Source of the DNA: Azospirillum lipoferum 4B
GTDB lineage: Bacteria > Pseudomonadota > Alphaproteobacteria > Azospirillales > Azospirillaceae
Assembly: GCF_000283655.1 (NCBI RefSeq)
Contig: NC_016622.1
Coordinates: 384,501-448,500, forward strand
DNA length: 64,000 bases
Direction: 5' to 3'
Shown: positions 1 to 64,000 of the stretch, piece after piece
How positions within the stretch are numbered: position 1 is the first letter of the stretch
Layout of the letters: each line of letters opens with the position of its first letter
Made by a program: the position numbers and the translations under genes
Notes under the pieces: model-generated
What the model saw: the letters and a program-made list of their open reading frames with translations, nothing else
What the model was told of the DNA's origin: nothing
Database searches by the model: none

Positions 1-110
1 GGCCCCGCGCAGGGGCCGGCTTTGGAGGTTGCGGTGCCTCCGGGTTCTGGTACTGTTGCAGTGCAGCAAGCGATTGCTGCTTCGCCCTTCTTGGGCGTTT
101 CCTCCCTAAA
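1..110 (+). other. Hairpin-rich stretch at window edge
   Basis: No protein gene is recognised here. Three consecutive perfect hairpins are visible: 1-6 with 12-17 (GGCCCC/GGGGCC), 24-28 with 37-41 (GGAGG/CCTCC) and 63-69 with 74-80 (GCAGCAA/TTGCTGC). An intrinsic terminator follows at 114-143. The pattern fits the 3' part of a structured non-coding RNA, or the leader or tail of a gene that begins before the window. I could not assign it to 6S, SRP, tmRNA or RNase P RNA by eye. Confidence 0.3.
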
Positions 111-113
111 CTC

Positions 114-143
114 AAGGCCGCTGTATTCAGCGGCCTTTTTCTT
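114..143 (+). terminator. Intrinsic terminator
   Basis: A ten-base perfect stem AAGGCCGCTG (114-123) pairs with CAGCGGCCTT (128-137) around a TATT loop and runs into TTTCTT. It ends whatever transcript enters from the left edge of the window. Confidence 0.85.
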
Positions 144-592
144 GCCAGAAAGCCCCCTGGTAAGGCAACCCCTGACAAAAGTCATAGCGCTGCGATTTTC
201 ACGGGAAATCGACCGGCGAATGGTGAGGTCATGGGCGTTTTTGAAGCGCAGGGCGAGCGCCTGATATCCTGCCGCGGTTCCGTGCAGGACGTCGCCGGGC
301 TCCAGAAAACCATTTGAATACAATACATTGCAAAGTACAGCGCCCATGCATGCGATGATGGACGCACCGGTGTTCAACGGCGCACCGGATTGGGAGAGGG
401 GCCGAAGCGTTACCGCAGGACATTGCCGGGCCAGAGAATTTTTCCTGCCTTTTTCGCGGGCCGCCGTTCTTGCTGCGGTGCGGGGGAGTGAAAAACCGCC
501 GCAGGCACAGGTAAGCACTGCACCGGCGTCGCGAACTGTCGTATAGAATCCGACGACACGCCCATCCGCCGCAATCCACAGGAGCCGTTCCC
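144..592. other. Intergenic stretch, no gene recognised
   Basis: About 450 bases without a convincing protein or RNA gene. Open frames here on both strands overlap one another and have no recognisable product. A comparatively AT-rich patch around 310-350 could hold the promoter of the short gene at 593, but no clean -35/-10 pair was found. Confidence 0.4.
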
Positions 593-655
593 ATGGACAT
601 CGCCATCATGGTCCTCGCCGTCGCCTTCTTCTTCTGGCAGACCATTTCCGACTGA
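593..655 (+). CDS. Candidate 20-residue single-span membrane peptide
   Basis: A 20-codon frame starts at an ATG ten bases after an AGGAG-like ribosome binding site and ends 62 bases before an intrinsic terminator, so it looks like a complete tiny gene. The product begins MDIAIMVLAV, continues with a hydrophobic and aromatic stretch (AFFFW) and ends in a polar SD tail, which fits one short transmembrane helix. Such peptides often act as small subunits or modulators of membrane complexes, but no partner is encoded nearby and no family is recognised. The call rests only on the binding site, hydrophobicity and the terminator. Confidence 0.45.
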   Translation: MDIAIMVLAVAFFFWQTISD

Positions 656-717
656 GTCGGCTTCGACGCGACCGGCAGAGCCGCTCGGCGAGCAACAGGT
701 CGGCAATCGAGAAAAGG

Positions 718-743
718 GGCGGTCCCGGCGGGCCGCCTTTTTT
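718..743 (+). terminator. Intrinsic terminator after the 20-residue gene
   Basis: GGCGGTCC (718-725) pairs with GGGCCGCC (730-737) with one G-U pair and is followed by six T residues. Confidence 0.85.
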
Positions 744-785
744 CATGTGGCTGTCGGAAAACGGAGTTCGAACCCCACCGCCGTC

Positions 786-1109
786 TCAGTCGGCGGCGAT
801 GGGCGGCTCCAGCCGGTAATGGGCCGAGGCGATCAGCTGCAGCGTTTCCATGATCGAGCCGATGGCCTCATGCAGATCGGCCTGCTCGTCGCCGGGCAGC
901 GTCGCAAGCACCGCCTCCAACTCCACCGCCGCGTTCTGCAGGCTGGCGCAGGCATGTTCCAGGTGGCGGCTGGTGCCCTGGCCAAAGCCGGGATCATTTG
1001 CAAAATGCAAACGCGCCGCCGGTTTCCCGGCCCGCGTCGCGTTCCGGTTTGCAAAATGCAAATGGACGCCGTTCCCCGTGGCCCGCGTCCCCAATTTCTT
1101 CCGCATCAT
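786..1109 (-). CDS. Small hypothetical protein with duplicated LHFAN motif
   Basis: A 107-residue protein of unknown function. The ATG at 1109 was chosen because a longer frame would run into the kinase gene downstream on the same strand; the GGGG upstream is only a weak binding site. The N-terminal third is basic and contains LHFAN twice (residues 17-21 and 34-38), encoded by two identical 15-bp palindromes. The C-terminal two thirds look helical (HLEHACASLQNA, then acidic HEAIGSIMETL). No domain is recognised. The true start could lie further in, in which case the palindromes would be upstream regulatory sites. Confidence 0.5.
   Translation of the reverse strand: MMRKKLGTRATGNGVHLHFANRNATRAGKPAARLHFANDPGFGQGTSRHLEHACASLQNAAVELEAVLATLPGDEQADLHEAIGSIMETLQLIASAHYRLEPPIAAD
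997..1062. repeat. Two identical palindromes TTTGCAAAATGCAAA
   Basis: The 15-bp sequence TTTGCAAAATGCAAA occurs at 997-1011 and 1048-1062. Each copy is an inverted repeat (TTTGCA-N3-TGCAAA). The copies are 51 bp apart, about five helical turns and also a multiple of three. They lie inside the small hypothetical gene and encode its duplicated LHFAN. They resemble paired operator sites for a dimeric regulator, but the regulator is unknown. Confidence 0.6.
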
Positions 1110-1203
1110 GGGCGTATCCCCGTTCGGTCTGAACAGAGAATGCGCAAGTCCCGTGCCACTGCGTGACCGTTGGTTGCGATCACCTACGCAAAAATGGTGA
1201 GGC

Positions 1204-2106
1204 TCATTCCGGCCACAGGCGGGCGGCGCCGCGCATGCCGCTTTCCCCGCCATGGCGGGCGACGGCCATGCGGGTCCGCGGTGCGGCCGACAATGCCCAG
1301 GACCCCCAGCGCCGCGTCACCGCTTCGCACAGGCCGGGCAAGGCCGACAGGCCGCCGCCGACCACCACCATGTCGGGATCCAGCAGGTTCAGCACCGGGG
1401 CCAGCGCCCGGGCCAGCGCATCGGCATGGCGCGTCAGCGTCGCGGCTGCGACCGGATCTCCCGCCAGCGCGCGGGCGGCGATCTCCTGCGGGTCCGCCAC
1501 TTTGCCGGCTCCGTCCTCCCCGCTCAGGTGCCGGTGCAGGCGCGACAGCCCGGCGCCGCACAGCATGGTCTCCAGGCAACCGGCCTTGCCGCAGCCGCAG
1601 GGCACCGGCGGGCCGTCGGCCTCCTCGCGCCAGGGCAGGGGGGCGTGCCCCCATTCGCCGGCCAGCCCGTTGGCCCCCGGCAGGATGCGCCCGTCCACCA
1701 CGATGCCGCCGCCGACGCCGGTGCCCAGGATGACCCCGAACACCACCGCCGACCCGACCGCGGCGCCGTCCGTCGCCTCCGACAGGGTGAAGCAGTTGGC
1801 GTCGTTGGCGATCCGCACCGGGCGGCCGATCCGCCGCGCCGCGTCTTCGGCGAAGGGACGGCCGGCGAGCCAGGGCAGGTTCACCGCGCGCACGCGGCCG
1901 GCAGCGGGATCGACGATGCCGGGCAGGCTGATGCCGACGCCGCCGGTGCCGACCGGGTCGAGCGCCGCCACCGTCTCCGCCAGCGCGTCGAGCGTGGCGT
2001 CGTAATCGCGGGGGGTGGGGCGGCGGTGACGGGCCAGTTCGGCCCCGTCCGTGCCGAGCGCCACGGCCGCGATCTTGGTGCCGCCCAAATCGATTCCGAC
2101 TCGCAT
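1204..2106 (-). CDS. ROK-family sugar kinase (fructokinase, glucokinase or N-acetylglucosamine kinase type)
   Basis: A 300-residue cytoplasmic kinase expected to phosphorylate a hexose or amino-hexose with ATP. The N-terminus has the ROK phosphate-binding motif DLGGTK (6-11). NDAN at 101-104 contains the likely catalytic Asp. EWGH at 151-154 followed by CGCGKAGC (170-177) is the zinc-binding signature of ROK kinases. VVVGGG near the C-terminus belongs to the second ATPase-fold half. Length is normal for the family and there is no N-terminal HTH, so this is an enzyme rather than a ROK repressor. The neighbours give no clue to the sugar. Confidence 0.88.
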   Translation of the reverse strand: MRVGIDLGGTKIAAVALGTDGAELARHRRPTPRDYDATLDALAETVAALDPVGTGGVGISLPGIVDPAAGRVRAVNLPWLAGRPFAEDAARRIGRPVRIANDANCFTLSEATDGAAVGSAVVFGVILGTGVGGGIVVDGRILPGANGLAGEWGHAPLPWREEADGPPVPCGCGKAGCLETMLCGAGLSRLHRHLSGEDGAGKVADPQEIAARALAGDPVAAATLTRHADALARALAPVLNLLDPDMVVVGGGLSALPGLCEAVTRRWGSWALSAAPRTRMAVARHGGESGMRGAARLWPE

Positions 2107-2318
2107 GCCTGTCGCCGTCCAGATGGGGATTCAGCCGAGGATTCCGGGGGCAACCCTATACCGCTCCCCTGTCCGGCGGACCAGCGGCGCGTTCGTTCCG
2201 GATGGGTCAGTCCACCCACCCCGGAAGAGAGGGGGCTACCGCCCTTTGCACTGTCGGGGCTTGGGGGGCGCATCACTAGAGTCACATCAGCGCTTCCTTC
2301 ACTGATCGGCGTCTTGAG

Positions 2319-4775
2319 ATGTCCATGGACCGTTTTGCCCCGAAACACACTTCGCGCGCCCGGCGCGCCGCTCCGGGCCACCACGATCCCGTACGCGATT
2401 CCGCCGATGCCGCAGCATCGGCCGCCGAAATCCGCGATGGACTGGTGTTGGCCTTCCTGGCCCGCAAGAGGCTTCTGGTGCTGGTCGGCGATGCCGGATC
2501 GGGCCGTCCCGCCCTGTTCCGGCAACTGGTCGAGCATGTCGAGGCCGATGGCGCCATGGCGCTGCCGGTCACGGCCTCGGTCGGTGTCGAGGTGGAGGAT
2601 CTGGTCGCTGCCGCCGGTACCGGGGCGCTGCCCGATCTGGCACCGCCGGGCGAGGACGGCGAGGGCGATTTCGACGCGCTGATCGCCGCGCTGGAAGAGC
2701 GGCTGGAACTGGCCGGGTCCGGCCTGCTGGCGGTCGACAACGCCACCGTGCTCGCCCCGCCGGTGCTGGCCGATCTGGTCGACCTGACGCGGGCCGAGAC
2801 GCCGGCCGGTCGCTTCCTCCAGGTTCTTCTCTGCGGCACGCCGGAGTTGGAAGGAACGCTGGCGCGCGCCGGGCTGGCCGACGAGCTGCGCGACATGGGC
2901 GTGATCTACCGGATGGCGCCGGGCGGCGGTCTGCCCGACGAGCTGCCGTCGATGTCCGCCCTGCAGACCGAGCCGCGTCCGGCGCCGATGCTGGCGGTCT
3001 CGCCCCAGCTGCAGGAGGCCGATCCGGCCTGGATGGATCGCCGCAGTCAGCATCAGGCCCCGCAGCAGGCGCCGCAGCCGGGCCCGGCCCAGCCGGCCGC
3101 CACGCCTCCGGCGAACGACTGGTCGGGAGACTATGACTGGAGCGACCGTGGTCCCGATGCGATGGCCGCAAGGGGGATGCAGGCCGGAGCCTTGCCGGCG
3201 GACGCCATGCCCGTCGGGGCCATGCGGGCGCCGCGCCGGACCGGGCTTTATGCCGGTGCGGCACTGACCACGCTGGTGCTGCTGGGTGCCGCCGGTGCGG
3301 CCATCGCCACCGCCGTTCCCGGCGCCTCCCCCGACCGCGCTCTGGCGATGATCGAGGAGGGCTGGAGCCGGGCGCGCGATGCGGTGGAACGCACGGTGCA
3401 GGGGCTGATCGGCACCGATGTTCCGCTCGCCGGCGGCCAGCATGCCGCCGCCGACCTGCCGCCGGTTGCACCATCCCCGCAGCCGTCCGCCGCACCGCCG
3501 GCCGCCCGGCCGTCGGTGGCGCCCGGCGTCCAGGCCGGGCAAAGCAATGCCGCGTTTCCGGCCGCGCCGCCGCCGTCCGGCACCCTGACGGTGACGAAGC
3601 AGGCTGCAGCCCAGCCTTCGCCGCCCGCGCCCGCTCATACCGCTCCGGTGCAGACGGCTGCCTTGCCGCCGGCCCAGACCCAGCCGCCGGCCTCCCCACC
3701 TTCCGCAGCGGCCCCGGCCGCAGGCAATGCGGAAGCGGCACCGGGGGCCGCCTCGCTGCCGCCGCTGGAGGAGCCTTCCGCCACGCCGATTCCACAGGTG
3801 CCGCAGTCTGCCGTCCCCGATGCGGAGATCGCGCAGCGCGTGCGCATGATGGTCGATCAGGCCCGCCGCCAGATCGCCGGCAAGCGCCTGACCACCCCGC
3901 CCGGCGACAACGCCTTTGAGACGGTTCAGCGTATCCGCCAGATCGCACCGGCGTCGCCGGAAGCGACCGAACTGCTGGCAACCATGGAGGACACCTATCG
4001 CCGCTGGGCGATGCTGGCCGAGCGTGACGGCGACTGGTCGGAAACCAAGCGCTTCTACGAGCGGGCGCAGATGCTCTCGCCCAACAGCCCGGACCTTGCG
4101 GAGCGCATCCGCGCGGCGGGCGAGCAGCGCGCCTATACCGGTCCGGCCATGGGCGGTTCCGGAACCTCGGGCGGAAGCACGGCCGTGCCGGTGAAGGCCA
4201 CTCCGGGCCTGCAGGATCGCGAATCGGTGCTGGCCCTGCTGCGCAATCCGGCGGAGCTGTCGCGCACGCTGCAGGGCGGCGCCAGCCCCGACAGCCGGCT
4301 CGACAGCGGCAAGACCCTGCTGATGGTCGCGGCCGAACAGGGACTGACCGACACGGTGCGCGTTCTGCTGGACCGGCGCGCCCGCAGCGACCTGCGCACC
4401 TCCGACGGGGCCACCGCCGTGATGTACGCGGCCTGGGGCGGCCATGACGCGGTCGTCCGGGCGCTGGCCGACGGCGGCGCGGACCTCGACACCACCAACA
4501 GCGACGGCAAGACCGCGCTGATGGCCGCCGCCGCCCGCGGCCACCAGGAGGTGACGCGCACGCTGATCCAGCGCGGGGTGATGGTGGACCGCACCACCGC
4601 CTATGGCTGGTCGGCGCTGATGTATGCCGCCAACAACGGGCACGAGGCGGTGGCCAAGCTGCTGCTCGACCATGGCGCCAACCCGTACCGCATGGATGCC
4701 AACGGCAACTCCGCCCTGACGCTGGGTGCGCTGCAGGGGCATGTCCAGGTGGTGGAGGTCCTGAAGCCGCGCTGA
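2319..4775 (+). CDS. Degenerate GspA/ExeA-like ATPase domain, membrane anchor and ankyrin repeats
   Basis: An 818-residue protein of unknown role. Residues about 40-205 resemble the ExeA/GspA ATPase family, including a GTPEL stretch like the family GQPEL. The P-loop reads GDAGSGRP (57-64), lacking the usual lysine, and the Walker B region reads LLAVDNA instead of ending in DE, so ATP hydrolysis is doubtful. A proline- and glutamine-rich linker leads to one transmembrane segment (about 309-335), then a long Ala/Pro-rich region, a TPR-like helical part (about 505-600) and four to five ankyrin repeats (about 660-818) with typical TALMAAAARGH units. It converges on the caspase-like gene with 23 bases between stops. 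The start could be ATG 2319 or 2325; no strong binding site decides. Confidence 0.75.
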   Translation: MSMDRFAPKHTSRARRAAPGHHDPVRDSADAAASAAEIRDGLVLAFLARKRLLVLVGDAGSGRPALFRQLVEHVEADGAMALPVTASVGVEVEDLVAAAGTGALPDLAPPGEDGEGDFDALIAALEERLELAGSGLLAVDNATVLAPPVLADLVDLTRAETPAGRFLQVLLCGTPELEGTLARAGLADELRDMGVIYRMAPGGGLPDELPSMSALQTEPRPAPMLAVSPQLQEADPAWMDRRSQHQAPQQAPQPGPAQPAATPPANDWSGDYDWSDRGPDAMAARGMQAGALPADAMPVGAMRAPRRTGLYAGAALTTLVLLGAAGAAIATAVPGASPDRALAMIEEGWSRARDAVERTVQGLIGTDVPLAGGQHAAADLPPVAPSPQPSAAPPAARPSVAPGVQAGQSNAAFPAAPPPSGTLTVTKQAAAQPSPPAPAHTAPVQTAALPPAQTQPPASPPSAAAPAAGNAEAAPGAASLPPLEEPSATPIPQVPQSAVPDAEIAQRVRMMVDQARRQIAGKRLTTPPGDNAFETVQRIRQIAPASPEATELLATMEDTYRRWAMLAERDGDWSETKRFYERAQMLSPNSPDLAERIRAAGEQRAYTGPAMGGSGTSGGSTAVPVKATPGLQDRESVLALLRNPAELSRTLQGGASPDSRLDSGKTLLMVAAEQGLTDTVRVLLDRRARSDLRTSDGATAVMYAAWGGHDAVVRALADGGADLDTTNSDGKTALMAAAARGHQEVTRTLIQRGVMVDRTTAYGWSALMYAANNGHEAVAKLLLDHGANPYRMDANGNSALTLGALQGHVQVVEVLKPR

Positions 4776-4798
4776 TCGGCGCGGCTTCAGCGGGTCGG

Positions 4799-6496
4799 TC
4801 ACTGGTCGAGGCGGACGGAGCCGCGCCACATCCCGGCGCTCTGTCCGCCGTTGCCGTAATGGAACACGCCCGGCCCGTCCGGCTGGCCGTTGCTGAATCG
4901 CCCGGCGAAGCGGCTGCCGTCGGTGAAGGTCATCACGCCATAGCCCGACATCAGGTCGTCGGACCATTCGCCCTCATAGGTCTGTCCATTGGCGAAGCGG
5001 TAGACGCCCGCCCCCTGGCGGATTGGCCGCCCGAGACCCGATCCCGATGACGGCTGCGCCCACGTCCCCTCATAGCGGTCGCCGGCCGGGAAGCCATAGC
5101 TCCAATAGCGGCTGTCGGGGCGGCTGCGCGCCCGCTCCGCCGCGGTGCGGGCATCGCCCAGTGCGCGCATCGCCTGCTGCTGCGCCGCCACGGCCGGACC
5201 GTCGGGTTGCGCGGATGCGGTGCCGGGCGGGGGAGTGGGGAAGCTGCGCGTCTCCTCCGTCCGGATCGGATCGGAACTGCCGGTGGCCGGCGGCTCGGCG
5301 GCCGGATCGCCGAAGGAGGGGCCGGCCTCCACGGTCCCGCGGGAACGGGCGGCCAGCGGCGACGGGTCGGCCCAGCGGGCGGCGAGTGCCCCGGCGGTGA
5401 CATAGCCGTTCCGGCCGGACGAATCGCGCACGCGCAGCCAGCTTCCTTCCGGCACCGCCTCCAGCACCGTCACCACGGTGCCCGCCGGCAGCGGTGCGAT
5501 GCCGCGGGCACCCACCGCCGGGCGGTCGAACAGCACGCCTGCCTTGGCCATCTCATACTCGCCCGGCGGCAGGCTGGGGCTGCTCACCACCGGCGGCGGC
5601 TCCTTTGGCGGCGGTTCCCTTTTCGCCAGGGTGGACGGGTCCTGCGGCTGCATGTCGGGGGAGGGCGCGGCCGGCGGCTTCGGTGCCGCGGCGACGGCCG
5701 GCACCAGGACCAGCCTCGTGCCCAGCCGGTCCTGCAGCCAGGGCAACTGGCGCCCATCGCTGCGTTCGGCGACGGAGCGCGCCACCTCGGCCAGCGAGTC
5801 GCGAAGGGTGACGCCGGGCTTGACCATCTCGCGGGCCAGCGCCGCGGTGAAGGGGGCCGGCCCCTTGGCCGATTGAGCGGGTACCGGCGGCACTCCGGGA
5901 CGGTGGGCATAGACGACGAACAGGCCGTCCGCCTCCATCGGCGTCCCCAGCGCACCGCCGCCGACCCGCTGGGCCAGCGCGTCGGCCGTGCCCGGATCGA
6001 TCACCACCACCGACTTGCGCCCGCTGTCGCGCAGGTCGCCCAGCACGGTGTCGAGGTCCAGCGCCGTGCGCGGCAGATCCTCCGCCTCCGCGGGCGCGGC
6101 GTCGGTGGGCAGCAGATACTCCCGCTCCCCGAGCCCGACGGCGAGGCCGGTGTAGTAGACGAAGCCCAGTTCGGCGCCGGACAGCGCCTCGCGGAAGCGC
6201 TCCAGTGCCGACTCCATCGCGACCCGCCCGACATTGTCGGCCCGCGTCACCGCAAAGCCGGCCTTGCGCAGCGCGGAAACCATCGCCCCCGCATTGGCGG
6301 CGGCCTGTTCCGACCGGCTGTCGAGCCCGTTGTAGCGGCCGTTGTCGATGACCAGCGCCACCCGCTTTTCCGTGTCGGCCACCGCGCCGCCGAAGGGCTG
6401 GGCAGCCAGCAGCGCCGCGGTGAGGACGGTCCCCGCAAGGGTTCGTCTCCACGGCCGGGGTGTGGGGAATGCGGCGTTGTGCGGCCGGGCAATCAT
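4799..6496 (-). CDS. Secreted pseudo-caspase with SH3 and MORN repeats
   Basis: A 565-residue exported protein. Residues 1-41 form a signal peptide (basic head, AGTVLTAALLAAQ core, cleavage near AVAD). Residues about 44-260 have the caspase (peptidase C14) fold: KRVALVIDNGRYNGL replaces the usual VALVIGN start. Where active members have YYAGHG, this protein has YYTGLA (His to Leu118). Where they have the DAC catalytic cysteine, it has DPG (Cys to Gly169). A bacterial SH3 domain spans about 315-370 and MORN repeats (YEGTW, YEGEW, GRFSNGQPDGPG) about 465-560. It should therefore be a binding or scaffold protein, not a protease. ATG 6496 gives the signal peptide; a GGAGG lies slightly too far upstream and an in-frame TTG at 6502 is a possible alternative start. 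Confidence 0.82.
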   Translation of the reverse strand: MIARPHNAAFPTPRPWRRTLAGTVLTAALLAAQPFGGAVADTEKRVALVIDNGRYNGLDSRSEQAAANAGAMVSALRKAGFAVTRADNVGRVAMESALERFREALSGAELGFVYYTGLAVGLGEREYLLPTDAAPAEAEDLPRTALDLDTVLGDLRDSGRKSVVVIDPGTADALAQRVGGGALGTPMEADGLFVVYAHRPGVPPVPAQSAKGPAPFTAALAREMVKPGVTLRDSLAEVARSVAERSDGRQLPWLQDRLGTRLVLVPAVAAAPKPPAAPSPDMQPQDPSTLAKREPPPKEPPPVVSSPSLPPGEYEMAKAGVLFDRPAVGARGIAPLPAGTVVTVLEAVPEGSWLRVRDSSGRNGYVTAGALAARWADPSPLAARSRGTVEAGPSFGDPAAEPPATGSSDPIRTEETRSFPTPPPGTASAQPDGPAVAAQQQAMRALGDARTAAERARSRPDSRYWSYGFPAGDRYEGTWAQPSSGSGLGRPIRQGAGVYRFANGQTYEGEWSDDLMSGYGVMTFTDGSRFAGRFSNGQPDGPGVFHYGNGGQSAGMWRGSVRLDQ

Positions 6497-6802
6497 GGTC
6501 AAGGCGTTCCGTCCTCCGTCTTCGCGGCGGCCTCCCGCGGGGCGCGACCATTTGTGCCGCCGCCCCGCCGGGCTGCGTACCGCCGCCGGGAGCATAGCCT
6601 TTTCCGCCGCTCCGGGACCCCGCTCTTTCGGGGCGCCGGGCGATGGCCGCATTACCCCGCGCGGAGGACCGCCCCGTGCCTCGGCGGCGTTGCAGGTCCT
6701 GATGCAACTCGCCGGACAAGCTCGCCGCTGGCGCGAGGTATCGCTTTCCCTTCGCCGCGAAGCCGCCTATATGACGCTCCTTCGCAGACAACGAGGTTCG
6801 CC

Positions 6803-7066
6803 ATGCCGCCCGCAAAGCCGTCCGCCGTCCGGATGTCCGACACCGAAATCGCCCGCGTGCAGATGTACCTGCGCAAGACGCTGGGCAATCAGAAGATCGT
6901 GATCGAGCCGCCGGCCAAGGCCGGCCAGTCGGCCGAGGTGACGGTGGATGGCGAGTTCTTCGGCACGCTGAACCGTGACGAGGACGAGGGCGAGATTTCC
7001 TATGCCCTGAACGTCGTCATCCTGGAAGAGGACCTGCCGGAGCCGCCGGCCATCCCGCGCCGCTGA
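6803..7066 (+). CDS. DUF3126 family protein
   Basis: An 87-residue soluble protein matching the short, conserved alphaproteobacterial DUF3126 family from memory: helical MSDTEIARVQMYLRKTLGN followed by a beta-rich part with EVTVDGEFFGTL and acidic EDEGEISYAL. ATG 6803 is preceded by GAGG at good spacing. Function is unknown. It diverges from the pseudo-caspase gene; the shared upstream region of about 300 bases shows no clear promoter. Confidence 0.8.
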   Translation: MPPAKPSAVRMSDTEIARVQMYLRKTLGNQKIVIEPPAKAGQSAEVTVDGEFFGTLNRDEDEGEISYALNVVILEEDLPEPPAIPRR

Positions 7067-7101
7067 TCGCCGGCCTTTTCCTGACGTTCCCCACTGGCGC
7101 C

Positions 7102-7731
7102 CTAGCGGCTGTGAGCGCGAAGCTCCGCCGCCAGGGCGGCCAGCAGGGTCTGCCCGCCCGACAGGGTCAGCCCGCGCACCAGAACGATCGCCTTGTGCCC
7201 GCCGCGCCGGTGCATGACCAGCCGCACGTTGCGGCTGCCGGCGGCCTTCAGCTCGGCCTTCACCGCGTCGTTGGGCGCCACGTCGCCGGCAACCAGCTTC
7301 AATTCCGCCTTGTGCCCGTAATCGTGCGCCGGATCGATCCAGGCGACGAACAGCGGCTTGCCGCCGACCATCGGATAGAGCGCCAGATCCCGGATCGTCT
7401 CGTGCGGATGGATGCGGGCACCGTCCACCGTCAATCCGCGTTCCGTCACGCCCAGCCGCACGGCCCGGCGCTGTACCGTCTCCGTCAGCGTCACCACCCA
7501 CAGCAGCAGCACCGGCGCCGCGCAGAAGACGGCGAGCCACTGCAGCATGTCCGACAGTTCTTCCGGCGCCAGTCCGGCCCCGGCGACGAAGCCCGTCGCC
7601 AGCAGCCCGGCAATCAGCAGATAGCGTGTGCGTATCACCGGAGTCAGCACCGGTCTCGCCACGAAGACGGCACCGGCCGCGCCGTCCTCGCGGGTGACTT
7701 CCATGCTTGGCGGCGGCTTGGCGGCTGGCAT
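7102..7731 (-). CDS. Membrane protein with two helices and a PH-like C-terminal half
   Basis: A 209-residue protein of unknown function. Two hydrophobic segments lie at about 37-55 (YLLIAGLLATGFVAGAGL) and 62-82 (LQWLAVFCAAPVLLLWVVTL). The C-terminal half is a soluble beta-rich region starting RLGVTERGLTVDG, the arrangement seen in membrane-anchored PH-like proteins. It is convergent with the DUF3126 gene. No binding site clearly supports ATG 7731; Met10 (7704) is an alternative. Confidence 0.6.
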   Translation of the reverse strand: MPAAKPPPSMEVTREDGAAGAVFVARPVLTPVIRTRYLLIAGLLATGFVAGAGLAPEELSDMLQWLAVFCAAPVLLLWVVTLTETVQRRAVRLGVTERGLTVDGARIHPHETIRDLALYPMVGGKPLFVAWIDPAHDYGHKAELKLVAGDVAPNDAVKAELKAAGSRNVRLVMHRRGGHKAIVLVRGLTLSGGQTLLAALAAELRAHSR

Positions 7732-7904
7732 ATCGGCGGGATCGGAGCTGGGGAAGGGGCGTGATCCTGTTCCGGCGGCATGTCGGCCGTCCAGTTCTTT
7801 CGCGTGTGGCCCGGATCGGGTGTGTACCCGTGGAGCGTGCCGAGGGCGGGGTTGCCGCTCGCCGCCGCCTTGAAAATGGCGGGGGGCATGGTACTCTCAG
7901 GGGC
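7732..7904. other. Intergenic stretch upstream of the membrane protein gene
   Basis: This is the left part of the 576-base gap up to 8307; the rest of the gap holds the inverted repeat and the 29-residue gene. No gene or clear promoter is visible in this part. Confidence 0.4.
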
Positions 7905-8073
7905 AGGAGGTGACGCGAGCCGCTTTCCTGAATGGCGGGACCGGTTTCCCGATCCCGCCACCTCTGGCTTTACCGATCCTGGTCCCTGTTGAAGCCCGCT
8001 TCGAACTCGAACTTCAGCTTGAACCAGAAGCAGCCGAGCCACTTCAGGTATTTTCTCACTCGCGTCACCTCCT
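7905..8073. repeat. 15-bp inverted repeat containing a Shine-Dalgarno sequence
   Basis: AGGAGGTGACGCGAG at 7905-7919 is repeated perfectly in reverse complement at 8059-8073, 139 bases further on. The right-hand copy is the ribosome binding site and start context of the 29-residue gene on the minus strand. The left-hand copy, on the plus strand, is followed by GCC where the right copy has GTG, so it has no start codon at the right spacing. A further hairpin, TGGCGGGA/TCCCGCCA, lies between them at 7933-7960. Confidence 0.7.
7970..8059 (-). CDS. Candidate 29-residue basic-aromatic peptide
   Basis: A GTG at 8059 stands eight bases after a perfect AGGAGG on the minus strand and opens a 29-codon frame ending in TAA. 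The product is rich in aromatic and charged residues: RKYLKWLGCFW, then alternating KLKFEFEAGF, and ends in NRDQDR. The pattern suggests a membrane-surface or amphipathic peptide. The hairpin 7933-7960 lies directly downstream and may stabilise or end the transcript, although it has no T-run. No family is recognised. The very strong binding site is the main evidence; the gene would be missed by usual length cut-offs. Confidence 0.55.
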   Translation of the reverse strand: MRKYLKWLGCFWFKLKFEFEAGFNRDQDR

Positions 8074-8307
8074 TTCGGTTGCCGGCAGTGCATGGAGTGC
8101 GTCCGTTGGCGCGAGAATACAGAGCATGCAATCGCGTGCCAATCGCGAATCCTTGACGAACTTGCCGCCAGGTTGCGGTTTGGCTCTGCCGCCCCGGCCG
8201 CGCTCGGCTCAGCGCCGCTGGTGCTGCAACCGGAGCGGTGATAGCGTGCGGGCAGGCGTTTCCAGACCGACCCGCTCAGCCTGACCTGCCGCGAAGGACC
8301 GTCGCCC

Positions 8308-9159
8308 GTGACCTTCCCACATCCGCTCGATGCCCGGGAGACGACCGCTTCCCGGCAAGGCTCGGAACCGTCCGTCGCGCCTGTGGTGGTGGAGGCGCGG
8401 AAGCTCTCGCTGGTCTATCCCACCGCCGACAAGCCGGTCATGGCATTGAGCGAGGTCGACCTGACCATCGCCAAGGGTGATTTCGTCTCGCTGATCGGTC
8501 CCAGCGGCTGCGGCAAGACCACGTTGCTGCGCGTGATCGCCGACCTGGAACGCCCGACCTCCGGCCATATCGCCATCGAAGGCATGACACCGGAGCAGGC
8601 ACGGCTGAAGCGGCTCTACGGCTATGTCTTCCAGGCCCCGGCGCTCTATCCCTGGCGCACGGTGGAGCGCAACGTGATGCTGCCGCTGGAGATCATGGGG
8701 CTGCCCAAGGCCGACCGGCAGCAGCGCGCCCGAGAGCAGTTGGAGCGCGTCGGCTTGGTCGGCTTCGAGCGCAAGTTTCCCTGGCAGTTGTCCGGCGGCA
8801 TGCAGCAGCGCGTATCGATTGCCCGCGCGCTGGCCTTGCAGCCGGACCTGCTTCTGATGGACGAGCCGTTCGGCGCGCTGGACGAGATCACCCGCGACCA
8901 TCTGAACCTGCATCTGACCCAGCTGTGGCGGGCGACCGGCAAGACCTGCGTCTTCGTCACCCATTCCATCGCCGAAGCGGTGTTCCTGTCCACCCGCATC
9001 GTGGTGATGAGCCCGCGCCCCGGCCGCATTCTCGACGTCATCGACTGCAACAGCCTGCCGCGCGAGCGGACGCTGGACCTCCGCGAGTCGCCGGAATTCG
9101 CCGCCATCGCCCACCGCGTGCGGGAGGGGCTGAAGGAAGGGCACAGCTACGATGATTAG
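8308..9159 (+). CDS. ABC importer ATP-binding protein, NitT/TauT (SsuB/TauB-like) type
   Basis: A 283-residue cytoplasmic ATPase driving solute uptake with the two following permeases. Visible motifs are Walker A GPSGCGKTT, the family Q-loop region YVFQAPALYPWRTVERNV, signature LSGGMQQR, Walker B LLLMDEPFGALDE and the switch His in FVTHSIAEAV. The first 25 residues are an unusual hydrophilic extension. The GTG start at 8308 is supported by AAGGA nine bases upstream. The stop overlaps the next start, so the genes are co-translated. The substrate is not evident; sulfonates, nitrate-like anions, pyrimidines or hydantoins are all transported by this class. Confidence 0.88.
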   Translation: MTFPHPLDARETTASRQGSEPSVAPVVVEARKLSLVYPTADKPVMALSEVDLTIAKGDFVSLIGPSGCGKTTLLRVIADLERPTSGHIAIEGMTPEQARLKRLYGYVFQAPALYPWRTVERNVMLPLEIMGLPKADRQQRAREQLERVGLVGFERKFPWQLSGGMQQRVSIARALALQPDLLLMDEPFGALDEITRDHLNLHLTQLWRATGKTCVFVTHSIAEAVFLSTRIVVMSPRPGRILDVIDCNSLPRERTLDLRESPEFAAIAHRVREGLKEGHSYDD

Positions 9160-10015
9160 GCGTGCGCTTCCCGTGACCGTGATGACACTGCTGTTGCTGG
9201 CGGCGTGGTACATCGGCGCAGCGTGGCTGAACTGGCCGCAGGCGGCGGAGACGCTGGCCCGCGCCGGCAAGCCTGCCGAATTCGCAGACGTGCTGGCCCA
9301 GGCCTATACGATGAAGCGCCCCATCCTGCCCACCCCCGGACAGGTGGTGGCGGAGCTGTGGAATTCCCTGACCGGCTACGCGCCGACCAGCCCGCGCAAC
9401 CTGCTGTTCCACACCTGGGTGACGGCGGAAGCGGCGCTGACCGGGCTGGCGATGGGGTTGGCGCTGGGCATCCTGCTGGCCGCCGGCATCGTCTATACCC
9501 GGACGCTGGAGGCCAGCCTGCTGCCCTGGGTGATCGCATCGCAGACCATCCCGATCCTGGCCATCGCGCCGATGATCGTGGTCATCCTCGGCAACATCGG
9601 GCTGACCGGGCTGCTGCCGAAGGCGGTGATCTGCATGTATCTGTGCTTTTTCCCGATCACGGTCGGCATGGTGAAGGGACTGCGGTCGGCCGATCCGCTG
9701 TGGCTCGACCTGATGCGGACCTATTCGGCCAGCGGGATGCGCGCCTTCTGGTCGCTGCGGCTTCCGGCCTCCATGCCGTTCCTGTTCGCCAGCCTCAAGG
9801 TGTCGGTCGCCATCAGCGTGGTCGGCGCCATCGTGGGCGAACTGCCGACCGGAGGGCAGGCCGGGTTGGGGGCGCGGCTGCTGTCGGGGTCTTATTACGG
9901 CCAGACCGTGCAGATCTGGGCGGCGCTGATCATGGCCTCGCTGCTGTCGGTGGCGCTGATCGCCGTGGTGCGCGGGCTGGAACTGGTCCTGCTGGGCCGG
10001 GCGGGGGCGCGATGA
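9152..10015 (+). CDS. ABC importer permease, NitT/TauT type (first)
   Basis: A 287-residue inner-membrane permease with about six helices. The BPD_transp_1 EAA-type coupling loop is visible around YSASGMRAFWSLRLPASMPFLFA. Its start overlaps the ATPase stop by eight bases, after GGAAGGG, and its stop overlaps the next permease start (ATGA). It probably pairs with the following larger permease to form a heterodimeric channel. Confidence 0.85.
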   Translation: MIRRALPVTVMTLLLLAAWYIGAAWLNWPQAAETLARAGKPAEFADVLAQAYTMKRPILPTPGQVVAELWNSLTGYAPTSPRNLLFHTWVTAEAALTGLAMGLALGILLAAGIVYTRTLEASLLPWVIASQTIPILAIAPMIVVILGNIGLTGLLPKAVICMYLCFFPITVGMVKGLRSADPLWLDLMRTYSASGMRAFWSLRLPASMPFLFASLKVSVAISVVGAIVGELPTGGQAGLGARLLSGSYYGQTVQIWAALIMASLLSVALIAVVRGLELVLLGRAGAR

Positions 10016-11166
10016 GCACCGCGGATCCCTACCGCACCAGCCTGCGGACCGCCGCCGACTGGGGACTGGTCGCCATAGCCGTGTTGACACTGGCCGCACT
10101 CGCCTTGCCGGTGGGTGCGCTGGGCGGTTCCTCTGTCGGCTGGTTCGGTGGGCAGGTGGGCGGAACCATGGCGCCGCTGTTCCTGATCGGGGTGGTGCTG
10201 GCGGTCGTCGCCGGCCGGTCCGCGCCGAAACGGGTCTGGGGTGCCTGGGTCGAGTTGGGCGGCGTGGCGTTGGCCTGGTTGCTGCCGCTGCATCTGCTGA
10301 ACGAGGGGCTGGACCTGTCGGCCGGCTGGGGGCTGTGGCTGTTCCTGGTCGCGGCGACGCTGCTGCTGTGGCGGGTGATGGGGGTGCTGGCCGGGGTGCC
10401 GGGCTGGACCCGCTCGGTCGTCGTGCCCGGCCTGTTCGGGCTTGGCCTGCTGGTGGGGTGGGAGGTGCTGGTGCGCGGCTTCCAGGTGCCGGCCATCCTG
10501 CTGCCGCCGCCCAGCCGCATCGCGTCGGCCCTGGCCGCCCATGCGCCGGTGCTGTGGGACGATTTCCGCCAGACCGTGCTGACCTCCGTCCTGCGCGGCT
10601 ATGTCATGGGCTGCGGCGCGGGGTTCCTGGTGGCAATCCTTGCCGACCGCGTGCCCTTTCTTGCCCGCGGGCTTCTGCCGCTCGGCAATCTCGCCAGTGC
10701 CATTCCGGTGGTCGGTATCGCGCCGATCATGGTCATGTGGTTCGGGTTCGACTGGCAATCGAAGGCGGCAGTGATCGTCGTCATGACCTTCTTCCCGATG
10801 CTGATCAACACGCTGGCCGGCCTTGGCAACTCGGAACGCATCCAGCTCGACCTGATGCGCTCCTACGGCGCCGGCTATGGGCGGACGCTGGTCAAGTTGC
10901 GTCTGCCGAACGCGCTTCCCTTCCTGTTCAACGGCTTGAAGATCAACTCCACCTTGGCGCTGATCGGCGCCATCGTGGCGGAGTTCTTCGGCACGCCGGT
11001 GGTCGGCATGGGTTTCCGCATCTCCACCGAAGTGGCGCGGATGAACCTGGACATCGTGTGGGCCACCATCGCGGTGGCGGCGCTGACCGGCTCCGGCCTC
11101 TATGGCGGCTTGGCGTTGCTGGAACGGGCGACGACGGCCTGGCATCCGTCCATGCGGCGGCGCTGA
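10012..11166 (+). CDS. ABC importer permease, NitT/TauT type (second, N-terminally extended)
   Basis: A 384-residue permease about 100 residues longer than usual. The first 150 residues add about four extra transmembrane helices (IAVLTLAALALPVGAL, LFLIGVVLAVVAG, VALAWLLPLHLL, LWLFLVAATLLLW). The rest is the normal fold, with ILLPPPSRI before the core and coupling loop YGAGYGRTLVKLRLPNALPF. It overlaps the previous gene by ATGA. No binding-protein gene follows; the next gene is a small unrelated protein. The substrate-binding protein may be encoded elsewhere or be shared with the second transporter. Confidence 0.85.
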   Translation: MSTADPYRTSLRTAADWGLVAIAVLTLAALALPVGALGGSSVGWFGGQVGGTMAPLFLIGVVLAVVAGRSAPKRVWGAWVELGGVALAWLLPLHLLNEGLDLSAGWGLWLFLVAATLLLWRVMGVLAGVPGWTRSVVVPGLFGLGLLVGWEVLVRGFQVPAILLPPPSRIASALAAHAPVLWDDFRQTVLTSVLRGYVMGCGAGFLVAILADRVPFLARGLLPLGNLASAIPVVGIAPIMVMWFGFDWQSKAAVIVVMTFFPMLINTLAGLGNSERIQLDLMRSYGAGYGRTLVKLRLPNALPFLFNGLKINSTLALIGAIVAEFFGTPVVGMGFRISTEVARMNLDIVWATIAVAALTGSGLYGGLALLERATTAWHPSMRRR

Positions 11167-11238
11167 GCTGCCCTGCGTAACCGCGCTGGCACGGCCATTG
11201 CTTTCGTCCTGCCATTCCGGCTGGCAGGGGAGGTGGGC

Positions 11239-11586
11239 ATGGCCGACATCGTCGTTCTCAAGCATGTCCGCCTGACGCGGGCGCTGGCGGCCATCGAAAT
11301 GGCTGCGGTGTCGCTGGACGGCGAACTGGCGGATTTGCGCACCACAGGCCAAGCGGGGCTGCTGGGCGACCACGCCGAGGAGGCCACGCTCCTGCGCACC
11401 TATGTCCGCACCTTGCGCGTCCTGTTGCAGGCGATGACTCCCGACGAGGTGGACGAGGCCGGGCTCGGCGAGCGCCATGCGCTGGCGGAGGCCGCGGTCG
11501 GCCGCTGTGCCGCGGCGTTGCGGGCGCTGGACCTGCCGGTAAACAGTGGGCCGGCCGGCAGCGGCCCGGTCAGCGGCATCGCCTGA
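11239..11586 (+). CDS. Small helical hypothetical protein
   Basis: A 115-residue soluble protein, mostly helical, starting MADIVVLKHVRLTRALAAI. The ATG at 11239 is five to six bases after GGGGAGG; the in-frame GTG at 11233 is inside that site and was rejected. No domain recognised. It sits between two ABC operons on the same strand, 72 bases after the first. Confidence 0.6.
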   Translation: MADIVVLKHVRLTRALAAIEMAAVSLDGELADLRTTGQAGLLGDHAEEATLLRTYVRTLRVLLQAMTPDEVDEAGLGERHALAEAAVGRCAAALRALDLPVNSGPAGSGPVSGIA

Positions 11587-11634
11587 CGACTCACTGTCGC
11601 GAAGCCGACAGCGCCTTGACGGCTTCCGGCCATT

Positions 11635-11652
11635 GCCATACTGCCGTATGGC
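11635..11652. promoter_or_regulatory. Inverted repeat upstream of second ABC operon
   Basis: GCCATAC-N4-GTATGGC is a perfect seven-base inverted repeat, 111 bases before the next start codon. A TATAGT (11699-11704) between them could be a -10 element, though no matching -35 was found. The repeat is a candidate operator. Confidence 0.35.
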
Positions 11653-11762
11653 TGGAATGCGGGGGGCCTTTCTCCTCTCCGCCTTCGAAACGCCGCGCTA
11701 TAGTGGCAGGCCCAACGAACAGTCGGACCCCACCGACAATGGTGCAGGCATAAAAGGGCGCG

Positions 11763-12536
11763 ATGAGGCTTCTCGTTTCCGATCTGACCCACCGCTATGA
11801 CGATCTGACCGTCCTGGACGGCATCGACCTGACGTTGGCGGAGGGTGAAATCCTGGCCGTGATCGGCCCCAGCGGCTGCGGAAAATCGACGCTGCTCGGC
11901 ATCGCCGGCGGCATCGTCGCCCCGACCTCCGGCAGCATCCGGGTGGAGGGGGAGGTGCCGGACGGCTGCCTGAACCCCATCACCTTCATCTTCCAGGATT
12001 TCGCCCTGCTGCCCTGGCGCAATGTGGAGGACAACATCGCCCTGGTGCTGGAGCATCACCGGCTCTCCACCGCCGAGCGGCGCGAGCGCATCGACAGCGG
12101 CCTGCGGCGCATGGGGCTGTCGGAGTTCCGCAAGGCTTTGCCCAAGCAGCTTTCCGGCGGCATGCGTCAGCGGGTCGGCATCGCCCGCGCGCTGGCGGTG
12201 CGCCCGGCCATGCTGTTGCTGGACGAGCCGCTGTCGGCGCTGGACGCCCAGACGCGCGAGCTGCTGATGGACGATTTCCTGGAGCTTTGGCGCCGGGAGA
12301 AGACCACCGCCCTCTACGTTACCCATAATCTGGACGAGGCGCTGCGGCTGGCCGACCGGGTCTGTGTGCTGAGCCGCCGCCCCGGCCGCATCCGCGAACT
12401 GGTCACCATCGAGGAACCGCGGGAGCGCCGGCAGGAGCCATCGGCCCAGGCCCATCTGGCCGAAGTGCGCGACCGCCTGTGGCACCTGATGAAGGCCGAA
12501 GCCCAGATGGCCGACCGGGAGATCGCCCGTGTCTGA
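11763..12536 (+). CDS. ABC importer ATP-binding protein, NitT/TauT type (second system)
   Basis: A 257-residue ATPase with Walker A GPSGCGKST, Q-loop IFQDFALLPWRNVEDN, signature LSGGMRQR, Walker B MLLLDEPLSALDA and switch region YVTHNLDEAL. It energises uptake with the next two genes. Its stop overlaps the permease start by eight bases. Same family as the ATPase at 8308, so the two systems probably arose by duplication or serve related solutes. Confidence 0.88.
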   Translation: MRLLVSDLTHRYDDLTVLDGIDLTLAEGEILAVIGPSGCGKSTLLGIAGGIVAPTSGSIRVEGEVPDGCLNPITFIFQDFALLPWRNVEDNIALVLEHHRLSTAERRERIDSGLRRMGLSEFRKALPKQLSGGMRQRVGIARALAVRPAMLLLDEPLSALDAQTRELLMDDFLELWRREKTTALYVTHNLDEALRLADRVCVLSRRPGRIRELVTIEEPRERRQEPSAQAHLAEVRDRLWHLMKAEAQMADREIARV

Positions 12537-13356
12537 CAGCCTGAACCCGACTGCTGCGCCCATCACGCCTGCAATGGGCCAGCCCGTCCGCTTCCGTGGC
12601 GGCGGCTTCACTGTGAAACGCCATCCCTGGGCGGCGCTGGCGGCCTTCGCCGTGTTGATCGCGGTTTGGGAGGGGGTGAGCCGTCTCGGCCTCGCCAGTC
12701 CGCTGTTCCTGCCGCCGCCGAGCGCGGTCGGACGCGCGCTGGCCGGCATGGTTTCGGACGGATCGCTGTGGCTGAACCTGAAGGCGTCGCTGGCGCGCAT
12801 CGCCGTCGGCTGGGTGCTGGGCACGGCAGGCGGCATGCTGGTGGGCTTCGCCATGGGCATCTTCTCCACCGCCCGCGCGGTCGGCGTGCCGCTGGTGTCG
12901 GCCTTCTTCCCGATCCCGAAGATCGCGCTTCTGCCGCTGTTCATCCTGTGGTTCGGCATTGGCGAGCCGTCGAAATTCGCCACCATCGGCTTCGGCGTCT
13001 TCTTCCCCACCGTCATCGCCACCTACAGCGCGATCGACTCCGTGCCGCGCAACCTGATCCGCATGGCGCAGAGCTTTGGCCTGCCCTGGCGGTCGATCCT
13101 GCGTTCAATCGTTCTGCCGGGGGCACTGCCGGGCATCCTGGCCGGATTCCGCATCACCGCCTCCATCGCGCTGATCCTGGTGGTGGCGGCGGAGATGATC
13201 GGCGCGGAATACGGCATCGGCGCCTTCGTGCTGATGGCCGGCAACCTGATGCAGACCGACACGCTGCTGGCCGGCGTGCTGGTGCTGTCGCTGCTGGGGC
13301 TCGCCATCGGCACCGTGCTGTCGCAGCTTGAGCGGCGCCTGCTGAACTGGCGCTGA
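12529..13356 (+). CDS. ABC importer permease, NitT/TauT type (second system)
   Basis: A 275-residue permease starting with GTG inside the end of the ATPase gene. After a polar 30-residue head come about six helices with LFLPPPSAVGRAL before the core and the coupling loop AQSFGLPWRSILRSIVLPGALPG typical of SsuC/TauC proteins. As the only permease in this operon it should act as a homodimer. Confidence 0.88.
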   Translation: MSDSLNPTAAPITPAMGQPVRFRGGGFTVKRHPWAALAAFAVLIAVWEGVSRLGLASPLFLPPPSAVGRALAGMVSDGSLWLNLKASLARIAVGWVLGTAGGMLVGFAMGIFSTARAVGVPLVSAFFPIPKIALLPLFILWFGIGEPSKFATIGFGVFFPTVIATYSAIDSVPRNLIRMAQSFGLPWRSILRSIVLPGALPGILAGFRITASIALILVVAAEMIGAEYGIGAFVLMAGNLMQTDTLLAGVLVLSLLGLAIGTVLSQLERRLLNWR

Positions 13357-13406
13357 CCGGCCTTTTCCCAAGAAACCTGAACCATCCATCGGGAGGATTT
13401 CCGTCC

Positions 13407-14444
13407 ATGACCGCCGCCATGACCGTGGCCCGCCTTACCCGGCGTGCCCTGCTCGCCACCGCCGGAGCTGCCTTTGCCGCCGGCACCCTGATGTCCGCCG
13501 CGCTGGCGCAGCCGCTGGAGAAGGCGACGGTCGGCGTGCTGGCGCTTTCTTCCTCCGGGCCGATCTTCATCGCCAAGGCCAAGGGCTATTTCGAGAAGGA
13601 AGGGTTGGACGTCGAACTGAAGATGTTCACTTCGGCCCAGCAGGTGCCGGTCGCGGTGACCTCGGGCGATGCCGATTTCGGGGTGACCGGCCTGACCGCC
13701 GGCTTCTACAACCTTGCCTCCAAGGGCGCCGTCACCATCATCGCCGCACAGAGCCGCGATGAGCCGGGCTTCCCGCTCAGCGCCTATCTCGCGACCAACG
13801 CCGCCTATGACGCCGGGCTGAAGGCGCCGGCCGACCTGAAGGGCAAGCGCATCGCCATCACCACGGTCGGCTCGACCTTCCACTACATGATCGGGCTGCT
13901 GGCGCAGAAGCACGGCTTCACGGTCAAGGACGTGACCATGGTGCCGCTGCAGGACGTGCCGAAGATGGTCGCCGCTTTCAAGGGCGGGCAGGTCGATGCC
14001 ATCATCGCGCCATCGACCGTGTCGCGGCAGCTGGTGGCCGACGGCGCCGGCAAGATGCTGGGCTGGGTCGGCGACGAGACTCCCTGGCAGCTCGGCGCCC
14101 TGTTCACCGCGCCGAAGACGATGAAGGACCGCCGCCCGCTGGTGGAGAAGTTCATGCGCGCCTACAAGACCGCGCTGGCCGAATACCACGCCGCCTTCAA
14201 CGGCAAGGACGCCTCCGGCCAGATGGTGAAGGGACCCGGCTATGACGAGTTGCTGACCATCATTGCCGACGCCACCAAGCAGAAGCCGGAAATCGTCGCC
14301 GCCGGCCTGCCCTATGTCGACCCGCAGGCCCGCCTGCTGGTGGACGACATCGTCAATCAGGTGAAGTTCTGGCAGTCGGAAGGGCAGGTCGACAAGGCGC
14401 TGGACCCGAAGTCGGTGATGGACCTCAGCATCGCCGGGCAGTGA
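13407..14444 (+). CDS. Periplasmic substrate-binding protein, NMT1/SsuA-like
   Basis: A 345-residue exported protein. The N-terminus has an RR pair (LTRRALLATAG) and a hydrophobic stretch ending at SAALAQ, a signal peptide possibly of Tat type. The mature part begins like aliphatic sulfonate or pyrimidine binding proteins: VGVLALSSSGPIFIAKAKGYFEKEGLDVEL, read here in two parts, and SGDADFGVTGLTAGFYN, where ligand contacts usually lie. GGGAGG precedes ATG 13407 and the gene is 50 bases behind its permease. It supplies substrate to the second transporter and might also serve the first. Confidence 0.88.
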   Translation: MTAAMTVARLTRRALLATAGAAFAAGTLMSAALAQPLEKATVGVLALSSSGPIFIAKAKGYFEKEGLDVELKMFTSAQQVPVAVTSGDADFGVTGLTAGFYNLASKGAVTIIAAQSRDEPGFPLSAYLATNAAYDAGLKAPADLKGKRIAITTVGSTFHYMIGLLAQKHGFTVKDVTMVPLQDVPKMVAAFKGGQVDAIIAPSTVSRQLVADGAGKMLGWVGDETPWQLGALFTAPKTMKDRRPLVEKFMRAYKTALAEYHAAFNGKDASGQMVKGPGYDELLTIIADATKQKPEIVAAGLPYVDPQARLLVDDIVNQVKFWQSEGQVDKALDPKSVMDLSIAGQ

Positions 14445-14465
14445 TGAGCGGGGGGAGGGGGGCGG

Positions 14466-15179
14466 TCACACGGCCAGATAGGCCGCCCTCACCCCGTCAT
14501 CCGCCAACAACTCCGTCATCGTGCCGGTCCAGCGCAGGCGGCCGGTTTCGATGACGCAGGCGCGGTCGGCGACCGCGGAGGCGAAGGACAGACTCTGTTC
14601 GGACAGCAGCACCGACAGCCCCTCCGCCTTCAAGCGCCGCACCGCGTCGGCCATCTGCTTCACGATCAGCGGCGCCAGCCCCTCCGACGGTTCGTCCAGC
14701 AGCAACAGAGACGGGTTGCCCATCAGCGTGCGGGCCAGCGTCAGCATCTGCTGCTCGCCGCCGCTCATCCGGGTGCCGCGGCGGCCGCGCATCTCCGCGA
14801 GGTTGGGGAACAGCGCAAACAGCTTCTCCGGCGTCCAGGCGGGAGCGTCGGGACGGGGCGGCTGGCGGCCGACCTCCAGGTTCTCCTCCACCGTCAGGTC
14901 GGCGAAGATGCGGCGGTCCTCCGGCACATAGCCGACGCCGAGACGGGCGATGCGGTGGGCGGGCAGGGCCGATAGGTCGTGGCCGTTGAAACGCAGGGTC
15001 GCGGCGCGGCGCTCCACCAGCCCCATGATCGCCTTCAGCGTGGTGGTCTTGCCGGCGCCGTTGCGGCCCATCAGCGCCACCACCTCGCCGCGCCCGACGG
15101 TCAGGGCGATGCCGTCGAGGATGTGGGCGCGACCGTACCAGGCCTGCAGGCCATCGACCGTCAGCAGGGGTTCGCTCAC
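14466..15179 (-). CDS. livF: LivF-type ABC ATP-binding protein
   Basis: A 237-residue ATPase of the branched-chain amino acid (HAAT) family: Walker A GRNGAGKTTT, signature MSGGEQQML, Walker B LLLLDEPSEGLAP, switch LLSEQS. The first codons overlap the end of livG by four bases. This is the last gene of a four-gene minus-strand operon (binding protein, fused permease, livG, livF). The gene is convergent with the NMT1-type binding protein gene. Confidence 0.9.
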   Translation of the reverse strand: MSEPLLTVDGLQAWYGRAHILDGIALTVGRGEVVALMGRNGAGKTTTLKAIMGLVERRAATLRFNGHDLSALPAHRIARLGVGYVPEDRRIFADLTVEENLEVGRQPPRPDAPAWTPEKLFALFPNLAEMRGRRGTRMSGGEQQMLTLARTLMGNPSLLLLDEPSEGLAPLIVKQMADAVRRLKAEGLSVLLSEQSLSFASAVADRACVIETGRLRWTGTMTELLADDGVRAAYLAV

Positions 15180-15934
15180 GCCTCGCCTCCCAGATAGACG
15201 GATTGCACGCGGGGATCGGCGCGCACCTGATCCGGCGAACCCTCCGCGATCAGCCGGCCGCGGTCGAGCACCAGCACGCGGGTGGCGTGGCCGAAGACGA
15301 CGTCCATGTCATGTTCGGTGAACAGCACGGCGAGGCCGCGCTCGCGCACCAATTCCGCCGTCAGCGCCATCAGGGCGAGCCGTTCGGCAGGCGCCATGCC
15401 GGCGGTCGGCTCGTCCATCAGCAGCACCGTCGGCTCGCTCGCCAGCGCCATCGCCAACTCGACCCGCTTGACGTCGCCATAGGCCAGCACACCGCAGGGT
15501 CGGTCGGCTTGGGAACCCATGCCGACGCGCTCCAGCAGGGCCAGCGCCGGCTCGCGGAACAGGGCGGCGGCCGGGCGCCACAGGCCGAACAGGCGGCGGG
15601 CGCGCGACAGCAGCACCATCTGCACATTCTCCGCCACCGTCATCGAGGCGAAGGTCGCGGTGATCTGGAAGGTCCGCCCGACGCCCAGCGCCCAGATGCG
15701 CCGCGGCGGCAGCCCGACCAGCTCCGTCCCGTCCAGCTTGACCGAGCCCGAGTCGGGCCGCAGCTGGCCGTTCAGCAGGTTGAAGCAGGTGCTCTTGCCG
15801 GCGCCATTCGGGCCGATCAGCGCCAGCAGGTCGCCGGAGCGCAGGGTGAAGGACACGCCGCCCACCGCCTGCACCCCGCCGAAGGAGCGTTGCAGGTCAC
15901 GCACCACCAGCTCGCTCATGGGCAACTCGCTCAT
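15176..15934 (-). CDS. livG: LivG-type ABC ATP-binding protein
   Basis: A 252-residue ATPase with Walker A GPNGAGKST, the LivG-type insert, LAYGDVKRVELAMALA as a variant signature (the usual LSYG is LAYG) and LLMDEPTAGM. AGGAGG five bases before ATG 15934 decides the start; Met6 (15919) is less likely. It overlaps the fused permease gene by four bases and livF by four bases, so translation is probably coupled. Confidence 0.9.
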   Translation of the reverse strand: MSELPMSELVVRDLQRSFGGVQAVGGVSFTLRSGDLLALIGPNGAGKSTCFNLLNGQLRPDSGSVKLDGTELVGLPPRRIWALGVGRTFQITATFASMTVAENVQMVLLSRARRLFGLWRPAAALFREPALALLERVGMGSQADRPCGVLAYGDVKRVELAMALASEPTVLLMDEPTAGMAPAERLALMALTAELVRERGLAVLFTEHDMDVVFGHATRVLVLDRGRLIAEGSPDQVRADPRVQSVYLGGEA

Positions 15935-17763
15935 CTCCGCCTCCTGAAGCTGGACAGGAAGCCGACGATCCCCTGGGGGAAGACCAGCACCAGCGCGACG
16001 ATGATCAGGCCCAGCGCCAGCCGCCACCAGTCGGTCATGCTCATCATCTTGGCTTCCAGCAGGTGGAAGGCCACCGCGCCGGCCAGCGGCCCGGCGACGG
16101 TCTGGATGCCGCCCATCAGCACCATCACCAGCGCATCGACCGATTGCGGCACCGCCAGCAGGGTGGGGAAGACGCTGCCCTTGGCGAAGGCATAGAGCCC
16201 GCCGGCCAGACCGGCCGCGGTGCCGGCCAGCACGAAGGCCATCCATTGGAAGCGGCGCACGTCGATGCCCACCGATTCGGCGCGAAGCCCCGAGTCGCGG
16301 CCGGCCCGCAACGCATAGCCGAAGGGGGCGAAGGCCGCCCGGCGCAGCAGCCACAGCGCCCCGCCGCACAAGCCCAGCGTCAGCCAGTAATAGGCGGCCT
16401 TGTTCGCCGCCCAGGCCGACGGCCAGACGCCGAGAATGCCGTTGTCGCCGCCGGTCACCGCATACCATTGGAAGGCGACCGACCAGACGATCTGGGCGAA
16501 GGCCAGCGTCAGCATGGCGAAATAAAGCCCCGACCGCCGCACGCAGAACCAGCCCGCCACCAGCGCCCCGACACCGGCAAGCAGCGGCGCGCCGGCCAGG
16601 GCCAGCGGCATCGGCGCACCCAGATGCTTGACCAGCAGGGCCGAGCCGTAAGCGCCCAGCCCGAACCACGCCGCATGGCCGAAGGACACCAGCCCGCCCA
16701 ACCCGATCAGCAGATGCAGGCTGGCGGCGAACAGGGCGAGGATCACCACCTCGGTCAGCAGGATCAGCGCGTAGTCACCGGCGACCAGCGGTGCGGCGGC
16801 CATGACCGCCAGCAGGGCCAGTGCCCAAGCCCCGGCATGGCGACCGGCCGACAGCGGAACGGTGACGGCGGCGGGTGCGGTCGGCGGCGCCTCCTCCGCC
16901 CGGCCGAGCAGGCCATGCGGGCGCAGCACCAGCACCACCGCCATGAACAGGAAGACGATCACCAGCGTGATCTGCGGGAAGACCAGGATGCCGAAGGCCT
17001 GCAATTGCCCGATCAGCAGCGAGGCGAGGAAGGCGCCGGTCAGGCTGCCCATGCCGCCGACCACGACGACGACGAAGGCCTCCACCACGATGGCCATGTC
17101 CATATGCAGGGTCACCGCCTCGCGCGGGACCTGCAGGGCGCCGCCCAGCCCGGCCAGCGCGCTGCCGAGGAACAGCACGCCGGTGAACAGCCGCGCCGGA
17201 TCGACGCCCAGCGCGCTGGTCATCTCGCGGTCCTGCGTCGCCGCCCGCACCAGCGTGCCCCAGCGGGTGCGGTTGAACAGCAGCCACAACAGCCCGAGCA
17301 CCAGAGGCCCGAGACCGATCAGCACGAGGTCGTAGAGCGGGAAGGGCTGGCCCAGGATGTCGACCGAGCCCTTCAATCCGGGAGCGCGGCGGCCCAGCAG
17401 ATCCTCCGGTCCCCAGGCCCAGGCGGTCAAATCCTGGACCACCAGAACGACGCCGAAGGTGCCCAGCAGCTGGAACAGCTCCGGCGAGCGGTAGAGCCGG
17501 CGCAGCAGCCCGATCTCCATCGCCGCGCCGAGAACGCCCATCGTCAGCGCCGCGGCGGCGACCGATCCCCAGAAGCCGGCCGGCGTGCCGCCGAACCGCT
17601 CGATCAGCGACCAGCCGGCATAGGCGCCGACCATGTAGAAGGAACCGTGCGCGAAATTCACGATCCGCGTCACGCCGAACACGATGGTCAGCCCCGACGA
17701 CACCAGGAACAGCGTCGCCGCGGTCGCGAGCCCGCTGAGGGCCTGGACGAGGAGGAAGGACAT
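15931..17763 (-). CDS. Fused LivH-LivM permease
   Basis: A 610-residue membrane protein joining two permeases normally encoded separately. Residues 1-290 are LivH-like (SGLTIVFGVTRIVNFAHGSFYM, read as two parts, and GGMGSLTGAFLASLLIG). About 20 polar residues with Pro/Ala follow, then residues 315-610 are LivM-like (LHLLIGLGGLVSFGHAAWFG, MGGIQTVAGPLAGA). The reading frame is continuous, so one chain would form the whole pore. Substrate could be branched-chain amino acids, but members with MarR regulators often carry aromatic or carboxylic acids; this is inference. Confidence 0.9.
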   Translation of the reverse strand: MSFLLVQALSGLATAATLFLVSSGLTIVFGVTRIVNFAHGSFYMVGAYAGWSLIERFGGTPAGFWGSVAAAALTMGVLGAAMEIGLLRRLYRSPELFQLLGTFGVVLVVQDLTAWAWGPEDLLGRRAPGLKGSVDILGQPFPLYDLVLIGLGPLVLGLLWLLFNRTRWGTLVRAATQDREMTSALGVDPARLFTGVLFLGSALAGLGGALQVPREAVTLHMDMAIVVEAFVVVVVGGMGSLTGAFLASLLIGQLQAFGILVFPQITLVIVFLFMAVVLVLRPHGLLGRAEEAPPTAPAAVTVPLSAGRHAGAWALALLAVMAAAPLVAGDYALILLTEVVILALFAASLHLLIGLGGLVSFGHAAWFGLGAYGSALLVKHLGAPMPLALAGAPLLAGVGALVAGWFCVRRSGLYFAMLTLAFAQIVWSVAFQWYAVTGGDNGILGVWPSAWAANKAAYYWLTLGLCGGALWLLRRAAFAPFGYALRAGRDSGLRAESVGIDVRRFQWMAFVLAGTAAGLAGGLYAFAKGSVFPTLLAVPQSVDALVMVLMGGIQTVAGPLAGAVAFHLLEAKMMSMTDWWRLALGLIIVALVLVFPQGIVGFLSSFRRRR

Positions 17764-17810
17764 GGGGGCGGGGTGTTCCGCGGGGGATCATGAGGTGGAG
17801 AGGTGCGGTG

Positions 17811-17912
17811 CCCCCTCCCCAACCCTCCCCCGCTAAAGCGGGAGAGGGAGTCGGTCGCAGAGCGGCGGCAGTCCCCTCTCCCACCGAAGGTGGGGGAGGG
17901 TTAGGGAGGGGG
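17811..17912. repeat. GC-rich palindromic intergenic element
   Basis: The arm at 17811-17831 (CCCCCTCCCCAACCC then TCCCCC) is matched in reverse complement at 17892-17912 with one mismatch in 21. Shorter nested stems lie inside. It fills the gap between the binding protein and permease genes of the liv-type operon. Elements built from CCCTCCC blocks are dispersed in many GC-rich proteobacterial genomes; here it could set differential expression by stalling or protecting mRNA. Confidence 0.75.
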
Positions 17913-17927
17913 CAATTTGCCGGCGCC

Positions 17928-19187
17928 CTACTCCGCCGGCCGCATCTTGCGCACCACGTCGTCCGGCGGCAGGTAGTTGGCGCCGTCGGCGTAGCGCCAG
18001 TCCTTCATGGTGCCGCGGCCGTCCTTGACGGTGGTGGTGCCGACATAGGCGCCCATGGTCGCCTGATGGTCGGACGCGCGGAAGGTCACCGGGCCGAAGG
18101 GGCTGTCGATGGTAAGGCCGGCCAGCGCGTCGACGATCGGTTCCGCATTCGCGGACCTGGCCTTGGTGATCGCGGCGGCGACCGCCTTCATCGTGGTGTA
18201 GCCGACGACTGAGCCCTGCTTCGGCGATTCCTTGAACCGCGCGGTGTAGGCGGCAACGAAGGCCTTGTGGGCGGGGGTGTCGATCTGGTCCCAGGGATAG
18301 CCGGTGACGATCCAGCCTTCCGGCGCCTCGTCCTTCATCGGCTCCAGATATTCCGGCTCGCCGGTCAGCAGGCTGACGACCTTGCGGTTGCGGAACAGGC
18401 CGCGGCCCTCGCCCTCGCGCACCAGCTTGGCGAGATCGGCGCCGAAGGTGACGTTGAAGATCGCCTCGGGGTTGGCGGCGGCCAGCGCCTGCACCGTCGG
18501 GCCGGCCTCCAGCTTGCCCTGGGCCGGCCACTGCTCCGCCACGAATTCCACGTCCGGGCGCTTTTCCTTCAGCAGCTGCTTGAACCACGCCACCGCCGAC
18601 TGGCCGTATTCGTAGTTGGGGGCGACGGTGGCCCAGCGCTTGGCCGGCAGCTTCGCCGCCTCCTCCACCAGCATCGCCGCCTGCATGTAGGTGCTGGGGC
18701 GCAGGCGGAAGGTGTAGCGGTTGCCCTTCGACCAGGTGATGGCGTCGGTCAGCGGTTCGGCGGCGACGAAGGGCATCTTGCTGCGCGCGGCGAAATCGGC
18801 GACGGCCAGCCCGATGTGGGAGAAATAGGTGCCGGCCAGCACGTCCACCGCTTCGTTCGCCACCAGCTCCTGCGCGACGCGCACCGCGTCGTCGGGCTTG
18901 CCGGCATCGTCGCGGGAAACCACCTGCAATTCGCAGCAGCCGATCACGCCGCCCTGGGCGTTGATCTCCTCCAGCGCCAGCTGCCAGCCCTGGCGGTAGG
19001 GGATGGTGAAGGCGGGCAGGCCGGTGTAGCTGTTGATCTCACCCACCCGCACCGGCGCGCCGCTGAATTTCGCGGATTGGGCGGCGGCGGGGCCCGTGGT
19101 CAGCGCGGCGGCGGCCAGTGCGGCGAACAGAGCGGCCGAAAGAAGGGACTTCGCCGTCGGCGAGGCGGTCGGTTGGCGGTGCTTCAT
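17928..19187 (-). CDS. Periplasmic binding protein, Leu/Ile/Val (HAAT) type
   Basis: A 419-residue exported protein. The signal peptide has a basic head and LSAALFAALAAAALTTG core with cleavage near AAAQS. The mature part starts APVRVGEINSYTGLPA and contains YTTMKAVAAAI, consistent with Peripla_BP_6 proteins that bind amino acids or amides or aromatic acids. ATG 19187 was preferred over upstream in-frame starts because it begins the signal peptide. First gene of the liv-type operon; the 164-base gap to the permease holds the palindromic element. Confidence 0.88.
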   Translation of the reverse strand: MKHRQPTASPTAKSLLSAALFAALAAAALTTGPAAAQSAKFSGAPVRVGEINSYTGLPAFTIPYRQGWQLALEEINAQGGVIGCCELQVVSRDDAGKPDDAVRVAQELVANEAVDVLAGTYFSHIGLAVADFAARSKMPFVAAEPLTDAITWSKGNRYTFRLRPSTYMQAAMLVEEAAKLPAKRWATVAPNYEYGQSAVAWFKQLLKEKRPDVEFVAEQWPAQGKLEAGPTVQALAAANPEAIFNVTFGADLAKLVREGEGRGLFRNRKVVSLLTGEPEYLEPMKDEAPEGWIVTGYPWDQIDTPAHKAFVAAYTARFKESPKQGSVVGYTTMKAVAAAITKARSANAEPIVDALAGLTIDSPFGPVTFRASDHQATMGAYVGTTTVKDGRGTMKDWRYADGANYLPPDDVVRKMRPAE

Positions 19188-19347
19188 CCTGCGGGGACCC
19201 CGGTTCGTGAGAGACCAGCGGCGTGTCCGGGTCGCGGTGCGACGCAACACACCGCGTTCATAGCAAACCCCGCGCAAAAGTCACCGACTGATCGGACGTT
19301 TTCCCGCGTCCATGCCCGATTCGCAGTCCGGCGGACGCCGCCCCTTG

Positions 19348-19788
19348 TCACATCAGCCGGACCAGCAGCGCCATGAACTGCACCCTTTCCTCCTCGGACA
19401 AAGGTTCCAGCGTGCGTTCGTGAGCGGCGGCGGCATTCGCCATCAGGTCGATGACCAGCGCCTGCCCGATTCGCGTCAGGCTGACGCTGGTGCGGCGGCG
19501 GTCCTGCGGGTCGGGGTGGCGTTCGACCAGATTGCGCTCCACCAACCGCAGGATCACGCCCTGGGTGGTCGCCGGATCCATGTAGGTCAGCCGGCCGAGC
19601 TGGTTCTGCGACAGCGCGCCCTCTGCGTGCAGGGTGGCCAGAGCCGCCCATTGGGTGGGCGTCAGCAGCGAATCGCCGATCAGGTCGATGAAGATGGCCG
19701 AGGCGCGTTGGTGCGCACGCCGGAGGCGGTGGTGAACCTGGCCGGCCAACTGGTAGTCGTCGGGAGGCAGTCGTCCGAAGTCGTCCAT
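19348..19788 (-). CDS. MarR-family transcriptional regulator
   Basis: A 146-residue winged-helix regulator. Helix-turn-helix residues lie around 43-90: LTPTQWAALATLHAEG, LSQNQLGRLTYMDPATTQG, then the wing DPQDRRRTSVSLT. MarR proteins usually repress a nearby operon and release DNA on binding a small phenolic or carboxylic ligand. It lies 160 bases upstream of, and on the same strand as, the liv-type binding protein gene, so control of that transporter is likely though unproved. No strong binding site precedes ATG 19788. Confidence 0.88.
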   Translation of the reverse strand: MDDFGRLPPDDYQLAGQVHHRLRRAHQRASAIFIDLIGDSLLTPTQWAALATLHAEGALSQNQLGRLTYMDPATTQGVILRLVERNLVERHPDPQDRRRTSVSLTRIGQALVIDLMANAAAAHERTLEPLSEEERVQFMALLVRLM

Positions 19789-20172
19789 GGCAACGGGCCC
19801 GTGGTTCGCGCCCGCCTTCGGTCCGGGACGAAGGCTGGGGCGGGCACGGACCGCCGCTCCCGGCTGCGTGGGCAGGGATGGCGCGGCGTTTGCCGCCTGT
19901 CGCCATCCGATGCGTCCATTATGCGTTCCTTATGGAAAGCGTAGGGAAGACAACGACCGCAGAGCAACCTTCGCGGATGCGTCATAGAGCCACAGCGATG
20001 CATCGGTCATGATGCGAGCAATAAAAGAAGGCGCATGAGTCTGAAAAGAAGCCAGCTGACGATGATGCCGCAAGTTCCGGCGATTGCGATGCCGGAACAT
20101 GTCGCTACCGGCGCTGTCCGTGCCGGTGGCCTCTCCTGGTCGGCCGTTCGTCTTTCCTGGGGTTTCTCTTTT
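19789..20172. other. Intergenic region, no gene recognised
   Basis: About 380 bases upstream of the marR gene. A plus-strand frame from 20035 to 20502 exists but has no convincing product and covers the better supported proline-rich gene on the other strand. The sequence near 19920-20035 is less GC-rich and probably contains the marR promoter. Confidence 0.4.
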
Positions 20173-20346
20173 TCAGGGTTGTCGCTTGGGTGGATAGCTG
20201 TCGGAGGGAGCGGTCTTCTCGTCGGGGCTCTCCGCGCCCTTGCCCGTCGGGGGCGTTACGCCGCCCGGCGTGTAGGGGGGCGTGGTGGCGTCGGGCGGAC
20301 GCTTGGTCGGACGCGGCGGGGGCGGGGGGTCGAGTCGGCGTGTCAT
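20173..20346 (-). CDS. Small proline-rich hypothetical protein
   Basis: A 57-residue, strongly hydrophilic protein, rich in Pro, Thr, Lys and Asp (RRLDPPPPPRPTKRPPD near the start, PPKRQP at the end), likely disordered. ATG 20346 follows AGGAAAGG at about seven bases, which is the main support. No hydrophobic segment. Similar in style to the short disordered protein at 23056-23319, but not recognisably homologous. Confidence 0.5.
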   Translation of the reverse strand: MTRRLDPPPPPRPTKRPPDATTPPYTPGGVTPPTGKGAESPDEKTAPSDSYPPKRQP

Positions 20347-20732
20347 GAGGCACCTTTCCTGATCGGGAATCGCCATGAACAACCCCATGCCGGTCGGCCG
20401 GTTCCAAACAGGCGCGCTCCGGTAGGGCCAGTCCAACCGCCACCGGCTATGACCTTCATCTTAGGACTATTTGAAAAACGGTGGAATCGAGCGGGTTATT
20501 GACGAGGTTGTTCTCTCCAGACTGTGAGCTTTTGTTGCGGCCACACCACAGGACGATGCAAAAGCGGTGTAGCACCGGCTTCACTGTTGCATGGCAAGCA
20601 CGCCTTGTTGTGTCTTTGCCGAGGATGTGTCCGCATCCGGTCCCGACGGGGGCCGGCGGTCGGGCGCTCCCACGAAGGAGCCGGAACCCCGGCCCAGTGA
20701 GCCGACCGAACCCAGCCAAGCGCGGTGACTCC
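20347..20732. other. Upstream region of the beta-barrel gene
   Basis: About 385 bases without a supported gene. The part 20455-20600 is noticeably less GC-rich than its surroundings and probably carries the promoter of the beta-barrel gene. No consensus promoter was identified with confidence. Confidence 0.4.
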
Positions 20733-22001
20733 ATGAAGACCAGCACCCTTTCCCTTCTCGCCCTCGCTCTCGCGTCGACCGGGCTGACGTCGCTTCCCGC
20801 CGCCGCCCAGGATGACCTGCAGCGTGGCGAAACCGTGCTGGAGCGTCGCCGGCCCGAGGTCGAGCAGCTCGGCGTGCGCGCAGGCTCCTTCCTGTTCCTG
20901 CCGCGGGTGGAAGCGGGCGCCACCTACGACACCAACGTCTACGCAACCCGCGACAACCACGAGGACGATGTCATCTGGACCGTCCGTCCGCGGATCGACA
21001 TCAAGTCCGATTTCGCCGCCCACGCGCTGAATTTCTCGGCCTCGGCCGATGCCGGCCGCTACAACGACCATTCGGGCGAGAACTACACCGATTATGCCCT
21101 GCAGGCGGCCGGCCGGTTCGACGTGAACAAGGGCGGAGCGCTGGACGGCCAGCTGTTCCATCGCCGCAACCATGAGGGCCGCGGCGACATCAACAGCCTG
21201 TCGGGCTATTCGGAGCCGGTGGTCTACCGCACCAGCGGCGGCGAGGCCGGCTACACCCAACGCTTCAACCGCCTGCGTGCGCGCCTGTCCGGCTCCGCCC
21301 AGTACAGCGAGTATGACGATGTCGGCCTGATCGGCGGCGGCATCGCGCGCCAGGAAGACCGTGACCGCTGGGAATACGGTACGGTCGGCCGCGTCGGCTA
21401 CGAGTTCATCGAGGGCTACGAGGCCTTCGTCCAGGGCACCTATTCCTGGACCCGCCACAAGAACGACCGCGACGCCTTCGGCCTCGACCGCGACTCGGAC
21501 GGCTACGAGGTGGTCGGCGGCCTCGCCACCGACCTGACCGGCCTGATCACCGGCGAGGTCTTTGCCGGCTACATGGTCCGCGACTACAAGGATTCGCGGC
21601 TGGAGGACTTCAGCGGCCTGTCCTTCGGCGGGCGCCTGAACTGGGCGGTCACGCAGCTGACCGCCGTCAGCGCCACCGCCAGCCGTCAGGTGCGCGAGAC
21701 CACGGCCAGCCCCGGCTTCGGCACCGCATCCAGCTACACCCGCACCGTCTTCGCCCTGGGCGTCGACCACGAGTTGCTGCGCACCCTGGTGCTGAACGGC
21801 CGCCTGCAGTATCGCCAGGACGATTTCAACGGCAACAACCGCAAGGACAAGGTCTATACGGCCAGTGTCGGCGGCACCTACCAGATGAACCGCTACCTGT
21901 TCATGACCAGCGGCTACACCTATGAAAAGCGCAGCTCCAACGTGGGCGCCGCCGAATACAGCGACAACCTGATCTATCTGCGTCTCGGCGCGCAGATGTA
22001 A
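20733..22001 (+). CDS. Outer-membrane beta-barrel protein (exopolysaccharide-associated type)
   Basis: A 422-residue exported protein. Signal peptide MKTSTLSLLALALASTG ends near AAAQDD. The mature chain alternates polar and hydrophobic or aromatic residues in many strands (AGATYDTNVYATRDN, VGYEFIEGYEAFVQGTYSW, LIYLRLGAQM at the end), as in the OMP_b-brl_2/EpsL-like barrels found beside capsule and exopolysaccharide export genes. The adjacent Wza-type lipoprotein supports that role. ATG 20733 is the only start that gives a signal peptide. It has its own terminator. Confidence 0.8.
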   Translation: MKTSTLSLLALALASTGLTSLPAAAQDDLQRGETVLERRRPEVEQLGVRAGSFLFLPRVEAGATYDTNVYATRDNHEDDVIWTVRPRIDIKSDFAAHALNFSASADAGRYNDHSGENYTDYALQAAGRFDVNKGGALDGQLFHRRNHEGRGDINSLSGYSEPVVYRTSGGEAGYTQRFNRLRARLSGSAQYSEYDDVGLIGGGIARQEDRDRWEYGTVGRVGYEFIEGYEAFVQGTYSWTRHKNDRDAFGLDRDSDGYEVVGGLATDLTGLITGEVFAGYMVRDYKDSRLEDFSGLSFGGRLNWAVTQLTAVSATASRQVRETTASPGFGTASSYTRTVFALGVDHELLRTLVLNGRLQYRQDDFNGNNRKDKVYTASVGGTYQMNRYLFMTSGYTYEKRSSNVGAAEYSDNLIYLRLGAQM

Positions 22002-22335
22002 TCCGGCGGTCCTAGGCCCACCACTGGGGAAATCCTGCCGAAGGGCCTAAAGGTTCCTCTGAACAGTACAGGGCGTCCGTCCTATGACGGGCGCCCTTTT
22101 CTTATGCCTGGTTTTGTTATCATGGCCGATGTACTGGAGAGATCCGAAGGCGGTAATTCCTCTCCACTTTTTCCCAAGCGCTTGCGAGTTGCTAGTCTCC
22201 ACCCGAATTCAGGTGCGTGACCGAAGGGCGCCGCCGCAAGGCGACCGGCGGATGGAACGGTTTCTCGAAGCCGTCCCATCGTGCCGGACCGGACGCTGCG
22301 GCAGGCGCCCACCAGCCAGGGAAAGGGTTTTAGGG
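22002..22335. other. Intergenic region with terminator and upstream region of the export lipoprotein gene
   Basis: The first 100 bases hold the terminator of the beta-barrel gene. The remaining 230 bases are a long upstream region for the lipoprotein gene, with an AT-richer stretch at 22100-22180. No further gene supported. Confidence 0.45.
22071..22103 (+). terminator. Intrinsic terminator of beta-barrel gene
   Basis: GGGCGTCCGTC (22071-22081) pairs with GACGGGCGCCC (22086-22096), with one G-U pair, followed by TTTTCTT. Confidence 0.88.
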
Positions 22336-22917
22336 ATGAATCGACGTCATGTGATCCGTGCGCTGGGCCAGGGGATCGGATTGACCGCGCTCGCCGTCGC
22401 CATGGTCGGCTGCGCCGGCAACGACGCTCCGTTGGAAACCGCCAATGTCGGCCAGATCAGCGAGTACCGTCTGGGGGCCGGCGACGCGTTGCGCGTCATC
22501 GTCTTCGGCGAGGAGCAGCTGTCCGGCGAGTTCCGCGTCGATGGCACCGGAAAGGTCGCCATGCCGCTGATCGGCGAGGTCTCGGCCAAGGACCGCAGCA
22601 CCCGCGACCTTGAAAAGGAGATCTCCACCCGTCTGTCCGCCGGCTATGTGAAGGATCCGAAGGTCAGCGTCGAGGTGCTGAACCACCGTCCCTTCTTCAT
22701 CCTGGGCGAAGTGCGGAATCCCGGCCAGTACCAGTATGTCAACGGCATGACCGCCCTGTCGGCGGTGGCGATGGCCGGCGGATACACCTATCGCGCCAAG
22801 GAGGACTACGTCCTCATCACCCGCGGCGCCGATCCCAAGAAGGAGATCCGCCGGGCGCCGATCACGACCTCGGTGATGCCGGACGATGTGGTCCGCGTGC
22901 CGGAGCGCTATTTCTGA
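22336..22917 (+). CDS. Polysaccharide export lipoprotein, Wza/BexD family
   Basis: A 193-residue lipoprotein. The signal peptide ends in a lipobox with Cys26 (MVGCAGN). The mature protein has the Poly_export domain (YRLGAGDALRVIVFGEEQLS, then DGTGKVAMPLIGEV) and a SLBB domain (FFILGEVRNPGQYQYVNG, VAMAGGYT). Wza-type proteins form the periplasmic and outer-membrane conduit for capsule or exopolysaccharide. Shorter than Wza (about 380), as in the single-SLBB subgroup. Context with the beta-barrel gene supports export of an extracellular polymer. Confidence 0.9.
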   Translation: MNRRHVIRALGQGIGLTALAVAMVGCAGNDAPLETANVGQISEYRLGAGDALRVIVFGEEQLSGEFRVDGTGKVAMPLIGEVSAKDRSTRDLEKEISTRLSAGYVKDPKVSVEVLNHRPFFILGEVRNPGQYQYVNGMTALSAVAMAGGYTYRAKEDYVLITRGADPKKEIRRAPITTSVMPDDVVRVPERYF

Positions 22918-22932
22918 GCCCAGGATTTCAGT

Positions 22933-22962
22933 TCAGGATTTCCGAGCTCAGGATTTCCGAGC
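22933..22962. repeat. Short tandem repeat
   Basis: TCAGGATTTCCGAGC occurs twice head to tail (22933-22947 and 22948-22962). A partial copy, CAGGATTTC, precedes it at 22921. It lies between the lipoprotein stop codon and the terminator and has no evident function. Confidence 0.7.
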
Positions 22963-22987
22963 CCGGGCATCGCCGGAGCGAACAACG

Positions 22988-23026
22988 AAAAAGCCCGGCC
23001 GGGAGGATGTCCCGGCCGGGCTTTTT
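22988..23026. terminator. Bidirectional intrinsic terminator
   Basis: AAAAAGCCCGGCCGGGA (22988-23004) pairs perfectly with TCCCGGCCGGGCTTTTT (23010-23026). T-runs on both strands let it end the export gene and the convergent short gene at 23056. Confidence 0.93.
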
Positions 23027-23055
23027 CGCTGTCCGGCGATTGTCGGCGGCTGCGA

Positions 23056-23319
23056 TCAGGTGTCCAGCGTATCGCCGCCCTTTTTCTGTCCCGACGGCAT
23101 GCGCTGGTTCGGGGGAACCACCGGATCGCGTGAGATGCCGTGCGGCGGGGTGGTGCCGGCGGCCTCGTCGTCGGTGCCGAGCGGCGCGGCGGCGGGATCG
23201 GTGGCCGGAACCTTGTCGCCGGTCAGCCCGCGGTCGATGTCCGCGCGCATCCGGTTGGCCTCCGCGCTGGGAGTGGTGGGCGTGTCACGGCCCGACTCGG
23301 GACGCTGGGGCTTGGTCAT
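23056..23319 (-). CDS. Short disordered hypothetical protein
   Basis: An 87-residue hydrophilic protein (starts MTKPQRPESGRDTPTTPS, ends QKKGGDTLDT) with no hydrophobic core, probably disordered. It contains a short helical stretch, AEANRMRADIDRGL. The ATG at 23319 has only a weak GAAAG upstream. It ends just before a bidirectional terminator, which supports it being a real gene. Function unknown. Confidence 0.5.
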   Translation of the reverse strand: MTKPQRPESGRDTPTTPSAEANRMRADIDRGLTGDKVPATDPAAAPLGTDDEAAGTTPPHGISRDPVVPPNQRMPSGQKKGGDTLDT

Positions 23320-23466
23320 GGTCGGTCTTTCGCACAAGCTGTGAGGGGCGTTCTGCCGCCTCTTCCAACCGCCGCCGCCTGCCGAGGGTTCCCCCGTGCA
23401 GCCGCCTTGCCCGCCAACCGATCCATGGAGCACCCGCTTCATGGGAATGTCACATGGGAGTTTCCG

Positions 23467-23808
23467 ATGCGGGAAGCCGGCCCGACCCTGTTCGCTCTAG
23501 CGATGCTTGCCATGCCCGCCGCTCTGCTCGTCGCGGCGACGGTGGTGGCGTTTCGCAGGCACGGAGTGCGTCGGCTTTACTGGGCCGGCTGCGCGTTTCT
23601 GATCGGTGCCGGAAGCGCCGGCACTGCGGGCGTCGTTTGCTGCGCCCCCCCGATGATCGCAGGAGATGGCGCGATCATCGCCGAAATGCCGCCGGCCTTC
23701 GGAGTCGCACTGATGTTGGCGTTCGCCGGCTGCTGCGGCGCCCTGCTCGGCCTCATCGGACTTGTGTGCCGTCGCCGGGGTGGGGCCGGAGGCGCCGGAG
23801 CAAAATAG
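23467..23808 (+). CDS. Small four-helix membrane protein
   Basis: A 113-residue protein with hydrophobic segments at about 7-26, 37-55, 68-90 (FGVALMLAFAGCCGALLGL) and a C-terminal RRRGG tail. GGGAG lies six bases before ATG 23467. Several cysteines (GVVCCAPP, AGCCGA) are unusual. No family is recognised. The stop is nine bases before the left attachment repeat of the integrated element, so the native terminator of this gene, if any, has been displaced. Confidence 0.5.
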   Translation: MREAGPTLFALAMLAMPAALLVAATVVAFRRHGVRRLYWAGCAFLIGAGSAGTAGVVCCAPPMIAGDGAIIAEMPPAFGVALMLAFAGCCGALLGLIGLVCRRRGGAGGAGAK

Positions 23809-23816
23809 CCAGGGCG

Positions 23817-23835
23817 GTGGTGCCGGATACAGGAA
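23817..23835. repeat. Left attachment repeat (attL) of integrated element
   Basis: GTGGTGCCGGATACAGGAA is identical to 30701-30719, which is the 3' end of tRNA-Thr on the minus strand (part of the T arm, acceptor stem, CCA). The match continues as CGA after one mismatch. Such a tRNA-end copy marks the far end of an element inserted by a tyrosine integrase. Confidence 0.88.
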
Positions 23836-23839
23836 GCGA

Positions 23840-24072
23840 CCAAGACCGGAAAAATGCCTGTAAAATCAATATCTTAGGCGGGCGTTCGGACGGGGTGGAC
23901 CTGCATGGTGGACTGTTGCGAAGTCGTCACGATGCGTCCAGCGCGCCCGGCGGTCAAGGGATTCCAGCAGGTCGATATTGACGCCTGAGACGGGCTTTGG
24001 ACACTTTTAGGGCGTTGAGAGCTTGTTGCAAACTCAACCGGTACGAAAGTGAATGTATGAGCTGAGGAAGCA
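23840..24072. other. Left end of element, non-coding
   Basis: About 230 bases between attL and the immunity gene. GTTGAG/CTCAAC at roughly 24014-24040 can form a long-loop hairpin. No gene is supported; the stretch likely holds the promoter of the immunity gene. Confidence 0.4.
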
Positions 24073-24291
24073 ATGGACGGGCTGATTCCATTTGTCGGCA
24101 GCGCACTTGTTATCACGGCGTTGCTGGTGTTGATGTTCTTGCCGACCTTTTTCGCTATCAGGCGCAATCACTCCAGCTTTTGGGGGATCGTTGTCGCCAA
24201 CGTGGTCTTTGGCTGGATGCCGCTGTTCTGGATATTTATCCTGATCTGGTCATTGAGTGGAAGGCACCCGCCGGAGCGGTCGAGGGCGTGA
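24073..24291 (+). CDS. Superinfection immunity-type membrane protein
   Basis: A 72-residue inner-membrane protein with two helices (ALVITALLVLMFLPTFFAI and VVFGWMPLFWIFILIWSL). The LPTFFAIRRNHSSFWGI joint and FGWMPLFWI match the superinfection immunity protein family (PF14373, related to phage T4 Imm), members of which can block DNA entry of related phages. GAGGAAGCA precedes ATG 24073. As the first gene inside attL, pointing inward, it is likely cargo that protects the host or element against phages. The defence role is inferred from the family. Confidence 0.75.
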   Translation: MDGLIPFVGSALVITALLVLMFLPTFFAIRRNHSSFWGIVVANVVFGWMPLFWIFILIWSLSGRHPPERSRA

Positions 24292-24327
24292 CCGGCGGGC
24301 GCTGGCGCGGTATCAGGCGGATCGTAT

Positions 24328-24855
24328 TCATTCCTCGTATCCATCGGCCTGATCTTCGCCAAGATCGACCTTCCGGCCCTTTAGCTCGGCGGCCTCTTCG
24401 TCGCTCATGACGGTAATCCTGAGTTCCGCCGGTGCGCCCGTGTCTCCGCCTTCCGTCAGCACGCCCAACCGGCGGAGTTCGACCAGCGCGATAGCGCCCG
24501 CCATGGTCGCCGCACGGGTCGCGCTGGGCGACAGGCCGCCGACTGCCAGGGCATCATGGGCGCGGAGGAGGGCGTGCATCGCAAAGCTGGTCGCCAGCGC
24601 CGTAGGGTCGGCGATGATGTCCAGAGGCGTCGAGGTGCCGCTTGGTGCTGGAGATGTGGAAGGGGGAGCCGAAGCTCCCCCACTACCTGCCCGCTCGCGC
24701 TTCCGGCGGAACTTGCTGACTGCCGCCGGGCTGACGCCTGCGAGGTCCGCAAGCTCGCCGACCGTGGTCCGCCCGGCGGCCAGCGCCGACCACATATCGT
24801 CGGTGATGCCGGCCAGACCGGGCTTGCTGGTGTCTCGGCGAGTGCTGAACGCCAT
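24328..24855 (-). CDS. HTH-containing hypothetical protein
   Basis: A 175-residue protein. Residues about 27-55 look like a helix-turn-helix (TTVGELADLAGVSPAAVSKF followed by basic RRKRERAG). A Ser/Pro-rich linker leads to a helical C-terminal half ending in an acidic tail. Last gene of the minus-strand element operon; three bases separate it from the gene before it. Likely a DNA-binding accessory or regulator of the element; the architecture somewhat recalls small terminase subunits, but this is not established. Confidence 0.6.
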   Translation of the reverse strand: MAFSTRRDTSKPGLAGITDDMWSALAAGRTTVGELADLAGVSPAAVSKFRRKRERAGSGGASAPPSTSPAPSGTSTPLDIIADPTALATSFAMHALLRAHDALAVGGLSPSATRAATMAGAIALVELRRLGVLTEGGDTGAPAELRITVMSDEEAAELKGRKVDLGEDQADGYEE

Positions 24856-24858
24856 GGG

Positions 24859-25359
24859 TCAGCCCCCGGAACGCCCCAGGGCGGCGACCATGGCGTCGCG
24901 CGTGGTCTGGGCAATCGCTTGCTCATGATCCAGCGCGCTGGCGATGCGGGCGACGCCACGGGCAGGGCCGGCGGTAGCGTCGGAGCCGCTGAAGGTCGTC
25001 ACGAACGGATCGTCGAGCGCCAGCCCTGCGATGTGGGTCCGCTGCCGCCCGGTGATGGGCGCGTCCTTCGGTGCCTTGGTGAACTTCGGGATTCGGCTCG
25101 CACGCATGGCGTCCAGCATGGCGCGGTTGGCGTCCTGTTCGGGGTTCGGTGGTGCGCCCGCGTCGACCATCGCAGATTCGACCTGTCGAAGCTCGGCAGT
25201 GCGGAGGCGCTGCCAGCGCTGCCAGCGGTCGCGATAGTTCGCCTCGAACTCATAGCGTTCGTCGTCGGTGGCCGTCCCGGCTGCGACCTGTCGGAAAAGC
25301 TGTCGGGCAGCCTCCCATTCGTCGATGCTCGCAAAACCGGCCTTGTCAAAAGAACTCAT
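24859..25359 (-). CDS. Hypothetical element protein
   Basis: A 166-residue soluble, charged protein (starts MSSFDKAGFASIDEWEAARQ) predicted to be helical: EFEANYRDRWQRWQRLRTAE could form a coiled coil. ATG 25359 follows AGGAG at seven to eight bases and overlaps the upstream stop (ATGA), so the two are translationally coupled. No family recognised. Confidence 0.6.
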   Translation of the reverse strand: MSSFDKAGFASIDEWEAARQLFRQVAAGTATDDERYEFEANYRDRWQRWQRLRTAELRQVESAMVDAGAPPNPEQDANRAMLDAMRASRIPKFTKAPKDAPITGRQRTHIAGLALDDPFVTTFSGSDATAGPARGVARIASALDHEQAIAQTTRDAMVAALGRSGG

Positions 25360-25609
25360 TGGGGAACTCCTGAAACGGTAGACAGTTGAGAACCGAGACG
25401 GAGAGCGAACCGGCTGGTGATGGATTGCGCTTCCCTTAGGGCGGCTTGAAAATCCTTCGGGGTCTCCCCGAGTTCTTCCATATCCCGCCGGTAAGCGCGG
25501 TAGAGGTCGTGCAACAGCTTCGTCGTATCGAGGCTGTTCGACCGCGCAACGCCCCGGACGATCTGGGTGATCGTCTTTGCGCTGCAATCGAACATCGCTG
25601 CGATGTCCT

Positions 25610-26605
<996 letters not shown>

Positions 26606-26641
26606 ATTCTCCTCACGACCATTGAGAGCCTCTGCTACCAC

Positions 26642-26682
26642 AAGGCCACCGACGCGCCAACGTCGGCGGCCTTATTCTTTTT
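26642..26682 (+). terminator. Strong hairpin with T-run upstream of rep
   Basis: AAGGCC-A-CCGACG (26642-26654) pairs with CGTCGG-C-GGCCTT (26661-26673) with one internal mismatch, loop CGCCAA, then ATTCTTTTT. It reads as a terminator on the plus strand, where no protein gene precedes it; the rep gene is on the other strand. It could end an antisense RNA against rep, or be the structured origin where Rep nicks. Confidence 0.7.
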
Positions 26683-26749
26683 GGGAAGTCGGATGAACTC
26701 CGTCAAGGCCGCCCGGTTAACGAAACAATTTGCGCAGGAACAAAACGAA

Positions 26750-26791
26750 CCCCACTCGATTTGAAGGAGGTGGGTCTTTTTTTTGATGGCT
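26750..26791 (+). terminator. Weak second terminator-like hairpin
   Basis: CCCAC pairs with GTGGG around a 13-base loop, followed by eight T residues. It lies about 90 bases before the next plus-strand gene. Short stem, so only moderate support. Confidence 0.4.
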
Positions 26792-26881
26792 TCCCATATC
26801 ATTCATCGCTGAATGACAAGTTGATGTCTTGTTCCGGTACATCATCGGAAAATGAGGATGTATATTTTCTATTGACTTAAA

Positions 26882-27097
26882 ATGTTCTTTGTGATGGAAG
26901 AATGGGATTCGTTTTCATTCGAGAGCGGAACAATGCGAGTGCGGATCGAATTTCACGATTTAGCCCTTGACAATTTCTCTGCGGATGATGCGCAAGAGCT
27001 TGTCGCGGTCATGCTGACGGAAGGCGTGATGCCATACGCCCTACGGGCCGGAGAGGTCGAGATTACCGCCTGGAAACCTATCCCCGACGAAGGGTGA
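26882..27097 (+). CDS. Small acidic element protein
   Basis: A 71-residue acidic protein of unknown function (SFSFESGTMRVRIEFHDLAL, then DDAQELVAVMLTEG). Its base composition is clearly more AT-rich than the host genes. The start is uncertain: ATG 26882 or ATG 26894 (MEEWDSF), neither with a good binding site. It ends 30 bases before a terminator and converges on the serine recombinase. Confidence 0.5.
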   Translation: MFFVMEEWDSFSFESGTMRVRIEFHDLALDNFSADDAQELVAVMLTEGVMPYALRAGEVEITAWKPIPDEG

Positions 27098-27126
27098 TAA
27101 CCGGCAGTAACCGGGGAATAGGAAAT

Positions 27127-27156
27127 AGGCGCTGGTCATTCGGCCAGCGCCTTTGT
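27127..27156 (+). terminator. Intrinsic terminator after small acidic gene
   Basis: AGGCGCTGG (27127-27135) pairs perfectly with CCAGCGCCT (27144-27152), followed by TTGTC. The T-run is short. Confidence 0.65.
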
Positions 27157-27183
27157 CATGTTCGGGGATGGCGATGACGCGCC

Positions 27184-27867
27184 TTATGCGACGCGCTGTA
27201 GAACGCGCTGCACCTGCGTTGCGCTCCACTGGCCGCCCCGTGCCGTGGGGATACCGCGGGCATTCAGTTCCTCGGCGATCTGGCGCAGGGAGGTATGGCC
27301 GGCGGTCTTGATCGTCTCAATGAGCGGAAGGAGGTCAGCGGCCAGTTGGGCGGCCTTGGACTTCACGGCGGCAGCGGCGGCTTTCTGGCCGGCTCCCGCA
27401 ACAAGGTGATGGGCGGCATTACGGTTCCACTGTCCGTCACGGGCGACCTTGGCGGCCAGGGCGGCTTTCGTCCGTTCGGAGATCAAGCCCGCTTCCAACT
27501 CTGCAACGGCGGCCATCTGCTGGAGCATGAAGCGCCCGGCAGCACCGACAGGGATCGAGGGCAGGTCGCAGAACAGGACATCAACGCCCGAGTCGATCAA
27601 CTTCATGAGGAAGGCGGCATTGCGCGCCAGTCGGTCGAGCTTGGCAATCACCAGCGTCGCGCGGTGAACGCGACAAGCGGCCAGAGCGGCGGCAAGCTGG
27701 GGACGGTCGGTCTTGCGACCTGATTCAGTCTCAACGAACTCGGCGACGGGCGGCCAACCACCGGACGATTCGATGAACCTGCGGATTGCGTCGCGCTGCG
27801 CATCAATGCCAAGGCCGCTACGGCCCTGTCGGTCGGTGGAGACGCGGAGATAGCTCACGACCTTCAT
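27184..27867 (-). CDS. Serine recombinase (resolvase/invertase type)
   Basis: A 227-residue site-specific recombinase. The catalytic domain begins MKVVSYLRVSTDRQ with nucleophile Ser10 and Arg8. VIAKLDRLARNAAFL is the conserved region with the Arg pair. ELEAGLISERTKAALAAK is the E helix. The C-terminal part contains an HTH-like segment (TSLRQIAEELNARGIPT). ATG 27867 gives the canonical start, with AAGG upstream; an in-frame ATG at 27894 lies in the palindrome. It may resolve element multimers, invert a segment, or act as an alternative mobility enzyme. Confidence 0.88.
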   Translation of the reverse strand: MKVVSYLRVSTDRQGRSGLGIDAQRDAIRRFIESSGGWPPVAEFVETESGRKTDRPQLAAALAACRVHRATLVIAKLDRLARNAAFLMKLIDSGVDVLFCDLPSIPVGAAGRFMLQQMAAVAELEAGLISERTKAALAAKVARDGQWNRNAAHHLVAGAGQKAAAAAVKSKAAQLAADLLPLIETIKTAGHTSLRQIAEELNARGIPTARGGQWSATQVQRVLQRVA

Positions 27868-27890
27868 GCCCGCCTTGACCATGACCGTCA

Positions 27891-27934
27891 CCATTACACT
27901 TCATCGTTACGTGCGTTGCGATGAAGTGTAATGG
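27891..27934. promoter_or_regulatory. 44-bp palindrome between the two recombinase genes
   Basis: CCATTACACTTCATCG (27891-27906) is repeated perfectly in reverse complement at 27919-27934 around a 12-base spacer. It overlaps the upstream end of the serine recombinase gene and is 17 bases from the integrase stop. No T-run, so not a standard terminator. It fits an operator or the crossover site of the recombinase. Confidence 0.7.
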
Positions 27935-29627
27935 TTGGCTCGACTGTCTCGTTATGCGTTTTTGGAATCGGAGAGATTCGCGCCTGGAATCCCTCTCCGG
28001 CTCCCGATGAACTCAGCGTCAATCCCGTCGTATGCGATGGCGTCGATAGCCTGCCTGAGTGCTGGCAGCTCCGCCCCCTTGCTGAACCGGCCCCGTTCGC
28101 CTGGAATCTCATGGCCGGATAGCTGGCTCACGATGTCGGGATGCACTTCGGCCCGGACCAGCGCGGTAATGCTGGTGTGGCGGAACGAATGGAAGTCCGG
28201 TCCTTCGATACCGAGTTGCCGCCGGAGCCGACCGAACCGCTTGGAGTAGTCGAAGCTCAACCTGTTGGCCGCGCCGCCCGCCTTGAGTTCCGGCCAGAGC
28301 ATCCTGATCCCGGCGGCTCGACGCTCTGCGACAAGATCCATGAAGCCAAGCGCCAGCACGGTCTTGTGGATGGGCACCCTCCGAATGGCGGCAGCAGACT
28401 TCAGCCGCCGGGCGGGCGCGTCGCCGTCTGCGCCGTCGTCGCTCGCGTGGATGTCGAGATAGGGGATACCTCCTTCCTCCCGGATGTCGGCGACGCGAAG
28501 CTGCGCAAGCTCCTCCAGGCGGCAGGGGTGGAACAACGCCAGCACCGGGAGCCACCAATCTACATCGCGGATGATCTGGGGGCCGGGTTCGGTGCGGCGG
28601 GTCGCACCCTTGCAGCCGCGCCAGATTGGGGCGTTGAAAAGGGTGCGGAGTTGCTCGACGCTCCAGGCGTCGCGCTCTTGGTTCCGGCGGATTGTCCGCT
28701 TCGGCTTCTTATATGCCGCGCGGGCGATGTTCTGATCGGTTAGACCCCGGTCCACCGTCCAGCCCCAGAAGGCCGATAGGATCGTCGCGTATTTTTTGAC
28801 CGTCACGGGCGAGATGCGCTCAATGGACGGGTCGGCGTCGGCCATGGCGACAAGCTCGACGATGCTCTTGCCCTTGAAGCGCGGGCGCTTCGTCCGGTGG
28901 GCTGGCAGGCGCTGGAGTGCGCTGACGAACTCGCCGATGTCGGCGCGGGTGTATTGGCTCAAGGGCCGGTCGCCCGCAATCTCCATGAAGATGCTGGCCG
29001 TTGCCTGCGCGTCGATGTCCATTGCTGGCCGCCATGCGCCAGCCGCCCGCTTCTCCAGGCTGTACCGCTCGAACGCCTTGCTGAACGTCTGGTCGTTCTT
29101 CCTCTGCGCTGCTGGCGCTGGCGCTGGCGCGGGAGCCGGGGCAGGGAGTGTCTCGGCGCTGGCGAACAGAGGATCGACGGGGCGGGCACTGTAGTCGCCT
29201 TCCAGGCGCGCGACGCCGAGACGCGCTGCCTCTGCCGCCGCGCGGAGAAGGGCGCGTGCCAGTTCGACGACGGTCGGCGAATCGGGGGAGGCATCAATCC
29301 CATGCTGCGCCAGCAGAGCAACGGCGGACCCGCTCGCAACGGCGATATCGTTGCGCCGCAGTAGGTCCGCCGCACCTTCGGCGCGGTCGCGGTCGCGCTG
29401 GACAGCACGCTCCAAATCGTCAGGATCGTCGAGCCGTTGCGCCGCCGCTTCCCGCTCGAACTCGGCGAGCGCGTCTGCGAACCACTGCCGGGCGAGACTG
29501 GCGATTTGCTCCGGGGAGAGGGTGGGATCGTTCTTGACCATGGCGAACAGCTGATCGGCGACAACGGCAAGGCGTCGGGCTTGCCGCAGGGCGGTCGCTT
29601 TTGTCAACGGGCCGAGAACGCGGCTTA

Positions 29628-30471
29628 GGGCGTGTCGTCAGTTGAGCCAGATGACAGCCGACACGAGGTAAACAGCCGCCAAGAAAGTGCTGGCAAGCTT
29701 GTCGTATCGAGTTGCAATGGCTCGGAAGCCCTTCAGCTTGTTGAAGAATCGCTCGACGAGATTACGTTCGCGGTACAAGGCGAAATCGGTATCGCGGGCG
29801 ATCAGCCGATTAGCCTTGGACGGGATGACGGGGACGATGTCGCGCTCCTTCAATGCGTCGATCAGGGCGTCGCCATCATAGGCCTTGTCGGCGATGAGGG
29901 CCTGCGGCTCGACCGCGTCGAGCAGAGGGGCGGCTTGGCTGAAGTCAGAGGCCTGACCGGGGGTCAGGGAGATCGCCACCGGGTTGCCCAAGGCGTCCAC
30001 GATGGCATGGATCTTCGTCGTCAGCCCCCCTCGTGATCGGCCGATGGCTTGGCAGGCGCCCCCTTTTTTCGCGCCCCGGCGCTGTGCTGGTGGGCGCGGA
30101 CGATGGTCGCGTCGAGCATCATGTACTCGTTGTCGCTGTCCTCGGCCAGGGCTTTGAAAAGGCGCTCGAACACCCCGCTCTCGCACCAGCGGCGGTAGCG
30201 GCGGTGGGTGTTCTTCCAATCCCCGAACCGGGTGGGCAGGTCGCGCCAGGGAATGCCAGCCCGGTAACGGTACAGCACCGCCTCGACGAACAGGCGGTTG
30301 TCCTTCGCCGTCCCCCCGACATGGCCTACCCGCCCCGGCAGAAAATCCTGGACCCGCTCCCACTGATCGTCGCGCAAAGCATAGCGTCGCATTCGTCGGC
30401 CCTCCCGTCAGCCGACCCTCTATGAATCACGCATTCCTACCGCTGGGAATCCCATAACTGACGACACGCCC
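29628..30471 (-). mobile_element. IS5-family (IS427-like) insertion sequence, 844 bp
   Basis: Perfect 16-bp terminal inverted repeats GGGCGTGTCGTCAGTT (29628-29643) and its complement (30456-30471). The target duplication is TA (29626-29627 and 30472-30473), typical of this group. It holds one frameshifted transposase. The insertion interrupts codon 35 of the element's integrase. Confidence 0.93.
29638..30392 (-). CDS. IS5-family transposase made by programmed -1 frameshift
   Basis: The first frame (30392-30021) encodes a DUF4096-like N-terminal domain (ALRDDQWERVQDFLPG, GIPWRDLPTRFGDW) and the first catalytic Asp (MLDATIVRAH). The second frame, ending at 29638 inside the left repeat, carries the second Asp (LIADKAYDGD) and Glu (YRERNLVERFFNKLK). 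The frames join at A_AAA_AAG (30069-30063 on the minus strand), a classic -1 slippery heptamer in the correct phase. The fusion would be 251 residues, normal for IS427-group DDE transposases, so this is probably active rather than broken. Confidence 0.9.
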
Positions 30472-30700
30472 TAGCTCCCGCTGCCGGAACCGGGGCCCGA
30501 GATCGTCGGGAATGCGGCGACGGAAGAGATAGCGGCCAGCTCGGAGCCGGAGAAAGGCGTTGGGCACGACAGACATCCTGTGTGTCCATCATGCCACTGC
30601 CGCCGCCGTGGACCCCTCCGGTGGACCTGCTGCGTGGACCTACGGCCGGAAGGGTGGAGCTAACCCGAAAGATTAAGCCTTTACAGGGGCTTAGGGAGGT

Positions 30701-30719
30701 GTGGTGCCGGATACAGGAA
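30701..30719. repeat. Right attachment repeat (attR) within tRNA-Thr
   Basis: GTGGTGCCGGATACAGGAA, identical to 23817-23835. It covers the CCA end, the 3' acceptor strand and part of the T arm of tRNA-Thr, so the tRNA stays whole after integration. Confidence 0.88.
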
Positions 30720-30777
30720 TCGAACCCGTGACCTTCTGATTACAAATCAGCTGCTCTACCAGCTGAGCTAATCCGGC
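30702..30777 (-). tRNA. tRNA-Thr(TGT)
   Basis: A 76-base cloverleaf with encoded CCA. The acceptor stem is GCCGGAT/ATCCGGC, the D arm GCTCAGCTGGTAGAGC, the anticodon arm CTGATTTGTAATCAG (anticodon TGT) and the T arm contains GGTTCGAATCC. It is the integration target of the adjacent element and lies downstream of rlmB on the same strand. Confidence 0.97.
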
Positions 30778-30862
30778 GCACCCGTCGCTTGCGGGACGCA
30801 CACCTTAGCGTCCCTTTTCCGCGTAAACAAGCACTTGCCCGTTCCCACGGTCGCGAGGCCCG

Positions 30863-31762
30863 TCACTCGCGCAGGCGGGCGACCTCGTAGAGGGCGACGG
30901 CGGCGGCGTTGGACACGTTCAGGCTGCCGACCGGGCCGCCCGTGGGCAGCCGGGCGATGGTATCGCAGCGATCCATCGTCAGGCGGCGCAGACCGCTGCC
31001 CTCCGCCCCCATCACCAGCACCGTCTTGCCGGTCAGATCCAGCTTCGCCAACGTCGACGCGCCCGACTCGGCGAGCCCAACCGCCCAGAAGCCGTTCTGC
31101 TGCAGATCGGTGAGTGCGCGGGCCAGGTTGGTGACGCGGACCAGCGGCACCGCCTCCAGCGCGCCCGAAGCGCTCTTCGCCAGCACGCCGGTGGTCTCCG
31201 GCGCATGGCGTTCGGTCACCACCACCGCGCGCGCGCCGAAGGCGGCGGCGGAGCGCAGGATGGCGCCGACATTGTGCGGGTCGGTCACCTGATCCAGCGC
31301 GACGATCACCGCGGACGTCTCGTCCGCCAATTCGTTGCACAGATCCTCGATGCCCAGTTCCGGCAGCGGCGAGGTGTCGATCACCATGCCCTGATGGACC
31401 GCGCCGGCCGGCAGCATGCGGTCGAGTTCCGTCCGGTCGACGACCGACGCCTCGGGCCGCTGCAGTCCCTGGGCGCGCGCCGCGGCGATGGCGGGTTCCA
31501 GCGCGGCCCGGCCGGATTCGGTCGCCAGCAGCCGGTGGATGCGCCGCTCGGGGTTGGTCCAGGCAGCGGCGACCGGGTGCAAGCCATACAGGATGACCCC
31601 ACGCGCCGGCGGCGGGCGGTTGCCTTTCTGCCCGCCGCGGCGGGTGCGCGCACCTTCCTCCGCCTGATCCTGCCGCGGAACGGCCAGCCGCGGGTTGCCC
31701 GCGGCGTGGACGGTATGCTTGTCGGACTGGCGGCCGGAACCCGGATGTTTTGAGCGCGTCAT
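30863..31762 (-). CDS. rlmB: 23S rRNA guanosine-2'-O-methyltransferase, RlmB/TrmH (SPOUT) family
   Basis: About 299 residues. After a basic, disordered N-terminus of some 60 residues comes the substrate-binding domain (GVILYGLHPVAAAW) and the SPOUT methyltransferase domain: ALDQVTDPHNVGAILRSAAA (motif 1), VLVMGAEGSGLRRLT (motif 2) and GSLNVSNAAAVALYE (motif 3), which binds AdoMet in a knot. Expected to methylate a guanosine of 23S rRNA, by family. ATG 31762 or 31771 may be the start. It diverges from the tRNA-Tyr promoter. Confidence 0.9.
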   Translation of the reverse strand: MTRSKHPGSGRQSDKHTVHAAGNPRLAVPRQDQAEEGARTRRGGQKGNRPPPARGVILYGLHPVAAAWTNPERRIHRLLATESGRAALEPAIAAARAQGLQRPEASVVDRTELDRMLPAGAVHQGMVIDTSPLPELGIEDLCNELADETSAVIVALDQVTDPHNVGAILRSAAAFGARAVVVTERHAPETTGVLAKSASGALEAVPLVRVTNLARALTDLQQNGFWAVGLAESGASTLAKLDLTGKTVLVMGAEGSGLRRLTMDRCDTIARLPTGGPVGSLNVSNAAAVALYEVARLRE

Positions 31763-31838
31763 GGTACCCACGAAGAAGGGGAGGGGGCCGCCGGAAACAG
31801 CGGCCGAATTTTTTCTGGTGTGAACCGCTTAACCCGTG

Positions 31839-31868
31839 TTGACAAGGCCTGAAAAATTCGCATATTGC
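31839..31868 (+). promoter_or_regulatory. Sigma-70 promoter for tRNA-Tyr/tRNA-Gly/tuf
   Basis: A perfect -35 TTGACA at 31839-31844 is followed at 16 or 18 bases by CATATT or TATTGC, 36 bases or more before tRNA-Tyr. The transcript probably runs through both tRNAs into tuf. Confidence 0.7.
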
Positions 31869-31903
31869 CGAACTCCGCGGCGGGCACTGCCAGGCTGCGG
31901 ATT

Positions 31904-31989
31904 GGAAGGGTGGCCGAGTGGTTAAAGGCAGCAGACTGTAAATCTGCCCGCGTACGCGTACGCTGGTTCGAATCCAGCCCCTTCCACCA
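31904..31989 (+). tRNA. tRNA-Tyr(GTA)
   Basis: An 86-base class II tRNA with encoded CCA: acceptor GGAAGGG/CCCTTCC, anticodon GTA in GACTGTAAATC, a long variable arm (CCCGCGTACGCGTACG region) and T arm GGTTCGAATCC. First gene of the tRNA-tuf unit. Confidence 0.97.
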
Positions 31990-32054
31990 CTACTTTCCAC
32001 GGCTTGTCCGTGATCGCGTTTGCCCCGGACGGTCGCGCCGGCGGGATGCTTTAG

Positions 32055-32128
32055 GCGGGTGTAGCTCAATGGTAGAGCAGAAGCCTTCCAAGCTTACGAC
32101 GGGGGTTCGATTCCCCTCACCCGCTCCA
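32055..32128 (+). tRNA. tRNA-Gly(TCC)
   Basis: A 74-base tRNA with encoded CCA: acceptor GCGGGTG/CACCCGC, anticodon TCC in CTTCCAAG, T arm GGTTCGATTCC. It lies between tRNA-Tyr and tuf, the order also known from the E. coli tufB locus. Confidence 0.97.
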
Positions 32129-32208
32129 ATCCCGCGTGCGCCACGGAAAACGGATCTCGGCCGGGCCATTGTGTGCGTCCGGAACGTCGGGAACGAAAGA
32201 CCAAAGCG

Positions 32209-33399
<1,191 letters not shown>

Positions 33400-33413
33400 T
33401 GCTATAAGCCTGC

Positions 33414-33450
33414 CTCCCCCGCCGGACCCCGGTTCGGCGGGGGAGTTCTA
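33414..33450 (+). terminator. Terminator of tuf copy 1
   Basis: CTCCCCCGCCG (33414-33424) pairs perfectly with CGGCGGGGGAG (33435-33445), followed by a short TTCTAT. Confidence 0.75.
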
Positions 33451-33524
33451 TCTGCGCAAAGAGTACGGTCCGGCTTCCGCAAAGCCGCTCTGAAAAGTTA
33501 TCTGGAACGTCGGGTCGAAAGGCC

Positions 33525-33555
33525 TTGACACCGCCGCCGAAAGAATGCTTTAAGC
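33525..33555 (+). promoter_or_regulatory. Promoter for tRNA-Trp-secE-nusG
   Basis: A perfect TTGACA (33525-33530) with CTTTAA (33549-33554, spacing 18) as the likely -10, 38 bases before tRNA-Trp. Confidence 0.65.
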
Positions 33556-33592
33556 GGCGTCCCACGCCGAAGGGTGTGGCCGGACGGAGATA

Positions 33593-33667
33593 GGAGTGTA
33601 GCTCAATTGGTAGAGCACCGGTCTCCAAAACCGGGGGTTGGGGGTTCGAGCCCCTCCACTCCTGCCA
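33593..33667 (+). tRNA. tRNA-Trp(CCA)
   Basis: A 75-base tRNA with encoded CCA: acceptor AGGAGTG/CACTCCT, anticodon CCA in GTCTCCAAAAC, T arm GGTTCGAGCCC. It lies between tuf and secE, a placement common in bacteria. Confidence 0.97.
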
Positions 33668-33755
33668 TCCCGTCCCAATAACGGCCGTCTCAACAACGGT
33701 TAGGGTAAAAAGCGGCGCCCTTCACAGTCGCTTCGGAGCTCGCACGGTTCGCACG

Positions 33756-33953
33756 ATGGCTAAAGTCAATCCCGCAGAATTCGCGCGCGAGGTCCGCCGC
33801 GAGGTAGCCAGGGTCACCTGGCCGACCCGCAAGGAAACCGGCATCACGACCGCCATGGTCTTCGTCATGGTCGTTCTGGCCGCCCTGTTCTTCCTCGTCG
33901 TCGATCAGGTGCTGGCGGTTGCCGTTCGCTTGATCCTTGGGCTGGGAGGCTAA
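33756..33953 (+). CDS. secE: Preprotein translocase subunit SecE
   Basis: A 65-residue inner-membrane protein of the short SecE type: cytoplasmic amphipathic helix with the conserved EVARVTWPTRKET and one transmembrane helix (TTAMVFVMVVLAALFFLVV). It clamps SecY in the SecYEG channel. Three bases separate it from nusG. Confidence 0.95.
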   Translation: MAKVNPAEFAREVRREVARVTWPTRKETGITTAMVFVMVVLAALFFLVVDQVLAVAVRLILGLGG

Positions 33954-33956
33954 GAC

Positions 33957-34487
33957 ATGGCTGCGCGCTGGTACGTCGTTCACGTTTATTCCGGTTTCGA
34001 AAAGAAGGTCGCCCAGGCCATCCGCGAAAAGGCGGCTCAGAAGGGTCTGGAAGACAAGTTCGAGGAAATCCTGGTCCCGACCGAAGAAGTGGTCGAAGTG
34101 CGCCGGGGTTCCAAGATCAACACGGAGCGCAAGTTCTTCCCCGGCTATGTCCTCGTCAAGATGGACCTGACCGACGAATCCTGGTCGCTGGTGAAGAACA
34201 CGCCGAAGGTTACGGACTTCCTGGGTGGTGGCGGCAAGCCGCAGCCGATTTCCCAGCGCGAGGCCGAGCGGATCATCCATCAGGTGCAGGAAGGCTTTGA
34301 GCGCCCCAAGCCCTCGATCACCTTCGAGGTGGGCGAGCAGGTTCGAGTGAGCGACGGCCCCTTCACCTCGTTCAATGGCGTCGTCGAGGAAGTCGACGAA
34401 GAGAAGTCCCGCCTCAAGGTGGCGGTTTCGATCTTCGGCCGCTCCACGCCGGTCGAATTGGAATACACGCAGGTCGAAAAGATCTGA
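33957..34487 (+). CDS. nusG: Transcription termination/antitermination factor NusG
   Basis: A 176-residue protein with the NGN domain (RWYVVHVYSGFEKKVAQAI, FFPGYVLVKM) and the C-terminal KOW domain (GEQVRVSDGPFTSFNGVVEE). It binds RNA polymerase, and links it to Rho and ribosomes. Normal length. Follows secE directly. Confidence 0.97.
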   Translation: MAARWYVVHVYSGFEKKVAQAIREKAAQKGLEDKFEEILVPTEEVVEVRRGSKINTERKFFPGYVLVKMDLTDESWSLVKNTPKVTDFLGGGGKPQPISQREAERIIHQVQEGFERPKPSITFEVGEQVRVSDGPFTSFNGVVEEVDEEKSRLKVAVSIFGRSTPVELEYTQVEKI

Positions 34488-34566
34488 GCGCAAGGTTCCA
34501 AAGTGTTTCGTGTCGGAGCTGCCGGTGCTTGCATCGGTGGCTCCATTCTGTTGCGGGAGGCTCGCC

Positions 34567-34623
34567 ATGGCCGAACCGCAAAACCCCGCGACGCAGCGCC
34601 GGACCATCCGGTCGAGAGCGTGA
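34567..34623 (+). CDS. Candidate 18-codon leader peptide between nusG and rplK
   Basis: ATG 34567 has GGGAGG at good spacing and opens an 18-codon frame (MAEPQNPATQRRTIRSRA). The stop is 22 bases before the rplK start, which has its own AGGAGG. The peptide is basic and Thr/Arg-rich. It might couple translation or regulate rplKA, but no homologue is known to me. Confidence 0.35.
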   Translation: MAEPQNPATQRRTIRSRA

Positions 34624-34647
34624 CGCGTCGTCCCAGGAGGTTGTGAG

Positions 34648-35082
34648 ATGGCGAAGAAAATCGTCGGTTACATCAAGCTGCAGGTCCCGGCCGGCAAGGC
34701 CAACCCGTCGCCGCCCATCGGCCCGGCGCTGGGTCAGCGCGGCCTGAACATCATGGAGTTCTGCAAGGCGTTCAACGCCAAGACGGCGGACCTGGAAGTC
34801 GGCATGCCGATTCCCGTGGTCATCACCGCCTACGGCGACCGCACCTTCACCTTCGTGACCAAGACCCCGCCGGTCAGCTACTTCCTCAAGAAGGCTTCGG
34901 GCAAGGACAAGGGCTCGACGACCCCCGGCAAGGGCGGTTTCGTCGGCCAGGTCACGACCTCGCAGATCCGCGAGATCGCCCAGAAGAAGATGGTCGACCT
35001 GAACGCGCACGACGTCGACGCCGCCGCGACGATGATCGCCGGTTCCGCCCGCTCGATGGGCCTCGAAGTGGTGGAGGGCTGA
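34648..35082 (+). CDS. rplK: 50S ribosomal protein L11
   Basis: A 144-residue protein of the GTPase-associated centre. [20 protein letters not shown] and [12 protein letters not shown] are the standard N-terminal L11 sequence, and the rRNA-binding C-terminal domain is complete. AGGAGG precedes ATG 34648. Four bases separate it from rplA. Confidence 0.97.
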
Positions 35083-35086
35083 TCCT

Positions 35087-35800
35087 ATGGCGAAGCTGGG
35101 CAAGCGTCTGACCGACGCCTACAAGAACGTCGACCGCGACTCCTTCTACTCGCTGGAACAGGCCGTCACCCTGGTGAAGGGCGCCGCGAAGGCCAAGTTC
35201 GACGAGACCATCGAGATCGCGATGAACCTCGGCATCGATCCGCGCCACGCCGACCAGATGGTTCGCGGCGTCGTGAACCTGCCGAACGGCACCGGCAAGA
35301 CCGTCCGCGTGGCGGTGTTCGCCCGTGGCGCCAAGGTCGATGAGGCTCTGGCCGCCGGCGCCGACGTGGTCGGTGGCGACGATCTGGCCGAGCAGATCCT
35401 GGCCGGCAACATCAACTTCGACCGCTGCATCGCCTCGCCCGACATGATGGGCGTGGTCGGCAAGCTCGGTAAGGTCCTCGGCCCGCGCGGCCTGATGCCG
35501 AACCCGAAGCTGGGCACCGTCACCCCCGACGTGGCCGGCGCCGTCAAGGCCGCCAAGGCCGGCGCGGTGGAGTTCCGTGCGGAGAAGACCGGTATCGTCC
35601 ACGCCGGCGTCGGCAAGGTCAGCTTCTCGGAAGAGGCGCTGGTCCAGAACATCCGCGCCTTCGTCGATGCCATCACCCGTGCCAAGCCGGCCGGCGCCAA
35701 GGGCCAGTACCTGCTGAAGGTCTCGCTCTCGTCGACGATGGGCCCGGGCCTGAAGCTCGACCTCGCCAGCGTGTCGGCTCCGGCCGGCGCCGCGGCGTAA
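35087..35800 (+). CDS. rplA: 50S ribosomal protein L1
   Basis: A 237-residue L1-stalk protein with the signature [19 protein letters not shown] and the N-terminal [20 protein letters not shown]. In many bacteria L1 also represses translation of its own rplKA mRNA; a matching site was not identified here. Last gene before a 308-base leader to rplJ. Confidence 0.97.
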
Positions 35801-36108
35801 TCGACCGCCTTTCGCCGCCGGTGCCCCAGGGTGCCGGCGGCGACCGGGTGGATGATCCAAAGGGGGGCCTGCCCCCGGCGGAACGCCCGCCCACCCCTGT
35901 CCGAGACCGCAGGTGTCCGCCCCTTCTCCGGAAGGTGAGGGCTTAAAATTCACCGGCGCAGACAGGAGTTGAACCCGTTGACCATTCCGGATCCCGTCAA
36001 GGCGGGCCACCGGATCAGGAACGGCTTGAACTTCTGGGACAGGTTCGCCGGACCTCCGGCCCGCAAGGGCAGGGGGTCCATGTAAACCTCTGTGCAAGGA
36101 GGCGATCC
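35801..36108 (+). promoter_or_regulatory. rplJL leader region
   Basis: This 308-base non-coding gap starts with a strong hairpin, CGCCGCCGG/CCGGCGGCG (35813-35842), without a T-run. A long structured stretch then leads to AAGGAGG before rplJ. In many bacteria this position holds the L10(L12)4 binding leader that controls rplJL translation; structure beyond the first hairpin was not resolved by eye. Confidence 0.55.
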
Positions 36109-36633
36109 GTGGATCGTACACAAAAAGAAGCGACGATCGCGGCTCTGCAATCGAAGCTCCAGGACACGGGCCTGGTGGTGGTCACCCACCATCTGGGCCT
36201 GACGGTGAAGGAAGTCACCGACCTGCGTGCGAAGGTTCGGGCTGCTGGCGCCAGCTTCAAAGTGACGAAGAACCGGCTCGCCCGTCGTTCCCTTCAGGGG
36301 ACGCAGTTCGAGGGTCTGGACGGTCTCTTCAAGGGACCGACGGCGATTGCCTTCTCGAAGGATCCCGTTGCGGCCGCCAAGGTGGTGGCCGACTACGCGA
36401 AGACCAACGAGAAGCTCAAGATCGTCGGCGCCAGCCTCGGCACCCAGATTCTGGACGCGGAGGGGGTCAAGGCCCTCGCCTCGCTCCCGTCGCTGGACGA
36501 ACTGCGTGGCCGCCTCGTGGGCATGATCCAGACCCCGGCGACCCGTATCGCCGGTGTTCTCCAGGCTCCGGGCGGCCAGGTCGCCCGCGTGCTTGCTGCC
36601 TACGCGAAGAAGGACGACGAGGCGGCGGCCTGA
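36109..36633 (+). CDS. rplJ: 50S ribosomal protein L10
   Basis: A 174-residue protein that anchors the L7/L12 dimers to the ribosome. The N-terminal rRNA-binding half has HHLGLTVKEVTDLRAKVRAAG and KVTKNRLARR; the C-terminal helix binds L12. GTG start at 36109, with AAGGAGG six bases upstream. Confidence 0.96.
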   Translation: MDRTQKEATIAALQSKLQDTGLVVVTHHLGLTVKEVTDLRAKVRAAGASFKVTKNRLARRSLQGTQFEGLDGLFKGPTAIAFSKDPVAAAKVVADYAKTNEKLKIVGASLGTQILDAEGVKALASLPSLDELRGRLVGMIQTPATRIAGVLQAPGGQVARVLAAYAKKDDEAAA

Positions 36634-36691
36634 CCAGGCCTAGTCACTCGTTTTTTACATCCCCAGAACTCAAGTCGTTTGGAGTAGTAAC

Positions 36692-37069
36692 ATGGCTGAT
36701 CTGCAGAAGCTCGTCGACGATCTGTCGGCCCTGACCGTCCTGGAAGCCGCCGAGCTGTCGAAGCTCCTCGAAGAGAAGTGGGGCGTCTCCGCCGCCGCTC
36801 CGGTGGCCGTCGCCGCCGCCGGCCCGGCCGCTGCCGCTGCCGCTCCGGCCGAAGAGCAGACCGAGTTCACGGTGATCCTCGCCGATGCCGGCGACAAGAA
36901 GATCAACGTGATTAAGGAAGTCCGTGCGATCACCGGCCTGGGCCTGAAGGAAGCCAAGGACCTGGTCGAGGGCGCTCCGAAGCCGGTCAAGGAAGGCGCC
37001 ACGAAGGACGAGGCCGCCAAGATCAAGAAGCAGCTTGAAGAGGCCGGCGCCAAGGTCGATATTAAGTAA
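36692..37069 (+). CDS. rplL: 50S ribosomal protein L7/L12
   Basis: A 125-residue stalk protein: N-terminal dimerisation helix ([20 protein letters not shown]), Ala-rich hinge ([15 protein letters not shown]) and C-terminal factor-binding domain ([20 protein letters not shown]). Confidence 0.98.
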
Positions 37070-37109
37070 GACCTTGTTGCGTTACGGATCATACAGTTCC
37101 ACGCCGGAC

Positions 37110-37139
37110 GGCGGCCGGTCCCCCAGGGGACCTGCCGCC
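37110..37139 (+). promoter_or_regulatory. Hairpin in the rplL-rpoB gap (attenuator or processing site)
   Basis: GGCGGC-C-GGTCCCC (37110-37123) pairs with GGGGACC-T-GCCGCC (37126-37139), followed after eight bases by TTTT. A second GC-rich stem lies near 37160-37185. In E. coli the same gap carries an attenuator and an RNase III site that lower rpoBC relative to rplL; a similar role is likely. Confidence 0.6.
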
Positions 37140-37317
37140 GCACGGCGTTTTCTGCCTTCCGCCGGACCGGGCTCGCCCGGCCCGGCTCTTTCCGTCCCCA
37201 TCATGGGGATGGCCCGCGCGGGCGCCCTTGGGACCGGTCGACACCAGTCGGCTTGATCCTACGGTCGGTTGAACGGTCGGTATAACGCGCATCACGTACA
37301 GACGTTTGGGGACATCC

Positions 37318-41511
<4,194 letters not shown>

Positions 41512-41580
41512 GCCGATTTGACGTGACCAAACCCCGGAGCGGCGCCGATGCGCCGCGCCGGGGTCATGCACTGCCCTTAA

Positions 41581-45786
<4,206 letters not shown>

Positions 45787-45813
45787 TCCGTCGGGGCGAT
45801 TGAGCAGGGGAGG

Positions 45814-45849
45814 GGGCGCGTTCCGCAAGGGACGCGCCCTTTTTCTTTT
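45814..45849 (+). terminator. Terminator of rpoBC
   Basis: GGGCGCGTTCC (45814-45824) pairs with GGGACGCGCCC (45829-45839), loop GCAA, followed by TTTTTTCTTTT. Confidence 0.93.
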
Positions 45850-45902
45850 ATTCAAACCGCCGCATAATGGACGGAGCAGATATTTGAACTAAGGTGGGCG
45901 CC

Positions 45903-46574
45903 ATGGATAATTTATTGTTAGCAGACGACGAATTGGGCCAAGTGTCCGAGGACGTCGTCGGTGGTCTCATCGACCTCATCCAATTGCTGGAGCGCAAATA
46001 TACTGACCTCGGTTCCTGGCAAGGAGAAACGTCGGCTATTGTTATTGAATATCTCTCAGGATATGTGTCGCATCATTCAGGCGTGTTCCGGACCGAAATT
46101 CCGGACGAATATGGTGCGCGGCAATGTAGTTGGTTCGTCGAGAGTCTAAAAAATGAAGTAAAGGGGAAGCTCGCAAGGGAGCAGATTGGTATGGCCCTCG
46201 CGCGCAAAGGAAGGGGCGACAATGTAAATCTGCCGCCGACATACAAGGAGCAAATTCGGGATCTTGTTTCTCGTATTAAATTAATTATTGATGACGCGGC
46301 AATACCGCCCGATCGTCATGATGACATCATGGCGAAACTCAATGCTTTTGCGGCCGAAATTGAGAAGAACCAAACTAACTTAGAAAAGCTTGGGAAGCTG
46401 TGGCTGTCGCTCACTAGGCATGCAGGTGAGGGCGCAAAGAACCTCGAGCCAGCCGTTCGGCTGATTGAACGGGTGCGCAAGATGATCGGAGGTGTTCAAG
46501 ACGAGCAGGAAGCCGCCGAGGCTGCCGCAATCACCCAAGACATTCGTAAAAGGCTGCCGCCACCCAGTGCGTAA
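45903..46574 (+). CDS. Low-GC hypothetical protein inserted between rpoC and rpsL
   Basis: A 223-residue soluble, mostly helical protein with no family I recognise. It begins MDNLLLADDELGQVSEDVVG and has a likely coiled-coil stretch IMAKLNAFAAEIEKNQTNLE (about 145-164). Codon use is far more AT-rich than in every neighbour (many ATT, TTA, AAA codons), a sign of transfer. AAGGTGGG precedes ATG 45903. It sits between the rpoC terminator and the rpsL promoter, so it is transcribed on its own or by read-through. Single-gene defence or regulatory cargo is possible but nothing in the sequence proves it. Confidence 0.7.
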   Translation: MDNLLLADDELGQVSEDVVGGLIDLIQLLERKYTDLGSWQGETSAIVIEYLSGYVSHHSGVFRTEIPDEYGARQCSWFVESLKNEVKGKLAREQIGMALARKGRGDNVNLPPTYKEQIRDLVSRIKLIIDDAAIPPDRHDDIMAKLNAFAAEIEKNQTNLEKLGKLWLSLTRHAGEGAKNLEPAVRLIERVRKMIGGVQDEQEAAEAAAITQDIRKRLPPPSA

Positions 46575-46645
46575 CCATTCCGCCGTCTCGACGTGATTGT
46601 CTTCGCGGCAAGCCAAAGTCGAGCGAATGCCATAGCAAAGGCCGC

Positions 46646-46674
46646 TTGACTCCGCCCAAGCCTTTCCCTAAAGT
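46646..46674 (+). promoter_or_regulatory. Sigma-70 promoter of the str operon
   Basis: TTGACT (46646-46651), a 17-base spacer, then TAAAGT (46669-46674). It lies 185 bases before rpsL, downstream of the low-GC gene, so the str operon kept its own promoter. Confidence 0.75.
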
Positions 46675-46768
46675 CCGCGAACTTCAAAGGACGCCGGGGC
46701 TCTCCGTGCGTCCGCTTGAATCCACCGATCCCGCCGATCGGAGTCCTCCGGTCGGCTTTCGCTCATTC

Positions 46769-46807
46769 AGCCCGCTCGGAACGGCAACGTTTCGCAGGCG
46801 GGCTTTT
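46769..46807 (+). promoter_or_regulatory. Leader hairpin before rpsL (possible attenuator)
   Basis: AGCCCGC (46769-46775) pairs with GCGGGCT (46798-46804), followed by TTT. A second stem, CCGATC/GATCGG, lies upstream near 46727-46743. Together they could attenuate the str operon transcript. Confidence 0.45.
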
Positions 46808-46858
46808 GCTTCGTCCGGCTCGTCCGGCCGAGTGATCTTGAAGGGATGAAGGGCAGAT

Positions 46859-47230
46859 ATGCCGACGATCAACCAGTTGATCCGTAAGCCGCGCGAGCCG
46901 TTGGCCGCGCGCAACAAGGTTCCCGCGATGGAGGCCTGCCCGCAGAAGCGTGGCGTCTGCACTCGCGTTTATACCACCACCCCGAAGAAGCCGAACTCGG
47001 CGCTCCGTAAGGTCGCCCGCGTTCGTCTGACGAACGGCTTCGAGGTGACGAGCTACATCCCTGGTGAGGGCCACAACCTCCAGGAACACTCGGTGGTCAT
47101 GATCCGCGGCGGTCGTGTGAAGGATCTTCCCGGCGTTCGCTACCACATCATTCGCGGCACGCTGGATACCCAGGGCGTCAAGGATCGTAAGCAGCGTCGT
47201 TCGAAGTACGGCGCGAAGCGTCCGAAGTAA
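46859..47230 (+). CDS. rpsL: 30S ribosomal protein S12
   Basis: A 123-residue decoding-site protein. [19 protein letters not shown] and [13 protein letters not shown] keep the lysines and proline whose mutation gives streptomycin resistance, so the sequence is the sensitive type. First gene of the str operon. Confidence 0.98.
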
Positions 47231-47242
47231 GGAGAACTCACG

Positions 47243-47713
47243 ATGTCCCGTCGTCATCGCGCCGAGAAGCGTGAAGTCCTGCCGGACGCCAAGTACGGCG
47301 ACCGCGTCCTGACCAAGTTCATGAACTGCCTGATGCTGGACGGCAAGAAGTCGGCCGCCGAAGGCATCGTCTACGGTGCGCTCGGCCGCATCGAGGTCAA
47401 GACCAAGAACGACCCCGTTCAGGTCTTCCACGACGCCCTCGCCAACGTGAAGCCGCACCTGGAAGTCCGTTCGCGCCGCGTCGGCGGTGCGACCTACCAG
47501 GTTCCGGTCGAGGTCCGTTCGGACCGCGCCCAGGCTCTCGCCATCCGTTGGCTGATCAGCGCCGCCCGCGCCCGCTCGGAAAACACCATGACCGAGCGTC
47601 TGTCGGGTGAGCTGCTCGACGCTGCCAGCCAACGCGGCACCGCCGTGAAGAAGCGCGAAGATACGCACCGCATGGCGGAAGCCAACAAGGCGTTCTCGCA
47701 CTACCGCTGGTAA
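47243..47713 (+). CDS. rpsG: 30S ribosomal protein S7
   Basis: A 156-residue protein that nucleates 30S head assembly. Standard start [20 protein letters not shown] and C-terminal [20 protein letters not shown]-like site before ATG 47243. Confidence 0.98.
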
Positions 47714-47740
47714 GGTTCACGCCTGTCCTGGTGATTTTGC

Positions 47741-49813
47741 ATGCCCCGTTCGCACGCCCTCGACCGTTACCGCAACATCGGCATCATGGCTCACATCGAT
47801 GCCGGCAAGACGACGACGACCGAGCGCATCCTGTTCTACACCGGCAAGTCCTATCGCATGGGCGAGGTCAATGACGGCACCGCCGTCATGGACTGGATGG
47901 AGCAGGAGCAGGAACGGGGCATCACCATCACCTCGGCAGCAACGACCTGTTTCTGGCACGACCACCGCATCAACATCATCGACACGCCCGGCCACGTGGA
48001 TTTCACCATAGAGGTCGAGCGGTCGTTGCGTGTCCTCGATGGCGCCGTCGCCATCTTCGACGCGGTTGCGGGGGTCGAGCCCCAGACCGAAACCGTGTGG
48101 CGGCAAGCCGACAAGTACGGCGTGCCGCGCATGGCCTTCGTCAACAAAATGGACCGCGTCGGGGCCGATTTCCCCAACTGCGTCGCCATGATGGCCGACC
48201 GGCTGGGCGTCAAGCCGCTGGTCCTGCAGCTTCCCATCGGCAGCGAGGCCGGCTTTTCCGGGATCGTCGATCTGGTCGCCATGCGCGCCACGATCTGGAA
48301 GGCCGAGACTCTCGGTGCCGAATTCGAACACACCGACATTCCCGATGATCTGGCAGAAGCGGCAGCAAGCGCCCGTCAGGCGCTGCTGGAGACTGTGCTC
48401 GATCTCGACGAGGCGGCGATGGCCGCCTATCTGGAGCGCGGCGAGGAGCCCGCGCCCGACGCCCTGCGCGCGCTGATCCGCAAGGGCACGATCTCCAATG
48501 CCGTGGTCCCCGTGCTCTGCGGCTCCGCCTTCCGCAACAAGGGCATCCAGCCGATGCTCGACGCGGTGGTCCACTATCTGCCGGCGCCGAACGACATCGG
48601 CGCGGTGATGGGCCATGCGGTCGGAGGCGACCGTTCGGAGGAGCGGGCGGCCAACGACAGCGCGCCGTTCTCGGGGCTCGCCTTCAAGGTGATGAACGAT
48701 CCCTATGTCGGGACGCTCACCTTCTGCCGCATCTATTCCGGCACCGCGAGCGTCGGCGACTGGATGCTTAACCCGGTCAAGGGCGAGCGCGAGAAGATCG
48801 GCCGCATGCTGCTGATGCATGCCAACAGCCGCGAAGACATCGAGCGCGCCCACACCGGCGACATCGTGGCTTTCGCTGGCCTCGAGCACACCGCGACCGG
48901 CGATACCCTCTGTGATCCCGCCAAGCCCATCGTGCTGGAGCGGTTGGACGTTCCGGAGCCGGTGATCGAGATCGTGGTCGAGCCGCGGACCGAGGCCGAC
49001 CAGGAAAAGATGGCGGCGGCGCTGAACCGGCTGGGCCACGAAGACCCGTCGATGCGCGTGTCGGTCGACCGTGAGAGCGGCCAGACCGTCATCCGTGGCA
49101 TGGGTGAACTGCACCTCGACATCGTCGTCGACCGGATGAAGCGCGAATTCCGCGTCGATGCCTCCGTCGGCGCTCCCAAGGTGGCCTACCGCGAGACGGT
49201 GCTGCGCGCTGCCGAAGTGGACCACACCCATGCCCGCCAGACCGGCGACCGCGCACAGTTTGCGCGGGTGACGCTGAAGGTGGAGGCGCTGGACCGCGGC
49301 GCCGGCTTCGTGTTCGAGAACCGTGCGGCTTCCTTGCCGCGGGATTTCGTCGCCGGTGTGCAGCGCGGGCTGGAAGCCGCCAAGGACAGCGGTGTCGTTG
49401 CCGGATACCCGGTCGACGACGTCAAGGTGACTCTTGCCGGCGGCGAGGCCCACGACGTCGATTCCTCGCCGCTCGCCTTCGAGCTGGCGGCGCGGTCCGC
49501 CTTCCGCGAGGCTATGACAAAAGCCGCTCCGGTGCTGTTGGAACCGCTGATGCGGGTCGAAATCATCACGCCGGACGACTATATGGGCGACGTCATCGGC
49601 GACCTGAACGGTCGCCGCGGACAGATCACCGGCATGGACCAGCGCGGCAACGCGCGAATCGTCACGGGACTGGTTCCCTTGGCGGCCATGTTCGGCTATG
49701 TGAACTCCCTGCGCTCCATGAGTCAGGGCCGCGCGCAGTACAGCATGCAGTTCGACCATTATGAGCCGGTGCCACAGGCCATCGCGGACGGTGTCCGCGC
49801 CAAGGTGGCCTGA
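47741..49813 (+). CDS. fusA: Elongation factor G
   Basis: A 690-residue translocase GTPase. G1 [20 protein letters not shown]3 [10 protein letters not shown]4 NKMD, and domains II to V complete (GEMHLDI-type motif appears as [10 protein letters not shown]). No strong binding site precedes ATG 47741, so translation may depend on coupling to rpsG 27 bases upstream. Second gene pair of the str operon with tuf. Confidence 0.97.
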
Positions 49814-49851
49814 AGACCGCTGGAACGATTGAGAAACGGAGAGACCACCCC

Positions 49852-51042
49852 ATGGCGAAGGCAAAGTTCGAGCGGAACAAGCCGCACTGCAACGTTGGCA
49901 CGATCGGCCACGTCGACCACGGCAAGACGTCGCTGACGGCGGCGATCACGAAGGTGCTGGCGGAGTCCGGCGGCGCCACCTTCACCGCTTACGACCAGAT
50001 CGACAAGGCGCCGGAAGAAAAGGCGCGCGGCATCACGATCTCGACCGCCCACGTCGAGTACGAGACGACCAACCGCCACTACGCGCACGTCGACTGCCCG
50101 GGCCACGCCGACTATGTGAAGAACATGATCACCGGTGCCGCCCAGATGGACGGCGCGATCCTGGTCGTGTCGGCCGCCGACGGCCCGATGCCGCAGACCC
50201 GCGAGCACATCCTGCTGGCGCGCCAGGTCGGCGTTCCGGCGCTGGTGGTGTTCATGAACAAGGTCGACATGGTCGACGATCCGGAGCTGCTGGAGCTGGT
50301 CGAGCTTGAAGTTCGCGAGCTGCTGTCCTCCTACCAGTTCCCGGGCGACGACATTCCGATCACCAAGGGCTCGGCGCTGTGCGCGCTGGAAGACCGTCAG
50401 CCGGAGATCGGCCGCGACGCCGTTCTGGCGCTGATGAAGACGGTGGACGAGTACATCCCGCAGCCGGAGCGTCCGAAGGACCGTCCGTTCCTGATGCCGA
50501 TCGAAGACGTGTTCTCGATCTCGGGCCGCGGCACCGTGGTGACCGGCCGCGTCGAGCGCGGCATCGTGAAGGTCGGTGACGAAGTCGAGATCGTCGGCCT
50601 GAAGGCGACGGTGAAGACGACGGTGACCGGCGTCGAGATGTTCCGCAAGCTGCTCGATTCGGGTGAGGCCGGCGACAACATCGGCGCGCTGCTGCGCGGC
50701 ACCAAGCGCGAGGACGTCGAGCGCGGTCAGGTTCTGGCCAAGCCGGGTTCGATCACCCCGCACACCAAGTTCAAGGCCGAAGCCTACATCCTGACGAAGG
50801 AAGAGGGCGGCCGTCACACCCCGTTCTTCACCAACTACCGTCCGCAGTTCTACTTCCGTACGACGGACGTGACGGGCATGGTCTCGCTGCCGGAAGGCGT
50901 CGAGATGGTGATGCCGGGCGACAACGTCGCGATGGAAGTGGCTCTGATCGCCCCGATCGCCATGGACGAAGGCCTGCGCTTCGCCATCCGCGAGGGTGGC
51001 CGTACCGTCGGCGCCGGCGTCGTTGCCCAGATCGTCGAGTGA
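49852..51042 (+). CDS. tuf: Elongation factor Tu (copy 2)
   Basis: A 396-residue protein, the str-operon copy. Differences from copy 1 noticed by eye are four base changes; one is non-synonymous (Gln393 here). The flanks differ completely from those of copy 1, so identity is limited to the gene, as expected from gene conversion. GGAGAG-like site upstream. Confidence 0.98.
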
Positions 51043-51250
51043 TGACCCATCCGGCAGCCGCCGCAAGGTGGTCGCCGGAGAGGGGAGGGTAGGGCGGCGG
51101 GAGCGATCCCGCCGCCGGTTGCAAGAGACGGGTCGTCTTCCCCGCGCAAGCAGGAAGGGCGACCCGCCCGGTTCTAGCCATCGGGCGTCGGTGTTCGGGG
51201 CCGTCCGCCTGTCAATCCAGCTTCCTCCGATCCGGGGGGACGATTCAGGA

Positions 51251-51279
51251 TTGACATGCGGGCGCTGAACGCCTAGAGA
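51251..51279 (+). promoter_or_regulatory. Sigma-70 promoter upstream of the S10 operon
   Basis: A perfect TTGACA (51251-51256), a 17-base spacer and TAGAGA (51274-51279). The predicted transcript start is about 100 bases before the terminator hairpin. Confidence 0.75.
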
Positions 51280-51385
51280 TTACGCCCTCTGGATTTTGGG
51301 TTGGTGGTAGGCAGCTTCGGCCTAGACGCAGCCCGAGACGAACAGCTCAGGCGCGCCTCCACGGGGGCGCGCCGACTGCTGAACG

Positions 51386-51427
51386 GAACATCCCCTTCGC
51401 GCCCGGTGCGCAGGGGATGTTCTTTTT
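51386..51427 (+). terminator. Terminator or attenuator before rpsJ
   Basis: GAACATCCCCT (51386-51396) pairs perfectly with AGGGGATGTTC (51412-51422), followed by TTTTT. Because a promoter lies upstream of it, this can act both as the end of the str operon and as an attenuator of the S10 operon leader. Confidence 0.88.
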
Positions 51428-51583
51428 CGTATCGGCCCGTCGCATCGGTCACAGTGTCGCCCGTCGGCCCCGCTTCGGTGGTTCGGCGCGCGGCCTTGTG
51501 CTGTCGGCGAAGCCCCAAAGCAGCTCGTGGAGTTCCGGTGACGCGTCCGCGTCATCGCTAAAAGGTGCAAGGGACGTTTGGAC

Positions 51584-51892
<309 letters not shown>

Positions 51893-51952
51893 TTTTGGTT
51901 GGTAAGGGACCTCTCCGGTAAGCGGATGTCCCTGGTCAGGAGATAAAGAACA

Positions 51953-52663
51953 ATGCGATCCGGTTTGATCGCGCAGAAGGTCGGCATGACCCGCGTCTTT
52001 ACGGACGACGGCCAGCATGTTCCGGTCACTGTGCTGAAAGTCGACAGCTGCCAGGTCGTCGCCGTTCGCACCGAGGAAAAGGATGGCTACACCGCCGTCC
52101 AGCTCGGCGCGGGCGCCATCAAGGTCAAGAACGTCAACAAGCCTGAGCGTGGGCATTTCGCCAAGGCGCGTGTGGAACCGAAGCGCAAGCTCGTCGAGTT
52201 CCGCGTCGATGCCGATGCCCTGATCGAAGTCGGCGCCGAGCTGTCGGCCGCCCATTTCGTCGCCGGCCAGTACGTCGACGTCACCGGCACCTCCATCGGC
52301 AAGGGCTTTGCCGGTGCGATGAAGCGCTGGAACTTCGGTGGTCTGCGCGCCACGCACGGCGTGTCGGTGTCGCACCGCTCGCACGGTTCGACGGGTAACC
52401 GTCAGGACCCCGGCAAGGTCTTCAAGAACAAGAAGATGGCCGGTCATCTCGGTGACGAGAGGGTTACGGTCCTGAACCTTCAGGTCGTCGCCGTCGACGA
52501 AGCTCGTGGTCTGATCATGCTCAAGGGTGCCGTCCCCGGCGCCGAGGGCGGTTGGCTGCGCATCCGTGACGCCGTCAAGAAGAAGGCTCCGGAAGGCCTG
52601 CCCTTCCCGGCCGGCATCAAGTCTGCTCCGGCGGCGGAAGCCCCGGCCGAGACGCAGGAGTGA
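51953..52663 (+). CDS. rplC: 50S ribosomal protein L3
   Basis: A 236-residue early-assembly protein. [20 protein letters not shown] start, and the loop [20 protein letters not shown] with the conserved Gln. The Ala/Pro/Glu-rich C-terminal tail is an alphaproteobacterial trait. Overlapped closely by rplD. Confidence 0.97.
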
Positions 52664-52668
52664 GCGCC

Positions 52669-53289
52669 ATGAAGGCCACGATCAAGAACCTGAACAACGA
52701 AGCCGTCGGCGAGATCGAGCTGTCGGATGCCGTGTTCGGCCTGCCGACCCGCACCGACCTGCTGGCCCGTATGGTGAACTGGCAGCTGGCCAAGCGCCGC
52801 TCCGGTAACCACAAGACCAAGGGCATCAGCGAGATCAGCGGCACGACCAAGAAGCCCTACTCGCAGAAGGGCACCGGTCGCGCTCGTCAGGGCTCCATCC
52901 GTTCGCCGCAGTTCCGCGGCGGTGCGACCATCTTCGGTCCGGTCGTGCGGTCGCACGCCCATGACCTGACGAAGAAGGTCCGCAAGCTGGCGCTCAAGAC
53001 TGCCCTGTCGGCCAAGGCCGCCGAGGGCAAGCTGATCGTTCTCGAGGCTGCCGCTGCCGAGACGCACAAGACCAAGGAACTGGCTGCCCGTCTGGCCACC
53101 CTCGGCCTGACGTCCGCGCTGATCATCGACGGCTCGAACCTGGACGAGAACTTCGCCAAGGCTTCGCGCAACATCCCGTTGATCGACGTGCTGCCGGAGC
53201 AGGGCGCCAACGTCTACGACATTCTCCGCCGCGACACGCTGGTCCTGACCCGCAACGCGGTCGAGCAACTGGAGGCTCGCCTGAAATGA
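52669..53289 (+). CDS. rplD: 50S ribosomal protein L4
   Basis: A 206-residue protein lining the exit tunnel; in enteric bacteria L4 also represses the S10 operon. [19 protein letters not shown] is the tunnel loop. ATG 52669 follows CAGGAG; the in-frame GTG at 52660 overlaps rplC and is less likely. Overlaps rplW by four bases. Confidence 0.96.
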
Positions 53290-53603
53290 GCAAGCAGTCG
53301 AAACCTGCGGTGAGCCAGGAGCGGATGTACGACCTGATCCTCGCTCCCGTCATCACCGAGAAGTCGACGTTGGTGTCGGAGCACAACCAGGTGACGTTCC
53401 GCGTGCCGCTCACGGCCTCCAAGCCGGAGATCAAGGCCGCCGTTGAAGGTCTCTTCAACGTCAAGGTGACCGCGGTCAACACCCTGGTTTCCAAGGGCAA
53501 GACCAAGCGGTTCCGCGGCACCATCGGCCGTCGCTCGGACTTCAAGAAGGCCGTCGTCACCCTCGCCGAGGGTAACAAGATCGACGTGACCACGGGCATC
53601 TGA
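53286..53603 (+). CDS. rplW: 50S ribosomal protein L23
   Basis: A 105-residue protein at the tunnel exit, docking site for trigger factor and [24 protein letters not shown] and [14 protein letters not shown] are typical. ATGA overlap with rplD. Confidence 0.97.
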
Positions 53604-53619
53604 GCGGGAGTGTGATCCG

Positions 53620-54447
53620 ATGGCTCTGAAGCAATACCGCCCGATTACGCCGTCGCTCCGTCAGCTGGTCATCGTCGACCGCTCGGAGCTGTGGAAGGGC
53701 AAGCCGGTCAAGACCCTCACCGAGGGCCTGACCAAGTCTGGTGGCCGCAACAACACCGGCCGCATCACTGCGCGCCGCATGGGTGGCGGTCATAAGCGGA
53801 CCTATCGTCTGGTGGACTTCAAGCGTCGCAAGTTCGACGTTCCGGCCACCGTCGAGCGGCTCGAATACGATCCGAACCGCACGGCCTTCATCGCGCTGAT
53901 CAAGTACCAGGATGGGACTCTGTCCTACATCCTGGCGCCGCAGCGCCTGAAGGTCGGCGACACGGTCGTTTCGGGCGAGCGCGTCGACGTGAAGCCCGGC
54001 AACGCCATGCCGCTGAAGAACATCCCCGTCGGTTCGATCGTGCACAACGTCGAGCTGAAGGCCGGCAAGGGTGGTCAGGTGGCTCGGTCCGCCGGTACCT
54101 ACCTGCAGCTGGTCGGCCGCGACGGCGGCTACGCCCAGCTGAAGCTGCCGTCCGGCGAGCTGCGCATGGTTCGCGGCGAGTGCATGGCCACCCTCGGTGC
54201 CGTGTCCAACCCGGACCAGATGAACACCAACCTGGGCAAGGCCGGCCGCAACCGCTGGCTGGGCAAGCGTCCGTCGGTCCGTGGCGTCGCCATGAACCCG
54301 ATCGACCACCCGCACGGTGGTGGTGAGGGTCGCACCTCGGGCGGCCGTCATCCGGTCACGCCGTGGGGCAAGCCGACCAAGGGCAAGAAGACTCGTCACA
54401 ACAAGAAGACGGATGGCCTGATCCTGCGCCGCCGTCATTCGAAGTAA
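53620..54447 (+). CDS. rplB: 50S ribosomal protein L2
   Basis: A 275-residue protein near the peptidyl transferase centre. The signature [19 protein letters not shown], including the conserved His, is intact. Confidence 0.98.
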
Positions 54448-54459
54448 GGAGGTCGAACG

Positions 54460-54738
54460 ATGGCACGCTCCGTTTGGAAGGGCCCGTTCGTCGACGGCTA
54501 TCTGCTGAAGAAGGCGGACAAGAGCCGGGCTTCGGGCCGCAACGAGATCATCAAGATCTGGTCGCGTCGTTCGACCATCCTGCCGCAGTTCGTCGGTCTG
54601 ACGTTCGGCGTCTACAACGGCCACAAGTTCCTGCCGGTTCTGGTTACCGAGCACATGATCGGTCACAAGTTCGGCGAGTTCGCTCCGACGCGGACCTTCT
54701 ATGGCCACGCGGCGGACAAGAAGGCGAAGAGGAAGTAA
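54460..54738 (+). CDS. rpsS: 30S ribosomal protein S19
   Basis: A 92-residue 30S head protein: [19 protein letters not shown], then [16 protein letters not shown] at the C-terminus. AAGGAGG before ATG 54460. Confidence 0.98.
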
Positions 54739-54741
54739 GCC

Positions 54742-55137
54742 ATGGGCAAGTCTGCCAATCCCAGCCGGATCGCGGAGAACGAGGCTCTGGCCCGCAATCC
54801 GATGATCCGCACCAGCCCGCGGAAGCTCAACCTCGTCGCCCAGCTGATCCGGAACATGGATGCCAGCCGCGCCGTGGCCGAGCTGACCTTCTCCAAGCGC
54901 CGCATCGCCGGCGAGGTGAAGAAGGTTCTGCAGGCCGCGATCGCGAACGCCGAGAACAACCACCAGCTCGACGTCGACCGTCTGTACGTGTCGTCGGCGA
55001 CTGTCGGTCGCGCTCTGGTGATGAAGCGCTTCCACGCCCGTGCCCGCGGTCGCGGCGCCCGGGTCGAGAAGCTGTTCAGCAACCTGACGATCATCGTTCG
55101 CGAGCGTGACGCCGCCGTTGCCGAGGGGGCCGAGTAA
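54742..55137 (+). CDS. rplV: 50S ribosomal protein L22
   Basis: A 131-residue tunnel protein. [20 protein letters not shown] and the tunnel hairpin [17 protein letters not shown] are present. Its last base is the first base of the rpsC start codon. Confidence 0.97.
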
Positions 55138-55886
55138 TGGGTCAGAAAATCAATCCGATCGGGCTGCGCCTCGGCATCAACCGGACCTGGGACAGCCGTT
55201 GGTTCGCCAAGCGCGACTACGCCAATCTGCTGCACCAGGACCTGAAGCTGCGCGGCTATCTGCAGGGTCGCCTGCAGCAGGCCGGTTGCTCGCGCGTTGT
55301 CATCGAACGTCCGGCCAAGAAGGCCCGCATCACCATCCACTCGGCCCGTCCGGGCGTGGTGATCGGCAAGAAGGGCGCGGACATCGAGAAGCTGCGTCAA
55401 GAGCTGTCGAAGATGACCGGCAGCGAGGTGAGCCTGAACATCGTCGAGATCCGCAAGCCGGAGATCGATGCTCGCCTCATCGCCGAGAACATCGCCAGCC
55501 AGCTCGAGCGCCGCGTGGCATTTCGTCGCGCCATGAAGCGCGCCGTGCAGTCCGCCATGCGTCTGGGCGCCCAGGGCATCCGGATCAACTGCTCGGGCCG
55601 TCTCGGCGGTGCGGAAATCGCCCGCATGGAGTGGTACCGCGAGGGCCGCGTTCCGCTGCACACCCTGCGCGCCGACATCGACTACGGTGTGGGCACCGCG
55701 AAGACCACCTACGGCACCTGCGGTGTCAAGGTGTGGGTGTTCAAGGGCGAGGTCATGGCTCACGACCCGATGGCGCAGGACAAGCGCATGGGTTCCGAGC
55801 CGGTGTCGACCGACGGCGAGCCGCGCCGCGATCGTCACGATCGCCGCGACCGTCGCGAGCGCTCCGAGCGCTCCGAACGCGAGTAA
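55137..55886 (+). CDS. rpsC: 30S ribosomal protein S3
   Basis: A 249-residue protein with an N-terminal S3 domain, KH domain ([17 protein letters not shown]) and C-terminal domain. It ends with a highly charged tail of Arg/Asp/Glu and SERSERE, encoded by repetitive CGC/GAG codons, an extension over E. coli S3 (about 233). Confidence 0.97.
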
Positions 55887-55898
55887 AGGGGCCGAGCG

Positions 55899-56330
55899 AT
55901 GCTTTCTCCCAAGCGCACGAAATTCCGTAAGGCCCACAAGGGCCGCATCCACGGCAACGCCAAGGGCGGCACCGCCCTGAATTTCGGCTCCTTCGGCCTG
56001 AAGGCCCTGGAGCCGGAGCGCATCACCGCCCGGCAGATCGAAGCGGCCCGCCGCGCGATCACCCGTGCGATGAAGCGTCAGGGCCGCGTCTGGATCCGCA
56101 TTTTCCCGGACCTCCCGGTCTCCACCAAGCCCGCCGAAGTCCGCATGGGTTCCGGTAAGGGTTCGCCGGAGTACTGGGCGGCCCGCGTGAAGCCCGGCCG
56201 CATCCTGTTTGAACTGGACGGCGTGCCGGCAGATGTGGCAAAAACCGCCTTCGCTCTGGCGGCCGCGAAGCTGCCGATCAAGGTGAAGCTGGTGACCCGC
56301 CTGGGCGGTGTCGAGGAGACCGCGGCATGA
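55899..56330 (+). CDS. rplP: 50S ribosomal protein L16
   Basis: A 143-residue protein of the A-site region: [19 protein letters not shown] start, and [20 protein letters not shown]. Slightly longer than E. coli L16 (136). Confidence 0.97.
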
Positions 56331-56533
56331 AGGCCGTAGACATTCGTACGAAGAGCGCGGATGAGCTGAACGATCAGCTCCTCCAGCTCAAGAAGGAACA
56401 GTTCAACCTGCGTTTCCAGAAGGCCTCCGGCCAGCTGGAGAACACCGCGCGGGTGAACACGGTGCGCCGCGACATCGCCCGCATCAAGACCATCCTCGGC
56501 GAGCGTGCCCGCTCCGCCGACGCCGGCAAGTAA
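56327..56533 (+). CDS. rpmC: 50S ribosomal protein L29
   Basis: A 68-residue two-helix protein at the tunnel exit; [20 protein letters not shown] and [17 protein letters not shown] are the conserved helices. ATGA overlap with rplP. Confidence 0.96.
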
Positions 56534-56545
56534 GGGGGATCATCC

Positions 56546-56800
56546 ATGCCTCGCCGCGTTCTGCAGGGCACGGTGGTCAGCGACAAGTGCGACAAGACCG
56601 TTACGGTTCTTGTCGAGCGCCGTGTCATGCACCCCGTGTACAAGAAGTTCATTCGTCAGTCGAAGAAGTACGCCGCCCACGACGAGGGCAACCTGTTCAA
56701 GGTCGGCGATACCGTTTCGATCATCGAATGCCGCCCGATCTCGAAGTCCAAGCGTTGGACGGTCGTGACGGAGTCCGCCGCCGACAGCGGCGCCGCGTGA
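56546..56800 (+). CDS. rpsQ: 30S ribosomal protein S17
   Basis: An 84-residue OB-fold protein: [20 protein letters not shown] and [17 protein letters not shown]. Ends the S10 part; rplN of the spc part follows after 19 bases. Confidence 0.97.
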
Positions 56801-56819
56801 TAACGAAAGGTCGTAAACA

Positions 56820-57188
56820 ATGATCCAGATGCAAACCAACCTGGAAGTCGCCGATAACAGCGGGGCGCGCCGGGTGCAGTGCATCAAGGTGCTTGGCGGG
56901 TCCAAGCGGAAGGTCGCGACCGTGGGCGACGTCATCGTCGTCTCGGTCAAGGAGGCCATTCCGAAGGGCCGCGTCAAGAAGGGCGACGTGCATCGCGCCG
57001 TCATCGTCCGCACCGCGAAGGAACTGCGTCGGGAGGACGGGTCGGCGATCCGTTTCGACCGCAACGCCGCCGTGCTGATCAACAAGCAGGGCGAGCCGAT
57101 CGGCACCCGTATTTTCGGGCCGGTCACTCGTGAGCTTCGCGGCAAGAAGTTCATGAAGATCATCTCGCTGGCGCCGGAGGTGCTGTAA
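56820..57188 (+). CDS. rplN: 50S ribosomal protein L14
   Basis: A 122-residue protein at the subunit interface: [20 protein letters not shown] and [17 protein letters not shown]. It shares its last base with the rplX start. Confidence 0.98.
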
Positions 57189-57505
57189 TGGCCGCCAAGA
57201 TCAAGACCAAGGACAAGGTCGTTGTCCTGACCGGCCGTGACAAGGGCAAGACCGGCGAGGTGTTGAAGGTTTTCCCGAAGGAGAACCGTGCCGTTGTGCA
57301 GGGCGTGAACGTGGTGAAGAAGCACCAGCGTGCCAGCGCTCGCTCGCAGGGTGGCATCATCGAGATGGAGGCGCCGATCAACGTCTCCAACCTCGCTCAC
57401 GTCGATCCCAAGGATGGCAAGCCGACCCGCGTCGGTTTCAAGATCCTTGAGGATGGCCGCAAGGTGCGTGTCGCCAAGCGGTCCGGCGAAGTCATTGACC
57501 TGTGA
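57188..57505 (+). CDS. rplX: 50S ribosomal protein L24
   Basis: A 105-residue assembly initiator with a KOW motif ([20 protein letters not shown]) and [10 protein letters not shown]. Confidence 0.97.
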
Positions 57506-57515
57506 GGGCCCGGGC

Positions 57516-58058
57516 ATGACCGCACGTCTCAAAGAAGTTTACGATTCCAAGATCCGCGCCGCTCTGAAGTCGGAATTCGGCTATAAGAACGACCTGGAAG
57601 TTCCGCGGATCGAGAAGATCGTGGTCAACATGGGTGTCGGCGAGGCTGTCGCCGACTCCAAAAAGATCCAGCTCGCCGTGGCCGAGATGGCCGCCATCAC
57701 CGGCCAGAAGCCGGTGGTGACCAAGTCGCGCAAGTCGATCGCCCAGTTCAAGCTGCGCGAAGGCATGGCGATCGGCTGCAAGGTCACGCTCCGTCGCGAC
57801 CGCATGTACGAGTTCCTGGATCGCCTGGTGACGATTGCGTTGCCGCGCGTCCGTGACTTCCGCGGCATCCCGGGTGACAGCTTCGACGGCCGTGGCAACT
57901 ACGCCATGGGCGTCAAGGAGCAGATCATTTTCCCGGAGATCGATTACGACAAGATCGATCAGATCCGCGGCATGGACATCATCATCGTCACTACGGCGAA
58001 GACCGACCAGGAAGCCAAGGCTCTCCTGAAGGGCTTCGACATGCCGTTCGTGAGCTGA
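57516..58058 (+). CDS. rplE: 50S ribosomal protein L5
   Basis: A 180-residue 5S rRNA-binding protein: [32 protein letters not shown] and [23 protein letters not shown] 57516 gives the normal length; longer in-frame starts run into rplX and were rejected. Confidence 0.97.
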
Positions 58059-58073
58059 GGCTGGAGCACGACC

Positions 58074-58379
58074 ATGGCTAAGACCAGTGCCATCGAAAAG
58101 AACAAGCGTCGCGCCAAGCTGGCCAAGCAGTACGCGAACAAGCGTGCGCGCCTGAAGGCAATCGCGAACGACAAGTCCCTCCCGCCGGAAGAGCAATTCG
58201 CTGCCCGCCTCAAGCTGGCCGAACTGCCGCGCAACTCCTCGAAGGTGCGCATCCGGAACCGCTGCGAAATGACCGGGCGTCCGCGCGCGTTCTATCGCAA
58301 GTTCAAGCTGTCCCGCGTCACGCTCCGCGAACTGGCCTCGACCGGCCAGATCCCGGGCATGACGAAGTCGAGCTGGTAA
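58074..58379 (+). CDS. rpsN: 30S ribosomal protein S14
   Basis: A 101-residue S14 of the longer type. It lacks the CxxC zinc motifs of the short paralogue; [20 protein letters not shown] is the rRNA-binding part. AAGGAGG lies before the following gene. Confidence 0.97.
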
Positions 58380-58392
58380 GGAGGGTCCGAGA

Positions 58393-58791
58393 ATGTCTTT
58401 GAGCGATCCGCTCGGCGATATGCTGACCCGCATCCGCAACGGTCAGCACGCCCGCATGTCCGTTGTGGTTTCCCCGGCGTCGAAGCTGCGCGTCAACGTC
58501 CTGGAAGTTCTGAAGCGTGAAGGCTTCATCCGCGGCTGGTCCGAGGAAGAACTGCGTCCGGGCGTCAAGAACCTGAAGATCGAGCTGAAGTACCACGAAG
58601 GCGAGCCTGTCATTAAGCAGATCGCCCGTGTGTCCAAGCCCGGCCGTCGCGTCTACTCGAAGATCGCCGACCTGCCCCGTGTCTACAACGGGCTGGGTCT
58701 GTCGATCCTGTCGACCCCGCGCGGTGTGATGTCGGACAATGAGGCCCGCGCCGCCAACGTCGGCGGTGAAGTCCTCTGCCGCGTGTTCTAA
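58393..58791 (+). CDS. rpsH: 30S ribosomal protein S8
   Basis: A 132-residue protein; [18 protein letters not shown] and the C-terminal [20 protein letters not shown] with the conserved rRNA-binding loop. In enteric bacteria S8 represses the spc operon. Confidence 0.97.
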
Positions 58792-58804
58792 GGGGGATTG
58801 GCAG

Positions 58805-59338
58805 ATGTCGCGCATTGGCAAGCATCCCGTGCCGGTCCCGGCTGGCGTCGACGTGAAGGTCGACGGTCAGCAGGTGACGGCCAAGGGCAAGCTGGGGCAA
58901 CTCAGCCTGACCCTGATCGACGACATCACCGCCTCGCTGGAAGACGGCAAGGTGGTGGTGAAGCCGGCAAACGACAGCAAGCGCGCCCGCGTCATGTGGG
59001 CGACCTCGCGCACCCTGATCAACAACATGGTCACCGGTGTCAGCCAGGGCTTCACGATCAACCTCGAGATCAACGGCGTCGGTTACCGCGCGGCCGTGCA
59101 GGGCAAGGAGCTGGTCATGCAGCTCGGCTTTTCGCACGACGTGAAGTACCCGATCCCGGAAGGCATCACGATCAAGTGCGACAAGCCGACGGCCATTTCG
59201 GTCAGCGGCTATGACAAGCACAAGGTCGGCCAGGTGGCTGCCGAGATCCGCGGCTGGAAGAAGCCGGAGCCCTACAAGGGCAAGGGCATCAAGTACGAGA
59301 CCGAAACCGTCCTGCGCAAGGAAGGTAAGAAGAAGTAA
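58805..59338 (+). CDS. rplF: 50S ribosomal protein L6
   Basis: A 177-residue two-domain protein: [20 protein letters not shown] and [23 protein letters not shown] 58805 follows AGGGGG; longer frames overlap rpsH and were rejected. Confidence 0.97.
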
Positions 59339-59343
59339 CCGCC

Positions 59344-59706
59344 ATGCTGAAGCCAAAGCAACTCCACGAGCGCCGCAAGCAGCGCGTGCGCGCGCAGATT
59401 GCCAAGAAGGCCGGCGGGCGTGTTCGCCTCTCGGTCTTCCGGTCGAATCTGCACATCTACGCCCAGATCATCGACGACGAAAACGGCAAGACGCTCGCGT
59501 CCGCCTCGTCGCTCGAGAAGGAGCTGCGCGAGCAGCTCAAGCACGGCGGCAACGTCGATGCTGCCAAGCGCATCGGCGAGCTGATCGCCGAGCGCGCCAA
59601 GGCCGCTGGGATTACCGAGGTCGTCTTCGATCGCGGTGGGTACATTTACCATGGCCGGGTCAAGGCCCTGGCCGACGCCGCCCGCGAGGGCGGGCTGTCG
59701 TTCTAA
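59344..59706 (+). CDS. rplR: 50S ribosomal protein L18
   Basis: A 120-residue 5S rRNA-binding protein: [20 protein letters not shown] and [20 protein letters not shown]. Confidence 0.97.
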
Positions 59707-59718
59707 GGAGGCCCGGAT

Positions 59719-60288
59719 ATGGCACGTGAACGTGGGGAGCGGGATAACCGCGACCGGCAGCCGCGCGAGCGGGAAGAAAGCGAGCTGATCGAAAAGCTCG
59801 TCGGTATCAACCGCGTCGCCAAGGTGGTCAAGGGTGGTCGTCGCTTCGGCTTCGCCGCTCTGGTCGTCGTTGGCGACGGCAAGGGCCGCGTCGGCGTCGG
59901 CTCGGGCAAGGCCCGTGAAGTGCCGGAAGCGATCCGCAAGGCGACCGATCAGGCCAAGCGCGGCATGATCCGTGTTCCGCTGCGCGAGGGCCGTACGCTG
60001 CATCACGACACCAACGGCCACTTCGGTGCCGGCAAGGTCGTGCTGCGGGCGGCTCCGGCCGGTACCGGCATCATCGCCGGCGGTCCGATGCGCGCGATCT
60101 TCGAGGCTCTCGGCGTCGCTGACGTCGTGACCAAGTCGATCGGCACGTCGAACCCGCACAACATGATCAAGGCGACCTTCGACGCCCTGACCCAGGTCAC
60201 CAGCCCGCGTTCCGTCGCGGCGCGTCGCGGTCGTCGCGTGAGCGACATCCTCGGCCGTCGCGAGGCCGGCGCCGGACAGGAGGCCTGA
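59719..60288 (+). CDS. rpsE: 30S ribosomal protein S5
   Basis: A 189-residue decoding-fidelity protein. After an acidic and basic N-terminus come [20 protein letters not shown] and [15 protein letters not shown], the latter part of a C-terminal extension seen in alphaproteobacteria. Confidence 0.97.
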
Positions 60289-60290
60289 TC

Positions 60291-60482
60291 ATGGCGGAGA
60301 AGAAAACCGTCGTCGTGACCCAGATCGGCAGCCCGATCGGCCGCAAGCACGACCAGCGGGAGACGCTGGTCGGTCTGGGTCTCAACAAGCTGCACCGGAC
60401 CCGCGAGCTGGAGGACACTCCGGCCGTGCGGGGCATGATCGCCAAGGTCGCGCACCTGGTCCGCGTCGAGAACGAGGGCTGA
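60291..60482 (+). CDS. rpmD: 50S ribosomal protein L30
   Basis: A 63-residue protein: [20 protein letters not shown] and [15 protein letters not shown]. Two bases after rpsE. Confidence 0.96.
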
Positions 60483-60486
60483 GATC

Positions 60487-60972
60487 ATGACCAAGCTTAA
60501 CGACCTGCGTGACAACGCCGGTGCCCGCAAGGCGCGCATGCGCGTCGGCCGCGGTATCGGTTCCGGCAAGGGCAAGACCGCTGGCCGCGGCGTGAAGGGT
60601 CAGACCTCGCGCACCGGCGTGGCGATCAACGGCTTCGAAGGCGGGCAGATGCCTCTGCACCGCCGCCTGCCGAAGCGTGGTTTCCGGAACATCTTCGCCA
60701 AGGAGTATTCGGTGGTCAACCTGGGCATGGTCCAGAAGGCCATCGACCTGGGCAAGCTGAATGCCTCCGAGACCATCGATGCCGCGGCGCTCAACGCCGC
60801 CGGCGTCACCGGCAAGGTGAAGAAGGACGGTGTCCGTCTGCTGGGCAAGGGCGAGCTGACCGCGAAGGTTTCCTTCACGGTCGCCGGCGCGTCCAAGTCG
60901 GCGATCGAGGCCGTCGAAAAGGCGGGTGGCAGCGTCACGCTGACCGCGCCCGCCGCCGAAGCCGCCGAGTAA
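60487..60972 (+). CDS. rplO: 50S ribosomal protein L15
   Basis: A 161-residue late-assembly protein with the Gly/Arg-rich N-terminal arm ([20 protein letters not shown]) and [18 protein letters not shown]. Longer than E. coli L15 (144). Confidence 0.97.
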
Positions 60973-60984
60973 GGTTCCGCGTGA

Positions 60985-61009
60985 AGCCCGTGCTTGCGCA
61001 CGGGCTTTC
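60985..61009 (+). promoter_or_regulatory. Hairpin between rplO and secY
   Basis: AGCCCGTGC (60985-60993) pairs perfectly with GCACGGGCT (60998-61006), loop TTGC, with only TT after it. It is a weak terminator or a processing hairpin that may lower secY relative to ribosomal proteins. Confidence 0.6.
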
Positions 61010-61095
61010 GTGGCACTACAAAAAGCGAAGTCGCGAGGGGCGGCCTGCGTCATGCAGTGCCGCCCCGTTCGCGCTTACGGGACAGGGATTGGACC

Positions 61096-62436
61096 ATGGC
61101 ATCAGCGGCCGAGCAGCTTGCCGCCAACATCAATTTCGGGGCTTTCTCCAAGGCGACCGAGCTGAAAAAGCGGATTTGGTTCACCTTGGCGGCCCTGATC
61201 GTCTACCGGCTGGGCACCTACATCCCGCTGCCGGGCATCGACCCGACGATTCTCAGCGACGTCTTCAAGCAGCAGGGCGGCGGCATCCTCGGCATGTTCG
61301 ACATGCTGGCCGGCGGCGCGCTCAGCCGCATGACCATCTTCGCGCTCAACATCATGCCGTACATCTCGGCGTCCATCATCGTGCAGTTGCTGACCGCCGT
61401 GTCGCCGCAGATGGAGGCCATGAAGAAGGAAGGCGAGGCCGGGCGCAAGAAGCTGAACCAGTATACCCGATTCGGCACGGTGGCGCTCGCCACGGTGCAG
61501 GCCTATGGCCTTGCGGTCGGCCTTGAGGCGATGCGCGGCTCCAGTGGGGCGGCGGTCATCGATCCGGGGCTGTTCTTCCGCGTCGCTACGGTCATCACGC
61601 TGGTCGGCGGCACCATGTTCCTGATGTGGCTGGGCGAGCAGATCACCGCCCGCGGCATCGGCAACGGCATCTCGCTGATCATCTTCGCCGGCATCGTCGC
61701 GGAACTGCCGCGCGCGCTGGTCAACACGCTGGAACTCGGCCGCCAGGGCGCCTTGTCCACCCTGTTCATCATCCTAATGCTGGTGATGTCGGTCGGCGTG
61801 GTGTTCTTCATCGTCTTCATGGAACGCGCCCAGCGCCGCCTTCTGGTGCAGTACCCCAAGCGCCAGGTCGGCAACCGCGTGTTCGGCGGCGAAGCGTCGC
61901 ACCTGCCGCTGAAGATGAACACGGCCGGCGTCATCCCGCCGATCTTCGCGTCGTCGCTGCTGCTGCTGCCGCTGACTGCGGTGGGCTTCGCCGGCGGCGA
62001 GGGGCCGGAGTGGCTGCAGGCGGTGTCGCGCTATCTCGCGCACGGCACGCCGCTGTACATGCTGCTCTACGCCTCGCTGATCGTGTTCTTCTGCTTCTTC
62101 TATACGGCCATCGTCTTCAATCCGGCGGAGACGGCGGAGAATCTGCGGAAGTATGGCGGCTTCATCCCGGGCATCCGTCCCGGCAAGAACACGGCCGATC
62201 ACATCGACTATGTGCTGAGCCGGCTGACGGTCATCGGCTCCGCCTACCTTGTGGCGGTTTGTCTCCTCCCCGAAATCCTGATATCCCAGCACTCGGTTCC
62301 GTTTTATTTTGGCGGCACCAGCCTGCTGATCGTGGTCACCGTCACGATGGACACGGTTGCGCAGATTCACTCCCACCTGCTGGCTCACCAGTATGAGGGA
62401 TTGATCAAGAAATCGAAGCTTCGGGGGAGAAAGTAA
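61096..62436 (+). CDS. secY: Preprotein translocase channel SecY
   Basis: A 446-residue ten-helix inner-membrane channel. TELKKRIWFTLAALIVYRLG leads helix 1; the plug region is around PGIDPTILSDVF; the cytoplasmic loop YGGFIPGIRPGKNTADHIDY, which binds SecA and the ribosome, is conserved. ATG 61096 matches the family start; a longer frame includes the upstream hairpin. It shares its last base with the adk start. Confidence 0.97.
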   Translation: MASAAEQLAANINFGAFSKATELKKRIWFTLAALIVYRLGTYIPLPGIDPTILSDVFKQQGGGILGMFDMLAGGALSRMTIFALNIMPYISASIIVQLLTAVSPQMEAMKKEGEAGRKKLNQYTRFGTVALATVQAYGLAVGLEAMRGSSGAAVIDPGLFFRVATVITLVGGTMFLMWLGEQITARGIGNGISLIIFAGIVAELPRALVNTLELGRQGALSTLFIILMLVMSVGVVFFIVFMERAQRRLLVQYPKRQVGNRVFGGEASHLPLKMNTAGVIPPIFASSLLLLPLTAVGFAGGEGPEWLQAVSRYLAHGTPLYMLLYASLIVFFCFFYTAIVFNPAETAENLRKYGGFIPGIRPGKNTADHIDYVLSRLTVIGSAYLVAVCLLPEILISQHSVPFYFGGTSLLIVVTVTMDTVAQIHSHLLAHQYEGLIKKSKLRGRK

Positions 62437-63083
62437 TGAACCTCATACTGCTCGGTCCGCCGGGCGCCGGGAAGGGGACCCAGGCGCGCCGTCTGGAAGA
62501 CACGCGTGGCCTGGTGCAGCTGTCCACGGGCGACATGCTCCGCGCCATGGTGGCGGAAGGTGGGCCGCTCGGGCAGCAGGCGAAGGAGATCATGGCCGCC
62601 GGCAAGCTGATGCCGGACGAGCTGATGGTCAGCATGATCGCCGAACGCATTTCCAAGCCCGACGTCAAGAACGGTTTCATTCTCGACGGCTTCCCGCGCA
62701 CCGTGGCCCAGGCCGAGGCGCTGGACAAGATGCTGGAGGAGAAGGGCCTGAAGCTCGACCATGTGATCGAGATGCGGGTCGTCGACGATGTCCTGGTGGA
62801 GCGCATCACCGGCCGCTACACCTGTGCCAAGTGCGGCAAGGGCTATCACGACAGCTTCGAGAAGCCGAAGGTCGAGGGCGTCTGCGACGTCTGCGGCAGC
62901 ACCGAGTTCAAGAGGCGCGCCGACGACAATGCGGAGACGGTGACCACCCGCCTCGCCCAGTACCACCAGCAGACCGCGCCGATCCTGCCCTATTACCAGG
63001 GGCGTGGCGTGTTGAAGGCGGTCGACGGCATGGCCGACATCGATGAGGTGACGAAGGAGATCGAGGCGGTCCTCGCAAGCTGA
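62436..63083 (+). CDS. adk: Adenylate kinase
   Basis: A 215-residue enzyme interconverting 2 ADP with ATP and AMP. P-loop LLGPPGAGKGTQAR, AMP site STGDMLRAMV, GFPRT motif (LDGFPRTVAQAEAL). The lid carries four cysteines (CAKCGKGYHD and CDVCG), so it should bind zinc, as in Gram-positive and many alphaproteobacterial enzymes. Ends at a terminator. Confidence 0.97.
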   Translation: MNLILLGPPGAGKGTQARRLEDTRGLVQLSTGDMLRAMVAEGGPLGQQAKEIMAAGKLMPDELMVSMIAERISKPDVKNGFILDGFPRTVAQAEALDKMLEEKGLKLDHVIEMRVVDDVLVERITGRYTCAKCGKGYHDSFEKPKVEGVCDVCGSTEFKRRADDNAETVTTRLAQYHQQTAPILPYYQGRGVLKAVDGMADIDEVTKEIEAVLAS

Positions 63084-63105
63084 GGATCGCATCGGCTCCA
63101 TTGAG

Positions 63106-63141
63106 AAAGGCCGCAGTTTCCGGTGGGAAGCTGCGGCCTTT
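63106..63141. terminator. Bidirectional terminator between adk and the GntR gene
   Basis: AAAGGCCGCAG (63106-63116) pairs perfectly with CTGCGGCCTTT (63131-63141). T-runs are short on both strands. It closes the long plus-strand operon and the convergent regulator gene. Confidence 0.75.
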
Positions 63142-63175
63142 GTCGTTCTTCGGTACGGACGTGGAAGTGGCGGTT

Positions 63176-63985
63176 TCAGCCGGGCGTGCCCGGGGAGGGC
63201 GGGGCGCCAGCCTGGGGTGCCGCCGGTGTCGCCGGCTCCTCGGTCATGGTGCGGTAGCGGGCCAGGATCCAGCCGAGATGGGCGGTGACTGCATTGGCCG
63301 CGGCGTCGGGATCGCGGCGGGCGATGGCCTGATGGATGGCGCGATGATGTTCGATCATCAGCGCCTCGTGGTTCTCCATGAAGGGCTCGGTGTGCTTCAT
63401 CTCCACCATGTTGCCGAGGATGTCGCGGATGGTGGAGAGCAGGTGCAGATAGACCGGGCTGCCCGATGCCTGGGCGACGGCGACATGGAAGTCCATGTCG
63501 TCGGCGGCGCGGCCGCCGTCGCGGTTGGTCTCGCTCATCGCCTGCAGGATGCGGCCGATGGTGTCGATCTGGTCCTGCGTCGCCCGTTCGGCGGCACGGC
63601 GGGCCGCCCAGCTTTCCAGCGCCATGCGGATCTCGACGAGGTCGCACAGGTTCTGGTGGGTGCTGCGCACCATGGCGGTCAGCGCGCCGTCCATCACCCC
63701 GGCGGAGGACACCACACGGGTGCCGCCACCCTGGACCGCGGTCAGGAAACCCTGGGTCTTGAGCTTCTGCAGGGCGGCCCGGACCGAGACCCGGCTGACA
63801 TGCAACTGCTCGGCGAGCTGGCGTTCGCCCGGCAGACGCTCTCCCGGCACCAGCTCGCCGCGCGCGATGCGGTCGAGAAGCTGTTGAGCCACCCACTCCG
63901 AAATGCGCTGCGAGGAGGAGGGGACGTGAGCGCTGTCGTCGGTGCCGGGCACGGGTGATTCCCCTTCGGTCGAAAAGCGGTTCAT
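63176..63985 (-). CDS. GntR-family regulator, FadR subfamily (FCD domain)
   Basis: A 269-residue repressor or activator. The winged helix spans about 30-95 (GERLPGERQLAEQLHVSRVS, LKTQGFLTAVQGGGTRV). The FCD ligand domain spans about 105-245, with metal-binding DMDFH and HHRAIHQAI and AHLGW. FCD regulators respond to organic acids such as lactate, pyruvate, glucarate or fatty acyl compounds; the ligand here is unknown because the target genes lie outside the window. ATG 63985 is near the right edge. Confidence 0.9.
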   Translation of the reverse strand: MNRFSTEGESPVPGTDDSAHVPSSSQRISEWVAQQLLDRIARGELVPGERLPGERQLAEQLHVSRVSVRAALQKLKTQGFLTAVQGGGTRVVSSAGVMDGALTAMVRSTHQNLCDLVEIRMALESWAARRAAERATQDQIDTIGRILQAMSETNRDGGRAADDMDFHVAVAQASGSPVYLHLLSTIRDILGNMVEMKHTEPFMENHEALMIEHHRAIHQAIARRDPDAAANAVTAHLGWILARYRTMTEEPATPAAPQAGAPPSPGTPG

Positions 63986-64000
63986 TGGCAGTTGGTAATA

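What the first reader, a model, noticed from the sequence alone, without database searches (positions are those of the whole stretch)
23817..30719. Compact 6.9-kb integrative element in tRNA-Thr with Rep, two recombinases and an immunity gene
Exact 19-bp direct repeats bound a gene set of superinfection-immunity-type protein, two HTH-like proteins, an HUH Rep, a serine recombinase and a tyrosine integrase. No structural phage or conjugation genes are present. This combination suggests a phage-satellite-like or plasmid-like integrative element that replicates by rolling circle. The repeats and gene order are seen directly; the lifestyle is inference.
Basis: partly seen in the sequence, partly recalled or inferred. 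Interest (0 to 1): 0.82.

Follow-up and report, generated by a model that had tools for sequence, protein, structure and literature searches.

The report
Small tRNA-integrating, satellite-like defence element
A 6.9-kb mobile element sits in a threonine tRNA gene of an Azospirillum-type soil bacterium; it belongs to a family, apparently undescribed, of small phage-satellite-like elements, about half of which carry anti-phage-type genes, and this copy looks immobilised because its integrase is damaged.

Summary
Confirmed: exact 19-bp repeats (23817-23835, 30701-30719), the right one in the 3' end of tRNA-Thr(TGT), bound a real integrated element. Joined flanks match empty sites in two congeners; a 92%-identical copy sits at the same tRNA in Azospirillum sp. 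B506.

It cuts off the integrase's first ~34 codons, and the catalytic-Tyr position reads Phe (Tyr in 7 of 7 aligned relatives): this copy is probably fossilised.

It is one of 12 related elements I assembled (11 from one bacterial family, 1 from another), at tRNA-Thr or tRNA-Gln where the target was found. Usual plan: tyrosine integrase, serine recombinase, swappable replication gene, hth2, orf3, hth1, variable cargo. Seven of 12 hold phage tail genes or remnants near hth1 (tape measure, neck, tail assembly). Six of 12 have anti-phage-type cargo: type I restriction genes, PADLOC beta/cll, here a superinfection-immunity-type protein.

Best reading: a satellite-like, defence-carrying family using phage tail-module parts. 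No helper, packaging or excision was shown; rolling-circle replication rests on a weak HUH motif match; hth1 as small terminase is inconclusive. The open-access literature searches run here listed no description.

The parts
23817..23835 (+). attL, 19-bp direct repeat
30701..30719 (+). attR, 19-bp direct repeat overlapping the 3' end of tRNA-Thr
30702..30777 (-). tRNA-Thr (TGT), integration target
23974..24355 (.). variable cargo slot: replaced by about 1.46 kb with a 408-aa ORF in Azospirillum sp. B506 (G039), between a conserved 156-bp att-proximal stretch and the hth1 3' end
24073..24291 (+). superinfection-immunity-type small protein (Imm_superinfect)
   Evidence: PF14373 E 6.8e-12, phrog_1039 2.4e-16
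24328..24855 (-). hth1: N-terminal HTH, helical hairpin and C-terminal helix in a low-confidence model; family core gene, possible TerS-like protein or regulator
24859..25359 (-). orf3: family core gene, C-terminal GVxRI-type motif
   Evidence: dN/dS 0.16; alignment
25356..25691 (-). hth2: small HTH-like family core gene
25610..26605 (-). putative replication initiator with HUH motif (H143-x-H145) and Y189-x-x-K192
26606..26881 (.). divergent regulatory/origin-candidate region with a hairpin at 26642-26673 also present in B506
   Evidence: 26590-26960 is 96% identical to B506; hairpin
26882..27097 (+). orf71: small divergent ORF, counterpart in G007; one amino-acid change in 54 aligned residues against B506
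27184..27894 (-). serine recombinase, 236 aa
   Evidence: PF00239 9.1e-30; dN/dS 0.10
27890..27935 (.). 46-bp imperfect palindrome between the two recombinase genes; palindromes at a like position in 4 of 7 relatives scanned
27952..29607 (-). tyrosine integrase, main part; nucleophile position (codon 28084-28086) reads Phe
   Evidence: PF00589 8e-9; alignment; position
29626..30473 (-). IS5-family insertion sequence with 18-nt perfect inverted ends, two overlapping transposase frames (30021-30392 and 29638-30363); absent from the B506 copy
30475..30576 (-). N-terminal piece of the integrase gene, separated from the rest by the IS

Best explanation
The region is a site-specifically integrated mobile element (about 6.9 kb including a 0.85-kb IS), a short member of a modular family of satellite-like elements in Azospirillum and at least one other alphaproteobacterial lineage. 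Proposed mechanism. The tyrosine integrase recombines attP with the 3' end of tRNA-Thr or, in relatives, tRNA-Gln (integration shown by repeats and empty sites; the enzyme's role is inferred). The divergent orf71/rep region acts as the switch, and the Rep slot, here an HUH-motif protein, replicates the excised circle (inferred). The serine recombinase may resolve multimers at the palindrome beside it (inferred). hth2, orf3 and hth1, which sit next to tail-completion, tape-measure or tail-assembly genes in relatives, are probably the part that interacts with a tailed helper phage (inferred). The end near attL is a cargo slot; in this copy it holds a small membrane-type protein of the superinfection-immunity family, expected to block DNA injection by related phages (inferred from its family). 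In this genome the element is probably an immobile remnant, because the IS splits the integrase gene and the catalytic Tyr position is Phe.
For: Attachment repeats, tRNA and empty sites. 23 of 32 congeners with both flanks on one contig have at most 1.3 kb between them, consistent with an empty site. A 92%-identical copy at the same tRNA in Azospirillum sp. B506 without the IS. Repeats of 18, 32 and 28 bp at the tRNA-Thr elements of G039, G007, G042; 28 and 45 bp in the tandem G032 site; 17 bp at the tRNA-Gln elements of G018, G020, G082. Core genes related across elements. Tail genes near hth1: tape measure PF20155 1.3e-29 and neck phrog_927 1.5e-5 in G018; tape-measure remnants in G007, G042, G045 and a neck remnant in G032; tail assembly, neck and tape measure in G004; tail-assembly-like protein in G137. 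Anti-phage-type cargo: type I restriction and methylation proteins between hth1 and the distal repeat in G018 and G020, the restriction protein beside hth1 in G044; beta/cll in G045 and type I R-M in G082; Imm_superinfect here. Integrase lesions. dN/dS below 0.5 for 6 of 7 ORFs compared with B506; orf71 had too few changes.
Against: No helper phage, packaging signal, particle or excision was found or testable. The window and B506 copies have no tail gene, so the satellite reading leans on relatives; with the G018 tape-measure and neck queries 5 of 12 elements show none. hth1 as small terminase is not established: the best PHROG matches are generic DNA-binding families; TerS families appear only at E 0.0098 to 0.51 and not at all for G137; PDB matches are generic transcriptional regulators; the AlphaFold models were too poor for a fold search (pLDDT 44 and 36). 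The Rep proteins of window and G007 or G137 show no significant similarity, and the window Rep profile finds none in G007, G137, G042, G004 or G082. hth2 was not detected in G004 and only weakly in G082 (E 0.0071). Three viral-contig scans with hth1 or integrase queries found no relative; a fourth found only a copy of the G045 element. In G082 the restriction genes lie between the two recombinase genes, not at the attL-side slot. The G137 integrase also has an in-frame stop, so this is not the only broken one. CRISPR spacers from two arrays gave no convincing match.
Confidence: 0.6

Rival explanations
1. Prophage remnant lineage: the elements are decayed lambda-like prophages that kept integrase, replication and pieces of the tail operon, with no independent mobile life cycle now.
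For: Tail genes and remnants in 7 of 12 elements; tape measure truncated or split in G042, G007, G045 and G004; integrase damaged in the window and with an in-frame stop in G137.
Against: Related core genes recur at two tRNA targets and in two families, with clean attachment repeats and empty sites, and low dN/dS against B506. No capsid, portal or large terminase match came up among the proteins scanned, but not every ORF of the relatives was scanned.
Confidence: 0.2
2. Integrated small plasmid or mobilizable element: the HUH-motif protein is a rolling-circle Rep or relaxase, and the element spreads by conjugation or natural uptake without phage dependence.
For: HUH motif with YxxK; strand/helix order compatible with an HUH endonuclease in a low-confidence model; serine recombinase as a plasmid-type resolvase; no structural genes among the window proteins scanned.
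Against: No plasmid record matches Rep at E 1, and the 12 plasmid DNA matches listed of 229 records all cover the IS only; Rep is replaced by an O-like/HTH_36-type protein in relatives; tail genes occupy the same operon.
Confidence: 0.15
3. Plain defence island: accumulated genes at a tRNA hotspot, with no common mobile backbone.
For: The tRNA-Thr site carries other inserts, e.g. Cas3e/Cas7e genes and an array in G001.
Against: Shared gene order and attachment repeats across five tRNA-Thr elements and other sites.
Confidence: 0.05

Closest known systems
Phage-inducible chromosomal islands (PICIs) of Gram-negative bacteria (PMC6092414, passages read)
   Same: Small att-integrated element, integrase at one end, divergent regulatory region, replication gene, small packaging- or interference-type genes, accessory genes at the far end, no full structural set.
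   Different: No AlpA/Stl-type regulator or primase among the 10 window proteins scanned; cos/pac not searched; carries a serine recombinase and an HUH-motif Rep; relatives carry tape-measure and neck genes; induction and packaging unknown.
P4-like satellites with antiviral hotspots (PMC9122126, passages read)
   Same: A small slot beside conserved genes with exchanged anti-phage-type genes.
   Different: No P4-type gene among the Pfam or PHROG matches obtained here; different replication genes and integrase; the slot lies near attL.
PICMIs of Vibrionaceae (PMC10803314, passages read)
   Same: Minimal satellite: integrase, small ORFs, replication function, no capsid remodelling genes.
   Different: No AlpA and no DUF3987/DUF5906 primase match; integrated at tRNA-Thr, not beside fis; different host class.
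Integrative and mobilizable elements (definition recalled; papers seen in listing only)
   Same: tRNA integration and an HUH-type nuclease candidate.
   Different: No relaxase, coupling-protein or T4SS family match among the 10 window proteins scanned; tail genes in relatives.

Membership tests
Site-specific tRNA-integrating element | Direct repeats, one in the tRNA 3' end, plus unoccupied sites in relatives | tested here: met
Site-specific tRNA-integrating element | Intact integrase in this copy | tested here: not met
   IS within the gene and Phe at the nucleophile position; uninterrupted frame in the B506/G039 copy; activity not measured
Element family described here | Tyrosine integrase, serine recombinase, replication gene, hth2, orf3, hth1 in that order from the tRNA | tested here: met
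   window, G039, G007, and with other Rep types G032, G018, G020, G044, G045; exceptions: G042 lacks hth1, G137 has serine recombinase and Rep beyond hth1, G004 has no integrase or hth2 found, G082 differs in order
PICI | Specific att site and integrase | tested here: met
PICI | AlpA/Stl-type master regulator and primase-rep module | tested here: not met
   no such Pfam, PHROG or NCBIfam match among the 10 proteins scanned
PICI / phage satellite | Helper-dependent induction and packaging into phage particles | not testable with these tools
   needs induction and particle sequencing
PICI | Terminase small subunit (in some PICIs) | tested here: inconclusive
   hth1: TerS PHROGs at E 0.0098-0.51 only, none for G137; model pLDDT 44
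Phage satellite | No complete structural/lysis gene set of its own | tested here: met
   10 window proteins scanned; for relatives only part of the ORFs were scanned
Rolling-circle replicon | HUH endonuclease with catalytic Tyr | tested here: inconclusive
   motifs present and conserved in B506; PF23343 E 0.048, below cut-off; model pLDDT 36
Integrative and mobilizable element | Relaxase and oriT | tested here: inconclusive
   no relaxase family match in 10 proteins; oriT not searched
Integrated filamentous phage | Zot-type ATPase and coat genes | tested here: not met
   no match in 10 proteins; small coat-like ORFs were not sought

The most novel reading that the evidence does not exclude
A new satellite family that parasitises long-tailed phages through the tail rather than the capsid: members carry their own tape-measure and neck genes beside a core of small DNA-binding proteins, and the tape-measure locus is repeatedly gutted and replaced by other cargo, including, in this window, a protein of the superinfection-immunity family, a kind that may block injection by acting on tape-measure function.
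Probability: 0.3. Interest if true: 0.78.

Novelty: new variant of a known kind. Interest (0 to 1): 0.55.

Why it matters
Phage satellites are known mainly from Firmicutes, Enterobacterales and Vibrionaceae (from the passages read and recall). A modular satellite-like family in Azospirillum, a plant-associated nitrogen fixer (recalled), with swappable replication modules, tail genes and anti-phage-type cargo, would extend the range of hosts and hijacking routes and offer a compact place to look for new defence genes (for example the 408-aa ORF of unknown function in the B506 copy). The window copy shows how such an element can be frozen in place while its cargo stays.

Tried and rejected
Structure prediction of hth1 and Rep: two-sequence alignments only, pLDDT 44 and 36. 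I ran no fold search on them because low-confidence models give meaningless matches.

Viral-contig scans with window hth1, window integrase and an hth1 alignment of relatives found no relative; the 239-aa protein alignment found one contig, a copy of the G045 element. Rep against phages and plasmids: no match at E 1. G018 hth1 and the G018 238-aa protein against phages: no match at E 1. The tape measure of G018 matched 327 phage records, all under 60% identity, none covering 80% of it. Solved-structure searches gave only generic regulators or nothing useful.

CRISPR spacers (46 extracted, the G018 array counted twice) against 10 element stretches: only matches of 13-18 bp, treated as chance.

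Considered and rejected: integrated filamentous phage; the G005 tRNA-Gln insertion as a family member (integrase relative with a 26-bp repeat, but no hth1 or serine recombinase found); the six weak class-level hth1 hits of 37-56 model positions, which cover the HTH only. Tape-measure or neck remnants in the window or G039: none, only chance alignments.

My gene finder is a simple codon-usage caller; it missed short or atypical genes (Rep and hth2 of the window among them), so I read ORF lists directly for several loci. One search translated minus-strand matches on the wrong strand; one search repeats those correctly. It showed that the stops that one search lists for G044 and G045 are the normal ends of the gene, and that only G137 has an in-frame stop inside.
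Full report
OBSERVATION. The 19-bp repeats are exact, at 23817-23835 and 30701-30719, and extend to 22 of 23 bp. With up to 3 mismatches they are the only two occurrences in the window; 100 shuffles gave a mean of 0.02 and never two. The right repeat lies over the 3' end of tRNA-Thr(TGT), 30702-30777 minus. Joining the two window flanks in a script gave a single alignment through the junction in both congeners tested, G026 and G012 (81% and 83% identity). In 37 congeneric genomes the tRNA-side flank was located; 32 of them had the other flank on the same contig: 23 have 1.3 kb or less between them, 4 have 2.2-4.4 kb, 4 have 11-26 kb, and 1 (G011) is not syntenic. The element is therefore a real insertion at a site that mostly looks empty.

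HOST AND NEAREST COPY. The window's own assembly is not held. The one genome-contig hit with the Rep alignment is Azospirillum sp. B506, NZ_BADK01000194.1, the same contig as unnamed G039 judging by length and coordinates. G039 is of the same genus as G001, the nearest genome to the window, so I take the window to be Azospirillum (inference; the family name Azospirillaceae is recalled). The B506 copy sits at the same tRNA-Thr, is 91.75% identical over 24356-29623, and lacks the IS. In place of window 23974-24355 it has about 1.46 kb with a 408-aa ORF that has no Pfam or PADLOC match at E 0.01. So the superinfection-immunity-type gene sits in an exchangeable slot between hth1 and a conserved 156-bp att-proximal stretch.

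GENES OF THE WINDOW COPY. Imm_superinfect (PF14373 6.8e-12; phrog_1039 2.4e-16). hth1, orf3 and hth2: no family above a curated cut-off and only weak PHROG matches. Rep: HLHIL and Y-x-x-K; strand/helix order compatible with an HUH fold, but in a model of pLDDT 36; PF23343 only at E 0.048. Serine recombinase (9.1e-30) and tyrosine integrase (8e-9). Against B506 the dN/dS point estimates are 0.28 (hth1), 0.16 (orf3), 0.48 (hth2, which overlaps rep), 0.39 (rep), 0.10 (serine recombinase), 0.23 (integrase); orf71 has one change in 54 codons and is not informative. Window 26590-26960, spanning the rep-orf71 divergent region, is 96% identical to B506.

IS AND BROKEN INTEGRASE. An IS5-family element (NF033580 7.1e-51 and 4.8e-40 for its two frames; 18-nt perfect inverted ends) lies at about 29626-30473. 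It separates the first about 34 codons of the integrase (30475-30576) from the rest. The Tyr nucleophile position reads Phe at codon 28084-28086 in the window and Tyr in 7 of 7 aligned relatives; the further relatives G045, G082 and G137 also show a Tyr at the corresponding place by inspection. The G039 copy has an uninterrupted frame (596 aa). I infer that the window copy cannot excise by its own integrase; mobilisation in trans by another integrase is not excluded. Of ten relatives' integrases, one (G137) has an in-frame stop inside the match.

THE FAMILY. I assembled 12 elements: the window, G039/B506, G007, G042, G032 (tRNA-Thr); G018, G020, G044, G082 (tRNA-Gln); G045, G004 (target not determined); and G137 (another family of the class, target not determined). 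Repeats: G039 18 bp, G007 32 bp, G042 28 bp; G032 has repeats of 28 and 45 bp around tandem insertions; G018, G020 and G082 17 bp; for G044 the contig ends first. Sizes between repeats range from about 6.9 kb (window) to about 21 kb (G018, G020). hth1 was found in 11 of 12 (not G042). A serine recombinase is present in 12 of 12, of more than one subtype. A tyrosine integrase is present in 11 of 12 (not seen in the G004 stretch fetched). hth2 is found in the window, G039, G007, G042, G032, G018, G020, G044, G045 and G137, weakly in G082 (E 0.0071), and not in G004. An orf3 C-terminal GVxRI-type motif is shared by the window and the 7 relatives aligned. orf71 was compared only with G039 and G007. 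Among 82 family genomes the hth1 profile gave 14 hits at E<=0.001; 7 strong ones (E<=1e-44) were rows of the profile itself, 1 new one was intermediate (G082, 3.7e-6), 6 were weaker. In 385 class genomes there were 7 hits, one strong (G137, 1.2e-30), six weak and short. The replication slot varies: HUH-motif proteins in window/B506 and in G007 without detectable mutual similarity, a further HxH-motif type in G042/G032, G007 and G137 similar only around the motif, HTH_36-type in G018 (E 6.5e-5, below cut-off) and O-like in G020 (phrog_391 4.7e-4), with similar ORFs by inspection in G044 and G045; G004 and G082 were not examined for this.

TAIL GENES. In G018, hth1 is followed directly by a 150-aa neck/tail-completion protein (phrog_927 1.5e-5) and a 989-aa tape measure (PF20155 1.3e-29). 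Remnants of the tape measure are in G042 (C-terminus, fused to an orf3-like start), G007 (N- and C-terminal ends on either side of a 656-aa ORF that reads, by inspection, as a hybrid histidine kinase) and G045 (both ends fused), and a 52-residue neck remnant in G032. G004 has a tail assembly protein (phrog_32 1.7e-49), hth1, neck and an interrupted tape measure. G137 has a tail-assembly-like protein between orf3 and hth1 (phrog_778 3.5e-6). That is 7 of 12. With the G018 tape-measure and neck queries none was found in the window, G039, G020, G044 or G082; other tail genes were not sought there systematically.

CARGO. G018 and G020 carry a type I methyltransferase (E 1.1e-278 and 4.2e-278) and a type I restriction-like protein (5.3e-32 for G018; G020 97% identical) between hth1 and the distal repeat; G044 has the same R protein beside hth1. 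G045 has PADLOC 'cll' and 'beta' genes about 2 kb and more from hth1, with the element end unknown. G082 has type I R and M genes, but between the two recombinase genes. With the window's Imm-type gene that is 6 of 12. The G007 kinase and the B506 408-aa ORF have no PADLOC match; cargo of G032, G042, G004 and G137 was not scanned with PADLOC.

MECHANISM AND STATUS OF EACH STEP. Shown: integration at the tRNA, exchangeable cargo slot, related core genes, integrase lesions. Inferred: replication by Rep, resolution by the serine recombinase at the palindrome (27890-27935; palindromes at a like position in G039, G007, G018 and G044, not among the best ones in G042, G032 or G020), regulation from the orf71/rep region, helper-phage use through the hth2-orf3-hth1 and tail genes, phage exclusion by the small Imm-type protein. 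[quoted passage not shown] the link between gp15 and this protein family is my inference.

AGAINST MY READING. hth1 is as compatible with a regulator as with a small terminase. No record of the phage collection matches the G018 hth1 or 238-aa protein at E 1. No helper was sought experimentally. The satellite reading is therefore an anatomical argument, at about 0.6.

LITERATURE. Passages read: PMC6092414, PMC10803314, PMC9122126, PMC11773190, PMC10883804; abstract and outline: PMC13376191; others in listings only. The searches (open-licence PMC full texts; four of the lists, were capped) listed no paper that by title or abstract describes this family or satellites in Azospirillum; papers outside that library were not searched. 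An E. coli PICI that contributes to superinfection immunity is described in PMC11773190, so that role has a precedent in satellites.

Noticed in passing
L069 5587-15979 (G001): The nearest genome has a 15-kb insert at the same tRNA-Thr site holding Cas3e and Cas7e genes and a 17-copy repeat array: type I-E-like CRISPR-Cas at a shared integration hotspot.
   Followed up: partly
L061 7299-12883 (G032): A second, roughly 17-kb insertion in tandem at tRNA-Thr carries 1131-aa and 730-aa proteins without Pfam or PADLOC match; G035 has an 18.9-kb insert at the same site.
   Followed up: no
L058 10535-13249 (G007): A 656-aa ORF that reads by inspection as a hybrid histidine kinase lies between N- and C-terminal remnants of a tape measure gene.
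   Followed up: partly
window 27890-27935: A 46-bp palindrome between the two recombinase genes; G039, G007, G018 and G044 have palindromes at a like position, with different sequences except in G039.
   Followed up: partly
L089 3910-5172: In the viral contig matching the G045 element, a second 420-aa integrase-like ORF lies directly beside the family-type integrase, suggesting a neighbouring prophage or tandem insertion.
   Followed up: no
L056 7564-8790: 408-aa ORF in the cargo slot of the B506/G039 copy with no Pfam or PADLOC match: candidate unknown defence gene.
   Followed up: no
L109 15523-16582 (G018): A second CRISPR repeat array, 17 copies, beside genes that look like type I-E cas by inspection (not scanned), outside the tRNA-Gln element.
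   Followed up: partly
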